Shown here piece by piece: positions 1-64,000 of a DNA stretch of 64,000 nt (within the stretch, counting starts at the first letter, position 1; each line of letters starts with the position of its first letter). The notes beneath the pieces were generated by a model, which was not told the DNA's origin, did not search any database, and saw nothing but the letters and a program-made list of their open reading frames with translations. Origin of the DNA: Pelagibacteraceae bacterium AG-337-G06 (GTDB taxonomy: Bacteria > Pseudomonadota > Alphaproteobacteria > Pelagibacterales > AG-422-B15); contig QBZX01000008.1 of assembly GCA_003282175.1 (NCBI GenBank), positions 1-64,000 on the forward strand, written 5' to 3'. The translations under genes and the position numbers were made by a program.

Positions 1-1401
1 CAATACGCCATTATAACTCATTCTTTTTCTATCTTTAATATGACTACTGTTATAATCAACTAGTCGGTTTCCATCTAGATACTGCCTTCCAGATTTACAT
101 TGATCATATATGTAAGGTGAACCTGGTGCGAGCTGTAGAATATCACCATTAGATATTTGCATTGGAAACTGAACACCAAGTTCTTTTGCTAGAGAAGAGT
201 GTCTTTTTAAATGTCTAAACTCTCCATGCACAGGAACAGATATTTTTGGCTTTACATGTTCATACATATCTACCATTTCATCAAGACATGGATGTCCTGA
301 CACATGAATATCTTCATCATATTCGGTGATTACTTCAGCACCAAGTTCAGAAAGGCGATTAAATAGTTTAAATATTTTTTTCTCGTTGCCAGGAATAATT
401 TTGGATGAAAAAATTACACAATCATCTTGATCAATATCAATGTGTGGGAAATCTTGATTTGATATCCTCATCATTGCACCTCTTGGTTCCCCTTGACTAC
501 CAGTGCATAGGTAGAGAACCTCATGCTTTTTCTTTTTTGCAGCATCCTTTTCAGATAAGATAACATCTATATCTTTTAAAATTCCGTTTTGCCGTGCAAC
601 AGATATCATTCTATGCATTGATCGACCTAAAACAACCAGCGACCTCCCAGACTCTTTAGCGGCCGCAGCAATTGTTTCTAATCGCGCAACATTTGAAGCG
701 AATGAAGTAACGAAAACTCTATTTTTTAACTTTTTAATAACACCAGCAAGATTTCCTCGAACCGTCGATTCTGATCCCGAACGTCCACTTGTTAATACAT
801 TCGTTGAATCGCAAACCATTGCAAGCACTTCCTCACTATTTTCTTTTAATTGATTAAAATCAATTGACTCTCCTACAATAGGATTGTCATCAATTTTCCA
901 ATCACCAGTGTGATAAATGGTACCCAATTTTGTCTTAATGAATAAGGAATTTGGCTCTGGTATAGAATGTGTCAGTGTTTGAAATTTAATATCGAATGGT
1001 TTGATTTGAATTTCAGATGATAGATCAACTATATTTAATTTATCTTCAATATTTATACCCCTCTCCTCAAACTTTAATCTTATAATTGATGCAGTAAATG
1101 CAGTTGCATATATCGGACACTTCAAGTCTGGCCATAAATAAGCTAATCCACCGACATGGTCTTCATGGGCGTGAGTAATAATTATTCCTTGAAGATTTTC
1201 TTTTCTTTCTTTTATGAATTCATGGTCTGGTAGTATCACATCAACCCCAGGAGTTGTATCGTCTCCGAAAGTAATGCCTACATCGACAATTAGCCATTTC
1301 ATATCATCAATCTCATTGCCATAACCATAGAGATTCATGTTCATACCTATTTCTCCAGTTCCACCTAAAGGCAGAAAAACTAGTCTGCTATTTTTACTCA
1401 T
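1..1401 (-). CDS. rnj: Ribonuclease J, N-terminal part (runs off window start)
   Basis: This is a metallo-beta-lactamase/beta-CASP ribonuclease, a 5'-3' exo- and endonuclease acting in mRNA decay and rRNA maturation. The visible 467 residues begin MSKNSRLVFLPLGGTGEIGMN. They contain the zinc-binding HAHEDH motif (H77, H79, D81, H82), a second metal site HTGDWK and the beta-CASP segment. The C-terminus lies beyond base 1; relatives are about 550 residues, so roughly 85 are missing. The ATG at 1401 overlaps the coaX stop by 8 nt, which implies coupled translation at the end of the nuo-birA-coaX cluster. An RNase J in this position is typical of alphaproteobacteria. Confidence 0.93.
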   Translation of the reverse strand, partial: MSKNSRLVFLPLGGTGEIGMNMNLYGYGNEIDDMKWLIVDVGITFGDDTTPGVDVILPDHEFIKERKENLQGIIITHAHEDHVGGLAYLWPDLKCPIYATAFTASIIRLKFEERGINIEDKLNIVDLSSEIQIKPFDIKFQTLTHSIPEPNSLFIKTKLGTIYHTGDWKIDDNPIVGESIDFNQLKENSEEVLAMVCDSTNVLTSGRSGSESTVRGNLAGVIKKLKNRVFVTSFASNVARLETIAAAAKESGRSLVVLGRSMHRMISVARQNGILKDIDVILSEKDAAKKKKHEVLYLCTGSQGEPRGAMMRISNQDFPHIDIDQDDCVIFSSKIIPGNEKKIFKLFNRLSELGAEVITEYDEDIHVSGHPCLDEMVDMYEHVKPKISVPVHGEFRHLKRHSSLAKELGVQFPMQISNGDILQLAPGSPYIYDQCKSGRQYLDGNRLVDYNSSHIKDRKRMSYNGVL

Positions 1402-2164
1402 ATATTTTTTTGCTTATTATGATCAGGCCGTTCAAAGTAAGATCATTTTCAAAGTAATTAATGCAATTTAAATCTTTTGCAAATAGTTTCGACAAACCGC
1501 CTGTAGCAATGGTTTTTGCATTCAAACAGTCATTTTCCTTTTTTAACTTATCAACCAACCCCTCAATAAGACTGATATAGCCCCAATAGATACCTGATTC
1601 CATGGCATGGATTGTATCTTTACCGATAAGTTGGGCTGGTCTTTTAAAATCAATTTGTGGCAATAGAGCGGTACCTTCAGAGAGAGATTTGATAGATAAG
1701 TTAACTCCAGGACATATTAACCCTCCTGCATAACTGGCATTTTTATCTACTACATCTAAGGTTGTTGCGGTTCCAAAATCAACAATAATTAAAGGAGGCT
1801 CGTATTGTTTTACTGCAGCAATAGCATTAATTATTCTATCATCACCAACCTCGCTTGGTTTATCTAAGGTAAAAGATATAAATTTTTCAAGATCAGATGT
1901 TCTCAGTTCAACAATTTTCAAATCATCTCTAATACTTTTTATAAAATTAGTTAATTTATATTGAGCGTTTGGCACTACACCAGAAATAATGACTGATTTG
2001 CTATCTGATAAAAAATTTTTCAATTCAACTAAATCAGTGCTCATATTATTTTTTTGAGCATTCACTATGACAGATGTTTCTATTCTCATTTGGGAAATAA
2101 GCTCACCTTTAACAATGTTTCCAAATAAGATATTTGTATTACCTATATCTACAATTGTTCTCAC
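1394..2164 (-). CDS. coaX: Type III pantothenate kinase
   Basis: CoaX catalyses ATP-dependent phosphorylation of pantothenate, the first step of coenzyme A synthesis, in the cytoplasm. The family start motif DIGNTN sits at the N-terminus, followed by the ASKHA-fold blocks VDFGTATT, GGLICPG and ATGGLS. I chose the GTG at 2164 because the protein then opens as V-R-T-I-V-D-I-G-N-T-N, as in most family members, and begins just after the birA stop (2166). The frame stays open upstream to an ATG at 2194 inside birA, and a TTG at 2176 is better spaced from an AGGAG, so the start is not certain. Length is 256 residues, normal for the family. Confidence 0.92.
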   Translation of the reverse strand: MRTIVDIGNTNILFGNIVKGELISQMRIETSVIVNAQKNNMSTDLVELKNFLSDSKSVIISGVVPNAQYKLTNFIKSIRDDLKIVELRTSDLEKFISFTLDKPSEVGDDRIINAIAAVKQYEPPLIIVDFGTATTLDVVDKNASYAGGLICPGVNLSIKSLSEGTALLPQIDFKRPAQLIGKDTIHAMESGIYWGYISLIEGLVDKLKKENDCLNAKTIATGGLSKLFAKDLNCINYFENDLTLNGLIIISKKIYE

Positions 2165-2165
2165 A

Positions 2166-2900
2166 TTAATAGTCAAATGACAATTCTCCTGCATTTAATT
2201 TAATATTTTTATTATTTGCGTTTATAATAATTTCAAAGTCTTTAGATATATCAATTAATATTCCTTCTAAGACTCTATCATTTATCATAAATTTTACTGT
2301 CTTATTGTAATTCCAGCATTTACTTTTGTATTCATCTATTAAAAGAGCGTCTGAGTTATTTATTAATTTTTCTAAATACTCATTAAGAATGATTTCCAGG
2401 GATTTAATTAAATCCATGGTTTTCATATTCTTCTGCACTATAGCATTTAAAGATGTAGTGTTTTTTCGCTCTATAATTGGATGGTGTGCAACGTTGATTC
2501 CTATACCAATAATTGAAAAGTTTTTACTTTGAGAGAGAGAGTTTTCAATTAGTACTCCTGCCAATTTAGCGTCATCATAGAGAATATCATTTGGCCATTT
2601 TATTTTTAAAGGTTTATTATCCGTAATCACTTTTGAAATACATTGATGTAAAGATAATGCAACAATACATGATAAAAATGGAAGTCTATCCAGGGAAAAA
2701 TCAATAGGTAGAATTAAAGAAGCAAGCAGATTTCCCTCTTGAGATACCCATTTTTTATCACCTCGCCCTCTTCCTGCAGTTTGCTTACTTGCTATAATCC
2801 AAGTAGGAGAGAAAATTTTTTCTTTATCAATAAGTCTCTTGCTTTCAAGATTTGTGCTGTCGATAACATCATAATGGATGATTGCTGATTTAGATAACAT
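2166..2900 (-). CDS. birA: Biotin--[acetyl-CoA carboxylase] ligase, monofunctional
   Basis: BirA attaches biotin to the carrier domain of biotin-dependent carboxylases through biotinyl-AMP. The catalytic core is clear: the biotinyl-AMP loop GRGRGDKKW followed by EGNLLAS, the KWPNDIL motif, and GIGINV. At 244 residues it has no N-terminal helix-turn-helix domain, so it is expected to be a ligase only and not a biotin-operon repressor. It lies 5 nt downstream of nuoN, the usual position in alphaproteobacteria. A possible substrate chain in this window is the carboxylase that uses the carboxyltransferase encoded at 40486-42123. Confidence 0.94.
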   Translation of the reverse strand: MLSKSAIIHYDVIDSTNLESKRLIDKEKIFSPTWIIASKQTAGRGRGDKKWVSQEGNLLASLILPIDFSLDRLPFLSCIVALSLHQCISKVITDNKPLKIKWPNDILYDDAKLAGVLIENSLSQSKNFSIIGIGINVAHHPIIERKNTTSLNAIVQKNMKTMDLIKSLEIILNEYLEKLINNSDALLIDEYKSKCWNYNKTVKFMINDRVLEGILIDISKDFEIIINANNKNIKLNAGELSFDY

Positions 2901-2905
2901 GTCTA

Positions 2906-4315
2906 TTAATAAAAAGATTTTATAGCATATTCTGAAAGCTGTATAATTGGTGCAGGATATATGAAAAACAAAATGACTAAAAAAGAAGATGGATAGAACA
3001 GAACTTGAAGTGATCGGATATTCACTCCATCAAACTCTTCTTTTGGTTCATCAAAATACATTATCTTTACAATACGAAGATAATAGAAAGCGCTAATAAC
3101 ACTTGCAATGATACCTATAACCGCAAGAAACACCATATTACTTTCTAAAGCTGCAACGAAAATATAAAATTTACCAAAAAAACCGGCTAAAGGAGGTATA
3201 CCCGCTAATGAAAACATCATTAACGCAACCAAGATAGTAGTAAATGGGTGATTTTTATACATACCTGAAAGGTCAGATATATTTTCAAAGTATGCATCAT
3301 TCCTCTTTAAACTAAGTATAACTGTGAATACAGATATATTCATGACCAAGTAAATCATAAGATAAATCAAAAGTGATCTTAATCCTTCACTAGAAACACA
3401 AGCAACACCAATTAACGCGTAACCTATATGGCCTATTGAACTATATGCCATTAGTCTTTTAATATTTGTTTGGGCAATTGCAGCAAACGCAGCAAGCATC
3501 ATAGATGCAATTGAAATAAAAAATATTATTTGCTGCCAATCCAAATACAGCTCTCCAAAAGAATTAAATAAAAACCTTACCAATAAGCCCATTGCAGCAA
3601 TTTTTGGGGCGAGAGCAAAGAAAGCGGTTATCGGTGTCGGAGCGCCTTGATATACATCTGGAGTCCACATATGGAAAGGAACCGCAGAAACTTTAAATGC
3701 AAGACCTGCTAACACAAAAACTATGCCAATTAAAAGGCCTAGACTCTCAGAGTTATAATTGACGGCGATCAAATTGAAATTTGTATTTCCTGAAAAACCA
3801 TAAATGTAGGAAATTCCAAATAATAATAAACCCGATGAAAGAGCCCCTAATATAAAATACTTAATACCAGCCTCTGATGACAAAAGACTATTTCTATTAA
3901 GCGCGGCTAGCACATAAAGACTCAGTGATTGAAGTTCTAGACCAATAAACATAGCAAGCAAATCGTTTGCGGACACCATGACCATCATCCCCAGAGTTGA
4001 AAATAGAATTAGTATGGGAAATTCATATAAATTTATGTGCAAGTCTTCTCTACTTGATACAAACATTACCAATGTAACAATCGACCCTATAAAGATCATG
4101 ATTTTAAATAAAGACGAGAACTCATCAATGACGTAACTATTTAAATATATAGACTGATAAGGTTGATTAATAACAAGTGCTACTGCTATGAGTAATGATA
4201 AAATGGCAAGATTATTAATAAGTTTAATATTTTTTATAAATAATCCAAGAATGAGTAATATTAATGCAGAACAAAAAATAAAGATTTCTGGTATTATGTG
4301 TAAAATATTCTCCAT
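2906..4315 (-). CDS. nuoN: NADH-quinone oxidoreductase subunit N
   Basis: This is an antiporter-like membrane subunit of complex I and one of the proton-pumping modules of the membrane arm. Its 469 residues are hydrophobic throughout, with the proton-antiporter family block around AMGLLVRFLF, AYSSIGHIGYALIG and a GIPPLAGFFGK motif. Length is normal and the gene is intact. It is the last nuo gene, 4 nt after nuoM, and birA follows 5 nt later. Confidence 0.96.
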   Translation of the reverse strand: MENILHIIPEIFIFCSALILLILGLFIKNIKLINNLAILSLLIAVALVINQPYQSIYLNSYVIDEFSSLFKIMIFIGSIVTLVMFVSSREDLHINLYEFPILILFSTLGMMVMVSANDLLAMFIGLELQSLSLYVLAALNRNSLLSSEAGIKYFILGALSSGLLLFGISYIYGFSGNTNFNLIAVNYNSESLGLLIGIVFVLAGLAFKVSAVPFHMWTPDVYQGAPTPITAFFALAPKIAAMGLLVRFLFNSFGELYLDWQQIIFFISIASMMLAAFAAIAQTNIKRLMAYSSIGHIGYALIGVACVSSEGLRSLLIYLMIYLVMNISVFTVILSLKRNDAYFENISDLSGMYKNHPFTTILVALMMFSLAGIPPLAGFFGKFYIFVAALESNMVFLAVIGIIASVISAFYYLRIVKIMYFDEPKEEFDGVNIRSLQVLFYPSSFLVILFFIYPAPIIQLSEYAIKSFY

Positions 4316-4319
4316 TAAA

Positions 4320-5801
4320 TTAATTTAATTTACCGTTAACTTGACTCACAATTTTTTTTGCTGAAGGCTCGATAATATCTATAACTGGTTTTGGATATAT
4401 GCCAATAAATATTGTCAGAGTAATAAGTGGAACGAATATTATTATTTCTCTTCGGGTTAAATCTAACATCTCTGACAAATCATCTTTAATTAAGGCACCG
4501 AAAATCATTCTACGATAAAGCCATAGAGAATATGTTGCCGCTAATACAACGCCAGTGGTAGCAAATACAGCAAAATAAGTATTTATACTAAATATTGAAA
4601 GTAATACTAAAAATTCTCCAACGAAACCGCTTGTTCCTGGTAAACCAAGACTAGCCAAAATGAAAATCATAAAAGTAAATGCATACATTGGCATTTTACT
4701 TACCAATCCACCATACCTGGAAATTTCCCTTGTGTGTAATCGATCATAAACCACGCCGACACATAAAAATAATGCTGCAGAAACAATACCGTGACTTATC
4801 ATTTGAATGACACTTCCTTCAATTCCTTGAACTGTAAATGTAAAAATTCCTAAAGTTACAAATCCCATATGTGCAACAGAGGAATACGCTATTAACTTTT
4901 TCATATCCTCCTGAACTAATGCTATCAACGATGTAACGATTATAGCTACAATACTAAGTACAAAGATGAGTGGAGCAAAAAGCTCTGAGGCTTCAGGGAA
5001 AAAGCCAATTGAGAAACGAATAAAACCATATCCTGCCATTTTTAATAAAACTCCAGCTAATATTACTGAGCCCGCTGTAGGAGCTTCAACGTGGGCATCT
5101 GGCAGCCAAGTATGAAATGGCCACATTGGGATTTTAACCATAAATGACGCAAAAAAAGCAAGCCACAACACAATCTGTTCATTGCGTGTAAAATTATAAT
5201 CCAATAGGTATGATACATCTGTAGTACCGGCTGTAATAAATATGTATATGATAGCTAGTAACATAAAAACTGAACCAGCAAGTGTGTATAAGAAAAATTT
5301 GAATGTTGAGTAAACTCTTCTTTCTCCTCCCCAAATGCCAATAATAAGAAACATGGGTATCAAACCACCCTCAAAGAATAAATAGAATAAAACAAGATCA
5401 AGGGAACAAAAGACGCCTATCATGAAAGTTTCAAGAGCTAAAAACGCAATTAAATATTCTTTTACAGAAAATTTAATACTGTCATAACTAGCTAAGATGC
5501 AAATTGGAACAAGCATTGTTGTGAGGACAATGAATAGAATTGAAATTCCATCAACGCCTAAATGGTAAGATATTCCATATTCAATCCAAAAATATCGTTC
5601 CTCAAACTGAAAGTCTGCATCTTGCTGATTAAATGAAAATAGTAAGTATAGAGAAATTAAAAAATTTAAAAAAGATATCCACAAGGCTGTATGTTTTAGA
5701 TTATTTGAACTTTGATCATTATTATTTCTGATCAAAGTCATGAAAAATATCCCAACTATTGGAAGTAAAATTAAAATACTTAAGATTGGCAATTCATTCA
5801 T
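4320..5801 (-). CDS. nuoM: NADH-quinone oxidoreductase subunit M
   Basis: This antiporter-like proton-pumping subunit belongs to the complex I membrane arm. The 493-residue polytopic protein shows the family signatures FLALETFMIGVF (with the essential membrane Glu), PMWPFHTWLPDAHVEAPT (broken-helix and channel residues) and IAYSSVAHMGF. The start ATG follows the nuoL stop by 3 nt. Length and motifs are ordinary. Confidence 0.97.
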   Translation of the reverse strand: MNELPILSILILLPIVGIFFMTLIRNNNDQSSNNLKHTALWISFLNFLISLYLLFSFNQQDADFQFEERYFWIEYGISYHLGVDGISILFIVLTTMLVPICILASYDSIKFSVKEYLIAFLALETFMIGVFCSLDLVLFYLFFEGGLIPMFLIIGIWGGERRVYSTFKFFLYTLAGSVFMLLAIIYIFITAGTTDVSYLLDYNFTRNEQIVLWLAFFASFMVKIPMWPFHTWLPDAHVEAPTAGSVILAGVLLKMAGYGFIRFSIGFFPEASELFAPLIFVLSIVAIIVTSLIALVQEDMKKLIAYSSVAHMGFVTLGIFTFTVQGIEGSVIQMISHGIVSAALFLCVGVVYDRLHTREISRYGGLVSKMPMYAFTFMIFILASLGLPGTSGFVGEFLVLLSIFSINTYFAVFATTGVVLAATYSLWLYRRMIFGALIKDDLSEMLDLTRREIIIFVPLITLTIFIGIYPKPVIDIIEPSAKKIVSQVNGKLN

Positions 5802-5804
5802 TAA

Positions 5805-7727
5805 TTAAAACCTAAAAATTATAAGTGTTATAATCAAAGATAAGCCAATCAGAATTGCAAATGCATAATGATAAATAAATCCAGATTGAATTTGCCTAGT
5901 TCTTGATGAGATACGGCTGACTAAAGAAGCGAGGCCATTTGGTCCAAAGCCATCAATAATATAACCGTCAATTAGTTTCCAAAACAATTTGCCAACTCCT
6001 ATTGCTGGCTTAACAAGAACCATGTTGTAAAGTTCATCAAAATACCATTTGTTCAGTAAAAAATTGTATAAAGGCTTATTTAATTCAGCGATATTTTTAG
6101 CAATATTTGACTTTCGTAGATACATCATCCAAGCAATGAAAAATCCAACGACCCCTAAAATTGCTGGAAGGTAATAAATTAATAATGGGATATTATGATG
6201 ATCTTCATGATGTAGAACAATAGATCCATTCCAGAATTCGTCACTGTTGAAACCTATAAAGTAACTTTTAAATATAAATCCAAAAAAGAGAGCTCCAATA
6301 GCTAAAATCATTAGAGGTATAAGCATGATCGATGATGACTCATGAACTTTTCTATAATCCTCTTCAGCCATTCTAGTTTTTCCATTGAAAACAAGGAACA
6401 TTAAGCGCCATGAATAAAACGAAGTCATTACAACTCCAATAGTAAGTAGAATGTAAGCATAATCAGCAAAATTTGAATTTGATAGATATGCTGTTTCAAT
6501 AATAGCGTCTTTTGAATAATAGCCAGATGTGAATGGAAAGCCCATTAATGATATGGTTCCAATAATCATCATGACTTGAGTGATTGGTATAAAATTACTT
6601 ATCCCTCCCATTCTTCTAATGTCCTGCTCTTCATGTACGGCATGAATAACTGAGCCTGCTCCAAGGAAAAGAAGTGCCTTAAAAAATGCATGAGTGAACA
6701 AATGGAACATTGCTACCCCGTAAGCGCCTAAACCTGCAGCAACAAACATGTAACCGAGTTGACTGCATGTTGAATAAGCAATTACTCTTTTAATATCGTT
6801 TTGAACAAGGCCAATGGTTGCTGCAAAAAATGCAGTACTTGCCCCAATAACTACAACAAAATCCATCGCAATTGGCGCTAAATCAAAAAGCGGTGAACAT
6901 CTTACTACTAGAAAAACCCCAGCAGTAACCATAGTTGCCGCATGAATTAATGCTGAAACAGGTGTAGGGCCCTCCATAGCATCAGGCAGCCATGTGTGTA
7001 AAAAAAGTTGGGCTGATTTTCCCATCGCACCTATAAATAAAAAGATACAAATTAGTGTTAATGCATGGATCTCGTATCCAATAAAAGCAAATTGAGCATC
7101 TGAAAATTTGGCCGCGCTGTTGAAAACATTTTCATACTCAATACTTCCAAAGACGATAAAAATTGTAAAAATTCCAAGTGCCAACCCAAAGTCACCAACG
7201 CGGTTGACTATGAAGGCTTTTATGGCAGCTGCGTTTGCTGTGGGTTTCTTGTACCAAAAGCCAATTAATAAATATGAAGCTAAGCCAACTCCTTCCCACC
7301 CAAAAAATAATTGCAAAAAATTATCTGCTGTAACGAGCATGATCATAGCAAATGTAAACAATGACAAATAACCCATAAATCTAGGCTTACTATCATCATG
7401 TGACATGTATCCAATTGAATAAACATGTACCAAAGCAGAAACACTTGTGATAACCACTAACATTACGCTGGTTACCGAGTCTAAATAAATAGACCAATCA
7501 GCAGAAAAAGAGCCTGATTCAATCCATGTAAATAACTTTAAAGAAACAACACTGGGGCTACCTATATTGACAATGAAAATATAAAAAGAAAAGAACGCCG
7601 CTAGAACAATAAAAGTACACGTAATAACTTCAGCTAAACGATCTATAAAAGCATTTCTTTTAAAAAAAGATAATGTGCACGCAATGAGAAACCCCAATAA
7701 GGGTAAAATTACAATGCTGTGAATCAT
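5805..7727 (-). CDS. nuoL: NADH-quinone oxidoreductase subunit L
   Basis: NuoL is the distal proton-pumping subunit of complex I, with a long lateral helix at its C-terminus. The 640 residues carry FFGWEGVGLASYLLIGFW, LFLHTWLPDAMEGPTPVSAL, and IAYSTCSQLGYM, all family hallmarks. The C-terminal part (about residues 545-640) fits the amphipathic lateral helix plus final anchor. The start lies 4 nt after the nuoK stop. Confidence 0.97.
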   Translation of the reverse strand: MIHSIVILPLLGFLIACTLSFFKRNAFIDRLAEVITCTFIVLAAFFSFYIFIVNIGSPSVVSLKLFTWIESGSFSADWSIYLDSVTSVMLVVITSVSALVHVYSIGYMSHDDSKPRFMGYLSLFTFAMIMLVTADNFLQLFFGWEGVGLASYLLIGFWYKKPTANAAAIKAFIVNRVGDFGLALGIFTIFIVFGSIEYENVFNSAAKFSDAQFAFIGYEIHALTLICIFLFIGAMGKSAQLFLHTWLPDAMEGPTPVSALIHAATMVTAGVFLVVRCSPLFDLAPIAMDFVVVIGASTAFFAATIGLVQNDIKRVIAYSTCSQLGYMFVAAGLGAYGVAMFHLFTHAFFKALLFLGAGSVIHAVHEEQDIRRMGGISNFIPITQVMMIIGTISLMGFPFTSGYYSKDAIIETAYLSNSNFADYAYILLTIGVVMTSFYSWRLMFLVFNGKTRMAEEDYRKVHESSSIMLIPLMILAIGALFFGFIFKSYFIGFNSDEFWNGSIVLHHEDHHNIPLLIYYLPAILGVVGFFIAWMMYLRKSNIAKNIAELNKPLYNFLLNKWYFDELYNMVLVKPAIGVGKLFWKLIDGYIIDGFGPNGLASLVSRISSRTRQIQSGFIYHYAFAILIGLSLIITLIIFRF

Positions 7728-7731
7728 AATA

Positions 7732-8037
7732 TTATCCTTTTAAGGTATTTATTTTCTCAATCTCAATGCTACCTGCATTCCGGTTATAGATTACCAAAAT
7801 TGCCAATCCAATTGCGGCTTCTGCAGCAGCAACCGTTAATACAAACAATGAGAATATCTGGCCTGTTAGATCGTTTAAAAAATAAGAAAATGAAACTAAA
7901 TTAATATTGACTGCCAATAAAATAATCTCAATTGACATTAGAATGATAATTACATTTTTTCGATTCAAGAATATGCCAATAACACCTATTGAGAAAAGTA
8001 AAGCTGATAAAATTAGAAATTGATTAAGTTCAATCAT
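7732..8037 (-). CDS. nuoK: NADH-quinone oxidoreductase subunit K
   Basis: This small subunit with three predicted membrane spans carries part of the central charged axis of complex I. At 101 residues it has the two conserved membrane glutamates, in [11 protein letters not shown] and in [14 protein letters not shown]. Its ATG shares one base with the nuoJ stop (TAATG), so translation is probably coupled. Confidence 0.96.
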
Positions 8038-8651
8038 TATATATCAATACCCTCACCTGATTTTACATCTACAAGCTCAATTTTTCCTTTTCTATCAACT
8101 TGCTCTGATACAATTTGACGTTTAACGCCTTCTCTATCTCTTAAGGTCAATACAATTGATCCGACCATGGCAACTAGTAAAATTACTCCTGATAACTGAA
8201 AATATAAAACATAGTTAGTGTAAAGAATTGATCCTATAGCTTCAGTATTAGATTGGTCTGAGAAATTATCCAATGGGTTAGATAATATTTGAATATTGGA
8301 TAAATCTAAACGCGTGTTGATTAATACAATAACAAGTTCAGCAATAAATACTAATCCAATTAAGAGACCTATTGGCATGTATTGTAGAATATTATCTTTT
8401 TCAAGAGATGTTTTAAAATCAAGCATCATAACGACAAATAAAAATAAGACAGCTACAGCGCCAACATAAACAATGATTAATATCATGGCTAAAAATTCTG
8501 CATGAAGAATAACAAATATACCTGCAGCATTAAGAAAAGCTAAAATTAAAAATAAAACAGAATGAACAGGATTTTTTGTTGAAATCACCATTAAAGATGA
8601 GAGCAGGAGAATTGCGGAAAAAAGATAAAAGGTAATTAGTGACATTGACAT
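8037..8651 (-). CDS. nuoJ: NADH-quinone oxidoreductase subunit J
   Basis: NuoJ is a five-helix membrane subunit next to NuoK in the complex I membrane arm. The 204 residues show the conserved [20 protein letters not shown] stretch, whose third helix carries a pi-bulge in solved complexes. A soluble charged tail follows the last span (about residues 172-204). It starts 5 nt after nuoI and ends in a TAATG overlap with nuoK. Confidence 0.95.
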
Positions 8652-8656
8652 GAAAT

Positions 8657-9142
8657 TTACCTGTATTTAGCGTCAGCTTCTAAATTTTCAGCGATTACTG
8701 TTTCCCACCTATCACCATTTTCTAAAAGTTTATCTTTAGTATAGTAAAGTTCTTTTCTAGTTTCTGTCGTGAATTCAAAATTTGGCCCCTGAACTATTGC
8801 ATCAACAGGACACGACTCCTCACATAAACCACAATAGATACATTTAACCATATCAATATCATATCTTGTGGTTCTTCTTGTTCCATCATCTCTTGGCTCA
8901 GTTTCAATTGTAATTGCCTGGGCTGGACATACTGCCTCACATAGCTTACATCCAATGCACCTTTCTTCTCCACTTGGATAGCGCCTAAGAGCATGTTCAC
9001 CTCTAAAGCGTGGACTAAGTTTTCCTTTTTCAAAGGGATAGTTAATCGTTGCTTTCTTCTTAAAAAAATATTTCTGAGCTAGTAAGTAAGCTTTAATGAA
9101 ATCAATTAATAGAAATGATTTTATAAAATTTAAAAATCTCAT
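8657..9142 (-). CDS. nuoI: NADH-quinone oxidoreductase subunit I (two 4Fe-4S clusters)
   Basis: NuoI carries clusters N6a and N6b on the electron path to NuoB. Two ferredoxin motifs are visible, C62-C65-C68-C72 and C101-C104-C107-C111, each ending in CP. An N-terminal amphipathic helix of about 30 residues should lie along the membrane. Length is 161 residues, usual for the alphaproteobacterial and mitochondrial form. The start overlaps the nuoH stop in an ATGA. Confidence 0.97.
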
Positions 9143-10152
9143 GACATACCTGGAGCAAGTTTAAAAAAGAATAATATTGACGATGTAAGTACTACAGCAA
9201 GTAATGATAAAGGAAGGAATACTTTCCAACCTAATCGCATTAGCTGATCATATCGATATCGAGGGACAAACGCTTTAACCATAGCAAACATATAAAAAAC
9301 TAGTGTTACTTTGAGAATGAACCACACAAATCCAGGTATAGCATTTAATGGATATACATCAATGGGAGGCAACCATCCACCTAAGAAGAGAATAGTTGTC
9401 ATTGCACACATTAATAAAATATTTATATATTCACCAAATAAAAATAGAACAAAAGGCATTCCCGAATATTCAGTTTGATAACCTGCAACCAGTTCTGACT
9501 CAGCTTCAGGCAAATCAAATGGAGGCCTATTCGTTTCAGCTAGCGCAGAAATAAAAAAGACTATAAACATCGGAAATAGTGGTATGAAAAACCAAATATT
9601 TTTTTGAGCAAGTACGATTTCACTCAAGTTTAATGAGCCTACGCACATTAAAACTGTTACGATCACAAAACCTATTGATACTTCATAAGATACCATTTGG
9701 GCAGCGGATCTTAATGCGCCAAAAAAAGGGTATTTGCTGTTTGAAGCCCAACCAGCCATCAGTATTCCATAAACTCCAAGAGAACTAATTGCAAAAATAT
9801 ATAATATGCCAACATTTATATTTGCTAATACAACCCCCGCTTGAACAGGGATTACAGCCCACGCAGCAATGGATAAAGCTAGGGTAATAATTGGAGCAAT
9901 TAAAAAAACAGTTTTGTCGGCACTGTCAGGGAGAATGATTTCTTTAAATATAAATTTTAATCCATCTGCAGGCACTTGAAATAAGCCAAATGGTCCAACT
10001 ACATTAGGTCCTCTTCTTTTTTGAACAGCGGCCCATATTTTTCTATCAGCATATAAGGCTAAAACAACGCCAACAAGAAGTGGTACAAATATTAAAATAC
10101 AATAAAATATTATTGTTATTAATTCAAAAAAATTTGACTGTAACACATTCAT
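9139..10152 (-). CDS. nuoH: NADH-quinone oxidoreductase subunit H
   Basis: This membrane subunit forms most of the quinone chamber at the junction with the NuoB/NuoD arm. The 337 residues contain the signatures [48 protein letters not shown] and [13 protein letters not shown]. All the conserved acidic residues of the quinone-proximal loop are present. The gene starts 2 nt after nuoG and overlaps nuoI by 4 nt. Confidence 0.97.
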
Positions 10153-10154
10153 AT

Positions 10155-12665
10155 TTAGGAAGCTTTCTCTTTAATTGAGCTTCTCATTTCTTTTCTTGCC
10201 CTACTGCATTCTGCCATCGTACTTGAGTGGCGTGAAATGGTATCTGTAACGTAAAAGTCATTTATACTTGGAATTAATTTTTTATTTTCAAAATAAATTT
10301 CTTTTGGCTTTGCGTAATAAGCTTCTTGGTTATCGTTTATGACCACAATTCCTTCAGGAGTAAAATTGGCATCATCTGCTAAACCAATCAGGTTGTTTTT
10401 ATTTCTCTTTGTGTAGGCCCATTTCTTTTGATTATACGATAAATCATCCCAAACCTTACCTAAACTTTTTGCATATTGTACTTCGTATGGCAGAACTACG
10501 TTATTTTTCTTTTTAATGTCATTAACTACCTTGAACCCATAATGTTCGGTAAATTCTGACCAAGTTTCTGGATAATTATATTTTCTTAAATACTCTCTTT
10601 GACGATCACTGAGATCTTTCCATGGTAAATTATATATTTTATGAGCAGAGTTATTTTCAAAATCTTTAATATTCTCATTAAAAGTGTCTGATTTTTTTTC
10701 TTTTGCAGTTCTTGTATCTTTAGGCGTAATTTCAATTTCATCTTTTGATTTATTTTCTAAAAGTTTTATATATTCACATGTTTGATCATTAAAATTTTCA
10801 TTAAGATGGGGATAATCATCAAAAATTGCAGATCTTACGTCTCCTTGATCAATGAAAGGCCAGTCTAAAGACATAAGTTTGCTAATTTGGTTAATTATCT
10901 TCCAGTCCTCTTTTGCATCTCCAGGGGGATAACTGGCTTTATTGGCGAATTGAGTTCTTCCTTCTGTATTGATGTAGATGCCATCTTTTTCCGTATATGC
11001 AGCAGAAGGCAAAATGATATCAGCTGCATTTGCGCCTCTGTCACCATGGGTACCCATGTAAATAATCTTACTATTTTCAAAATGTTGGTAATTTATTTCG
11101 TCTGCACCAAATGACATTACCAGTCTAACTTTGTTGTTGTGCGCATCATCTATGATGTCGTCTAAATTTTTGTTTTTCTGGTAACATCCGACTTCTAATG
11201 ATCCTGCTCTAGAGGCACTTAATTGTAGAACATTAAACCCGTTCCATTCGTCGTTTGCCATATTAAATTTTTCAATGAAGGATTCGAGTAGAGAATAAAT
11301 TTGAATTGAATCATCCCTATTTAACAAAGATTGTCCTACTATAAGCATTGGTTTTTTTGCTTCCAAAAGCTTTTTGGAGAATTCATTTTTATCGTACAAA
11401 ATATCAGTTAAAATATTTACATCATTTCCTAGGTGTTCATATTTGTATGTTAAGTCAAAATTTTCTCCAATGAGTGCTGCAGGCAAATCTCTTGATATTA
11501 CTTGTTTTCTAATTCGTGCATTTATAATTGGAGCTTCTTCTCTTACATTGCTACCAACTATTAATAGGCAGTCAGTTTCATCTAAACCATTAATCTTTGA
11601 GTTGAATAAGAATTGTGACCTATGGTTGAAGGGGATCTTGCAACTGTCTTGCCGACATTCAACTGACTTTATGTTTAATGTGTCAGCTAATTTTTTTATT
11701 AAATATGCAGTTTCTAAATCAATAAAGTCACCTAATAAAAAAACAATTTCTTCTGGATTATTTGACTTTAAAAGTTCTGTAACTTTTGAAAGTGACTCAT
11801 TCCAATCACTTTCTACAAACTTTCCATTATTTTTAATTAAAGGTGTGTCAATGCGTTGTGTTAATAGTCCATCGCAAGCATAGCGAGTCTTATCAGAGAT
11901 CCATTCTTCATTAATGTCTTCATTTAATACTGGCAGGATCCTTTTAACTTTCCACCCATACGTATCTACTCTTATGTTTGAACCTACAGCATCCATTACA
12001 TCAATGGACTCTGTTTTCTTTAGCTCCCATGGTCTTGCTTCAAATTGATAAGGTTTAGAAGTTAACGCTCCTACGGGACAGAGGTCCACAATGTTTGCAG
12101 ATAATTCAGAATCGAGTGTTTGTTCGAGGTAAGTCGTTATCTCCATACTCTCGCCCCTATTAAGCGCACCCAATTGATTAACACCGGCAACCTCATCGCC
12201 AAATCGAATACATCTCGTACAATGTATACAACGGGTCATGTATGTTTTAATAAGAGGACCCATGTGCTTTTCATCTACTGATCTTTTATTTTCATTAAAT
12301 CTTGAGTTTTCAGGTCCAAATGCAACTGTCTGATCTTGTAAGTCACATTCACCTCCCTGATCACAAACCGGACAGTCAAGTGGGTGGTTTATGAGAAGAA
12401 ACTCCATAACTCCTTCTCGAGCTTTTTTAACTGTTTGGGTATTTGTATGGATAGACATGCCTTCATTTATTGGCATTGCACAGGATGCAACCGGTTTTGG
12501 AGCACCTTCAACGTCTACAAGGCACATCCGACAATTACCAGCTATAGACAATCGATCATGATAACAAAATCTGGGTATTTCAAGGCCAGCTTCCTCACAG
12601 GCCTGAAGGATTGTTACTCCCTCTTGAACATCATTTTCTATACCATTTATTTTGACCTTAACCAT
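10155..12665 (-). CDS. nuoG: NADH-quinone oxidoreductase subunit G, with a C-terminal insertion
   Basis: NuoG is the large iron-sulfur subunit of the peripheral arm. N-terminal [2Fe-2S] ligands are C34, C45, C48 and C62. The H94/C98/C101/C107 set and C146/C149/C152/C196 bind [4Fe-4S] clusters, and a molybdopterin-oxidoreductase-type domain follows. The final [17 protein letters not shown] is the normal alphaproteobacterial end. Between that end and the oxidoreductase domain lies an extra stretch, about residues 640-795, rich in Lys, Asn and aromatics. It contains two related motifs, [19 protein letters not shown] (681-699) and [18 protein letters not shown] (738-755). Total length is 836, against about 690 usual in the class. 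It starts in a TAATG with nuoF. Confidence 0.95.
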
Positions 12666-13933
12666 TATGCAGCTCGGATTTTAGTTAAACTTTCTTCTAT
12701 TTCTTCTCTAAAGTGCCTGAACAAACCTTGAATTGGCCATGCCGCTGCATCGCCAAGAGCACAAATCGTGTGTCCTTCAATTTGTTTGGTAACATCAAGT
12801 AATTTATCGATATCAGTAGAAGTTGCATTTCCTTCTCCAATTTTTTCCATCATTCTCCACAACCACCCAGTGCCTTCACGACATGGGGTACATTGACCGC
12901 AACTTTCATGTTTATAAAAATGAGATAATTTTGATATGGCCTTTACCAGATCAGTACTTTTATCCATAACAATAACAGCTGCAGTTCCTAACCCACTTTT
13001 AACTTCTGCAAGAGAGTCAAAGTCCATTAAAACACTATCACATATATTTCTTGGTATTAGTGGAACTGAAGACCCTCCAGGTATAATAGCTTTTAAATTA
13101 TCCCATCCTCCCATAACTCCACCAGCATGTTTTTCTATCAATTCACGAAGAGGTATGCCCATTTCTTCTTCAATATTACATGGGTTGTTGACGTGTCCTG
13201 AAATGCAAAAAACCTTTGTCCCTGTATTTTTCTTTCTACCAAATGAAGAAAACCAATCTCCTCCTCTTCTTAGTATTGTAGGGACTACAGCAATAGTCTC
13301 AACATTATTGACAGTTGTTGGGGCTCCATACAGGCCCTTATTCGCAGGGAATGGTGGTTTAAGTCGAGGGAATCCTTTTTTACCCTCAAGACTCTCAAGA
13401 AGCGCCGTCTCCTCTCCACATATATAGGCGCCTGCTCCTCGGTGAAGATATACATCAAAATCCCAACCAGACTTAGCAGCATTCTTCCCAACCAGACCTG
13501 CTTCGTAAGCCTCATCAATTGCATTCTGAAGAACAACAGCTTCATTAAAATATTCACCTCTTATGTAAATATAACAAGTATGTGCGTTCATGGCGAAAGA
13601 AGCCAGCAGGCATCCTTCGATAAGCTTATGGGGTTCATTTCTTATCATATCACGGTCTTTACAAGTCCCTGGTTCGGACTCATCAGCATTAACAACAAGA
13701 TAGTTGTTCAGTGCAGGGTCTTTAGGCATGAAAGACCATTTCAATCCTGTCGGAAAACCAGCACCGCCGCGCCCTCTTAACTCAGATTTTTTCATTTCAT
13801 CAATGATCCAATCGCGTCCTTTTTTTATGAGTGTTTTCGTATTGTCCCAATCACCTCTTTTTTTAGCACTCTTTAAACTGTATGCATCATCTCCAAAGAG
13901 ATTTGTAAATATTTTATCCTTTTCTTTTAACAT
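12665..13933 (-). CDS. nuoF: NADH-quinone oxidoreductase subunit F (NADH and FMN site)
   Basis: NuoF oxidises NADH through FMN and passes electrons to cluster N3. The nucleotide/FMN loop [13 protein letters not shown] lies at about 54-66, followed by [13 protein letters not shown], the [19 protein letters not shown] block, and the cluster motif [11 protein letters not shown] with a later Cys in HTICALGD. Length is 422 residues. It is in TAATG overlap with both nuoE and nuoG. Confidence 0.97.
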
Positions 13934-14490
13934 TATGAAACCGCCTTCGAACTAGTTCGACCATTTTGTGATCCAACTTTAATTTCTTTGCCATCCATCA
14001 ATGACTGCAGTATATTTTTTGTTGTGTCGTATGTTAGATCTTCATAGTAATCATCATTAATTTGAACTAAAGGAGCGTTGACACATGCACCCAGACACTC
14101 AACTTGCATCCAAGAAAAAAGGCCATCTTTTGATAGAGTATTTTGATCAGGTGAAATCATTTCTTTACATGCTTTAGCAACTTGGTCTGATCCTCTAAGC
14201 CAACATGGTGTTGTTCCACATACTTGAACTAAATATTTGCCGTTGTACTTTGTGTAATACATTGAGTAAAAAGTAACAACTTCCCAGGCCTTGATAAAAG
14301 GTATTTCTAAAAAGTTGGCCACATACTCTACGACATCTCTGCTCAACCAATTATCATTTTGTCTTTGGGCTAAATCTAATAATGGCATTATTGCGCTTTG
14401 TTTTCTATCTGTGGGATATTTAGCGAGTATCTTTTCTGCTTCCCGTTCATTTGTTTCGTTGAAAGAAAAATTGTCATTAAGATTGCTCAT
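13933..14490 (-). CDS. nuoE: NADH-quinone oxidoreductase subunit E (2Fe-2S)
   Basis: This thioredoxin-like subunit carries cluster N1a. The ligands are C91, C96, C132 and C136, in [11 protein letters not shown] and [10 protein letters not shown]. The N-terminal helical bundle is normal. A short charged tail follows residue 165. The start overlaps the nuoD stop by 4 nt (ATGA), and the stop forms TAATG with nuoF. Confidence 0.96.
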
Positions 14491-15659
14491 CTATCCACCT
14501 CTCCAAAGACAATAGCAATAGATCCAAGTATTGCTGGTACGTCTGCTAGCAAGTGTCCTTTTGATAATAGATCAAAAGCTTGAAGGTGAGCAAACCCAGG
14601 AGCCCTAATTTTACATCTATAAGGCCGACTGGATCCATCAGCTATGAGATAAACTCCAAACTCACCTTTTGGTGCCTCAACAGCAGAATATATTTCACCT
14701 TCTGGCACATGAAAACCCTCTGTAAAAAATTTAAAATGATGAATAATAGATTCCATTGAATTCTTCATATCCATTCTTTTTGGGGCTGCAATTTTAGAGT
14801 CTCTGTTTATAACTTCACCATTTGGCATTTTATCGAGGCACTGAAGCATAATCTTAATGCTTTCCCTCATCTCATCAATTTGACATAAATAACGATCGTA
14901 ACAGTCGCCGTTTGATCCAACTGGTATTTTGAAATCAAGTTTATCGTAACAATCGTAAGGTTGAGATTTCCTTAAATCCCATGGAACGCCACATGCTCTT
15001 AAAACAAATCCACTAAACCCTCTATCAACAGCATCTTCTTTGGATACCTTTCCTATATTCACATTTCTTTGCTTGAATATTCTATTTTCAGTCAACAAAC
15101 TTTCAATATCATCAAGTGCTTTTGGGAAGTTATTACAAAAATCAAAGATCTTATCAGTTAAGCCATCTGGTAGATCTTGATGAACCCCACCTGCTCTGAA
15201 ATATGCAGCATGAAATCTTGAACCAGAAACTTCCTCATAAAAATCGAGTAATTTTTCTCTTTCATCAAAACCCCATGTAATTGGTGTCATTGCACCAACA
15301 TCCATGGCTGTTGTAGTTACATTTAAAAGATGACTAAGTAATCGACCAATTTCAGAAAATAAAACTCTTATATATTGCCCTCTTTCAGGAACCTCAACAT
15401 CAAGCAACTTTTCAATTGCTAATGCAAAAGCATGTTCTTGGTTCATCGGCGCGACGTAATCCAGCCGGTCAAAATACGGCAACGCTTGTAAATAGGTTTT
15501 GTGTTCAATTAATTTCTCAGTACCGCGATGCAATAATCCTATATGTGGATCAGCTCTTTCTACAATTTCGCCATCAAGATCTAAAATTAGTCTCAAGACA
15601 CCGTGCGCAGCGGGATGCACCGGTCCAAAATTTACAGTAACTGTTTTACTACTACTCAT
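14487..15659 (-). CDS. nuoD: NADH-quinone oxidoreductase subunit D
   Basis: NuoD is the 49-kDa homologue that lines the quinone-binding cavity. It keeps the hydrogenase-large-subunit-derived fold: [15 protein letters not shown] at the N-terminus, [12 protein letters not shown], and the C-terminal [19 protein letters not shown] with the closing FGEVDR. Length is 390 residues. NuoC and NuoD are separate genes here, not fused as in enterobacteria. The start overlaps nuoC by 8 nt. Confidence 0.97.
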
Positions 15660-16245
15660 TATTTTTCTTTTCTTCTTTCAAATAATTTGTTCTCTCCCAG
15701 GGACTCTGAATGTCAAAACTTCTGAAATCTTGTTGTAAATTTACTGGCTCATGAATTATTTTTTTATCAATTTCGTCATATCTAATTTCAACATTACCAC
15801 TAAGTGGAAAATCCTTTCTTAATGGATATCCCTCAAAACCGTAATCTGTAAGAATTCTTCTTAAGTCAGGATGATCCTTAAATTGAATGCCATACATATC
15901 AAATGCTTCGCGTTCAAACCAATTTGCAGCAGGAAAGATAGATGTAATACTGGGGATTATTTCATCTTCACCAATAATTATTTTTATTCTTAAACGACTA
16001 TTATGTTTAAAACTTAAGAAGTGGTAGATAACCTCAAATCTTTTTTGTCGATCAGGGAAATCAACTCCGGCAATATCAGTAATCTGCCTAAATTCACAAG
16101 CTTCATCATTTTTTATAAAATCAACTACATCTAAAATTTGATTAGTGGAAATGGATATTTGTAGTTGATTGAAATCATCTGAAATTTCAATGGGGTTACA
16201 TTTCTTTTTTATAGCCTCTTTAGCTACTTCAATGCTCTTTGACAT
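15652..16245 (-). CDS. nuoC: NADH-quinone oxidoreductase subunit C
   Basis: This is the 30-kDa peripheral-arm subunit that packs against NuoD. The family signature is intact: [20 protein letters not shown] followed by [21 protein letters not shown]. The length of 197 residues is typical. It shares TAATG with nuoB and overlaps nuoD by 8 nt, which suggests translation of the B-C-D segment is coupled. Confidence 0.96.
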
Positions 16246-16766
16246 TATCTTTTTATATTACCCTCGCGCCTAATTTTCTTTTGAAGTTGTAGAAGTCCGT
16301 ATAACAATCCTTCTGCAGTTGGTGGGCATCCAGGCACATAAACATCTACTGGAATAATTCGATCACACCCTCTTACAACGGAATAAGAATAATGATAATA
16401 ACCACCACCATTTGCACAACTTCCCATTGAAATAACGTACCTAGGTTCAGGCATTTGGTCATATGCTTTTCGTAATGCCGATGCCATTTTATTCGTTAGC
16501 GTTCCAGCAACTATTAAAACGTCTGCATGTCTTGGTGATGCTCTTGGTGCGGCTCCAAACCTTTCAACATCATAACGTGGCGTACCGACGTGCATCATTT
16601 CTACTGCACAACAGGCTAAGCCAAACGTCATCCAATGCAGTGAGCCTGTTCTTGCCCAATTTATAAGATTGTTGATGCTTGTTACAACAAAGCCTTTATC
16701 TGCGTAGAGTTCTTTTAGCCTTTCTAATTCAGGGCTTGTTTCTTGAATGTCAGTATTTATTGCCAT
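16245..16766 (-). CDS. nuoB: NADH-quinone oxidoreductase subunit B (cluster N2)
   Basis: NuoB binds N2, the terminal [4Fe-4S] cluster that reduces quinone. The ligands, numbered from the chosen start, are the tandem C52-C53 in [11 protein letters not shown]117 in GSCANGGG and C147 in [11 protein letters not shown] chose the ATG at 16766 ([10 protein letters not shown]). The frame is also open to a GTG at 16787, which would add seven residues inside nuoA. With the ATG, the overlap with nuoA is 10 nt and a GAAGAAGGG sequence lies upstream. Length is 173 residues. Confidence 0.95.
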
Positions 16767-17122
16767 TCTAAGGCGCCCTTCTTCCACTCATAAATAAATC
16801 CTATCGTAAGTACTCCGAGAAAAATCATCATTGAGATAAAACCGAATAATCCAAGCGTTCCAAAAGTTACTGCCCATGGGAAAAGAAATGCAACTTCAAG
16901 ATCAAAAATGATGAATAATAGTGTTACCAGATAAAAACGAACGTCAAACTTCATTCTGGAATCTCCAAATTGTTCAAAGCCACATTCATACGCTGAATTT
17001 TTTTCAGAATCCGGATTGCTTACAGCAGCTAAATAATTGGCGAGTACGAACAGGCAGCTAATCGCAAGTGCTACGAAGATAAAAATTAAAATAGGCATAT
17101 ATTCACTAAGTGCGTAGTTCAT
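16757..17122 (-). CDS. nuoA: NADH-quinone oxidoreductase subunit A
   Basis: This three-helix membrane subunit (121 residues) is the first gene of the complex I operon. It contains the conserved [20 protein letters not shown] loop and [15 protein letters not shown], the standard ND3/NuoA signatures. No strong Shine-Dalgarno precedes the ATG at 17122. A candidate promoter lies at 17157-17184 and a terminator-like hairpin at 17314-17348, both upstream on this strand. Confidence 0.96.
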
Positions 17123-17156
17123 ATCTGTTTATTGAGTCGTATTAGTATCATGCTGA

Positions 17157-17184
17157 AATATATATTTTAATCTCTTAAATTCAA
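17157..17184 (-). promoter_or_regulatory. Candidate promoter of the nuo operon
   Basis: On the minus strand, TTGAAT (17184-17179) and TATATT (17162-17157) are separated by 16 nt. Transcription would start near 17150, about 30 nt before the nuoA ATG. The region is very AT-rich, so chance matches are likely. Confidence 0.35.
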
Positions 17185-17313
17185 GCGAATCATGGAAAAA
17201 TTAAGCATTCCTTCCGTTAGCGATTGTAATATCCACAAAAACTGTACTTTATATGATGTGGCGTATTACCCTAATATACAGATATATAGGTATTTCTTTG
17301 CTATTTAATAAAA

Positions 17314-17348
17314 AATGACTGATTTTAGGGAAATACTTACCAGTCATT
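17314..17348 (-). terminator. Terminator-like hairpin upstream of nuoA
   Basis: AATGACTG and CAGTCATT form a perfect 8-bp inverted repeat around 19 nt. Read on the minus strand, the second arm runs straight into a T-rich tract, as in an intrinsic terminator. No annotated minus-strand gene ends here. It might stop antisense transcription, end a small RNA, or act as a leader attenuator for nuo. The large loop makes it weaker than a classical terminator. Confidence 0.4.
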
Positions 17349-17464
17349 GGAGACTTAAGTCAATTAATATGCTTACTCTTTATCAATAATTTCAAATAAA
17401 TTAAAACTCTGATTGGTTTTTTTCATCAATCCCAAAAAACGATAGTTTAAGTTAAAATCACAAT

Positions 17465-17470
17465 TATAAT
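17465..17470 (+). promoter_or_regulatory. Perfect -10 hexamer six bases before the SMP-30-like start
   Basis: TATAAT ends 6 nt before the ATG at 17477. A transcript from it would begin at or next to the start codon, and no Shine-Dalgarno is present, so the mRNA may be leaderless. No good -35 element is visible at the expected distance. Confidence 0.35.
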
Positions 17471-17476
17471 TACCTG

Positions 17477-18400
17477 ATGTTTACTTTATTAGCTGAAAAT
17501 CTTCATTTTGGGGAAGGACCTAGGTGGCACAATAATAAATTATGGTTTTCAGACTTTTACCAACATTCAGTAATGACGTTGGATCTTAGTGGTAAAATTG
17601 AAAAAATAGTTGAAATCCCTAATCAACCTTCTGGGTTAGGATGGTTGCCTAATGGGGACTTGCTCATTGTTTCGATGCTTGATCGAAAAATAATGAAATA
17701 CAGCAACAATGAACTCTCACTTCACTCAGACTTATCTAAGCTAACGCCATTCAGATGCAATGACATGGTAGTGGATAAAGATGGAGATGCTTATGTTGGA
17801 AACTTTGGCTCTTTGCATCATGCAAGAGATGTAAAACCAACTTGCCTTATTCATGTTGATCCACAAGGCAATGCAAAAGTTGCTGCAAAAAAATTAGATT
17901 TTCCAAATGGAACTGTAATTACACCTGATGGGAAGAAAATGATTATTGGAGAGACCTATGCAGGAAGACTCACATCATTTGATATTGGCCTAGATAAACG
18001 GCTGAGTAATAGAAAAATATGGGCTAAAATGATGCCTACCTGGTATTACATTGGTGTGAGATTTGCATTAGCAACTATTTATAAACTATTAAATTTGCAG
18101 GTTAAAGAGGGTTCCATTACACCTTTTCCAGTACCTGATGGTATTTGCCTTGATGAAGGTAATGGAGTGTGGGTTGCTTCCCCTACCACATCTGAAGTTA
18201 TAAGGTTTGAGGAAGGGGGTGTCATTACAGATAGATTAGCTACCCCAGACAGAGCCTATGCATGCATGCTTGGTGGAGATGATGGGAAAACATTATTTGT
18301 CATTACTGGTAAATCATCAATCCCTGAAGAAGCTCAAAGTGAAAAGAATGGGAAAATTTATACAACTCTCGTAAAGTTTGCACGCGCTGGTTATCCATAG
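17477..18400 (+). CDS. SMP-30/gluconolactonase/LRE family protein
   Basis: This is a predicted six-bladed beta-propeller lactonase or esterase. The metal-binding positions of the family can be matched: E13 in FGEGPRWH, N95 in FRCNDMVVD, N144 in FPNGT and D221 in VPDGICLD. A hydrophobic stretch at about 181-212 (WYYIGVRFALATIYKLL) interrupts the propeller and might touch the membrane. There is no signal peptide, so the protein is probably cytoplasmic. The stop overlaps the next start as TAGTG. Substrate cannot be told from the sequence; sugar lactones or other lactones are possible. Confidence 0.85.
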   Translation: MFTLLAENLHFGEGPRWHNNKLWFSDFYQHSVMTLDLSGKIEKIVEIPNQPSGLGWLPNGDLLIVSMLDRKIMKYSNNELSLHSDLSKLTPFRCNDMVVDKDGDAYVGNFGSLHHARDVKPTCLIHVDPQGNAKVAAKKLDFPNGTVITPDGKKMIIGETYAGRLTSFDIGLDKRLSNRKIWAKMMPTWYYIGVRFALATIYKLLNLQVKEGSITPFPVPDGICLDEGNGVWVASPTTSEVIRFEEGGVITDRLATPDRAYACMLGGDDGKTLFVITGKSSIPEEAQSEKNGKIYTTLVKFARAGYP

Positions 18401-19020
18401 TGTCTAATTATGTCTTATACGGTAGATCAGAAACTGGCTCTGATGTTGTTGAGTATTTATTTCACGAGTTTAACATTGATTACAATTTTATTCATGTGGA
18501 TGAAATAAATGTAAAAACAAACCAAGAAATTCTTAAGCATAACCCGTTAGGTCGGGTTCCAATGATTAAATTATCTAATGGTCAATATATGATCGAAAGT
18601 ATGAATATAGTTTACCATTTAGTAAATAAAGGTGGACGACTTGTCCCAAAATCAAATTCAATTGAGCGTGATAAATTTAATCAATTCATGTCTTTTTTAT
18701 CATCATCTGTCTATCCAATAATACTGTTAATATACCACCCAGATCACTACACATCTAAAAATAGTGAGTCTGACTTAATACGTAAAGCTGAAGAAATTAT
18801 AAATACCTATCTTAAATTTATTGATACAAGTATGAATACATATCTATGTGGAAATTATATCACTGCTGCAGATTACTATTTATACATGCTTCTTGCTTGG
18901 TTAGAAGAAGATGGATATTTGAATGGCTATGAAAAAATAAATAGTTTTTTCAACAAAATGTCTAAGAATCAGACAATACTAGCTGTGAAGAGGTTACAAA
19001 GTGAGAGAGAAAAAAAGTAG
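18400..19020 (+). CDS. Glutathione S-transferase family protein
   Basis: The 206-residue protein has a thioredoxin-like N-terminal domain with VLYGRSETGSDVV and the cis-proline segment GRVPMI followed by the glutathione-binding MIESMNIVYHL. An all-helical C-terminal domain follows. Expected role is conjugation or reduction of electrophiles with glutathione in the cytoplasm. It starts with GTG in a TAGTG overlap with the lactonase gene, and its end overlaps the next gene by 20 nt, so the three are probably one transcript and one function. Confidence 0.85.
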   Translation: MSNYVLYGRSETGSDVVEYLFHEFNIDYNFIHVDEINVKTNQEILKHNPLGRVPMIKLSNGQYMIESMNIVYHLVNKGGRLVPKSNSIERDKFNQFMSFLSSSVYPIILLIYHPDHYTSKNSESDLIRKAEEIINTYLKFIDTSMNTYLCGNYITAADYYLYMLLAWLEEDGYLNGYEKINSFFNKMSKNQTILAVKRLQSEREKK

Positions 19021-19588
19021 ACGTTTTTTTATTGTTTATGGGCATTACGACGATAACTCGTTCAATGCTGCCATTAAAAATACATTTATTGAAAGTGCTG
19101 AAAAAGCAGGACATAGCGTTGATATAGTCGACCTTTATAAAGATAAATTTGACCCTGTTTATGCGGGTGGTAATCCAGGGCCAGATGTTCTTGACCACAG
19201 AAGTCGAATTGATGCAAGTGATACCATCGTTCTTATTGCACCAATTTGGAATTTTAGAATGCCAGCAATTCTGGAAGGCTGGATTGATAAGGTATTAGCT
19301 CCACCATGGGCATTTACCTTTAAACAACTGGTTGGTAATTACGGATATCCTCAAGGCAATCTGGGTGACAAGAAAGCAATTATTTTTTGTACGTATGGAT
19401 CACCAAGATTGGCGATAACGACTTTCTTTTTAAATCTACCGATAAGGCGTCTAAAAAGAGGCGTTTTTCATATATGTGGCATTAAAAATATACTCTATAA
19501 ACGATATTTTGCTGTCCCTTTTGTATCGGAAAAAATAAGAAAAAAGTTTCTCAAAGACGTTCAAGATACGGCAACATTATTTCAATAG
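19001..19588 (+). CDS. NAD(P)H dehydrogenase (quinone)-like flavodoxin-fold protein
   Basis: This 195-residue protein belongs to the NQO1/KefF (Flavodoxin_2) family: flavin-dependent two-electron reductases of quinones. Visible blocks are the N-terminal FFIVYGHYDDNSFNAAI flavin phosphate loop, the DLYKDKFDP segment, IVLIAPIWNFRMPAILEGWID and CTYGSP. The start overlaps the GST gene by 20 nt; a start slightly further in is possible. With the lactonase and GST it suggests detoxification of a reactive or aromatic compound. Confidence 0.82.
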   Translation: MREKKSRRFFIVYGHYDDNSFNAAIKNTFIESAEKAGHSVDIVDLYKDKFDPVYAGGNPGPDVLDHRSRIDASDTIVLIAPIWNFRMPAILEGWIDKVLAPPWAFTFKQLVGNYGYPQGNLGDKKAIIFCTYGSPRLAITTFFLNLPIRRLKRGVFHICGIKNILYKRYFAVPFVSEKIRKKFLKDVQDTATLFQ

Positions 19589-19625
19589 ACTTGCTTTTTA
19601 ATAACAATGAAACTATTTACTTAAT

Positions 19626-19922
19626 ATGAATTTTATAAAAAAAATATGGTCCTCTATAATGGATCCAAACGTTAATCCCCTTAGTAACATTACTAATCTA
19701 AAAGTTAGACATATGGTTATGCAGATACTCGCTTTTATGTGGAGTGGTGTGTTTTCTTTATACATAGTTGACAGTATTTTTGTCTTTGGGATAACATCCA
19801 TTGCTCACGTACTATTTATTGCCGCAATTTTTATTACTGCTTTTGTATTTAATACTGCAAAAAACAGACCTCAGATTTACGATCTAAAATCCTTTAGAGG
19901 AAAAGATGGTGAGCATGACTAG
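19626..19922 (+). CDS. Small two-helix membrane protein, function unknown
   Basis: The 98-residue protein has a short basic N-terminus, two likely membrane spans (about residues 31-50 and 52-75) and a charged tail ending GKDGEHD. I do not recognise a family. It starts 37 nt after the oxidoreductase gene and ends 2 nt before the BtuF-like gene, so it is likely part of the same run. Confidence 0.65.
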   Translation: MNFIKKIWSSIMDPNVNPLSNITNLKVRHMVMQILAFMWSGVFSLYIVDSIFVFGITSIAHVLFIAAIFITAFVFNTAKNRPQIYDLKSFRGKDGEHD

Positions 19923-19924
19923 AT

Positions 19925-20794
19925 ATGATGCGAATTGCAAGCTTACTGCCTAGTGCTAGTGAAATAGTTTGTGACATTGGTCTTAAAGATAATTTAGTTG
20001 CCATTAGTCATGAATGCAATTATCCCAAAAGCTTAGAAGGACTTAAGGTAGTTACCAATTCCTCAATTGATTCAAATCAAGAACAACGAGAAATTGATAC
20101 ACAGGTTCGAAAAAAGGTTCAAAGTAAACTACCTTTGTATGAAATAAATGCTCAGTTACTCAATGAATTAAAGCCTGACGTTATTATAACCCAAGGTCTC
20201 TGTGATGTGTGTGCAATTTCAAGTAGTGAGATAGAGGTGGTTCTCAAAGGTACATTGTGTACTTTGCCGTCATCAACTCAAATCATTTCATTAAATGGAA
20301 AATCGTTTGAAGAAATATGTTCTGAGATACTCAAGCTAGGAGAGCATTTAGATGCAGAAAAGGAAGCTAAACAACATGTTGATAAAGCAGTAGCGAGAAG
20401 AGATAAACTGGATAGGTTGCCAAAGTACTCTCGCAAAATTCTATCGCTTGAGTGGATTGATCCCTATTTTTCGGCAGGACATTGGGTACCTGAACAAATT
20501 GAAATTGCTGGTTTTCGATCTGCTATTGGTCAAAAAGGTCAGCATTCGCGAGTTATTAGTATCGAAGAAATAATTGAGTCAGATCCAGACGATATAGCGG
20601 TAATCTGTTGTGGGTATAAGTTGCATGAAAATAAATTGTTTGCTGAAAAATTAAAAAATAATAAGGAAATTAATTTTTTAAAACCCTTTAAGTCAGATAA
20701 TATTTATCACTTTGATTCTGATGCCTATTTCAGTCGTCCTACAACTAGAATCATAGAGGGTGCTGAACAACTTAGAAAGTCAATTTTAGATTAA
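19925..20794 (+). CDS. BtuF-like cobalamin/metal-complex binding protein without signal peptide
   Basis: This 289-residue protein has the helical-backbone binding-protein fold of BtuF/FepB type. It opens with RIASLLPSASEIVCDIGL, then VAISHECNYP, LNELKPDVIITQGLCDVC and a C-terminal YHFDSDAYFSRP. BtuF proteins are normally periplasmic, but no signal peptide or lipobox is visible from the chosen start and the reading frame begins at once with the first strand. It may act in the cytoplasm. No ABC permease or ATPase partner lies nearby. Confidence 0.8.
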   Translation: MMRIASLLPSASEIVCDIGLKDNLVAISHECNYPKSLEGLKVVTNSSIDSNQEQREIDTQVRKKVQSKLPLYEINAQLLNELKPDVIITQGLCDVCAISSSEIEVVLKGTLCTLPSSTQIISLNGKSFEEICSEILKLGEHLDAEKEAKQHVDKAVARRDKLDRLPKYSRKILSLEWIDPYFSAGHWVPEQIEIAGFRSAIGQKGQHSRVISIEEIIESDPDDIAVICCGYKLHENKLFAEKLKNNKEINFLKPFKSDNIYHFDSDAYFSRPTTRIIEGAEQLRKSILD

Positions 20795-20813
20795 TTAAGT
20801 TAAAATAGTTATT

Positions 20814-21230
20814 TTAGATATATATCTTATCGGATAGACCTATGATTAATATTATAGATGCCACTAGAGTAAACGCGCCGATAATAAGATCAGTAATTGA
20901 ATTCTTTGCGCCTATTTCTGTATCTATTCCTTTTAGAAAAAAAGCCGTATCATATATAGATAAAATTAAACCCAATAAGAATATTAGATTATAATAAGCC
21001 CAAGCACCTTCAGGACCGTTCGGTCTAAATATTAAATAAATACCTATAAGAAAAAAAGGTGTTATAAATGCGCCTAATACTCGAATAATATAAATGCTGC
21101 TTTTATCCATATTAAACTCTTTAGCCATACCGTCTGGTGCAAAAAGAGCTCTAAAGGAAAAAACACCAAACAATGCTGTCATCAATAAATGCAGAATAAG
21201 AAGGTAAATATTATTAAAATTTTCAATCAC
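20814..21230 (-). CDS. Four-helix membrane protein, function unknown
   Basis: The 138-residue protein has about four hydrophobic spans, with a cytoplasmic-like loop FAPDGMAKEFNMDKSS between the first two. The start is GTG at 21230, with no clear ribosome binding site, about 50 nt downstream of tRNA-Asp; it may be read from the tRNA transcript. It is convergent with the BtuF-like gene. No family was recognised. Confidence 0.65.
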   Translation of the reverse strand: MIENFNNIYLLILHLLMTALFGVFSFRALFAPDGMAKEFNMDKSSIYIIRVLGAFITPFFLIGIYLIFRPNGPEGAWAYYNLIFLLGLILSIYDTAFFLKGIDTEIGAKNSITDLIIGAFTLVASIILIIGLSDKIYI

Positions 21231-21280
21231 TCTATGAGCATAATACTAGAGTCAAATAAAGGCAAATAAGCAATTTTATG

Positions 21281-21357
21281 TGGCGGGAGTGACGGGACTC
21301 GAACCCGCGACCTCCTGCGTGACAGGCAGGCGCTCTAACCAGCTGAGCTACACCCCC
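21281..21357 (-). tRNA. tRNA-Asp (GTC)
   Basis: The cloverleaf reads GGGGGTG acceptor, TAGCTCAGCTGGTTAGA D arm, anticodon stem CCTGC with loop CTGTCAC (anticodon GTC), a T arm with GGTTCGAGTCC and an encoded CCA. The acceptor pairs fully, with one G-U. Confidence 0.97.
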
Positions 21358-21365
21358 ACAAAAAG

Positions 21366-21441
21366 TGGTGGGCGATGACAGGTTCGAACTGCCGACATTC
21401 ACGGTGTAAACGTGACGCTCTTCCAGCTGAGCTAATCGCCC
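21366..21441 (-). tRNA. tRNA-Val (TAC)
   Basis: The 76-nt cloverleaf has acceptor GGGCGAT/ATCGCCC, D arm TAGCTCAGCTGGAAGAG, anticodon stem TCACG with loop TTTACAC (anticodon TAC), T loop GTTCGAAC and an encoded CCA. It lies 8 nt upstream of tRNA-Asp on the same strand, so the two should share a transcript. Confidence 0.97.
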
Positions 21442-21450
21442 GGAAAGACT

Positions 21451-21478
21451 GTTATATATCTATTTTATAGAAGGTAAA
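21451..21478 (-). promoter_or_regulatory. Candidate promoter for the tRNA-Val/tRNA-Asp transcript
   Basis: On the minus strand TTTACC (21478-21473) and TATAAC (21456-21451) are 16 nt apart. They lie immediately after the hup terminator and just before the tRNA-Val 5' end at 21441. Confidence 0.4.
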
Positions 21479-21489
21479 ATGTAATTTAT

Positions 21490-21533
21490 TAAAAAAAAAT
21501 CCGACCATACAAAAAAATGTACGATCGGATTTT
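21490..21533 (-). terminator. Intrinsic terminator of hup
   Basis: AAAATCCGA (21496-21504) pairs perfectly with TCGGATTTT (21525-21533). A further inner GTAC/GTAT-type pairing closes the loop. On the minus strand the hairpin is followed by an unbroken run of T (21499-21491). It sits 26 nt beyond the hup stop. Confidence 0.8.
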
Positions 21534-21559
21534 AAAATAATTTCACAGTTAAGTGGAAC

Positions 21560-21850
21560 TTACATTCCTCCACCTGCGTTATTAACAGCCTCTTTCAAAC
21601 CTTTACCTGCTGTAAATTTAGGTCTGGTTGATTGAGGTATTTGAATGACTTCATTGGTACGTGGATTTCGCCCTTGAGAAGCCTTTCTGATAGAAGTTTT
21701 GAATGTACCAAAGCCTACCAATCTTACTTCGCCCCTTGCTTTTAGAACGTCAGTAATTTGGTCAAAAACGGCATTAACTGCCTTTTCTGAATCTGATTTC
21801 TGCATACCAGTAACTTCAGCTACTTTTCCTATTAAGTCTTGTTTATTCAT
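21560..21850 (-). CDS. hup: DNA-binding protein HU
   Basis: This histone-like DNA-bending protein of 96 residues carries the family signature GFGTFKTSIRKASQGRNPRT (DNA-binding arm) and ends FTAGKGLKEAVN. The ATG at 21850 (MNKQDLIGKV) is the normal HU start. A GTG three codons upstream lies within the AAGGTGGGG that serves as ribosome binding site, so I excluded it. It is 138 nt downstream of lon and has its own intrinsic terminator. Confidence 0.96.
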   Translation of the reverse strand: MNKQDLIGKVAEVTGMQKSDSEKAVNAVFDQITDVLKARGEVRLVGFGTFKTSIRKASQGRNPRTNEVIQIPQSTRPKFTAGKGLKEAVNNAGGGM

Positions 21851-21988
21851 AATCCCCACCTTTTCTAGGAGTTATTGATTCGTAATATAACCATGAGATC
21901 TGAAGTACTATATATAGTCAAGAAAAAGCCTTGAAAAACTGGTAAAAATCAAATATTGATACTTAAAAACTTAGAATTACCCAATTAA

Positions 21989-24397
21989 TCAATGAGTTAT
22001 TGGATTATCCACATCCTGCTCACTCTCTTCATCTTTTATCTCACTGGAGGACTTAGGCGATTCATCCTCATTCCACTCAATTGGAAGCAAAGGCTTAGTT
22101 AAGGCAATTTTTAATACTTCATCTACATTATCGACAAAGATCAGCTCAAGATCACTTTTAACATTATCAGGTATATCAGCCATATCTTTTTCATTTTCTT
22201 TTGGTATTATTACTGTTTTTGTCCCAGCTCTAAGTGCAGCTAATAATTTTTCTTTAAGCCCTCCAATGCCAAGAGCTTTTCCACGTAAAGTTACCTCACC
22301 TGTCATTGCAATATCTTTTCTAACAGGGATACCAGTTAAAACAGAAACAATTGAAGTCACCATGCCAAGGCCAGCAGATGGTCCGTCTTTAGGTATAGCA
22401 CCTTCTGGAACGTGAATATGAATATCTCTTAGTGGAAAAATAGTAGGCTTAATCCCAAACTCTATGCATCTTGAGCGAACATATGACTTAGCTGCCTGAA
22501 TTGACTCTTTCATTACATCGCCTAACTTTCCAGTTATGGTCATCCTGCCCTTACCCGGCATGATAACAGACTCAATTGGCAATATATCCCCACCAACCTC
22601 TGTCCAAGCAAGACCAGTCACAATTCCAACTTGATCATCATTATCAATTTCGCCGTACTTGAACTTACGAACACCAGCAAAGTCATTCAAATTATTTTCA
22701 TCAATTTTTATTGATGCGACTTCACCGGCTACAATTTTCTTTACAGTTTTACGCGCAAGATTTGACAGCTCTCTCTCGAGACTTCTCACTCCAGCTTCAC
22801 GTGTATAATATCTAATTAAACCTAAAATCGCTGAGTCATCTAAAAGAAGCTCATCTTTTTTTAGACCATGTTTTTCAAGCATCTGGGGTGCAAGGTGTTG
22901 CTTCACAATTTCCAATTTTTCATTTTCTGTGTAACCCGCAATTCTGATAATTTCCATCCTGTCCAATAATGCTGGCGGCATTCTCAATGTATTAGCAGTT
23001 GTAATAAACATGGTATCAGACAAGTCATAATCAACTTCAAGATAATGATCATTGAAAGAGTTATTTTGCTCTGGATCTAACACTTCAAGTAAAGCCGATG
23101 AAGGATCACCCCTGTAGTCAGCCCCAAGTTTATCGATCTCATCTAGTAAGAACAAAGGATTAGAGGAACCTGCTTTTTTCATCATTTGTAAAACCTTACC
23201 AGGCAAGGATCCAATATAAGTTCTTCTGTGACCTCTAATCTCTGCCTCATCACGCACACCACCAAGTGACATACGAACGAACTTTCTTCCAGTAGAGCGA
23301 GCAATAGATTTACCTAATGATGTCTTTCCGACACCTGGAGCGCCAACTAAACAAAGGATTGGCCCTTTCATTTTTTTTATTCTTTGCTGAACTGCTAAGT
23401 ATTCAAGAATTCTTTCTTTTACTTTTTCTAAGCCATAATGATCTTCATTAAGAACTTTCTCCGCAAAATTAATATCTTTTTTAACTTTTGTCTTCTTGTT
23501 CCAAGGTATGGTTAAAATCCAATCAAGGTAGTTACGTATCACGCTTGATTCGGCCGACATAGGACTCATCGACTTCAATTTTTTCATCTCAGCGTAACAC
23601 TTTTCTCGAGCTTCTTTGGACAATTTTGTTGTCTCAATTTTTTCCTCATATTCCTGAACATCATCCTTGCCATCTTCACCTTCACCAAGTTCTTTCTGGA
23701 TCGCTTTCATTTGCTCATTCAAATAATACTCTCTTTGAGTTTTCTCCATTTGGTTTTTTACCCGTCCTCTGATCTTCTTTTCTACTTGCATCACATCAAG
23801 TTCAGCTTGAATAAAATTCATAATCTTATGAAAACGATCTGACAGATCTATCGCTTCTAATATTTCTTGTTTGTCAGAAAGTTTGATAGATAAGTGAGAT
23901 GCAATCGTATCACTTAACTTGGATAGGTCATCTATCTCATTTATTGTTCCTATTACTTCTGGAGGAATTTTTTTATTTAAGCTTACATATTTATCAAACG
24001 ACTCAGTAATTGATTTAGATTGTGCTCTTATTTTTTTATCTGTAGTGTCTATATTCTCATCAATTAAATCAATATTAGACTCAAGATAAGTTTCCTTATC
24101 AGTAAACATATTAATTGTAGCGCGTTGTAATCCCTCTACTAAAACCTTAACTGTGCCATCAGGAAGCTTCAATAACTGCAAAACATTTGCTACTGTTCCA
24201 AAATCAAATAAATCATCCTTTTTAGGATCATCGACAGATGCTTTTTTTTGCGTAATTAACATAATACGCTTGTCACCAGCCATTACCTTTTCAAGTGCTT
24301 TTACAGATTTATCTCTGCCAACAAAAAGGGGAACTACCATGTGAGGAAACACAACAATGTCTCTAAGGGGCAAAACTGGAATATTATTTTCAGTCAT
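21989..24397 (-). CDS. lon: ATP-dependent protease Lon
   Basis: Lon degrades misfolded and regulatory proteins in the cytoplasm. The N-terminal substrate domain starts IPVLPLRDIVVFPH. The coiled region is followed by Walker A GAPGVGKT (352-359), Walker B FLLDEIDK, and the protease domain with catalytic S674 in PKDGPSAGLGM and K717 in GGLKEKLL. The 802-residue length is normal; the last 35 residues are acidic and serine-rich. A sigma-32-like promoter lies at 24477-24504. It follows clpX with a 127-nt gap, so it can be transcribed independently. Confidence 0.97.
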   Translation of the reverse strand: MTENNIPVLPLRDIVVFPHMVVPLFVGRDKSVKALEKVMAGDKRIMLITQKKASVDDPKKDDLFDFGTVANVLQLLKLPDGTVKVLVEGLQRATINMFTDKETYLESNIDLIDENIDTTDKKIRAQSKSITESFDKYVSLNKKIPPEVIGTINEIDDLSKLSDTIASHLSIKLSDKQEILEAIDLSDRFHKIMNFIQAELDVMQVEKKIRGRVKNQMEKTQREYYLNEQMKAIQKELGEGEDGKDDVQEYEEKIETTKLSKEAREKCYAEMKKLKSMSPMSAESSVIRNYLDWILTIPWNKKTKVKKDINFAEKVLNEDHYGLEKVKERILEYLAVQQRIKKMKGPILCLVGAPGVGKTSLGKSIARSTGRKFVRMSLGGVRDEAEIRGHRRTYIGSLPGKVLQMMKKAGSSNPLFLLDEIDKLGADYRGDPSSALLEVLDPEQNNSFNDHYLEVDYDLSDTMFITTANTLRMPPALLDRMEIIRIAGYTENEKLEIVKQHLAPQMLEKHGLKKDELLLDDSAILGLIRYYTREAGVRSLERELSNLARKTVKKIVAGEVASIKIDENNLNDFAGVRKFKYGEIDNDDQVGIVTGLAWTEVGGDILPIESVIMPGKGRMTITGKLGDVMKESIQAAKSYVRSRCIEFGIKPTIFPLRDIHIHVPEGAIPKDGPSAGLGMVTSIVSVLTGIPVRKDIAMTGEVTLRGKALGIGGLKEKLLAALRAGTKTVIIPKENEKDMADIPDNVKSDLELIFVDNVDEVLKIALTKPLLPIEWNEDESPKSSSEIKDEESEQDVDNPITH

Positions 24398-24476
24398 AAA
24401 TGAATCGTTTCCGTTATTATTAATAAGAAATTTAAAGCACTCGTTAGTAAAGTTAATTATTAAGGAGCCATCTATT

Positions 24477-24504
24477 AAATGTGCATAAAAAAATGATTTT
24501 CAAG
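24477..24504 (-). promoter_or_regulatory. Sigma-32-like promoter upstream of lon
   Basis: On the minus strand CTTGAA (24504-24499) is followed after 15 nt by CACATTT (24483-24477). This resembles the heat-shock consensus CTTGAA / CCCATNT. The position, about 80 nt before the lon ATG, fits. A housekeeping reading (TTGAAA, 17 nt, TTTAAT) overlaps the same bases. Confidence 0.45.
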
Positions 24505-24524
24505 AAGGTAGGCGTTTTGGACAG

Positions 24525-25793
24525 CTAAGCGCTTGTTTCAGAAGACTTTTTAGTATCTGAATAAATGTACAAAGGTCTTGCTCTTCCTTCAGCCACTTCC
24601 GCATTAATCACAACTTCTTCAACGCCCTCAAGAGATGGAAGTTCAAACATTGTGTCCAAAAGAATATTTTCAAGAATTGACCTTAGCCCCCTTGCTCCAG
24701 TTTTTCTATCAATCGCTTTATTTGCAATCACGCTTAAAGCATCTTTTGATAAAATTAGTTTAACATCCTCCATTCCAAATAATGTTTGATATTGTTTAAC
24801 AAGTGCATTTTTAGGTTCTTGAAGAATTTTCATCAATGATTCCTCATCAAGATCTGTTAATGTTGTCACAATTGGCAATCTTCCCACAAACTCTGGTATT
24901 AGACCATAATTCAACAAGTCTTCTGGCTCTAAGTCCATAAGGCTATTGCCTCCAGATTTCTCTTCATATTTTTTTACATTAGCTTGAAATCCGATACCGG
25001 TACCTTTAGATCTTTTATTAATCAATTTATCAAGACCTGAGAACGCACCTCCACAGATGAAAAGTATATTTGTAGTATCAACTTGAAGGAATTCTTGCTG
25101 GGGATGTTTTCTTCCACCTTGTGGCGGCACACTTGCAACAGTGCCTTCCATTATTTTTAAAAGAGCTTGCTGAACGCCTTCACCTGAAACATCTCTTGTA
25201 ATTGAAGGGTTTTCAGATTTTCGACTTACCTTGTCAATTTCATCAATGTATACAATACCTCTTTGTGCTCTTTCTACATTGTAATCTGAAGCTTGAAGAA
25301 GCTTTAAAATTATATTTTCTACATCCTCTCCTACATAACCGGCTTCAGTAAGAGTAGTGGCATCAGCCATTGTGAAAGGGACATCTAAAATTCGAGCCAA
25401 AGTTTGAGCTAGTAGAGTCTTTCCGCATCCCGTTGGGCCAATTAACAAAATGTTTGACTTAGAAAGTTCTACATCAGATTTAAAACTTGAATGCTCAATT
25501 CTTTTATAATGATTGTGTACCGCAACTGAAAGATTGTATTTAGCATCCTTTTGACCGATTACAAAATCGTCAAGAGTCTCACAAATCTCTTTTGGAGTAG
25601 GAATTCGACTTGACGACTTGGCTTTTGTCTCTTTATTTTCTTCTTGTATAATATCGTTACATAATTCAACACACTCATCACAAATAAATACTGTAGGACC
25701 CGCAATGAGCTTTTTTACCTCATGCTGACTTTTGCCGCAAAAAGAGCAATAAAGTGTGTTCTTACTTTTATTATTGTTACTATTTTCAACCAT
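24525..25793 (-). CDS. clpX: ClpX, ATPase subunit of ClpXP
   Basis: ClpX is an AAA+ unfoldase that feeds tagged proteins to ClpP. The N-terminal zinc-binding domain has the two pairs CSFC and CDEC. Walker A is GPTGCGKT, Walker B is VYIDEIDK, and the pore loop GYVG lies in [10 protein letters not shown]. The IGF-type ClpP contact loop is in the region KGTGIGFQ. Length is 422 residues. It lies 125 nt downstream of clpP on the same strand. Confidence 0.97.
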
Positions 25794-25918
25794 CTTTATT
25801 CAAATTTTCGAATCAATAATTCACTAAGAAACCATTATTAGAAGCAAAAAACAATTAAATTTGGTTATTCTAATAAAAAAATTGTTTATAAACAGTTAAT
25901 TAACCACTCTATTTGAGG

Positions 25919-26542
25919 CTATTTCTCAATTTTTGGTGTAATACGTTTTTCTTGTATGCTGTCAATTATGCCAAAGTTTTGAGCTTCAATTGGCGACATG
26001 AAATTATCTCTCTCTAACGCTTCTTCGATAGCTTCAACTGATTGTCCTGTATGCATTGAGTAAATTTTATTAAGATTAGATTTCTGTGCTAAAACTTCCT
26101 TTGCATGTATTTCTATATCAGTAGCCTGTCCCTGAAAACCTGCCGAAGGCTGGTGTACCATAATTCTGCTATTTGGAAGAGCAAATCTTTTATCTTTTTC
26201 TCCCGCAGCAAGTAAAAATGATCCCATAGAAGCAGCTTGCCCAAAACAAAGAGTTGAAACAGGTGATTGAATGAATTGCATTGTATCATAAATTGCTAAC
26301 CCATCACTGACAACGCCGCCAGGTGAATTTATGTATAAAGATATTTCTTTCTCAGGGTTTTCTGACTCTAAAAATAAAAGCTGAGCAGAAACCAACGATG
26401 CCATGCTATCATTTACTGGACCAACTAAAAAAATAATTCTTTCCTTGAGAAGCCTAGAGTAAATATCAAAAGCCCTTTCTCCTCTTCCAGTTTGCTCTAC
26501 CACCATAGGCACTAGCTGACTAAATATTTTATTACTATCCAT
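25919..26542 (-). CDS. clpP: ClpP protease subunit
   Basis: This serine protease forms the double-heptamer degradation chamber used with ClpX. The catalytic triad is S105 ([10 protein letters not shown]), H130 ([10 protein letters not shown]) and D179 (ALERDNFM). The 207-residue length includes a short N-terminal propeptide region ending near [10 protein letters not shown]. It starts 4 nt after the tig stop, so tig and clpP are probably one transcript. Confidence 0.97.
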
Positions 26543-26546
26543 TTTA

Positions 26547-27965
26547 TTATTTAGATTTTTTCTTAACTGTTTTCTTTTTAGCAGTCTTCTTTTTCGGAGG
26601 TGATTTTTTTACCTCATTAACGTTATTGTAAAGCTTAATAAAAGAATCAACGTCAACTTCTTTTATCTTCAATTTAACCTTAGATAAAATAAAGTCTACA
26701 ATTTTGTTTTCATATAATGGCGCTTGTAGTTGCATTGAGGCTTCTTGATTATTTCTATAATAATCAATTACTTTTTGCTCTTGCCCTTTAAAGTTGCTAG
26801 CATACTCAAATAAAGCCTTATTCATTTCTTCAGGAGTTACGGATATTTTATTTACCTTACCTATTTCCTGTAAGATAAGACCCATTTCAATTCTATTTAT
26901 TGCATCCTCCTTGAATTTTTTTTCGTTTTCAGATGAAAGTTTATTTTCTTTTATTTCCTTTTGATGGTCAATTGAAGAAGGGTTTTGAGATTGTAGATAA
27001 TTAGCTGATAAATTTTTAAATTCAGCTTCGATCAAATCTTGTGGCAATTCAAAATTGTGAATTTTTTGAAGTTTCTCAAATAAGTTTTTCTTATCTAAGT
27101 TTTTAGTTAAATCGCTGTACTCAGTTTTCATCTGAGTTTCTACTTTGGATTTTAAATCCTTTAAATCTTCGGCGCCCATTGATTTTGCTAAAGCATCATT
27201 AACTTTAGACTCTTCAGGTGAACTTACTTTCTTAATTTCGCATTGAAATACTGCATCTGCATTCTGCAGTTCTTTTGCATTATAATCAGCAGGAAACTTA
27301 ACTTTGACATTTTTTTTATCACCTTTTTTGCATCCTACTAATCCATCTTCAAGATCTTTTATGTATCTGCCTGAGCCTAGAACTATTGTTTGATTCTCAG
27401 CCTTACCTCCGTCAAAATTTTTTCCATCAATTGTACCTTCGTAATCAAGTAAGATAGAATCATCTTTTTTTGACTTATAATCATCCGGTTTTTCTTTATA
27501 AATTCTTTGAGATTTTGCAATCATCTCTATTCGTTTATCGATTTCTTTTTTATCAAGTTTTACTGTGGTAGATTCAATTTCGATCTTTTCAAAACTAGCT
27601 ATCTCTATTTCAGGAAAAAGTTCAAATTCAATTTTGAAAACTTTGTCATTATCAGGCTTATCATCTTTTTCGTTTTTAAAATCCACTTTTGGTTGCGACA
27701 CTGGTCTATATTTATTTTCTTGAATAATTTTTGAAACATTTTCATTAACTACAGCATTGAGTACCTCTGCATTAATTGCTTCACCATGTTTTTGCATGAT
27801 AATATTATTTGGAACTTTACCAGGTCTGAATCCATCAACCTTAATAGTTTTTTTTATTTCCTCAATTTTTGCATTGAGACTTTTATTGTATACATCTGCA
27901 GCAACAGTGAATTCGTATCCTCTTTTAAGTCCTTTATTTAATGTTTCTTTATAATTCATACTCAT
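26547..27965 (-). CDS. tig: Trigger factor with Lys-rich C-terminal tail
   Basis: Trigger factor is the ribosome-bound chaperone and prolyl isomerase. The N-terminal ribosome-docking region contains GFRPGKVP. The FKBP-like domain follows from about residue 165 ([20 protein letters not shown]), and the long helical chaperone arms make up the rest. The last 20 residues are a Lys/Pro-rich tail ([13 protein letters not shown]...), which is not part of the standard fold. The ATG is only 4 nt after the encoded CCA of tRNA-Leu and has no ribosome binding site; a second ATG two codons on is an alternative start. Length is 472 residues. Confidence 0.94.
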
Positions 27966-27969
27966 TTTT

Positions 27970-28054
27970 TGGTGCGGATAGAGGGACTCGAACCCCCATG
28001 AGTTGCCTCACTGGTACCTAAAACCAGCGTGTCTACCAATTCCACCATATCCGC
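27970..28054 (-). tRNA. tRNA-Leu (TAG)
   Basis: The class II cloverleaf has acceptor GCGGATA/TATCCGC, D arm TGGTGGAATTGGTAGACACG, anticodon stem CTGGT with loop TTTAGGT (anticodon TAG), a long variable arm, T loop GTTCGAGTC, discriminator A and encoded CCA. Trigger factor begins 4 nt downstream. Confidence 0.97.
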
Positions 28055-28221
28055 GATTAATAGAAAATGCAAAATAGACTATTTCTCAACAGTTTACATC
28101 TATTTTTTTATCTAGCTAAGGTTTTGGTTTAAGAGGTTTTTATTTATAATGATAGAGATATCTAGGAAATTTAGCGACATTTCAGTTGGGTCATTAATAT
28201 AAATTTCTTAATTAAAAATAA

Positions 28222-31200
28222 TTAAAAATTTAATGAATATATTCCATACAAAATAGTATCGTTATCAAGATTTTTATTATGGTTGGGATTAATTATATGT
28301 TGAGTTCCTAATCTTATAGCTGCATTGTTACCTACCAACTGACTCTCATAGCTTAAGTCAAAATTTAGCTCTCTAGCGTTAGGCTCTAAGCTTATATTGT
28401 GGCTCTCTACAGTGTGTTGGCCATTTACAATTATGCTGGGCAAGTGTAATGTTGCTGATCCACTTTCAGTTCTTAATGGTTGGCTAAAATTCAAAGAAAG
28501 TAGATCATTTTTATTGTATAACTTTGATTTAACAATGCCTAAATTATACTGCGTAGCAGTGACATTTTGTATATTTGCCAGCATTCCCTCATTTGCGTTA
28601 GTGTCGATAAACCCATAGCTAAAAAGCCCGGCGATATGATAATTATTACCTAAATAATTATTAAAAGATGCGCCTGTATGGAATGTTTTGCTTGTTAATG
28701 AACCAAATGCACCTTTAGCAGTTGTTCTTAAAAAACCCTCATCTTCATAATTTTGTCCGAAAAAAATAGTTACATCATCAGAATCATTTAAGCGGTGATT
28801 GAACGAGAGCATTACACCTCTCTCGTCGACTCCATAGTCTTTATGTTCACCCTGATAAGAAATAAAGTTAATAGTCGCATTATTATTTACCGGAAATTCA
28901 GTACCAAGAGTTTGTCCACTTGCTGCAGCCTCTGTTAAGCTTAATAAGCTGCCTTCATTTTTATGTGAACTTAATACTGAAATGGCATTTCCAGCATCTC
29001 GCAAATTTAATGCTTGATCTATTGAATAATTATTTCCGAGATATACCTTCCCATATGGATTTTCTTGCGACAAATACAACCCAAAATCATCATCTAAACC
29101 ATTTTGATTGGAGTCTTTATGTGCTGCATTGGAAAAAGCTAGAGTAAAGTCTTCATTTCTAACAACTGTTGACCATTTATCATAATCTAATTTATTTAAT
29201 TTTTTACTAAGTGAATTCGCTTCTACCGACTCCACTATTTCCCCGATATTAAATGAAAAGCCTCCATCGAGTTGATCCCTAAAAAGTGCATTAAAATTAA
29301 AATTTGATCCATTTCCAAAGTATGAAGATAAGGCCAGAAATGAACCCGCTAGTAAGTATTCACGATCTCTAAAAGGTATTTTTTGAGTGCCGATTGGCGA
29401 CAACGCCCTATCCATGTCTATTGTTCCATGGCCATATAGTTCTGAATAAGCATGCGTTATGCCATTATAAGTTAAATTTCCTTGAGACCCTCCACATGGA
29501 TTATCAAATTTATTTCCATCAGTGTCTGTATCTAAATAACATGTGTTTGTGTCAAACCACTCGTTATTTGCGGTCAGTAAAAGTCGCTTTGCAATTGTTT
29601 CAGGTGTATTGTCAGGAAATGCTTCAGATAGCAAGGCAATCGAGCCCGATACTTGAGGAGTTGCCATTGAGGTACCTGTCATAGGAACCCAGAAGCTTCC
29701 TGGTTGAGCACCACTTTGCCAATCTTCAGCCCCAGCAAGAATATTGTAGCCATCATGAGAAATGCACCAAGACGCATTAACCGCGCACGGTGCTGAAAGT
29801 AATATTTTTCCACCTGAATACTCGCTCACATTAGCAACTGAGATCCATGCTTCAGCCAATTCAGGAAAAAGGTAAGGCATTGAAGCATTAAGGTCAGCAT
29901 AGTTTCTTGCATTTCCATAAACTGTTGACATTCCATAAGAGCCATCGTTTGAAAGCGCATATACTATTACACCCTGATTTTGAAATGCATTCATTGCTTC
30001 CACATATTCTTGAAATTGGTTGGCCGTCCATGTGACCTGAGCTGAACCAGCTGCGGTATTACCAACATCATAAATTGTATCTGAATCGGTATCAATTGCT
30101 GTGTGTGCTTCAAGTGATTGATAATTAGTCACATTATTATTCGCTGCATAAGTTTCAAAGACTAAAACATCAGTAGTATCATCTCCATGATACCAAGAGT
30201 TACTCATTACATCGACGCCATTAAGCAAAGCGTCTTCATATGATAGCTCCCAATGTTGAGGACCAAAGCAATCTGTTGCACTATCTCCATCACAAACTTG
30301 ATAAGAATTTGTAGGTGGATCAATGTCTGCAAACCATAAACGAGATTTATATGCTACGCCCATCATTGAATTTATTGGACTTGTCGTTGTCATATAATCG
30401 CCCGTTGTATAATCGTAAATACCTGAGCTATTAGTATTAGATGATTGATCAACATTGCCATGATAAACACCAACTGCCGTTGTAGCGACGTGACACCCAT
30501 GAAGACTGTAATTACTTGTATCAGCCCAGTACGACTCATCATAGCTTCCATATGTTGTCACATTTTTATTCCGCAAATCTAAATGTGTGGTACCGCCTGT
30601 AGTATTTAATGGGTCATAACACAAATCTATATCCATCACCCCAACAGTTCGAAGATATCCTGAGAGTCCACGACCATAAGCCTTGTGTATATTTGCTTTT
30701 ACATATGGATGCTCAACGTCAACGGTCGGGTAACCGACACCTGAAATACCAGTAGTTGTATCCCTCGCGTAATTTATAAACTTAAATTCATCATTGGTGA
30801 GCCAAGAGGTAGCCACATTGTCATCATAAGCAAGTGTACTACCATCTATAACAGGTTTTTTATCATAACTAGTTCCGTATATTGCGCTTCCAATACCTGC
30901 AGCAGGTATAATCATGTCACTTGCAGTCGTTGTCTTATTTTCAGCTGAACAGCCAACTTCTGCATTTTCATTTTCGCATGACCCACTATCAGCGCACAAG
31001 CATGTCATTTCAAAATTGTCAATTATTTCTTGATTTATAGCGATCTGTTTTTGTTCACTGCCGAATAAAGAAATAAACAATCCATCAAGCATTTCTTGAT
31101 TTCTTAAATAATCTTCTGAAATTTTATTTAATTGATTGAGAGAAAGAACATAGTGTGTGTAGACAAATTGAGGATTATCAATTGATTTCTCTCTAAATAA

Positions 31201-31425
31201 CTGAAGTACTGAAAGTTCTGTTTTTCTATTTTGTAAAAGATCGAGGTAATTTAAATAATATTCATTGCTTGCTTGATCCAGTTTATCTATAGAGAAATTT
31301 TGCTCGTAAATAAAAATTTTAAAATTTTCTATACTGTTTGAGTGCTCCTTTATTGAAACAAATGAAAAAGCATTATTAATAAAAAAAAGAGATAGAACAG
31401 TAATTATTTTAAATAATTTATACAT
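28222..31425 (-). CDS. Secreted subtilisin-like (S8) serine protease with autotransporter barrel
   Basis: The 1067-residue protein begins with a signal peptide (MYKLFKIITVLSLFFINNAFS). A helical, partly charged N-terminal region to about 165 ends in four cysteines (C142, C144, C150, C159). The S8 domain has D265 (VGVMDID), H309 (LHGCHVATT), oxyanion N493 and S586 (GTSMATP). From about residue 810 the sequence is repetitive with alternating polar and hydrophobic residues and ends ...YGIYSLNF; a terminal aromatic is typical of an outer-membrane autotransporter barrel. The protease is therefore probably displayed on or released from the cell surface. The residue after H309-G is Cys where Thr is usual. 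It is divergent from the 2-hydroxyacid dehydrogenase gene, with an operator-like dyad between them. Confidence 0.88.
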   Translation of the reverse strand: MYKLFKIITVLSLFFINNAFSFVSIKEHSNSIENFKIFIYEQNFSIDKLDQASNEYYLNYLDLLQNRKTELSVLQLFREKSIDNPQFVYTHYVLSLNQLNKISEDYLRNQEMLDGLFISLFGSEQKQIAINQEIIDNFEMTCLCADSGSCENENAEVGCSAENKTTTASDMIIPAAGIGSAIYGTSYDKKPVIDGSTLAYDDNVATSWLTNDEFKFINYARDTTTGISGVGYPTVDVEHPYVKANIHKAYGRGLSGYLRTVGVMDIDLCYDPLNTTGGTTHLDLRNKNVTTYGSYDESYWADTSNYSLHGCHVATTAVGVYHGNVDQSSNTNSSGIYDYTTGDYMTTTSPINSMMGVAYKSRLWFADIDPPTNSYQVCDGDSATDCFGPQHWELSYEDALLNGVDVMSNSWYHGDDTTDVLVFETYAANNNVTNYQSLEAHTAIDTDSDTIYDVGNTAAGSAQVTWTANQFQEYVEAMNAFQNQGVIVYALSNDGSYGMSTVYGNARNYADLNASMPYLFPELAEAWISVANVSEYSGGKILLSAPCAVNASWCISHDGYNILAGAEDWQSGAQPGSFWVPMTGTSMATPQVSGSIALLSEAFPDNTPETIAKRLLLTANNEWFDTNTCYLDTDTDGNKFDNPCGGSQGNLTYNGITHAYSELYGHGTIDMDRALSPIGTQKIPFRDREYLLAGSFLALSSYFGNGSNFNFNALFRDQLDGGFSFNIGEIVESVEANSLSKKLNKLDYDKWSTVVRNEDFTLAFSNAAHKDSNQNGLDDDFGLYLSQENPYGKVYLGNNYSIDQALNLRDAGNAISVLSSHKNEGSLLSLTEAAASGQTLGTEFPVNNNATINFISYQGEHKDYGVDERGVMLSFNHRLNDSDDVTIFFGQNYEDEGFLRTTAKGAFGSLTSKTFHTGASFNNYLGNNYHIAGLFSYGFIDTNANEGMLANIQNVTATQYNLGIVKSKLYNKNDLLSLNFSQPLRTESGSATLHLPSIIVNGQHTVESHNISLEPNARELNFDLSYESQLVGNNAAIRLGTQHIINPNHNKNLDNDTILYGIYSLNF

Positions 31426-31465
31426 ATAATTATCTTACTTTTATTGCCATATTTTTAGATAATAT

Positions 31466-31484
31466 CAGTGTAACATGTACACTG
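31466..31484. promoter_or_regulatory. 19-bp perfect dyad in the subtilase/dehydrogenase divergent region
   Basis: CAGTGTA and TACACTG are exact inverted repeats around 5 nt (ACATG). The site lies between two divergent genes (starts at 31425 and 31568), the classical place for a dimeric repressor or activator. TATAGT and, on the other strand, TATAAT lie just to its right (31489-31496). The regulator is unknown. Confidence 0.45.
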
Positions 31485-31567
31485 CATGATTATAGTATTA
31501 AAATCTGATAGTTATTGGGGACTTACTTAAATAATTTCATATTAAAAAAAATGATAAGGTAAAGAAT

Positions 31568-32521
31568 GTGACAATTGTCGAGAAAAAAGAAATCGTATTT
31601 TTAGATAGGTCCACTTTTCCAAAAAATATTAAATTTTCAAAAATTGATTTTAATCATACTTGGAAAAAATATAATTTCACCAAACAAAGTGATGTAAGTA
31701 AAAGAATCAAAAATGCCAACATCATCGTCACCAACAAAGTAAATTTAAATAAAAAAAATTTAATTGGTGCAAAGAATTTAGAGTTAATCGCCATAACCGC
31801 GACTGGCACGAATATCATTGACTTAAATTATTGTAAGAAAAACAGTATTTCTGTATGCAATCTTAGAAACTACGCATCAATTTCTGTTGCTGAACACGTA
31901 ATAACATTACTTCTTGCGCTGTCAAAAAACATTAAGGGCCTAGAAAGGGATATTAATAATAAGATTTGGCAAAAGAGGAAGGTATTTGCATTGCTAAGTA
32001 GAGAAATAAATGACTTGAACGGTAAGACATTAGGAATAATCGGTAAAGGGTCTATAGGTATAAAAGTTGGAAAATTAGCAAAAGCTTTTGGAATGAAAAT
32101 TAAATTTTTTTCAGTTAGAAAATACAAAAAAACTGAATTTAAAAAATTTATTTCATCGCTTGATTATATTTCAATACATTGTCCATTAAATCATAATACA
32201 GAGAATCTAATTACAATTAATGAACTTAAGCTTATGAAGAAAAGCTTAATTTTAATAAATACTGCTAGAGGTGGCATTGTAAATGAGGTCGATTTAACAA
32301 AGGCATTAAAAAGAAAGATCATTGCTGGTGCAGGAATAGACGTAACAAGCATTGAGCCTCCCAACCCATCACACGCTTACTATAGCATTTTAAATAAATC
32401 TAATTTTATTTGGACACCTCATACTGCATGGGCGTCACAGGAAACACTTCAAGATGCAATTAATCAATTAATAGAAAATATAAATTCTTTTTATAAAGGT
32501 AAAAAAAGAAATATAGTTTAA
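31568..32521 (+). CDS. D-isomer-specific 2-hydroxyacid dehydrogenase (glycerate/hydroxypyruvate type)
   Basis: This NAD(P)-dependent enzyme interconverts 2-oxo acids and D-2-hydroxy acids. The NAD-binding domain has GIIGKGSIGIKVGKLAKAFG, followed by INTARGGIVNEVDL with the substrate-binding Arg. The catalytic pair consists of the Glu in AGIDVTSIEPP and the His in WTPHTAW. Length is 317 residues. It starts with GTG, with AAGG about 9 nt upstream. The exact substrate cannot be read; the family around glycerate dehydrogenase fits best. Confidence 0.88.
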   Translation: MTIVEKKEIVFLDRSTFPKNIKFSKIDFNHTWKKYNFTKQSDVSKRIKNANIIVTNKVNLNKKNLIGAKNLELIAITATGTNIIDLNYCKKNSISVCNLRNYASISVAEHVITLLLALSKNIKGLERDINNKIWQKRKVFALLSREINDLNGKTLGIIGKGSIGIKVGKLAKAFGMKIKFFSVRKYKKTEFKKFISSLDYISIHCPLNHNTENLITINELKLMKKSLILINTARGGIVNEVDLTKALKRKIIAGAGIDVTSIEPPNPSHAYYSILNKSNFIWTPHTAWASQETLQDAINQLIENINSFYKGKKRNIV

Positions 32522-32652
32522 TCTTTTTTACTTCCAGAACATTTTTTCGAACAGTATACAACTCGATCCCAGTTCAATCTCCATTTTTTTCTCCAGTTAA
32601 AAGGTCTATTGCATACAGGACATATTTTAGATGGTAAGTTTTCTTTTTTCAT
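32518..32652 (-). CDS. DUF2256 zinc-ribbon protein, 44 residues
   Basis: This very short gene reads MKKENLPSKICPVCNRPFNW and then a basic, Trp-rich middle with the closing YCSKKCSGSKKD. Four cysteines (C11, C14, C34, C38) form a zinc-ribbon pattern. The order LPSK-C-x-x-C-x-R-P-F-x-W-R-K-K-W is the DUF2256 signature as I know it. Function is unknown. Its stop overlaps the end of the hydroxyacid dehydrogenase gene by 3 nt, and it is divergent from the DUF1543-like gene 19 nt away. Confidence 0.85.
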   Translation of the reverse strand: MKKENLPSKICPVCNRPFNWRKKWRLNWDRVVYCSKKCSGSKKD

Positions 32653-32671
32653 GATCTAATTATTAAATAGT

Positions 32672-32890
32672 ATGAAATTATTTCAAGTCCATACAGGTTT
32701 CTATGATCCTAATATTTCAGATGGCTTTTACGAGGGTCATACCAATATTTTTGTTTGTGCCAAAGATGAAAAAGACGCTCGAAAAAAAGTAAAAGAAAAA
32801 GAAGAATATAAAAAATTGAAAATGCACGTTGATGGTATTCAAGAAATAACTACTGTAGACAACTATAAAGTCGAGCTAACTAAAGTTTAA
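32672..32890 (+). CDS. DUF1543-like small protein
   Basis: The 72-residue acidic/basic protein opens MKLFQVHTGFYDPNISDGFY, and its second half ends HVDGIQEITTVDNYKVELTK. This arrangement resembles the DUF1543 domain (first strand, then a D-A-R helix, then a H-x-D...V-D-x-Y strand pair). Function is unknown. It has no membrane segment or signal peptide. The stop overlaps the convergent carboxylesterase gene by 4 nt. Confidence 0.65.
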   Translation: MKLFQVHTGFYDPNISDGFYEGHTNIFVCAKDEKDARKKVKEKEEYKKLKMHVDGIQEITTVDNYKVELTKV

Positions 32891-34773
32891 GCTCTAGCAC
32901 ATTTGCCACTCATAAATGTTCTGTAAATTTCATCAACTTCCTCATTTGTGAGCGTTGTTCTGTTGAACATTTTATCTATAATGTAGCATTTCTGATTAAC
33001 AGTTATATTCTCGCTTGCTATTCCTTGTAGTATTGAATCTTCTGATAGAGTATTGTTAAACATTTTAATGCCTTTATCATTTACTGTATCAAAAACCATG
33101 AATCTCTCATTTTGATTATTGGCATCCCAGGGCATCCATTCTGTTTCTACATTATAAGGTAATGAGTTTGGATTCCCATCATATGCGAAATTGACCCAGT
33201 ACTTGCCCATTTTTGTTGCCAAATCTAAATCGGTATCTCTATTATTTTCATCATACATAACATCATTAATTGCATCAAAACTCTCACCTAATAAACCGCC
33301 TGATTTAAATACAAAAGCTAATTCCATCGCATGTCCAGCACCCAATAATCTTGGAAGATCAAGGTTTAAATTTATACCTGGAATATTAATGCCAATTATT
33401 TGATCAAGTCCTAAATCTCTATTTTGCTCATCCCAATCAAATCTATATGCATATACATTTGACTCTTTGTTTTGAGACGTAAAATCTGAAGGCAAATCTA
33501 CAGCTCCATATTTCCATGACTCAGCCATATACCTTGCATATATATCGTAAAATTTCGGATCTTTGGGCTTTACATATAAATCAAAATACTCAGAGATAGG
33601 CCTTAGAAATGCGAGTGGTCTATCTACAAATTCATCATTTGCAAACATAAAAAGTTTATCCTCATCCCTTGTCGATCCAAATATCATAGGCTTATCGTGC
33701 ATTTCACCGTCACGATATACTCCGTATATACCTTTCATTGGGATAACGACTCCATCTGGAATAACGTTTGGTACATCTATCAATCCTCCACTATCGTTTC
33801 TAACGCGATAATAAGAAATAATATCTTTTGCACTTGCTGATCTTAAAAATTCTGTAGACATCATTTTATTACTCATAAAATTAGATAGTTCTTCATCTAA
33901 AATATTTGGATTTTCCGCCTTGATAAGATGCTTTAACAAACTCAAAGAGCCTGCTCTATCGTTATTTTCAGAATATTCTAGCGAGTCTGATCCTAAGTAG
34001 CCGCTCTGTGAAATACCTCTTTGAAACAAGTCCTTACTTAAATGCGAAGACATAAGCGAAATAACATTTCGAGCTCCAGCTGATTCACCAAAAATAGTTA
34101 TGTTATCTGGGTCTCCATTAAAATGTGAAATATACTCATTAACCCATTCAAGAGATTTTATAATATCTAGTGTCCCAAAATTAGCTGTATTATCTAGTGA
34201 GTGATCTGAGTCTTCATTTAGTCCACTATAAGCAAACCATCCAAAGGGTCCTAATCTATAGTTTGTAGTAACCAATATTACATCGTGTTCTAAAATAAAA
34301 TCTCCCGATGTAAATATATTTGAGGCTGAATACCCCCATGTATTTCCGCCGCCATGTATCCAAAAAACAACTGGGAGTTTTTCTTTGCTGTTATAAGCTT
34401 TTTCAGAGAGGTAAATATTTAAATACAGACAATCTTCTGAACCTATAATTGACCCTCCTTCTATACCATCCATTTCATCATAAAAATTACTTACTTGCAT
34501 GCATCTATTTGGTAAAGTAGTTGCTTGAAACGTGTCAGGATATTTACCAATTTCCCGTGGGGCTTTCCATCTTAAATCACCTACTGGAGGCTCTGCAAAA
34601 GGAATTCCTACAAACGAAATTGTTTTCTTGCCTCCCTTTTCTTTTTCTACTGAACCAATAAATTCTGTGTTTTTAAAATTAAATGTATAAGAAGATTCTG
34701 CATGCAATGAGCCAACTTGCAGAAATATGAAGAAGACTAAGACAACAACTATTTTATTTGATATTCTTGGCAT
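32887..34773 (-). CDS. Secreted type B carboxylesterase
   Basis: This alpha/beta-hydrolase of 628 residues begins with a signal peptide (MPRISNKIVVVLVFFIFLQ...LHAES), so it acts in the periplasm or outside. Family marks are SEDCLYLNIY, the oxyanion-hole HGGGNTWG (140-147), the nucleophile S231 in FGESAGARN and the catalytic His in GAGHAMELAFVF. It would hydrolyse carboxylic esters; the natural substrate is unknown. The start overlaps the end of nnr by 20 nt, so the two are probably translated from the same message. Confidence 0.9.
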   Translation of the reverse strand: MPRISNKIVVVLVFFIFLQVGSLHAESSYTFNFKNTEFIGSVEKEKGGKKTISFVGIPFAEPPVGDLRWKAPREIGKYPDTFQATTLPNRCMQVSNFYDEMDGIEGGSIIGSEDCLYLNIYLSEKAYNSKEKLPVVFWIHGGGNTWGYSASNIFTSGDFILEHDVILVTTNYRLGPFGWFAYSGLNEDSDHSLDNTANFGTLDIIKSLEWVNEYISHFNGDPDNITIFGESAGARNVISLMSSHLSKDLFQRGISQSGYLGSDSLEYSENNDRAGSLSLLKHLIKAENPNILDEELSNFMSNKMMSTEFLRSASAKDIISYYRVRNDSGGLIDVPNVIPDGVVIPMKGIYGVYRDGEMHDKPMIFGSTRDEDKLFMFANDEFVDRPLAFLRPISEYFDLYVKPKDPKFYDIYARYMAESWKYGAVDLPSDFTSQNKESNVYAYRFDWDEQNRDLGLDQIIGINIPGINLNLDLPRLLGAGHAMELAFVFKSGGLLGESFDAINDVMYDENNRDTDLDLATKMGKYWVNFAYDGNPNSLPYNVETEWMPWDANNQNERFMVFDTVNDKGIKMFNNTLSEDSILQGIASENITVNQKCYIIDKMFNRTTLTNEEVDEIYRTFMSGKCARA

Positions 34774-36241
34774 ACGAATGGAGTTTTTTAATCATCAATG
34801 GAATGTTGTCAATAAGATCCTCAGCAATTAGTCCTGGACCAATCATTTCCCCAAGTTTTGAGTGTATATATGCACCAGCACAAGCTGCATCAAAGGCATT
34901 CATTTTATTTTCTCCAACAAGAGAAGCAATAATTCCAGCAAGAACATCTCCTGATCCTGCTGTTGCTAAGTAGGGAGCTTCGCTAGAATTTATTACAACA
35001 TTGCCGTCAGGGTTGGCTATAACTGTATCTGCACCTTTTAGTAAAACGATGCTTCCAGCTAACTTTGCTGCTTCAATGCATCTAAGAACTTTATCATTCA
35101 TTGATGCAATATCTTCACCAAATAGTCTTTTAAATTCTCCCTCATGGGGAGTTAGTATTGTATGTGGATAGGTATCAATAAACAATTCAGTTGGCTTATT
35201 TTCAAAGCATGTAATTGCATCTGCATCTATCACACAGTAATCAACAAAAGCTAATGCCATTAAAGTTCTAGCTTTTGTTTCGTCATTCACACCGTTTCCA
35301 GGCCCTATGAGCACGCTTGAGACTCTTTTATCTTTCAAGAGTTTTTGAAAATCATTTTTTTCTTTTATTACAGATAACAATTCTACTGAGATTTGTGGTT
35401 CTAATATTTCTGCTGTTTCCTCATCACATACCATAGTTACTGCTCCGGCGCCAACTCTCAAAGCAGACCGACCAGCTAATCGAGCTGCTCCAGTTTGATA
35501 TTTTGGACCAGTATTAATAACTAACATACCTCTTGAATACTTATGGTCACTTGAAATGGGAAAAGGAAATTGATCAATCCATAGTGACGGTTCATTTTTT
35601 TTTATTTTAGGCATAATTTTTTTTATGACATCTTTCGATATACCAATATCCTCAACTATTATTTCTCCACAGTACTGCCTTCCAGGCAATAAATAATGGC
35701 ATAATTTTTTATTAAAAAAGGTTATGGTCCTTTTACATTTAAATGCTGTTCCATGAATTTCGCCTGTATTACTATTTATGCCGGTTGGAACATCAATGGA
35801 ATAAACGTCTATATCAGACGAATTAATACTATCTATAAGATCATTTACTTCATCAGATAAATTCCTAGAAAGTCCTATACCAAATAATGCATCAACTACA
35901 AATCCATATTCAGAAAAATCATTTGGTTTTTTTTTTAATATCAGTCGATCTAAGTTATTTTTATAAAACTGATTATCTTTGGAGGGGATTTTACCAAACT
36001 CTAAAGATAAGACGTCTACTGTAATTCCTAGCTTAGAAAGGAGTCCAGCAACTACGTATCCATCTCCACCATTATTGCCAGGCCCGCAAATGATTAAAAT
36101 TTTGCCTTCATGACCAAGGGGAAGATTTCTAAGAACAGCCTCGCCAGCTTTATTCATCAAACTTTTACTGGAAATGCCATTATTAATAGTAAGTTGATCA
36201 GCTGCTGACATCTCGTTGCTTGTAAATATGTATTCAGTCAT
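34754..36241 (-). CDS. nnr: Bifunctional NAD(P)H-hydrate epimerase / ADP-dependent dehydratase
   Basis: This repair enzyme restores NAD(P)H damaged by hydration. The N-terminal YjeF epimerase domain (about residues 1-215) carries CGPGNNGGDGYVVA, DALFGIGLSR and SIDVPTGINSNTG. The C-terminal ribokinase-like dehydratase domain has VLIGPGNG, LTPHEGEFKRLFG and the catalytic TAGSGDVLAGIIASL. Length is 495 residues. It is divergent from glnB, as in several alphaproteobacteria, with a 175-nt shared upstream region. Confidence 0.95.
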   Translation of the reverse strand: MTEYIFTSNEMSAADQLTINNGISSKSLMNKAGEAVLRNLPLGHEGKILIICGPGNNGGDGYVVAGLLSKLGITVDVLSLEFGKIPSKDNQFYKNNLDRLILKKKPNDFSEYGFVVDALFGIGLSRNLSDEVNDLIDSINSSDIDVYSIDVPTGINSNTGEIHGTAFKCKRTITFFNKKLCHYLLPGRQYCGEIIVEDIGISKDVIKKIMPKIKKNEPSLWIDQFPFPISSDHKYSRGMLVINTGPKYQTGAARLAGRSALRVGAGAVTMVCDEETAEILEPQISVELLSVIKEKNDFQKLLKDKRVSSVLIGPGNGVNDETKARTLMALAFVDYCVIDADAITCFENKPTELFIDTYPHTILTPHEGEFKRLFGEDIASMNDKVLRCIEAAKLAGSIVLLKGADTVIANPDGNVVINSSEAPYLATAGSGDVLAGIIASLVGENKMNAFDAACAGAYIHSKLGEMIGPGLIAEDLIDNIPLMIKKLHSYAKNIK

Positions 36242-36322
36242 ACTTTAAGAAAAATATATAAGTTGATGAATCACATAAATAATCGTAATTAACTTCATAA
36301 GCAGTCTTGTTGTTCTTTGTCA

Positions 36323-36351
36323 TTCTGGCATATGATCAATATGTATATAAT
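36323..36351 (+). promoter_or_regulatory. Candidate glnB promoter
   Basis: A perfect TATAAT (36346-36351) lies 17 nt after a weak TTCTGG (36323-36328). Transcription would start near 36358, just before the dyad at 36364-36385. No good sigma-54 site (GG-N10-GC type) was found here. Confidence 0.4.
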
Positions 36352-36363
36352 CTATCATTAATT

Positions 36364-36385
36364 TTAATTTCCTTCTGGAAATTAA
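36364..36385 (+). promoter_or_regulatory. 9-bp dyad in the glnB leader
   Basis: TTAATTTCC and GGAAATTAA are exact inverted repeats around the tetraloop TTCT. The site is downstream of the candidate -10 and about 30 nt before the glnB ATG. It can be an operator or an RNA hairpin; no T-run follows, so it is not a normal terminator. Confidence 0.45.
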
Positions 36386-36416
36386 TAATATAAAACAATC
36401 TGGTTAAAATACACCA

Positions 36417-36752
36417 ATGAAAAAAATCGAAGCGATAATAAAACCCTTTAAGATTGATGAGGTTAAAGAAGCTCTTGAAAAGGTTGGTGTACGTGGAGTT
36501 ACAATGACTGAAGCCAAAGGCTTAGGTAGGCAACGTGGTTTTACAGAGGTTAATACTGGTGTTGAGTATGGAGATTTCCTTCCAAAAATTAAGTTAGAAA
36601 TAATTTTACAAGATGATCTTGTTGATACAGCTGTAGATGCCATAAGAACAGCTGCTAATACCAATAGAATTGGGGACGGTAAAATTTTTGTATCAAATAT
36701 AGATACTGTTCTAAGGATTAGAACTGGCGAAACTGGTTCTGATGCATTGTAA
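36417..36752 (+). CDS. glnB: Nitrogen regulatory protein P-II
   Basis: PII is the trimeric sensor of 2-oxoglutarate, ATP and glutamine that controls glutamine synthetase adenylylation and nitrogen gene expression. The 111-residue protein has K-K-I-E-A-I-I-K-P at the start and Y51, the uridylylation tyrosine. The T-loop reads [18 protein letters not shown]. Compared with the common form (Y-R-G-A-E-Y-M-V-D-F) it has Asn at position 46 and lacks one residue after Y51. The B-loop [20 protein letters not shown] is normal. It leads the glnB-glnII-glnA run. Confidence 0.94.
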
Positions 36753-36778
36753 AATCAAACAGAGAAAGGAAAATTAAT

Positions 36779-37759
36779 ATGTCAGATATAAAAACTTATG
36801 AATATATATGGTTGGATGGTTATAAACCTGAACCATTCATGAGAAGTAAAGTTAAAGCGACAACAGAAACAACAGCACCCGACTGGTCATTTGACGGTTC
36901 ATCGACGCAACAGGCAGAAGGTGGAAGTTCAGACTGCTTACTTCTTCCAGTTCAAACATATACAAATCCAAATGGTCATGATTTGGTAATGACTCAAGTT
37001 CAAGCAGCAGATCATACAACTCACCCTTCAAACTTCCGAGCTGCAGCGGCTGATTTAGTAACTGATGAATGGTGGTTTGGTTTTGAACAGGAGTTCTTTT
37101 TTACAGATTCTAAAACAGGTGAACCTCTTGGATGGGAGGATGGTACACCAAGAGAGCAAGGAGAATACTATTGTGGAGTTGGAGCTGGAAATGTTGTTGG
37201 AAGAAAAATTTCTGATGCTCATTTAAAAGCATGTACCGACCTAGGAATTACTTTAACAGGTACGAACGCGGAAGTAGCGCTTGGACAATGGGAGTATCAA
37301 TGTTTTGGTAAAGGCATTAAAGCAGCTGATGATTTATGGGTAAGTCGATATCTTTTATTCAAGATCGCTGAAGAACATGGCGTTGGTGTGAATATTCATC
37401 CAAAACCAAAAACAGGTGATTGGAATGGTTCAGGTATGCATACCAATTTCTCAAACGAACAAATGCGTACTGGCGGTTCAGAAGAACTATTTTCATCTAT
37501 GTGTGATAAATTAGGTAAGGTTCATGAAGAAGGTATTGCTGCCTATGGACCAGACAATGATATGAGACTTACCGGTCTGCATGAAACTCAGAGTATTGAC
37601 CAATTTTCATATGGCATAAGTGACAGGGGGGCAAGTATAAGAATTCCTGTTTATACTGTTGAGCATAATTGGAATGGATATCTAGAAGACAGGAGACCAG
37701 CTTCTAATGCAGATCCATACAAAATACTTGCTCATATTGTAGGAACATTAACCAAGTAG
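36779..37759 (+). CDS. glnII: Glutamine synthetase type II
   Basis: This is the eukaryote-like, smaller glutamine synthetase (326 residues) that makes glutamine from glutamate, ammonia and ATP. It is not expected to be controlled by adenylylation. Key blocks are the N-terminal YEYIWLDGY, WSFDGSSTQQA, the metal-binding FGFEQEFFF-type segment (WWFGFEQEFFF), NVEVALGQWEYQ-like NAEVALGQWEYQ, TGDWNGSGMHTNFS and RGASIRIPV. It starts 26 nt after glnB behind an AGAAAGGA ribosome binding site and is followed by a strong hairpin before glnA. Confidence 0.94.
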   Translation: MSDIKTYEYIWLDGYKPEPFMRSKVKATTETTAPDWSFDGSSTQQAEGGSSDCLLLPVQTYTNPNGHDLVMTQVQAADHTTHPSNFRAAAADLVTDEWWFGFEQEFFFTDSKTGEPLGWEDGTPREQGEYYCGVGAGNVVGRKISDAHLKACTDLGITLTGTNAEVALGQWEYQCFGKGIKAADDLWVSRYLLFKIAEEHGVGVNIHPKPKTGDWNGSGMHTNFSNEQMRTGGSEELFSSMCDKLGKVHEEGIAAYGPDNDMRLTGLHETQSIDQFSYGISDRGASIRIPVYTVEHNWNGYLEDRRPASNADPYKILAHIVGTLTK

Positions 37760-37778
37760 TCATTAACTAACTAGACAT

Positions 37779-37813
37779 TAGCTCAGTAAATGTGTTAACT
37801 CATTTACTGGCTA
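37779..37813 (+). promoter_or_regulatory. Strong stem-loop between glnII and glnA
   Basis: CAGTAAATG (37784-37792) pairs exactly with CATTTACTG (37801-37809) around 8 nt. TAGC (37779-37782) and GCTA (37810-37813) extend it past a single bulged T, for 13 bp in all. No T-run follows, so it is more likely an RNA processing, stability or leader element than a terminator. It ends 21 nt before the glnA ATG. Confidence 0.55.
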
Positions 37814-37834
37814 AACGTATTAGGGAATATTTTA

Positions 37835-39244
37835 ATGACAACAGTTAATGACGTATTAAAAAAAATCAAAGATGGCGGCGTTAAGTACTTAGACCTTAGG
37901 TTTACAGACCCGAGAGGTAAACTTCAACATTTGACGATGGATTGTTCTGTTGTAGATGAAAGTTTATTAAAAGATGGTGTTTTTTTTGATGGTTCTTCAA
38001 TAGCGGGTTGGAAAGCAATTAATGAGTCTGACATGGTGCTTAGGCCTGACTTATCAACCACAGTGATGGATCCATTCACAGCTCAACCTACAATGATGGT
38101 GTTCTGTGATATCCTCGATGCCGTAACCAAAGAGTCTTACGAAAGAGACCCGAGGGGTACTGCAAGAAAAGCTGAGGAATTTGTAAAAAGCAGTGGTGTT
38201 GGTGATACTGTTTATATTGGACCAGAGGCTGAATTTTTTGTGTTTGATGATGTTAAATTTCAGGTTGATATGAATAAATCAATGTTTGAAATTGATAGCG
38301 CTGAAGGACCTTATAACTCTGGAAAGAATTATGAAAGTGGTAATTTGGCTCATAGACCAGGCATAAAAGGGGGTTACTTTCCTGTTCCTCCTGTAGATAG
38401 TGCGCAAGACATAAGAACTGAGTTTCTAGAAGAGTTAAAAAATTTAGGTTTAAAAATGGAGAAACATCACCACGAGGTTGCTCCAAGTCAACATGAATTA
38501 GGTCTTTTGTTTGATACTTTGTTGAAACAGGGTGATGCAATGCAACTTTATAAGTACGGTGTCCATATGGTTGCGAATGCTTTTGGTAAAACTGCAACCT
38601 TTATGCCAAAACCTGTTAAAGGTGATAATGGTACAGGCATGCATACACACCAATCTATTTGGAAAAATGGAGAACCTTTGTTTGCAGGCGAGAAGTATGC
38701 GGGCCTATCAGATATGGCTTTAAACTATATTGGTGGAATAATAAAGCATGGTAAAGCCCTTAATGCTTTTACAAATGCAAGTACAAACAGTTACAAAAGA
38801 TTGATACCAGGTTTTGAAGCTCCTGTAATACTTGTTTACTCTGCAAGAAACAGATCTGCATCATGCAGAATACCTGTATCTGATAGCCCTAAAGGCAAAA
38901 GAGTAGAAGTAAGGTTTCCTGATCCTTCAGCAAATCCATATTTAGCTTTCTCAGCAATGCTGATGGCTGGACTGGATGGCATAAAAAATAAAATTGATCC
39001 AGGAAAAGCAGCAGATGAGGATCTCTATGAACTTTCAGATGCTGAAGTGAAAAAATTACCAACTGTATGTGGCTCTTTAAGAGAAGCTCTAGACAGCGTT
39101 GATGGAGATAGAGGATTCTTAACTGAAGGTGGCGTGTTCACTGATGATCAAATTGATGGATATATTGACTTAAAAATGGAGGAAGTATACGACCTGGAGC
39201 ATTCCCCTCACCCAATTGAGTTTAAAAACTATTTTAGCGTTTGA
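37835..39244 (+). CDS. glnA: Glutamine synthetase type I
   Basis: This is the dodecameric bacterial glutamine synthetase of 469 residues, the main ammonia-assimilating enzyme. Signatures are FFDGSSIAGW, the metal/ATP site GPEAEFFVFD, MEKHHHEVAPSQHELG, KPVKGDNGTGMHTHQS and NRSASCRIPV. The adenylylation tyrosine is Y398 in EDLYELSD, so GlnE-type control is expected. It lies 75 nt after glnII; a strong hairpin sits in the spacer. Confidence 0.97.
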   Translation: MTTVNDVLKKIKDGGVKYLDLRFTDPRGKLQHLTMDCSVVDESLLKDGVFFDGSSIAGWKAINESDMVLRPDLSTTVMDPFTAQPTMMVFCDILDAVTKESYERDPRGTARKAEEFVKSSGVGDTVYIGPEAEFFVFDDVKFQVDMNKSMFEIDSAEGPYNSGKNYESGNLAHRPGIKGGYFPVPPVDSAQDIRTEFLEELKNLGLKMEKHHHEVAPSQHELGLLFDTLLKQGDAMQLYKYGVHMVANAFGKTATFMPKPVKGDNGTGMHTHQSIWKNGEPLFAGEKYAGLSDMALNYIGGIIKHGKALNAFTNASTNSYKRLIPGFEAPVILVYSARNRSASCRIPVSDSPKGKRVEVRFPDPSANPYLAFSAMLMAGLDGIKNKIDPGKAADEDLYELSDAEVKKLPTVCGSLREALDSVDGDRGFLTEGGVFTDDQIDGYIDLKMEEVYDLEHSPHPIEFKNYFSV

Positions 39245-39309
39245 TTATGTACGTAATTATTGAAATTTTCTTAAATAAAGCTAGTTTAAACTATCTATAG
39301 GAATAAAAA

Positions 39310-40485
39310 ATGGAATTAACTACAGAACATGAGGAATTAAAAAGATCTGCGCTTAGGTTCATTGAAGAAGAAATCAACCCGCATGTAGATGAATGGGAAG
39401 AGAATGAGATATTTCCTGCGCACGAACTTTTCAAGAAACTTGGTGATCAGGGATTTCTTGGCGTCACAAAACCTGAAAAATATGGCGGTGCTGGCCTAGA
39501 TTATTCATACGGCGCAGTTTTAAATGAAGCCATGGCTCATATAAAATGCGGTGGTGTACCAATGGCAATAGGTGTGCAAACTGACATGTCGACGCCCGCT
39601 CTTGCAAGGTTTGGCAGTGAGGAAGTTTGTGATCAATTTCTAAAGCCTTCAATTTCTGGCGACTTTGTATCTTGCCTAGGAGTGTCAGAGCCAAGCGCTG
39701 GTTCAGATGTCGCAGCAATCAAAACGCATGCAGTAAAAGATGGCGATGACTATGTTATTAATGGGTCTAAAATGTGGATAACAAATGGAACTCAGGCTGA
39801 CTGGATGTGTATGCTCGCTAATACTGATAATGTGGCAAAAAATAAACACTTAAATAAGTCCTTAATTTGCGTGCCTCTCAAAGAAAACGGGAAACGTGCT
39901 AAAGGGGTAACTATAAATAGAAAACTAAAAAAAATGGGAATGCATTCCTCTGATACAGCGGAAATATTTTTTGAAGATGTTAGGGTCCCTCAAAGCTATT
40001 TAGTAGGAGAAGAAGGAAAAGGGTTCATGTATCAAATGATGCAATTTCAAGAAGAAAGATTATATGCCGCTATCGCAAACTATACGTCATGCGAACTCGC
40101 TATTAATCAAACAATTGATTACACAAGACAAAGAAAAACATTTGGCAAACCTATCCTCGATAACCAAGTTGTTCACTTTAAATTATCTGAACTCATGACG
40201 GAAGTAGAAGCCCTTAAGGCTTTAACATGGAAAGGAATAGACATTCATGTAAACGGAGGCGACTGCACAAAACTTGCTTCTATGTCAAAATTAAAATCAA
40301 CTCGGCTTGCACGAAAAGTAAATGATGAATGTCTTCAGTTTTGGGGAGGAATGGGCTTTATGGATGAAACCCCTATCTCTCGAGCATACAGGGATGGTCG
40401 TCTTGGATCAATCGGAGGTGGTTCCGATGAAGTAATGCTTGGAATTATTTCAAAGTATTTAGATATATTGCCAGGAAAAAACTAA
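39310..40485 (+). CDS. Acyl-CoA dehydrogenase
   Basis: This FAD enzyme of 391 residues introduces a trans-2 double bond into an acyl-CoA. The FAD/acyl-CoA signature is CLGVSEPSAGSDVAA, followed by KMWITNGTQADW, and the C-terminal domain has YTRQRKTFGKPILDNQ, ECLQFWGGMGFM and SIGGGSDEVMLGI. No glutamate catalytic base can be assigned with certainty. It is convergent with the carboxyltransferase gene with no gap between stops. Substrate length or branching cannot be read; acyclic-isoprenoid or branched-chain use is possible given the neighbour. Confidence 0.9.
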   Translation: MELTTEHEELKRSALRFIEEEINPHVDEWEENEIFPAHELFKKLGDQGFLGVTKPEKYGGAGLDYSYGAVLNEAMAHIKCGGVPMAIGVQTDMSTPALARFGSEEVCDQFLKPSISGDFVSCLGVSEPSAGSDVAAIKTHAVKDGDDYVINGSKMWITNGTQADWMCMLANTDNVAKNKHLNKSLICVPLKENGKRAKGVTINRKLKKMGMHSSDTAEIFFEDVRVPQSYLVGEEGKGFMYQMMQFQEERLYAAIANYTSCELAINQTIDYTRQRKTFGKPILDNQVVHFKLSELMTEVEALKALTWKGIDIHVNGGDCTKLASMSKLKSTRLARKVNDECLQFWGGMGFMDETPISRAYRDGRLGSIGGGSDEVMLGIISKYLDILPGKN

Positions 40486-42123
40486 TTACATTCTCGCTAC
40501 GCCAAATGTATTTGGCTTTAATTCTCTTTTATCTCCGTCACTAATAATGTTTAGACATTCACCCAATATTTTTCTTGTATCTCTTGGATCAATTATTCCA
40601 TCATCCCAGAGTCTAGCTGAACAAAAAATAGCCTCGCCCTCCTCACGGTATTGATCAATTATTTTTTTCTTCATGCCTTCTAACATTTCAAGGTTTTCTC
40701 CGTAGATTTTTTTAGGATCCATTCCTTTTTTTTCAGCGCCCTCCATAGCAACCTGAGCCATTGTTCTTGCAGCTTGCTCGCCGCCCATTACACTCATTTT
40801 TGCATTTGGCCACGAAAACAAAAATCTTGGGTCATAAGACCTTCCAGCCATTCCATATTCACCTGCACCGAAAGATGCCCCTATTCTTAGAGTTATCTTT
40901 GGAACCGTGCAATTTGTAACTGCTTGTATCATTTTTGATCCGTGTCTAATCATTCCTTTTGCCTCTTCCTTTGTCCCAACCATAAAACCAGTAATATTTT
41001 GTAAAAAGATAAGTGGGGTATTTGACTGAGAGCATATCTGTATAAATTGAGTAGCCTTGTTTGCACTTTCAGAAAATATAGGACCATTATTTGCAAGTAT
41101 ACCGACTTTATAGCCATGGATGCTAGCATGACCCGTAATCAGAGTTTTACCCCATCCCTCTTTGAACTCTAGAAATTCAGACCCATCAGTTATTCTTGCT
41201 ATTACTTCTCGACAATCATAAGGCAACTTATAATCAACCGGGACAACTCCTGTAAGTTCATCGGGCGAATAGATCGGTTCTTTGTAATCATTCTTTTGTG
41301 TTGTCTCAAAATCATTATCCCATCCAATATTTTTCATAACATCACGGGCTATCTCAATTGCGTGAGCATCGTCTTTAGCCATATACTCTGCTAGGCCAGA
41401 CACCGCATAATGCAAATCTGCTCCACCAATTTCTTCATCGGTTGCTATTTCACCTAATGAAGCTCTAAGAAGAGGTGGGCCCGCAAGAAATATTTTAGAT
41501 CTTTCTTTAACAACTATTATGTAATCAGATAATCCAGTTTGGTATGCGCCACCGGCAGTTGACGATCCATGCACAACACCTATCGTTGGGATTCCCATAG
41601 CAGACATTTTTGCTAAATTTGCAAAACTTCTTCCACCTTTAATAAACATATCTGTTTGACGGAGCAAATTGGCACCCGCGCTCTCAATTAGTTGAATAAA
41701 AGGCAATTTATTTTCAAAAATCATTTGTGCGCCTCTAAGTCCTTTTTCAACGCCCATTGCTGAACTGCTTCCCCCTTTGATACCTGCATCTGATACACCA
41801 ATCATGCATCGTACTCCTGAAACGTAACCTATACCTCCAATGCCATTACCCCAGCCAATGCTCTTTTCTCCGTCATCGTCACCAATCTTGTACCCAGCTA
41901 AAGTTGACAGTGGAAGCCAAAAGCTACCGGGATCGAGAAGCTTTTTAAGTCTATCTCGTGGTAATAGTTGGCCTCTTTTTTCAAACTTTTCTTTTGATCT
42001 GGCTGAGTTATCAGCAATTTTTTTCTCTAAAGTTCTGACTTCTTCTATTAATTTTGCATGATCCTGCTGGTTCTTCTTGAAAGATTTTGAATTGATCATG
42101 ATTTTTGATTCAATGACTGGCAT
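40486..42123 (-). CDS. Acyl-CoA carboxylase carboxyltransferase (beta) subunit, AtuC/MccB-like
   Basis: The 545-residue carboxyltransferase moves CO2 from carboxybiotin to an acyl-CoA. Both crotonase-like halves are present: N-terminal KRGQLLPRDRLKKLLDPGS, ESAGANLLRQTD and HGSSTAGGAY; C-terminal LQNITGFMVG, GASFGAGEYGMAGR and MSVMGGEQAA. The opening MPVIESK and the KRGQLLPRDR motif recall geranyl-CoA carboxylase AtuC more than MccB, judged from memory. No biotin-carrier/carboxylase alpha subunit lies in the window, so it must be encoded elsewhere. Biotinylation of that partner would use BirA. Confidence 0.88.
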   Translation of the reverse strand: MPVIESKIMINSKSFKKNQQDHAKLIEEVRTLEKKIADNSARSKEKFEKRGQLLPRDRLKKLLDPGSFWLPLSTLAGYKIGDDDGEKSIGWGNGIGGIGYVSGVRCMIGVSDAGIKGGSSSAMGVEKGLRGAQMIFENKLPFIQLIESAGANLLRQTDMFIKGGRSFANLAKMSAMGIPTIGVVHGSSTAGGAYQTGLSDYIIVVKERSKIFLAGPPLLRASLGEIATDEEIGGADLHYAVSGLAEYMAKDDAHAIEIARDVMKNIGWDNDFETTQKNDYKEPIYSPDELTGVVPVDYKLPYDCREVIARITDGSEFLEFKEGWGKTLITGHASIHGYKVGILANNGPIFSESANKATQFIQICSQSNTPLIFLQNITGFMVGTKEEAKGMIRHGSKMIQAVTNCTVPKITLRIGASFGAGEYGMAGRSYDPRFLFSWPNAKMSVMGGEQAARTMAQVAMEGAEKKGMDPKKIYGENLEMLEGMKKKIIDQYREEGEAIFCSARLWDDGIIDPRDTRKILGECLNIISDGDKRELKPNTFGVARM

Positions 42124-42206
42124 GGTAAAACTCTAATAATTTCATGCCGTTAGACTAATAAAATATTACACAAAGTAAAGAATCTTGTTTAGTAATAGAA
42201 CTGTTG

Positions 42207-44204
42207 ATGAGAAAAAAAAATATCAAGAAAAAGTCGCCCAAAAAAGGAAAGCTAAAAAACAAAATAGTTAGTAAACCAAGCAAAAGTTATACAGCAAAGG
42301 ATATTGAGGTCCTTGAGGGGTTAGAGCCGGTCAGAAAAAGACCGGGCATGTATATTGGTGGCACTGACATTTTAGCAATGCATCACCTGGTTAGTGAGGT
42401 GCTCGATAACTCAATGGATGAAGTAGTAGCTGGTCACGCAAATAAAGTAGAAATAAACCTAAAAAATAACACAACTATTGAAATATCCGACAATGGTAGA
42501 GGAATTCCAGTTGACAAGCATCCTAAATTCAAGATACCTGCTGCTGAAGTAATCATGACTACACTTCATTCAGGAGGAAAATTTTCTAATAATAGCTATA
42601 AAACATCCGGCGGATTGCATGGCGTTGGCATTTCAGTAGTTAATGCTCTTTCGAAAAAATTAACACTTGAAATTGCGAGGGATAAAAAATATTTCTCGCA
42701 GGTTTACCAACAAGGTAATCCTAAAACAAAATTAAAATCTTTCTCAAAAGGTTCATTGAAAAAAGGCACAAGAATAGTTTTTTCACCAGACACTGAAATC
42801 TTTGGTGATGACGCCTATTTCGATTCTTCGATTATTTATAATATGGCCAAAGCAAAAGCTTACTTAATACCAGATGTTGAGATTCATTGGTCTTGTGATA
42901 AATCTGTTTCAAAAAAGAATGTTCCCATTAAGGAAAAACTGCACTATTCAGATGGGATAAAGGATTATCTTCATAGTCTGTGTTCACCGCAAGATCCAAT
43001 CTTTGAAGACCCCTTTTATTTTAACACAAAAATTAGCGGAGAAGATGGAAAGATAGAAGGAATTATTAATTGGTTTGATACTATAGAACCAATAAACGAG
43101 TCATACTGTAATACAATAAAAACACCTATGGGAGGAACACATGAAAGTGGGTTCAAATCAGGTGTATTTAAAGCATTTAAAGAATTTTCAAAATTAAAGT
43201 ACGAAAAAAAATCATCTCAAATAAATCAAGAAGACTTATTTGGATCTTCAGCTTCTATTCTATCTGTATTTCTCGAAAATCCAGAATTTCAAGGACAGAC
43301 GAAGGAAAAACTATCAAGTATTGAGCCGGGAAGAAAGATAGAAAGCAAAGTTAAAATTTTATTTGAACAATGGCTTACTTCAAAAACTAAATCTGCTGAG
43401 GAGTTATTTCTATATGCTTTCAATAGATCTCAATTACGACTTCAAGACAGATCAAATCAAATAATTGATAAAAATATAAAAAGAAAAAAAACAACATTAC
43501 CGGGTAAACTGGCGGACTGCTCAATAGATGGAAACAAAGGAACAGAAATATTTTTAGTAGAAGGAGACTCAGCTGGAGGGTCAGCGAAACAAGCAAGAGA
43601 TCGTAAAACTCAAGCGATTTTACCATTGAGAGGAAAAATATTGAACGTAGTAAGTGCGGGAAGAGAAAAAATTAACGCCAATCAAGAAATTATTGATTTA
43701 GTGCAAGCCATTGGCTGCAAGAGAGGTGAAAAATTTAATTCAAAAGATATCAGGTATGAGAAAATAATTATAATGACAGATGCTGATGTTGATGGTGCCC
43801 ACATATCAACATTATTAATGTCTTTCTTTTATAAAGAATTCCCTAAATTGATTGATGAGGGTTATTTATATCTTTCTGTACCTCCACTATTTAAAATATC
43901 TAAGGGTTCTAAGATATTATACGCCGTAGATGAAAAACATCGGGACCAAATCATAAAGTCTGAGTTTAAGAGTGGTGAAATTATGATAAATAGATTTAAA
44001 GGCTTAGGAGAAATGATGCCCGCACAATTAAAGGAAACAACAATGTCACCAGAGAACAGAACTTTATTAAAAGTCCAAATTGCATCAAAAGATAAAAATA
44101 AAACAAAAAAATCTGTAGAGGCACTCATGGGAAAAAAGCCAGAGCTTAGATTCAAATTTATAATAGATAATTCTAAAAGTATTTCTGCAGAAAATATTCT
44201 TTAA
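42207..44204 (+). CDS. parE: DNA topoisomerase IV subunit B
   Basis: ParE is the ATPase subunit of topoisomerase IV, which decatenates chromosomes. The GHKL ATP site comprises EVLDNSMDEV, ISDNGRGIPV and GGLHGVGISVVNALS. The TOPRIM domain has LVEGDSAGGSAKQARDR, PLRGKILNV and MTDADVDGAHI. The length of 665 and the QAILPLRGK sequence favour ParE over GyrB. The ATG at 42207 is used; a TTG one codon upstream also keeps the frame. The first 25 residues are a Lys-rich extension ahead of the conserved YTAKDIEVLEGLEPVRKRPG. Confidence 0.94.
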   Translation: MRKKNIKKKSPKKGKLKNKIVSKPSKSYTAKDIEVLEGLEPVRKRPGMYIGGTDILAMHHLVSEVLDNSMDEVVAGHANKVEINLKNNTTIEISDNGRGIPVDKHPKFKIPAAEVIMTTLHSGGKFSNNSYKTSGGLHGVGISVVNALSKKLTLEIARDKKYFSQVYQQGNPKTKLKSFSKGSLKKGTRIVFSPDTEIFGDDAYFDSSIIYNMAKAKAYLIPDVEIHWSCDKSVSKKNVPIKEKLHYSDGIKDYLHSLCSPQDPIFEDPFYFNTKISGEDGKIEGIINWFDTIEPINESYCNTIKTPMGGTHESGFKSGVFKAFKEFSKLKYEKKSSQINQEDLFGSSASILSVFLENPEFQGQTKEKLSSIEPGRKIESKVKILFEQWLTSKTKSAEELFLYAFNRSQLRLQDRSNQIIDKNIKRKKTTLPGKLADCSIDGNKGTEIFLVEGDSAGGSAKQARDRKTQAILPLRGKILNVVSAGREKINANQEIIDLVQAIGCKRGEKFNSKDIRYEKIIIMTDADVDGAHISTLLMSFFYKEFPKLIDEGYLYLSVPPLFKISKGSKILYAVDEKHRDQIIKSEFKSGEIMINRFKGLGEMMPAQLKETTMSPENRTLLKVQIASKDKNKTKKSVEALMGKKPELRFKFIIDNSKSISAENIL

Positions 44205-45658
44205 GTAAGATTTCTAATATTTTTTTCAGTTTTTTCGTTGAAGGGTGCTGTTATAAGTTTTGCAGCATCGAGCAAGTTTTGACCCTTAAGTACCGCTCTT
44301 TTGTGACTGAAATTTTTAAATCCATCATATCCATGGTAAGAGCCCATTCCACTGGGGCCAACACCACCAAATGGTAAATCATGCATTGCAAATTGTGAAA
44401 TAAGGTCATTTATAGCAATTTGACCTGAACTTGTTTTGTTTAATAGCTCATCAATCTCACTTTTTTCATTACCAAAATAATATAATGCAAGTGCTTTCGG
44501 CAATTTATTTACGTATGATATTACTTCAGTAAACTTATCATATGTCTTTACAGGCAAGAGTGGTCCAAATATTTCCTCTTGCATTATTTTCATGTCGTCA
44601 GTGGGATTAAGAACCAAAGTAGGAGCAATTTTGTGATATTGCTGTTGTGATAGATCCTCATTTGCTGGATTAATTTCAATAATTTCAGCCCCCTTCTCCC
44701 TTGCATCATTAATAAGGTTATTCAGGCGATCATAATGATTCAGATGAATGATTGATGTATAATCAGGATTATTTTTAATTGTCGGATACCTCTCACTTAC
44801 ATGGTTTTTTGCATGTTCAACAAACTCTGAAACCTTATCAGAAGGTGCAAAAACATAATCAGGGGATATACAAATTTGTCCTGAGTTCAAAAGTTTACCA
44901 GTCATTATTTGATCAACTGTTTTTTTTATTTTTGCATTTTGACTAATAATTGATGGGGACTTGCCGCCCAGCTCCAATGTAAGAGGCACTAAATTCTCAG
45001 CTGCACTTAGTGCAACTTTTCTTGCAACAGCTGTTGATCCTGTAAAAAGAAGATGATCAAATGGCAAGCCTGAAAATTCCTGTGATGTTTTAGGTCCACC
45101 ATTTATAACCACTACTTCTTTTTCATTAAAATATTTTGAAATTAGTTCTTCAGTTAATTCTGAGGTTGCAGGAACAAATTCTGATAGCTTCATCATAGCA
45201 TTATTGCCTGCAGCTAAAACTTCAACTAATGGAGCTATACTTAAAATTAACGGAAAGTTCCAGGGAGAAATTATGCCTACCACTCCATATGGCTGAAACT
45301 GGATATATGCTTTTGCACCTAAGAGTCCAAGTGGAAAGTTAGGTTTTCTTTTTTCTGGCTTCATCCATTTATGAATATTTTTTAATGCATCTTTTGCATT
45401 ATTAATTACTGGTAAAGTATCAGATAACAAGCTCATTTGCTCATGTCTACTGCCAAAATCAGATTGAAGAGCTTTATGAAAAGAGTCCATATTTTCTTCG
45501 ACTAATAATTGAAGTCTTTTAATTCTGTCTACTCTAACGTTGATATCTGGATTATAGTTTTCTATAAATTGATCTTTTAATACACTTAATTTAGAAAGCA
45601 TTAAGTCCTTACTTACTTCTGGATACGTTCCATCAATTCCTACTCCACCAAGTCCCAT
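44201..45658 (-). CDS. Aldehyde dehydrogenase, coniferyl-aldehyde dehydrogenase-like
   Basis: This NAD(P)-dependent aldehyde dehydrogenase of 485 residues has the active-site Cys in NSGQICISPDYVF, the general base Glu in TLELGGKSP and the nucleotide site GSTAVARKV. The PYGVVGIISPWNFPL block and the C-terminal DLPFGGVGPSGMGSYHGYDG match the class 3 / coniferyl aldehyde dehydrogenase group. No membrane anchor is clear. It overlaps the convergent parE end by 4 nt. Aliphatic or aromatic aldehydes are equally possible substrates. Confidence 0.88.
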   Translation of the reverse strand: MGLGGVGIDGTYPEVSKDLMLSKLSVLKDQFIENYNPDINVRVDRIKRLQLLVEENMDSFHKALQSDFGSRHEQMSLLSDTLPVINNAKDALKNIHKWMKPEKRKPNFPLGLLGAKAYIQFQPYGVVGIISPWNFPLILSIAPLVEVLAAGNNAMMKLSEFVPATSELTEELISKYFNEKEVVVINGGPKTSQEFSGLPFDHLLFTGSTAVARKVALSAAENLVPLTLELGGKSPSIISQNAKIKKTVDQIMTGKLLNSGQICISPDYVFAPSDKVSEFVEHAKNHVSERYPTIKNNPDYTSIIHLNHYDRLNNLINDAREKGAEIIEINPANEDLSQQQYHKIAPTLVLNPTDDMKIMQEEIFGPLLPVKTYDKFTEVISYVNKLPKALALYYFGNEKSEIDELLNKTSSGQIAINDLISQFAMHDLPFGGVGPSGMGSYHGYDGFKNFSHKRAVLKGQNLLDAAKLITAPFNEKTEKNIRNLT

Positions 45659-45741
45659 AAAAAATCCTCTTTGAGATCTTATATCAATTAATCTAAAAAA
45701 ATATACTTTTTTGTATTGTCTTATAGGTCTATACTATTTTC

Positions 45742-46533
45742 ATGACAAAAATGATAAGATATGAAGTTGAAAAAAATGTTGCTGTTTTGTCTCTTAACGA
45801 TCCAGATAGGCTTAATGCATTATCATTAGATATGATCTCTCAATTGCATGAGAAAATTAAACTTATAAACGAAGGAAAAACAGACGTAAGATGTCTTGTT
45901 ATTACTGGATCAGGAAGGGGTTTTTGCGCTGGCGCGAATTTGGTGGAAGGTGCAGGAAAATCTAGTTTTGACGATGTTGACCCTGGAAAAGCACTTGAGG
46001 AATATTACCATCCTTTTTTAATTGATTTAAAGAATTTAAAGATACCACTTATAACTGCTGTTAACGGAGTAGCTGCTGGTGCAGGATGCTCTCTTGGTAT
46101 TTTTGGGGATATAGTTTATGCGGCTAAGTCTTCATATTTTTATCAAGCATTTAAATTTATTGGACTGGTGCCAGATGCTAGCTCAACATTTGTCATACCA
46201 AGAAAAATAGGCATGGCTCGAGCATTAGAATTTTCATTGATAGGTGAAAAAGTTGCAGCTGAAAAAGCCTTAGATTGGGGATTGATTAATCATGTCGTTG
46301 AAGACAATAAATTAATGCCAACAGTAATGAATGCTGCGATTAATCTTGCAGAAGGGCCTACAGTTGCACTAGGGTTAATGAAACAACTATACTGGGATAG
46401 CTTTGCAAATACATTTGAAGAGCAGATTTCAGCTGAAAGTAAGGCACAAACTATTGCTGGAAAAACTGAAGATAGTAAAATTGGGGTAATGTCATTTATC
46501 CAAAAACAGAAAGCAAAATTTAAGGGGAAGTAA
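45742..46533 (+). CDS. Enoyl-CoA hydratase/isomerase family protein, PaaG-like
   Basis: This crotonase-fold enzyme of 263 residues has the oxyanion-hole segments GSGRGFCAGANL and NGVAAGAGCSLGIFGD. In the catalytic helix it has GLVPDASSTF, an Asp where classical hydratases have Glu; this resembles PaaG-type isomerases. It might therefore isomerise rather than hydrate. The gene is divergent from the aldehyde dehydrogenase and convergent with tgt, so it stands as a single gene. Confidence 0.87.
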   Translation: MTKMIRYEVEKNVAVLSLNDPDRLNALSLDMISQLHEKIKLINEGKTDVRCLVITGSGRGFCAGANLVEGAGKSSFDDVDPGKALEEYYHPFLIDLKNLKIPLITAVNGVAAGAGCSLGIFGDIVYAAKSSYFYQAFKFIGLVPDASSTFVIPRKIGMARALEFSLIGEKVAAEKALDWGLINHVVEDNKLMPTVMNAAINLAEGPTVALGLMKQLYWDSFANTFEEQISAESKAQTIAGKTEDSKIGVMSFIQKQKAKFKGK

Positions 46534-46534
46534 C

Positions 46535-48656
<2,122 letters not shown>

Positions 48657-48659
48657 TGC

Positions 48660-49211
48660 TTAAAGATCAGCAAGAACCTTTACTGAAACCATTACATCAG
48701 GATCATCTACGGTCCCAGATCCAGGCGCACCTCTTTTCAAGCCATCAACAAACTCCATTCCTTCGATTACTTGCCCGAATACAGTGTATTGTCCGTCTAA
48801 GTGAGGAGCCGCATCAAAACAAATGAAAAATTGGCTATTAGCAGAGTCAGGATCAGCAGTTCTTGCCATTGAAACAGTACCTCTTAAATGAGAAGTATTG
48901 CTAAATTCATTTTTTAAATCAGGTTTATCGGAACCGCCTGTTCCATTTCTATTTTCTCCATCACCTGTTTGCGCCATAAAACCTTCAATTACCCTATGAA
49001 AGGGAACTCCATCATAAAAACCTTCTCTTGCAAGTTCTTTAATCCTTGTTGAATGGTTGGGTGCAATGTCTGGCATTAACTCTATTATTACGTTTCCACT
49101 TTTTAGTTCAATCTGAATAGTATTTTCAGGATCTTTAGACATGTATTCTCCTTCTGCATTAACTGCTGTTATTAAAAAAAATAAAGAAAAAATAATCTTT
49201 ATGAAATTCAT
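48660..49211 (-). CDS. Periplasmic cyclophilin-type peptidyl-prolyl isomerase
   Basis: The 183-residue cyclophilin has a signal peptide (MNFIKIIFSLFFLITAVNA). The catalytic Arg and Phe are in VPFHRVIEGFMAQTGD, followed by GTVSMARTADPDSANSQFFI and the end loop HLDGQYTVFGQVIEGMEFV. It should speed proline isomerisation of exported proteins. Alphaproteobacteria often carry a second, cytoplasmic cyclophilin next to this one; it is absent here. Confidence 0.94.
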   Translation of the reverse strand: MNFIKIIFSLFFLITAVNAEGEYMSKDPENTIQIELKSGNVIIELMPDIAPNHSTRIKELAREGFYDGVPFHRVIEGFMAQTGDGENRNGTGGSDKPDLKNEFSNTSHLRGTVSMARTADPDSANSQFFICFDAAPHLDGQYTVFGQVIEGMEFVDGLKRGAPGSGTVDDPDVMVSVKVLADL

Positions 49212-49213
49212 TC

Positions 49214-49693
49214 TTACTTATATTTATCTTTAAGTTTGCTCTCTACAAACTTATTAGTAAAATTGCTAATGTCCCCACCTAAGCGCGCAATTTCTTTTAC
49301 AAAGTTTGACGAAATGGATTGTCGCTGTGCATCGGCCATTAAAAATACTGTTTCAATCTTTGAGTCAAGTTGTCTATTCATACCTAGCATCTGAAATTCA
49401 TATTCGAAATCTGAAACTACTCTTAAACCTCTAATAAGAATTTCAGCATTTAATGAATTAGCAAGATCAATTAAAAGATTATCAAATGCAATTACCTCTA
49501 TACTGCTATTGCTCGAAAACTCCTCATCGATCATTTCTTTTCTTTCATCTAAATTGAATAAAGGTTTTTTATGTGGGTTATCCGCAACTGCAATATAAAG
49601 CTTATCCACGAGCTTTGTGGCTCTATTAATGATATCTATATGTCCCTTGTGAATAGGGTCAAAACTTCCAGGGTATATGCCGGTTCTGTTCAT
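49214..49693 (-). CDS. coaD: Phosphopantetheine adenylyltransferase
   Basis: CoaD transfers AMP to 4'-phosphopantetheine in coenzyme A synthesis. The nucleotidyl-transferase signature GSFDPIHKGHIDII is at the N-terminus, and ILIRGLRVVSDFEYEFQMLG and ISSNFVKEIARLGGD follow. Length is 159 residues, normal. The start is 43 nt after gyrA. Together with coaX it gives two CoA-pathway genes in the window. Confidence 0.96.
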   Translation of the reverse strand: MNRTGIYPGSFDPIHKGHIDIINRATKLVDKLYIAVADNPHKKPLFNLDERKEMIDEEFSSNSSIEVIAFDNLLIDLANSLNAEILIRGLRVVSDFEYEFQMLGMNRQLDSKIETVFLMADAQRQSISSNFVKEIARLGGDISNFTNKFVESKLKDKYK

Positions 49694-49736
49694 GACTGGA
49701 CTATATATCGAATATTATTATAGCTCTAGTAATTTA

Positions 49737-52442
49737 TTAATTATCTATCTCAACTCTCGATGCTGAAACAACTTTTTCATTATCATTTGTTTTAAATATA
49801 CTCACGCCCTGCGTATTTCTTCCTGCTACCCTAACGTCTTTGACAGGACAGCGAATAACTTGTCCTGATTTAGTAATTAGCATTATGTCATCGTCATTAT
49901 TGACAGGAAATGATGCCAGTACATTTCCGTTTCTATCAGATGTAGCAATGCACATAATACCTGATCCACCCCTGTTTGATATTCTGAATTGATAAGAAGA
50001 TGAGCGTTTTCCAAAACCATTTTCTGTGAGAGTTAAAATAAACTGTTCTTGTGCCTTCATTTCATCGTATCTTTCATTACTTAACTTTACATCTGCTTCG
50101 GAAATATCACTCTCACTGTCTTCGCTATCGATATGATCATCGTTATTTTTTTCTTTAGAACGCATTTTCAAATAAGCCTTGGACTCACCTGATGTAGTAT
50201 CAGTGTGTGATATGACTGAAATTGAAATAATTTCATCTCCCTTGACTAATTTTATTCCTCTTACACCTGTTGATGTTCTACTTTTTGTCGTTCTAAGTTT
50301 TGCAACAGGTGTTCTTATGCACTTTCCAAATTTTGTTGTAAGAAGAATATCGTCGGCATTAGTGCATAATTTTACTCCAACTATACTATTGTCATCGGCA
50401 AGCTTCATCGCAATTTTACCGTTTGCTTGTATGCGTTTAAAATCTTCTAGACTATTCTTCCTTACACTACCGTCCGATGTGGCGAAAACAAGAAAATCGC
50501 TATCGTCATCCATTTTCATTTCTGGCAGAACCAAGATACTCGAGAGCCTATCTTTTTCTTTAAGGTTCAACAAATTAACAATCGCTTTCCCTTTTGCTTG
50601 GGGAGAAGATTCTGGTATTTTCCAAGTTTTGAGTTTGAATGCTATTCCACTGGAAGTAAAGAAAAGCATATTGTCATGAGTGCTTGCTGTAAAAACTTGA
50701 GTCACAAAATCTTCATCGTTTGTCTTCATCCCAGCTCTACCCTTGCCACCTCTTTTCTGAGCTCTATACATGTTTAATGGAACTCTTTTTATATACCCAG
50801 AGTTAGTAACACTTACGACCATATCGCTTCGTTGAACTAAATCTTCTTGATCAATTTCTGATGCCCCTCCCTCATTAATTTCAGTGCGACGTGGAATATC
50901 AAACTGTTCTTTAATTGAGTCTAATTCATCATTGATTACCTTTTTCAATACACTGTTGTCTTTGAGAACAGATAAAAAATAACTAATTTTTTTTGACAAT
51001 TCTGATAATTCGCCTTTGATTTCATCTTTTCCCAATGCAGTAAGACGTTGAAGTCTTAGCTCTAAGATTGCTTTAGCTTGTTCCTCTGTGAGGTAAACTT
51101 CTTTATCATTTTTTACTTGTCTAGGATCGTCTACAATTTTAAGTAGATCGATTATATCTTCTGTCTTCCATTTAGTTTTTAATAAAGATGTTTTGGCTTC
51201 ATTTGGGTCTTTTGAAGATTTAATTATGTCTATTACGCTATCAACATTTGCAACAGCTATTGCTAGCCCAATTAATGTATGGGCACGATCTCTAGCCTTA
51301 GATAAATCGTACCTTGTTCTATTAGAAATGATATCTTTCCTAAATTGTACAAAGTGATGGATGAACTCTTTTATGTTCATTAATTTTGGCTTGCCATTTG
51401 TTAAGGCTAAAGAATTAACCCCATAAGAACTCTGCAATGAAGTAAACTTGTACAGCTTATTAAGTATAACCTGAGCAATGACACCTTTTTTTAACTCAAC
51501 AACAACACGAACTCCTTGGCGATCTGACTCATCTCGCAAATCACTAATCCCTTCTATTTTTTTATCTCTTACTAGTTCAGCTATTTTTTCTAATAAGACT
51601 GATTTATTTACTTGATAAGGAATTTCAGTAAAAATAATTGCTTCACGATCATTTTTAAATTCTTCAATCGATGACTTAGCTTGGACCACAACAGAACCTC
51701 TCCCTGTAGATTGAGATGCTTTAATGCCACTAGTTCCTATAATTGTACCACCAGTTGGGAAATCAGGCCCCTTAATGATTTGATTTATTTCTTCAAAGGA
51801 AATTTGATTGTCTTCTAAAAATGCCTTGCAGGCGTCAACTACTTCTCCTAGATTGTGAGGAAGGATATTTGTAGCCATGCCTACAGCTATACCGCCAGCG
51901 CCGTTAACTAATAAATTTGGATATTTTGCAGGTAGAACTGTTGGCTCACTCTCTGTCTCATCATAATTTGGCCTGAACTCTACAGTATTTTTTTCGATGT
52001 CTTCTAAAAGAAAACTTGAGATCTTTGCCATGCGGACTTCTGTATAACGCATAGCCGCTGCCTTATCTCCATCCATTGAACCAAAGTTACCCTGACCATC
52101 AATAAGTGTGGCGCTCATAGAAAAATCCTGTGCCAATCTAACAAGTGCATCGTAAACCGCTTGATCCCCATGAGGGTGATACTTACCGATCACATCTCCT
52201 ACAACTCTGGCACTTTTCCTGTGCTGCTTATTCCATTCGTAGCCTGACTCATGCATGGCATATAATATTCTTCGATGAACGGGCTTTAGTCCGTCTCTCA
52301 CATCAGGTAATGCCCTACTGACAATCACACTCATTGCATAATCCAGATATGAATTCTGCATTTCAGTATCAATTAGTATGGGAATAATTGATTGCTCTTC
52401 AGGCGTTTTCAGATCTTCATTTTGATCTTTAGAATCACTCAA
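49737..52442 (-). CDS. gyrA: DNA gyrase subunit A
   Basis: GyrA cuts and rejoins DNA in the gyrase A2B2 complex, adding negative supercoils. The catalytic Tyr is in MRYTEVRMA. The quinolone-resistance region has [23 protein letters not shown], with Asp after HPHG and Ala at the usual Ser position. The GyrA-box [10 protein letters not shown] (about 557-566) and six C-terminal propeller repeats follow. The start is TTG at 52442, eight bases after an AGG; no nearer ATG precedes the conserved core. An acidic linker near residue 775 is a minor variation. A candidate promoter lies at 52521-52550. Confidence 0.96.
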
Positions 52443-52520
52443 ATTTAAAACCTATAGGAAGGATATATTCCCCAGAAAACTAGGAAAAATAGCCATTAAA
52501 TTGTTACAAAAATATATGAA

Positions 52521-52550
52521 ATTATAACAGAAAAAAGTATGTTTTTCGAA
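52521..52550 (-). promoter_or_regulatory. Candidate gyrA promoter with extended -10
   Basis: On the minus strand TGTTATAAT (52529-52521) is a perfect extended -10. A TTCGAA (52550-52545) sits 18 nt upstream. The start would be near 52514, giving a leader of about 70 nt. Confidence 0.5.
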
Positions 52551-52563
52551 TTAAAAATTATAC

Positions 52564-53022
52564 TTAAAAGGGAATTTCATCGTCAATATCAATGTCTGCT
52601 GGGGATGAATCTATAGCCTCTTGATTCATATCGGAAGACATATCAGAAATTGATTCTGGGCTGACAGAACCACGTGAATCTAGCATGGTTAACGTACCAT
52701 TATAGTTGCCCAAGATTACTTCAGTCGTATATTTTTCATTACCGTTTTGATCTGTAAATTTTCTTGTCTGCAATTGTCCCTCTATGTACAGCTTCGAGCC
52801 TTTCTTAACGTAACTCTCAACAACACCCGCTAAACCATCGTTAAATATGACTATTCTGTGCCAGCTGGTTTTTTCTTTTTTCTCACCAGTTGATTTATCT
52901 TTCCAAGACTCTGAAGTTGCTAGACTTAATTGGGCTAATCTTTTTCCATCCTGTGTTTGTCTGATTACAGGATCTGCTCCTATGTTGCCAATAAGCATTA
53001 CTTTATTAAGACTGGAAGCCAT
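52564..53022 (-). CDS. ssb: Single-stranded DNA-binding protein
   Basis: SSB protects and organises single-stranded DNA during replication and repair. The OB-fold opens ASSLNKVMLIGNIGADPVIR, with WHRIVIFN and GQLQTRKFTDQNG. The disordered linker ends in the acidic DIDDEIPF, the tip that recruits partner proteins. Length is 152 residues. It is divergent from uvrA, the arrangement common in proteobacteria. Confidence 0.97.
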   Translation of the reverse strand: MASSLNKVMLIGNIGADPVIRQTQDGKRLAQLSLATSESWKDKSTGEKKEKTSWHRIVIFNDGLAGVVESYVKKGSKLYIEGQLQTRKFTDQNGNEKYTTEVILGNYNGTLTMLDSRGSVSPESISDMSSDMNQEAIDSSPADIDIDDEIPF

Positions 53023-53131
53023 AAAAACTAATTTAACTAGTTAATAAGTAAGTGTATATAAAAAAAGGCTATTCTATAACTTTATACACAGGATATCTTT
53101 AAATAGTTACCATAAGGATTAATTGAAGAAT

Positions 53132-55960
53132 ATGAACAAAAATATTTCAGTTCAAGGAGCAAGAGAACACAATCTCAAAAATATTAACGTAAAAATACCA
53201 AGAGAAAAACTTACTATTATCACAGGACTTTCTGGTTCAGGTAAATCATCTTTAGCCTTCGATACGATTTATGCGGAAGGTCAAAGAAGATATGTAGAAA
53301 GTCTTTCCGCATATGCAAGACAGTTTCTTCAAATGATGCAAAAGCCTAATGTTGATTTGATTGAGGGACTAAGTCCCGCCATCTCAATTGAGCAAAAAAC
53401 AACTTCTAAAAACCCAAGATCCACCGTGGGTACTGTTACAGAAGTTTACGATTATTTAAGACTATTATTTGCACGCATCGGCGTGCCCTATTCACCAGCA
53501 ACTGGACTTCCAATTAAGAGTCAAACAGTTACTCAGATTGTAGATCAAATTAAAAATAGAAAAATCGGCTCAAGATTTTTAATTTTATCTCCAATTATTA
53601 GAGGTAGAAAAGGTGAATATCGAAAAGAATTACAAGAATTACAAAAAAAAGGATTTCAAAGAATAAAAATAGATGGAGAAATATATGAGTTTGATTCCCT
53701 CCCTAATTTGGATAAAAAAAAGAAGCATAATATTGAAGTTGTTGTAGATAGAATTGTTCTAAGCGACGACATTGGAAACAGGTTAGCAGATAGTGTTGAG
53801 ACAGCTCTAAATCTATCAGATGGTCTTGTTGTTGTTGAGGACGTTAATGAGAAATCTGAGAAACCCAATCAAGATCTATTTTCATCAAAATTTGCATGTC
53901 CTGTTTCTGGTTTCACTATAGATGAAATTGAACCAAGACTTTTTTCATTTAATAATCCCTTTGGTGCATGTGCTGAGTGTGATGGGATTGGAACCGATCT
54001 TTCAATCGATCCAAATCTAGTTGTCCCAAATAAAAACTTATCAATCAATGAAGATGCTTTGGCTCCCTGGCCAGTTTCAAAATATGGCTATTTTAGAAAT
54101 ATACTTGAAACTGTATCAAGAAAATACAAATTCTCACTTAATACCCCATGGAAAAATCTTGGTAAGAAAATTCAAAACATTGTTCTCTACGGAACAGGTG
54201 ATACAGAACTTACGTTTACATACGACGACGGTTATGAATATGAGAGATCTTTTGAGGGTGTCATAAATAATCTGGAACGAAGATTTCTTGAAACTGAAAG
54301 TGATTGGATGAGAGGAAGAATTGAGAGGTATCAGGGTGAAGTAAAATGCGAACCTTGTTCAGGATTTAGGCTAAAAGAAGAAGCGCTTGCCGTAAAGATT
54401 GATAAACTTCATATTGGCGAAGTCTGTGATAAATCAATAAAAGAATTACTCTTGTGGTTTGGAAACCTTGAGAAAAAACTAACAAAAAAAGAAAAAGAAA
54501 TATCCTATCGAATACTTAAAGAATTGAATGAAAGAATATTATTCTTAAACAATGTTGGTCTTGAATACCTAACTCTTTCACGTGGATCTGGAAGTTTGTC
54601 AGGTGGTGAGTCGCAAAGAATAAGATTGGCATCACAAATAGGATCTGGATTAACTGGAGTGTTGTATGTATTAGACGAGCCCTCAATTGGACTTCATCAA
54701 AGAGATAATGAAAGATTAATAAAAACTCTGAAAAGGCTTCGAGATCTTGGAAATACTGTAATTGTTGTAGAGCACGATGAGGAAGCAATCACAACAGCTG
54801 ATCATATTGTCGATCTTGGTCCAGCAGCCGGGGTTAATGGTGGAAAAGTTGTAGCTGAAGGTGATGTAAAACAAATAAGGAAAAATAAAAATAGTATCAC
54901 TGGTCAGTATCTATCAGGCAAACTTAAGATTGAAATACCAAAAATACGAAGGACGGCCCTTAAGGATAAATATTTAAAAATTGTAGATGCGAGTGGAAAC
55001 AATCTAAAAAATGTAAGCTGCGAAATACCTCTGGGCACACTTACATGCATTACAGGAGTATCAGGAAGTGGGAAATCCACTCTTACAATAAACACTCTAT
55101 ATAAGTCAGTTGCTCAAAGTCTAAATGGATCTCGACACACAGTTGCTAAGCATAAAGAAATAAAAGGCCTTAGTGAGTTAGATAAGGTAATAGACATTGA
55201 TCAATCACCTATTGGAAGAACGCCAAGATCTAACCCAGCAACTTATACCGGAGCTTTTACATTTATCAGGGACTGGTTCACAGGTTTGCCTGAATCTAAA
55301 GCCAGAGGATACAAGCCCGGCCGATTTTCTTTCAATGTTAAGGGAGGACGCTGTGAAGCATGTGAAGGTGATGGCGTTATAAAAATTGAAATGCATTTTT
55401 TGCCTGATGTATATGTCACTTGCGATGAGTGTGAAGGCAAACGATATAATCGAGAAACTCTTGAAATTAAATATAAAGATAAAAGTATAGCTGACATTTT
55501 AAGCATGACAGTTGAAGAAGGTTGCAAGTTCTTTGAAGCAATACCGATGATCAAAAATAAATTAGTAACTCTTCAAAATGTAGGTCTTGGCTATATTAAG
55601 ATTGGCCAACAGGCCACTACTCTGTCAGGAGGTGAAGCTCAAAGAATCAAGTTATCAAAAGAGCTTTCAAAGAGAGCTACAGGTAAAACTTTGTATGTAT
55701 TAGATGAGCCCACTACAGGACTACATGTTCATGATATCAAAAAACTTTTAGAAGTATTACAAATATTGGTAGAACAGGGAAATACAGTTGTTGTTATTGA
55801 ACATAACCTAGACGTAATTAAAACAGCTGACTGGATCATAGATTTGGGTCCAGAAGGTGGAGATGGTGGTGGTGAAATTATAGGATCAGGATCGCCAGAA
55901 ATAATAGCTAAAATAAAGAAAAGTTATACAGGTCAATACTTAAAACAAATCTTAAAATAA
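53132..55960 (+). CDS. uvrA: Excinuclease ABC subunit A
   Basis: UvrA is the DNA-damage sensor of nucleotide excision repair, with two ABC ATPase halves. Walker A motifs are [13 protein letters not shown] and [13 protein letters not shown]. Signatures are [12 protein letters not shown] and [12 protein letters not shown]. The C-terminal zinc site is in [12 protein letters not shown] and [11 protein letters not shown]. The first zinc site begins CPVSGF instead of CPxCG, a variant I associate with alphaproteobacteria. I chose the ATG at 53132; a TTG at 53123 is only 4 nt after AAGGA. Length is 942 residues. Control by LexA is expected but no clear box was found. Confidence 0.96.
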
Positions 55961-56002
55961 AAAATATTTGCCTGTAATAAAATTCGTGTTAAATATCTAT
56001 TA

Positions 56003-56611
56003 ATGGCTTCAATATTACAATCTCTTTCAAAGACAGTTCTTGCGGGTTCACTTCTTGCAATAGCTTTGCTAATAATGATAACTGGCCATTATGGTGGATT
56101 TGACCAACTCTATTGGGCTTCTTTATCTAGATTTCTTCATGTTATATCGGGGGTTATGTGGATAGGCTTACTCTACTATTTCAATTTTGTTCAAATTCCA
56201 AATATGCCAAATATTCCTGACGAACAAAAGCCAGCTATTGGAAAAGTGATAGCTCCTGCTGCATTGTTTTGGTTCAGATGGGCAGCTATGGCAACTCTCA
56301 TTACGGGGCTGACAACTTTAGGCTTATACTATGGTCATGAAGGATCTGTTAACGCACTAACATTCACCTTGGCGTATGGATTTGATGGCAAGCAACTTAC
56401 AATCGGTATAGGAATGTGGCTTGCAATAATTATGGCGTACAATGTCTGGATGGTCATATGGCCTAACCAGAAGAAAGCGCTTGGCATTGTCGAAGTTGAT
56501 GCCGACACAAAAGCAAAATCTGCCAGAACTGCAATGCTATTTTCAAGAACGAATACTTTATTATCAATACCAATGCTGTTATCGATGGTCGCAGCTCAAA
56601 ATTTATATTAA
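56003..56611 (+). CDS. PuuD/urate-oxidase N-terminal domain-like membrane protein
   Basis: The 202-residue protein has about five hydrophobic segments. Motifs HGVI-type H-V-I-S-G-V-M-W-I-G (about 46-55), NFVQIPNMP, AALFWFRWAAMATLITG and MWLAIIMAYNVWMVIWPNQ match the membrane domain of PuuD, a membrane-bound urate hydroxylase with a C-terminal cytochrome c. The cytochrome part is missing here; the protein ends soon after the last span. Other purine-catabolism genes are absent nearby, so urate oxidation is not certain. It is convergent with secF. Confidence 0.7.
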   Translation: MASILQSLSKTVLAGSLLAIALLIMITGHYGGFDQLYWASLSRFLHVISGVMWIGLLYYFNFVQIPNMPNIPDEQKPAIGKVIAPAALFWFRWAAMATLITGLTTLGLYYGHEGSVNALTFTLAYGFDGKQLTIGIGMWLAIIMAYNVWMVIWPNQKKALGIVEVDADTKAKSARTAMLFSRTNTLLSIPMLLSMVAAQNLY

Positions 56612-56613
56612 AT

Positions 56614-57540
56614 CTAACGAGTTGAGTCGACTGCAGAAGTTGTATTCCATTCTCTTTTAACATCTAAATAGTTTAGGAGTGGCGCAGCTACGAAAATTGA
56701 TGAATATGTTCCAACCACTACGCCCCATATCATTGCAAATGTAAAGCCCTTAATTACCTCACCACCAAAAATAAATAGTGATAGCAAGGCGAGTAATGTT
56801 GTAACAGATGTTACAATTGTGCGTGATAATGTCTCATTAATTGAGAGATTTAGTAGATCAATAATATTTTTGGATCTGTGCTTACGTAAGTTTTCTCTGA
56901 CTCTATCATAAACAACAACGGTATCATTCATTGAGTAACCAACTATTGTCAGAATTGCTGCAATGATTGGAAGATTGAATTCTAACTGAGTGATACTGAA
57001 TACACCTATAGTTAAAATTACATCGTGAATTAAGGCAACAACAGCTCCAAGGGAAAATTGCCACTCAAATCTAAACCAAATATAGATAAGCATTGCAAAA
57101 ACTGCAGCTAATATAGCAATAGCACCTGATCGTATTAATTCACCACTGACTTTTGGCCCTACAACTTCTGTTCTTCTAAAATTTACTTCAGAAGAAAGGT
57201 ATGAGTCCAAACTGTTTTTTACAATTTCAACTACATTTTGTTGAATTTGGTCACCACCTGATTGCTGTTCAACTCTAATTAATAAATTATTTTTTGATCC
57301 AAATTCCTGAACCTGAACATCACCTAAACTTAAAGTATTGAGATTATCTCTTAGTCCTGCGATTTCTATTTCATTCTCAGTTTCAATTTCGATTAAAGTT
57401 CCACCCTTAAAATCAATACCAAAGTTTAATCCGCTTACAAAAAAAGCACCAAAAGATAAAACTACTAATATAGATGAAAATATAAAAGTAATGATTCTTG
57501 ATTTTAAGAAATTAATTTTTGTATTTGCGATATCAATCAT
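56614..57540 (-). CDS. secF: Protein-export membrane protein SecF
   Basis: SecF works with SecD to drive late steps of Sec-dependent export using the proton gradient. The 308-residue protein has six spans, the FGIDFKGGTLIEI motif at the first periplasmic loop, YSMNDTVVVYDRVREN and TTLLALLSLFIFGG. The start overlaps the secD stop by 8 nt. Length and motifs are normal. Confidence 0.95.
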   Translation of the reverse strand: MIDIANTKINFLKSRIITFIFSSILVVLSFGAFFVSGLNFGIDFKGGTLIEIETENEIEIAGLRDNLNTLSLGDVQVQEFGSKNNLLIRVEQQSGGDQIQQNVVEIVKNSLDSYLSSEVNFRRTEVVGPKVSGELIRSGAIAILAAVFAMLIYIWFRFEWQFSLGAVVALIHDVILTIGVFSITQLEFNLPIIAAILTIVGYSMNDTVVVYDRVRENLRKHRSKNIIDLLNLSINETLSRTIVTSVTTLLALLSLFIFGGEVIKGFTFAMIWGVVVGTYSSIFVAAPLLNYLDVKREWNTTSAVDSTR

Positions 57541-59143
57541 TTATTTTCATTCCGACTAATGAAGGCTTAAGGCTTTTTGCATAAATTGAAATCAATAACC
57601 TGGTAAAAGTAAATGCAGTAAATACTGAAGTAAAAATTCCAATAGCTAGTGTAATTGAAAATCCTCTTACTGGTCCTGATGCCATGAAAAAAAGTATTAC
57701 AGCAGCGATTAAAGTTGTAATATTTGCATCTAATATAGTTGAAAGTGCCCTTTTATATCCATTTTCAACAGCATTAATCATTTTAGATCCGCTTCTAATC
57801 TCTTCTTTAACTCGCTCAAAGATCAACACGTTAGCATCAACAGCCATACCTATTGTTAAAATAATACCGGCAATACCAGGTAAAGTTAAAGTTGCTTGAA
57901 ATAACGAGAGAATACCTAGCACCATAAATAAATTTATGATCAACGCAATGTCGGCCAAGAAGCCAAAATATCTATAAACAAACATCATGAATATTATGAC
58001 TGCTAAAAAGCCTATTATAGCTGCATACTGACCTGCCTCAATTGAATCTGCCCCAAGATCAGGCCCTACTGATCTTTCCTCTAAAATGATTAAAGGAGCT
58101 GGCAGTGCCCCCGCTCTTAGGAGTATAGCCAAATCATTTGCTTCTTCTGAGTCAAAACCCCCTGAGATTTGTCCTGATCCTCCTAGTATTGCCTCTCTTA
58201 TAACCGGAGCGCTAATAACAGTATCATCTAAAATTATTGCAAACGGTTTGCCCACATTTTGCTGTGTAACTCTTCCAAATTTACTGGCACCAAGTCTATC
58301 AAATCGAAATGAAACGATTGGTTCATTTGTTTGAGGATCGAAACCAGGCTGAGCATCAACTAAGTTCTCTCCTCCGACCATTACTCTTTTTTTCACAATA
58401 TATTTAAAACTGCCATCAGTATCTGATGGTAAAATTTCAGATCCTACAGGTGCTTTCTTTGGATTTAGTGGGTCATAATTAGTAGAGGTGTCTACTAGCT
58501 GAAAAGTAAGCTTAGCTGTTTGTCCTAATAATGCTTTAATTCGATCAGGATCATCGATTCCTGGCAGTTGGATAATAATTCTTGAAGACCCTTGCCTTTG
58601 TATAGACGGCTCTCTTGTTCCAAGTTCATCTATTCTTCTGCGAACTATCTCAAGAGATTGAGCAACAGCATTTGTAACAGCTAATTTAATAAATTCGTCT
58701 GTAAAGGAGATAGACACTTGATTCTCATCTCTTGTGATTACTAAGTTAGTTTGATCCCCCATTTGTAATATATTTTGAGAATTACTAACTGATATTTCTA
58801 AAATTTCTTTTTGAATTTCTGCAGGAAATTCATCAACCACAAATTTTAAGTCATCCTCAGTATTCTTAAAATTGCTATATTGGATATTATTTTTCTTTAG
58901 CACTCTTCTTACGTCAGAATTTAAATTCTCTAATCTTTCTTTTATAATCTCAACTGTATCAACTTCTAATAATAAGTGCGATCCACCTTGTAAATCTAAT
59001 CCAAGGTTGACCTGTTGCTTAGGAATAAAACTTGGAAAACTATTTAACTGATCTTTACTGAAGAAATTAGGAACGGCGAACATCAAAGCTATAAAGATGA
59101 CCAATAAGATTGATAAAATCTTAGTATTTGAAAAATAAATCAT
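57533..59143 (-). CDS. secD: Protein-export membrane protein SecD
   Basis: SecD is the larger partner of SecF. The 536-residue protein has the NLGLDLQGGSHLLLEVD motif after the first span, the periplasmic P1 domain (QTAKLTFQLV, TNEPIVSFRFDRLGASKFG) and five C-terminal spans with GMAVDANVLIFERVKEE. It lies 11 nt after yajC. Together with yajC and secF it forms the YajC-SecDF export unit. Confidence 0.96.
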   Translation of the reverse strand: MIYFSNTKILSILLVIFIALMFAVPNFFSKDQLNSFPSFIPKQQVNLGLDLQGGSHLLLEVDTVEIIKERLENLNSDVRRVLKKNNIQYSNFKNTEDDLKFVVDEFPAEIQKEILEISVSNSQNILQMGDQTNLVITRDENQVSISFTDEFIKLAVTNAVAQSLEIVRRRIDELGTREPSIQRQGSSRIIIQLPGIDDPDRIKALLGQTAKLTFQLVDTSTNYDPLNPKKAPVGSEILPSDTDGSFKYIVKKRVMVGGENLVDAQPGFDPQTNEPIVSFRFDRLGASKFGRVTQQNVGKPFAIILDDTVISAPVIREAILGGSGQISGGFDSEEANDLAILLRAGALPAPLIILEERSVGPDLGADSIEAGQYAAIIGFLAVIIFMMFVYRYFGFLADIALIINLFMVLGILSLFQATLTLPGIAGIILTIGMAVDANVLIFERVKEEIRSGSKMINAVENGYKRALSTILDANITTLIAAVILFFMASGPVRGFSITLAIGIFTSVFTAFTFTRLLISIYAKSLKPSLVGMKIND

Positions 59144-59154
59144 TAATTAATTAT

Positions 59155-59433
59155 TTATTTAGGAGCGCTCTCTTTGACTACTTCTGCGATTGTTGATTTA
59201 ACTAAAGTAACATTAACTCCCTGTGATATCTCAACCTCGACATCAAATTCACCAACTACCTTAACAACTTTACCTCTTATTCCCCCAGAGCTAACAATCT
59301 TGTCGCCTCTCTGGACTCCTGCTACCATTTCTTTATGTTCCTTGGCTCTTCTTTGCTGTGGTCTAATTAATAGGAAATAAAATATCGCAAAAATTAAGAA
59401 TAGTGGCATTAATTGAATCAGCATCTGTTCCAT
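59155..59433 (-). CDS. yajC: Preprotein translocase subunit YajC
   Basis: This small single-span protein accompanies SecDF. The 92-residue sequence has one N-terminal span (LMPLFLIFAIFYFLLIRPQ), then RRAKEHKEM, GDKIVSSGGIRGKV and a beta-rich tail. A strong AAAGGAG precedes the ATG by 7 nt. It is 64 nt downstream of surE. Confidence 0.96.
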   Translation of the reverse strand: MEQMLIQLMPLFLIFAIFYFLLIRPQQRRAKEHKEMVAGVQRGDKIVSSGGIRGKVVKVVGEFDVEVEISQGVNVTLVKSTIAEVVKESAPK

Positions 59434-59497
59434 TACGAATCTCCTTTAAATAATTAAGGCAATATACATACTTAGAATATATATTTGAACTAAATAA

Positions 59498-60322
59498 TTA
59501 GTTAATATCTGACTTAATTGATGCTTTTAAGTGATTTAGACTGCTGTGATGGGTCAGATCTAAATGAAACGGGGTAATTGAAATATGTTGATTAGCAATT
59601 GCTTCTACATCAGACATAAACCCGTCAACCGCCATATTTAATGGTGGAAGTGTTAATTTTGCATTTTCTTCAAGTCTTCTTCTAAGCCCAAATCTAAAAA
59701 AATTATTTTCAACCTCATTTATAATCAAATCATCAGTATCTCTATTGCCTTGAGTTGTAATTTGTATACTTTTCACTTTATCAGATTGGCAATAAGGAAA
59801 ATTAATGTTCATGAAAACATTACTGTCCCATCCCAGATTAGTTATATCAGTGAGTATATCTTTCAAAAAATGTTTTGAAGAGTCCCATGAGATTACATTT
59901 TTCTTACCTGCTTCGTAATTTTGACTGATTGCAATAGACGGTATCCTTCTTATCAAACCCTCCATAGCTGCAGCAATAGTTCCAGAATAGGTTACATCCT
60001 CTCCAACGTTACATCCACTATTAATTCCTGAAAGAATTAAATCTGGTCTCTTATCCTTTAAAACATGGCTAATGCCGATGGCTATACAATCGCTGGGTGT
60101 ACCATCTATAGAATAAACTTTTTGAGCTTGTTCTTTTAAATTTAAAGCGTTTTGAAAAGATAGAGCGTGCGAGGCTCCACTCTTTTCATGTTCAGGGGCA
60201 ACCACCCATACATCGTCTGAAAACTCTTTTGCAATAGTAGTTAATATTTTTATTCCTTCTGCAGAATAACCATCATCATTGGTTATAAGTATTCTTGCAT
60301 TTTCAAGTTTTACTGAAGGCAT
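59498..60322 (-). CDS. surE: 5'/3'-nucleotidase SurE
   Basis: SurE dephosphorylates nucleoside monophosphates and helps survival in stationary phase. The metal-binding TNDDGYSAEG lies at the N-terminus, with the second site LSGINSGCNVGEDVTYSGTIAAAMEG split over residues about 96-121. A late ITPFHLDLT motif is also present. Length is 274 residues. It lies 10 nt after serS, as in many alphaproteobacteria; the usual pcm gene is absent. Confidence 0.95.
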   Translation of the reverse strand: MPSVKLENARILITNDDGYSAEGIKILTTIAKEFSDDVWVVAPEHEKSGASHALSFQNALNLKEQAQKVYSIDGTPSDCIAIGISHVLKDKRPDLILSGINSGCNVGEDVTYSGTIAAAMEGLIRRIPSIAISQNYEAGKKNVISWDSSKHFLKDILTDITNLGWDSNVFMNINFPYCQSDKVKSIQITTQGNRDTDDLIINEVENNFFRFGLRRRLEENAKLTLPPLNMAVDGFMSDVEAIANQHISITPFHLDLTHHSSLNHLKASIKSDIN

Positions 60323-60332
60323 ATAAATATAT

Positions 60333-61601
60333 TTAGTTTGAAATTTTTGTTATTCCACTCATGTAGGGAATTAATACTTCTGGCACATCAATAGAACCAT
60401 CTTCGTTTTGATAATTTTCCATAACTGCGATTAAAGTTCTACCTACAGCCAAACCTGATCCATTAAGTGTGTGTAGATATTTAATTGTATCATTTTCTTT
60501 GTACCTCGAATTCATTCTTCTTGCTTGAAAATCTCCACAATTAGAGCAACTAGAAATTTCTCTATATGAGTTTTGCCCTGGAAGCCAAACCTCAATATCA
60601 TATGTTTTCTGAGCAGAAAAACCCATGTCTTGTGTAGATAAAATTACAACTCGATAGTGTAAGCCTAATCTTTTTAGCACCTCCTCAGCACAACTCAACA
60701 TTCTTTCATGTTCATCAGCTGAATTTTCTTCAGAAGCTAAACTTACCAATTCAACTTTGTAGAACTGATGTTGGCGCATTATTCCTCGAGTATCTTTCCC
60801 GGCAGCTCCTGCTTCCGATCTGAAACAAGGTGTATGAGAAACATATCGTTTAGGTAGTTCAGCTGCATCCACTACACTCTCCCTTGTCATATTTGTTAAC
60901 GGAACTTCAGCTGTTGGTATTAACCAATAATCATCTGTCGTTTTGAATAAGTCATCCTTAAACTTTGGTAGTTGACCTGTCCCAAAGGCTGCCTGATCTC
61001 TTACAAGAATGGGGACATTAATTTCTTCATACCCGAATTCATTAGTGTGTAAATCAAGCATAAAATTCGCAATAGCCCTCTCAAGTCTTGCTAGCTCAGC
61101 TTTTTGGATGACAAATCTTGCTCCAGATATTTTTGCAGCTTGATCAAAACTCATTTTATTAAGATCCTCACCTAAATCAAAATGTTCTTTTGGTGAAAAT
61201 GAAAATTCTTTCTTTTTACCTTCGATCTTTATTTCTTTATTAACACTTTCATCTCCAACAGGGACTGAAGCGTCTGGCATATTTGGCAATGACTGAAGTA
61301 AGGAATTTAATTCTTCTTTTGCGATACGTTGGTTATTTTCAATCTCCTGCATTTTATTTTTTATTGAACTAACTTCACTTTTAAGCGATTCAGCTTCGTC
61401 TTTCTTACCATTTGAGGCATGTTCTCCTATCAATTTAGATTTAGCATTTCTTTCCTCCTGAAGTGCCTGTAATTCACCAATTAAATCTCGATTTTTCTTA
61501 TCAAGCTCTATTATTAATGAAGAAGACGGCTCATGTTTTCTACTTGCTAAAGCCTCATCAAGCTGCTTTCCATCATCTCTAATTTTCTTTATGTCTAACA
61601 T
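60333..61601 (-). CDS. serS: Seryl-tRNA synthetase
   Basis: This class II synthetase charges tRNA-Ser. The N-terminal long coiled coil (about 30-105) binds the tRNA arm. Catalytic motifs are [25 protein letters not shown] with motif 2 Arg, [22 protein letters not shown] and the motif 3 block [18 protein letters not shown]. Length is 422 residues. It lies between tatC and surE with short gaps. Confidence 0.97.
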
Positions 61602-61610
61602 CTTATAATT

Positions 61611-62384
61611 TTATTTATTCTCTCTTTTTCGCTCTATAAATCGTACTGCATATATTGAAATTTCATACAATATTAATATGGGAACACCAAGACCTATTTG
61701 TGAAATGGGATCAGGAGGTGTGAGTATCGCAGCAACAGCAAAAACGCCCACGATTACATATTTTCTATTTTTTCTAAGTCCTTCAGAGCTCACAAATCCA
61801 ACTCTTGCTAATAACGTGAGTAGGACAGGCAATTGAAAACTTAAGCCAAAAGCAAAAATCAGTCTCATAATTAAACTAAGATATTCATTAACTTTAGCTT
61901 CTAATTGAATTGGCAATGTTCCTTGGCCTCCAATTGACTCAAATGATAAAAAAAACTTTATAGCAAGAGGCATGATAAAGAAATATACAAGTGAAGCCCC
62001 TAAAATGAATAAAATTGGAGTAGCTGCCAAGTAAGGAATAACAACTGTTTTCTCATTTTTGTACAAACCTGGTGCAACAAATATCCATATTTGAATTAGT
62101 ATAAAAGGCAACGCAATAAATAGTGATGCAAATAACGCGACCTTTAAATATGTAAAAAATGTTTCGTGTAATGCTGTAAAAATAAGTCTTCTTCCTGCTT
62201 CCCCTGCAACTGCGTCTGCATAAGGCTGAACTAAGAAATTGTATATAGAATCTGCATATATGTACGCAATCACAAACAAAATTGAAATCAAAATGATTGA
62301 TTTAATTAGACGGCTTCTTAACTCAATTAAATGTTGAATTAAAGGTTGCTTGGTGTCATTGAGTGTTTCTTTTTGGTCACTCAT
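61611..62384 (-). CDS. tatC: Sec-independent translocase TatC
   Basis: TatC is the receptor for twin-arginine signal peptides. The six-span 257-residue protein starts with a charged cytoplasmic segment containing PLIQHLIELRSRLIKS, whose Glu and Arg form part of the signal-binding site. It ends with IYAVRFIERKREN. Its first codons overlap the tatB end by 8 nt. Confidence 0.96.
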   Translation of the reverse strand: MSDQKETLNDTKQPLIQHLIELRSRLIKSIILISILFVIAYIYADSIYNFLVQPYADAVAGEAGRRLIFTALHETFFTYLKVALFASLFIALPFILIQIWIFVAPGLYKNEKTVVIPYLAATPILFILGASLVYFFIMPLAIKFFLSFESIGGQGTLPIQLEAKVNEYLSLIMRLIFAFGLSFQLPVLLTLLARVGFVSSEGLRKNRKYVIVGVFAVAAILTPPDPISQIGLGVPILILYEISIYAVRFIERKRENK

Positions 62385-62673
62385 CTTCAGTCTTTTTGTC
62401 TTCTGATTTCATGATCGTTTCATTTATTGAGTCACGCATTTCATCAGTAAAATTTTTAGGACTTGCATTCTCAACTGATGACTTAATATCAGCAACGCCA
62501 GCCTCAGAGGCAATTTGATTAACACTTGATTTAAACTCTCTAGAAAAGTTTCTGATTTTACCCCACCATCTTCCTAAGCCTCTCAACACAGCTGGCAAAT
62601 CTTTAGGGCCAACAAAAATTATTATTAATGCTGCGATGACAAGATACTCTACTCCACCAATTCCAGGTAACAT
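62377..62673 (-). CDS. tatB: Sec-independent translocase TatB
   Basis: TatB sits with TatC in the substrate receptor. The 98-residue protein has an N-terminal span MLPGIGGVEYLVIAALIIIF, with the conserved Glu at position 9, then the hinge VGPKDLPAVLRGLGRW and an amphipathic helix. The rest is a loose charged tail. It is 18 nt downstream of tatA. Confidence 0.93.
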   Translation of the reverse strand: MLPGIGGVEYLVIAALIIIFVGPKDLPAVLRGLGRWWGKIRNFSREFKSSVNQIASEAGVADIKSSVENASPKNFTDEMRDSINETIMKSEDKKTEDE

Positions 62674-62691
62674 CAGATAATACTATTGCTG

Positions 62692-62877
62692 TTACTCTTT
62701 AGTAGAGTTATCTTCTGATTTGTTGATTGACTTTTGCTCATCGTCATCATTGATGCCCTTTTTAAAACTCTTTACTCCTTTAGCAACATCTCCCATTAAT
62801 TCAGAAATTTTGCCACGTCCAAAAAGTATTACTAGAAGTGCAACAACAATTAAAATTTGCCAAAAACTAATTCCCAT
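62692..62877 (-). CDS. tatA: Sec-independent translocase TatA
   Basis: TatA oligomers form the pore or thinning zone of the Tat translocon. The 61-residue protein has the short span [19 protein letters not shown] and the amphipathic helix [19 protein letters not shown], with the FGRGK hinge. It is preceded by AAGAGGA and a TATAAT-like sequence. Confidence 0.94.
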
Positions 62878-62909
62878 TCGGTCCTCTTAAAATATTAACT
62901 TGTAGAACT

Positions 62910-62915
62910 ATTATA
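62910..62915 (-). promoter_or_regulatory. Candidate -10 hexamer of the tatABC operon
   Basis: On the minus strand TATAAT (62915-62910) lies 33 nt before the tatA ATG. The -35 region is not clear, so this is a weak call. Confidence 0.3.
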
Positions 62916-62944
62916 TATAAAAAACTTATATTTAAAGAATATAA

Positions 62945-63670
62945 TTAAGTATTGGCTTTAATACTACTGAATTTTACTGATTTTTCTCTAGATAAATGGG
63001 TAATATCTTTTGCTGAGCCACTCTGTATAACTGTTCCATCTTCAATAACGATGACCTTATCTGACATCGAAAGCGCATCATCAAAATCATGAGAGACGAT
63101 AATTGCCGTTATATTGTTGTCTTTTAAAATTTTTCTTGTTTCAACACGCAGCTGATTTGTAAGCGATTGATCTAAAGTGCCAAATGGCTCATCCATCAAA
63201 AGTATTTTAGGATTTGGAGCCATTGCTCTTGCAATTGCAACCCGTTGCTGCTCCCCACTGGAGATCTCGTTTGGATAATTATAAGCATATCGGTCAACTC
63301 TAAATAGCTTAAGAAGTCTCATAGCGGTGGAATATCTTTCAGTTTTACTGCCACTCACTCCAAACATTACGTTACTTATTATTGTCAAATGAGGAAATAA
63401 AGCTCTTTCTTGAACAACTAATCCAATATTTCTATTTTCTGTCAATACTGTATGATAATGGTCTGAAATAATTTGATCATTCATATGAACACTTCCACTA
63501 GTTTCTTTCTCTAGGCCTGCAATTATTCTTAACAATGTAGTTTTTCCACATCCGGATGGACCAAGGATTGATAATATTTCACCTTTATCAAGTTCTAGAC
63601 TTACATCATTTAGAACGTTCTTGCCTTTAACATAGTAGTGACTTAAATCTTTTATTTCTAAAGCTGTCAT
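62945..63670 (-). CDS. fbpC: Iron(III)-type ABC transporter ATP-binding protein
   Basis: This ABC ATPase of 241 residues energises an import permease of the FbpB type. Walker A is LGPSGCGKTTLL, the Q-loop is VVQERALFPHLT, the signature is ISSGEQQRVAIARAM, Walker B is ILLMDEPFG and the switch His is IVSHDFDDAL. It is shorter than typical FbpC (about 350) because it lacks the C-terminal regulatory domain. The start immediately follows the permease stop, so the two form one unit. Iron is the likely substrate from the permease; thiamin or other metals are alternatives. Confidence 0.85.
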   Translation of the reverse strand: MTALEIKDLSHYYVKGKNVLNDVSLELDKGEILSILGPSGCGKTTLLRIIAGLEKETSGSVHMNDQIISDHYHTVLTENRNIGLVVQERALFPHLTIISNVMFGVSGSKTERYSTAMRLLKLFRVDRYAYNYPNEISSGEQQRVAIARAMAPNPKILLMDEPFGTLDQSLTNQLRVETRKILKDNNITAIIVSHDFDDALSMSDKVIVIEDGTVIQSGSAKDITHLSREKSVKFSSIKANT

Positions 63671-64000
63671 TTAATACCTACTAGCCGGTCTAGATGTTCT
63701 GATCATTCTAGTCAATATAATAATAGGTATCAAACCCACCATAACTATTGCTATTGAGGGAGCTGCGGCATCATACATTCTTTCTTCTGCAGCATAAATG
63801 TAGGTATATACCGCAAGAGTATCAAAATTGAAGGGCCTTAATATTAATGTTGCTGGAAGCTCCTTAATAACCTCTGAAACAACTAATAGCATGCTGGTTA
63901 AAAAACTAGTCTTAAGTAAAGGGAGGTGAACTTGAGCTAATAGTGCCCATCCTGATGTCTTTAGAGTTCGAGCTACATCATCTACTCTTGAATTAATTCT
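63671..64000 (-). CDS. fbpB: Iron(III)-type ABC transporter permease, C-terminal part (runs off window end)
   Basis: Only the last 109 residues are visible. They hold the coupling-helix motif around VDDVARTLKTSGWALLAQVH, equivalent to the EAA loop, then a hydrophobic span and EVIKELPATLILRPFNFDTL, a strong match to FbpB/AfuB-type iron permeases. The protein ends TRMIRTSRPASRY. The first three quarters lie beyond base 64000. Confidence 0.8.
   Translation of the reverse strand, partial: RINSRVDDVARTLKTSGWALLAQVHLPLLKTSFLTSMLLVVSEVIKELPATLILRPFNFDTLAVYTYIYAAEERMYDAAAPSIAIVMVGLIPIIILTRMIRTSRPASRY

Follow-up and report, generated by a model that had tools for sequence, protein, structure and literature searches.

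The window, the whole 64,000-nucleotide stretch of DNA analysed here, comes from a SAR11 genome of 1.27 Mb in 20 contigs. On its minus strand, a tRNA-Leu gene with anticodon UAG is followed almost immediately by tig, the gene for trigger factor, and further downstream by clpP, clpX and an ORF resembling Lon (Table 1). The tig ORF, read from the first of two candidate start codons (26547-27965), matches the trigger factor model TIGR00115 with an E-value of 7e-111 and a whole-protein score of 370.9 bits, above the curated cut-off of 180.2, and covers positions 1-410 of 410. A search for a phage relative of this tig matched 23 records, every one at less than 60% identity. Upstream of the tRNA lies a long subtilase-like ORF that, judging from its sequence, is possibly a surface or autotransporter-like protease.

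Table 1 Features at and around the tRNA-Leu–tig junction, in window coordinates
Feature	Position	Strand	Remarks
Lon-like protease ORF	21989..24397	minus	downstream of clpX; named from its sequence alone
clpX	24525-25793	minus	downstream of clpP
clpP	25919-26542	minus	downstream of tig; starts 4 nt past the stop codon of tig
tig, trigger factor	26547..27959	minus	conserved ATG 27959 to stop codon; alternative upstream start 27965
CCA-to-start linker, 10 nt, AAAAATGAGT	27960..27969	minus	contains in-frame ATG 27965-27963; without Shine-Dalgarno
tRNA-Leu, anticodon UAG	27970..28054	minus	ARAGORN; encoded 3' CCA at 27972-27970
29-nt block AATAGTCTATTTTGCATTTTCTATTAATC	28055..28083	minus	directly 5' of tRNA-Leu; probable tRNA–tig promoter core, as its conservation suggests
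Subtilase-like ORF, 1067 aa	28222-31425	minus	167 nt upstream of tRNA-Leu; weak mycosin match

Read 5' to 3' on the minus strand, the end of the tRNA, CCGCACCA, is followed by AAAA (27969-27966) and then by ATG AGT ATG AAT TAT AAA GAA, in which the first ATG occupies 27965-27963 and a second, in-frame ATG occupies 27959-27957. The first-pass annotation had described this arrangement, with a CCA ending at 27970, AAAA and an ATG at 27965 lacking a Shine-Dalgarno sequence, and the sequence, ARAGORN and calculated pairing with the 16S tail all agree with that description.

The tRNA-Leu–tig pair is old and compressed in SAR11

We compared the junction across relatives of increasing distance. Within the genus, 43 genomes were searched and 32 had a tig match; 30 loci were taken and 28 were readable, the two dropped being L010, which lacks upstream DNA, and L029, in which the tig frame is broken. 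L031-L061 look like public copies of the genomes behind L001-L030 and were left out of the counts. At the level of the order, 296 genomes were searched, 262 had a match and 69 loci from 68 genomes were read, with L208, a repeat of genome G309, dropped from the order count. Together with 2 family-level and the 28 genus-level loci, these make up 99 SAR11 loci (98 genomes; one locus was fetched twice).

In 99 of 99 SAR11 loci, tig is preceded by a tRNA-Leu(tag) gene in the same orientation. The gap between the two is 4-21 nt (median 9 nt) in 95 of the 98 genomes, and the three exceptions are G053 (54 nt) and two prophage carriers, G310 and G275, described below. Outside SAR11, the pair was present in 28 of 30 alphaproteobacterial loci, the best-scoring ones from 115 genomes searched rather than a random draw, with gaps of 32-384 nt; the SAR11 gaps are shorter than these (Mann-Whitney p 4e-15). 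In a phylum-level sample (80 genomes searched, 27 new loci read, likewise chosen as best-scoring), tRNA-Leu(tag) stands within 600 nt upstream of tig in 8 of 22 non-alphaproteobacterial loci and in 4 of 5 further alphaproteobacterial loci. Judged by its retention in all SAR11 loci and in nearly all of the other alphaproteobacterial ones, the adjacency is far beyond chance, and the SAR11, class and phylum loci taken together indicate that the pair is old and has been compressed in SAR11.

The linker itself is 87% A+T and differs among SAR11 genomes in both length and sequence. Thus the exact 4-nt gap with AAAA, whose conservation had been put forward as a check on the first-pass annotation, is not kept, the closest relatives sharing the second ATG alone. 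Long leaders, which that annotation had named as evidence against its proposal, occur outside SAR11 and otherwise in just the three exceptions. G053 (L097) is the sole prophage-free SAR11 locus with a long linker; its 54 nt hold an SD-like AAAAAGG, and it may represent an independent gain of a leader. Two irregularities were seen within the genus, a second tig piece of 59 aa on the opposite strand in G030 (C12:10554-10730) and the broken tig frame of L029 (G033:C11); both are probably artefacts of single-cell amplification or assembly.

Probable transcription and processing of the junction

The 29-nt block adjoining the 5' end of the tRNA gene is identical in 27 of 28 genus loci. Among 68 other SAR11 genomes of the order, a TATA-like element lies 21-36 nt before tRNA-Leu in 58, and 23 carry TTGGACA with TATA following at 15-22 nt. 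A consensus promoter scan of the minus strand scored no sigma-70 site from 28055 to 28221 or within tRNA-Leu, so the promoter function of the block rests on its conservation. By length, the 4-21 nt linker has no room for a separate promoter, and one may lie inside the tRNA gene. With a conserved promoter-like block ahead of the tRNA and a gap too small for a promoter, tRNA-Leu and tig are most likely co-transcribed.

To consider how such a transcript would be divided, we searched ten genus genomes for candidate processing enzymes. RNase E scored above cut-off in 10 of 10. RNase Z was above cut-off in 0 of 10, with matches staying far below; the top-scoring protein in the window's own genome, a 356-aa metallo-hydrolase of the MBL type whose N-terminus is hydrophobic, reaches 100.7 bits against a cut-off of 292.95. 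RNase Z, although its cut would be the cleanest, is therefore unsupported as the enzyme responsible. In the available parts of two RNA mapping studies, on E. coli (PMC4681348) and P. acnes (PMC3848588), the first 3' cuts are endonucleolytic and fall a few nucleotides downstream of the encoded CCA, with exonuclease trimming afterwards. At the SAR11 junction, a few nucleotides past the CCA means the linker or the start codon itself, and a tRNA 3' cut would probably leave tig mRNA with a leader of roughly 0-10 nt. RNase E may instead cut inside tig. A minus-strand ORF elsewhere in the window (958-1401) shows similarity to RNase J family models across its N-terminal 147 residues and is a candidate 5' exonuclease that could act on monophosphorylated messages.

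The explanation that we favour, with a probability of about 0.6, is that an ancient proteobacterial tRNA-Leu(UAG)–tig pair has been streamlined in SAR11 such that the two genes are co-transcribed and cut apart, giving a tig mRNA with a short leader and no Shine-Dalgarno sequence. RNA polymerase would start just upstream of tRNA-Leu and read into tig and possibly clpP. RNase P would make the 5' end of the tRNA, an endonuclease, most likely RNase E, would cut the A/U-rich linker a few nucleotides past the CCA, and 3' exonucleases would then trim the tRNA. The downstream piece, carrying about 0-10 nt ahead of the start codon, would serve as the tig message, and ribosomes would begin chiefly at the ATG at 27959, by leaderless or non-SD initiation. 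This scheme draws on what was observed (the sequence, start conservation, synteny, gaps, upstream block, lack of a Shine-Dalgarno sequence and presence of RNase E), and co-transcription, the cut, the 5' end and the mode of initiation are what we infer from it. Of the single transcript and cut proposed in the first-pass annotation, release of a short-leader tig mRNA is thus retained as likely, consistent with the short gap across SAR11, and the leader of exactly 4 nt is given up.

Close packing behind tRNA genes in the streamlined genome

We asked how far a short gap behind a tRNA is particular to tig. The window's own genome has 34 tRNAs by Rfam, of which 33 were confirmed by ARAGORN, with CCA encoded in 33 of 33. 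An ORF begins at most 15 nt behind the CCA in 8 of these 33: tig (10 nt), a PAD-family enzyme (6 nt), a 2OG oxygenase (7 nt), a Sel1-repeat protein (8 nt), an EamA transporter (10 nt), a chorismate-binding enzyme (11 nt), an ORF without a Pfam match (13 nt) and SecE (15 nt). In a second SAR11 genome, G064, the same holds for 5 of 17 readable tRNAs (of 32), and in a non-SAR11 alphaproteobacterium, G352, for 0 of 18 tRNAs read (of 41). The short tRNA–tig gap is ordinary for its genome, which is streamlined and characterized by tight spacing; the count of 8 in 33 points to a pattern of streamlining rather than a tig-specific switch. In G064, a histidyl-tRNA-synthetase-like ORF starts 5 nt behind tRNA-His (L221:1811-3073), placing a gene of the synthetase family next to a tRNA for the same amino acid.

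Packing alone could account for the junction, with the gap reflecting no more than deletion of spacer and tig either having a transcription start site inside the tRNA gene or being translated from an uncut chimera. We regard this as doubtful, although it has several observations in its favour: same-strand ORFs in the window are separated by a median of 4.5 nt (23 of 38 gaps at most 21 nt), in predicted folds the tig starts stay partly open although the tRNA is still joined to them, and the two prophage carriers retain tig beside a broken tRNA. However, no promoter-like site was scored on the minus strand inside tRNA-Leu, the conserved promoter-like elements stand before the tRNA instead, and a chimera left uncut at the junction cannot supply a mature tRNA together with a whole tig message. 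We therefore retain co-transcription followed by cutting as the preferred reading.

Start codon and initiation of tig

Methionine is kept at the position of the second ATG in all 28 genus loci in which both the tRNA and the tig start could be read, with linkers of 7, 10, 13 or 21 nt from the CCA to this conserved start. An in-frame ATG at +4 is found in just 4 of the 28 (L001, L002, L003 and L008), which belong to one group. These counts argue that the main tig start is probably not the ATG at the 4-nt gap and that the conserved start at 27959, with a gap of 10 nt, is the better one. The second ATG had been offered in the first-pass annotation as a possible substitute, and it is now the favoured start. 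That the ATG at 27965 is nevertheless the true start, with an almost leaderless mRNA and the second ATG internal, appears improbable. Of the AUGs downstream of the cut it would come first, and an AUG at or close to the mRNA 5' end is preferred in leaderless initiation (PMC9031893), but the ATG at 27965 is absent from 24 of the 28 loci, four of which read TAAAAAGAAT in its place.

Neither ATG has a Shine-Dalgarno sequence. The 16S tail keeps a complete anti-SD, GGATCACCTCCTTT (L175), and its calculated pairing is +1.9 kcal/mol at the first ATG and -2.2 kcal/mol at the second. Use of such pairing in the window is modest, with 17 of 51 ORFs reaching -3.5 kcal/mol or better compared with 18% in shuffles. 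At the tig start, SD-like pairing of -3.45 kcal/mol or better was found in 8 of 98 SAR11 genomes versus 16 of 28 other alphaproteobacteria. The clearest SAR11 cases, in genera g9 and g10, fit the Shine-Dalgarno within the linker (L079, L082 and L084), indicating that leaderless initiation is not general in SAR11. In a Caulobacter study (PMC4117421), a Shine-Dalgarno sequence precedes just 24.6% of starts and messages without one are translated as well as those with one.

Because the start is left partly open in the predicted fold of the joined tRNA–tig RNA, translation may be possible without a cut. We also considered whether base pairing in the joined RNA hides the start and set this aside, as folding of 20 of the 99 SAR11 loci gave no consistent effect.

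Relation to known tRNA–mRNA linkages

In the E. coli tRNA–tufB operon, tRNAs and a translation-related protein gene share one transcript that is split by tRNA processing, and the tufB mRNA keeps a proper leader and Shine-Dalgarno sequence. The SAR11 pair is alike in joining a tRNA to a translation-related gene but keeps just 4-21 nt between them. In mitochondria, tRNAs directly abut ORFs and cuts at the tRNAs define mRNA 5' ends, an arrangement known as tRNA punctuation that uses RNase Z and tRNAs without an encoded CCA. In the window's genome, 8 of 33 tRNAs stand within 15 nt of an ORF, where cuts at the tRNAs would likewise define mRNA 5' ends; unlike in mitochondria, CCA is encoded in every confirmed tRNA, and RNase Z exceeds its cut-off in none of the ten genus genomes. 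The tRNA-Leu–tig junction is a variant of a known tRNA–mRNA linkage, produced by genome streamlining, and predicts that SAR11 has many processed messages with short leaders.

Leaderless or short-leader mRNAs have been described in alphaproteobacteria, with 375 leaderless mRNAs in Caulobacter translated as well as those with leaders (PMC4117421) and 171 in S. meliloti, as far as the accessible text of these sources goes. Their coding sequences open at or close to the mRNA 5' end without a Shine-Dalgarno sequence, as is predicted for tig here. Their 5' ends, however, are mapped mainly as transcription starts at the start codon, whereas the tig end here is predicted from cutting. A search of open-licence papers found no description of tRNA–tig co-processing in SAR11, which is no proof of absence.

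Should the cut take place, SAR11, whose cells rank among the most numerous in the ocean, would make some of its short-leader messages by trimming tRNAs rather than from promoters, and tRNA maturation would be tied by default to expression of a chaperone or secretion gene. Even without a cut, the tRNA-Leu–tig pair is dated to before SAR11, and streamlining is seen to remove the spacer and, in most lineages, the ribosome-binding site. A broader and more speculative possibility, which we think rather unlikely, is that SAR11 generally uses tRNA 3' processing to make mRNA 5' ends. Under such a scheme, about a quarter of tRNAs would release leaders of 4-15 nt through RNase E acting on CCA-encoding tRNAs, as a counterpart of mitochondrial punctuation in which tig is the most conserved case.

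Prophages that split the tRNA-Leu gene

The SAR11 tRNA-Leu(TAG) adjoining trigger factor is a known pelagiphage integration site, as stated in the available part of PMC6811365, and the same tRNA and neighbour gene are involved here. The window's own locus is unoccupied. In G310, a podovirus-like prophage (integrase, terminase and internal virion protein) splits tRNA-Leu(TAG), and both ends were read: the 5' half of the host tRNA lies near 287.3 kb and the 3' half at tig, with the prophage between them and the phage's own tRNA-Leu 164 nt before tig. In G275, of which the tig-side end alone was read, that end is the same, at 167 nt.

Judged from these sequences, the host tRNA cannot release tig by maturing at its own CCA in G310 and G275. 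As tig is kept behind a broken tRNA, host tRNA maturation is not essential for tig if the carriers are viable lysogens, and these genomes are the strongest evidence against a strict dependence of tig on tRNA maturation. The first-pass annotation had suggested that expression of the chaperone would depend on tRNA maturation; with the tRNA broken in both carriers and seven other tRNAs of the window's genome equally packed, that idea is unsupported. A regulatory coupling in which tRNA maturation gates tig, so that its expression follows tRNA processing capacity, is very improbable, for although the pair is very old, its order is constant in SAR11 and the linker is at least 4 nt and lacks a Shine-Dalgarno sequence in most SAR11 genomes, that linker is free to vary in length and sequence, the seven genes equally close behind other tRNAs are functionally unrelated, both carriers keep tig behind a tRNA half, and no mechanism makes cleavage limiting.

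Since the tRNA of the preferred co-transcription and cutting scheme is also the phage attachment site, lysogeny remodels the upstream end of the tig transcription unit. The two carriers (L195, G310:C1:248800-266000, and L202, G275) belong to different genera and have nearly the same phage tRNA-Leu and flank at tig, with the host tRNA-Leu reduced to its 3' half beside the gene. The closest matches to the G310 integrase are the integrases of the Pelagibacter phages Gjalp and Eyrgjafa, at 38% identity.
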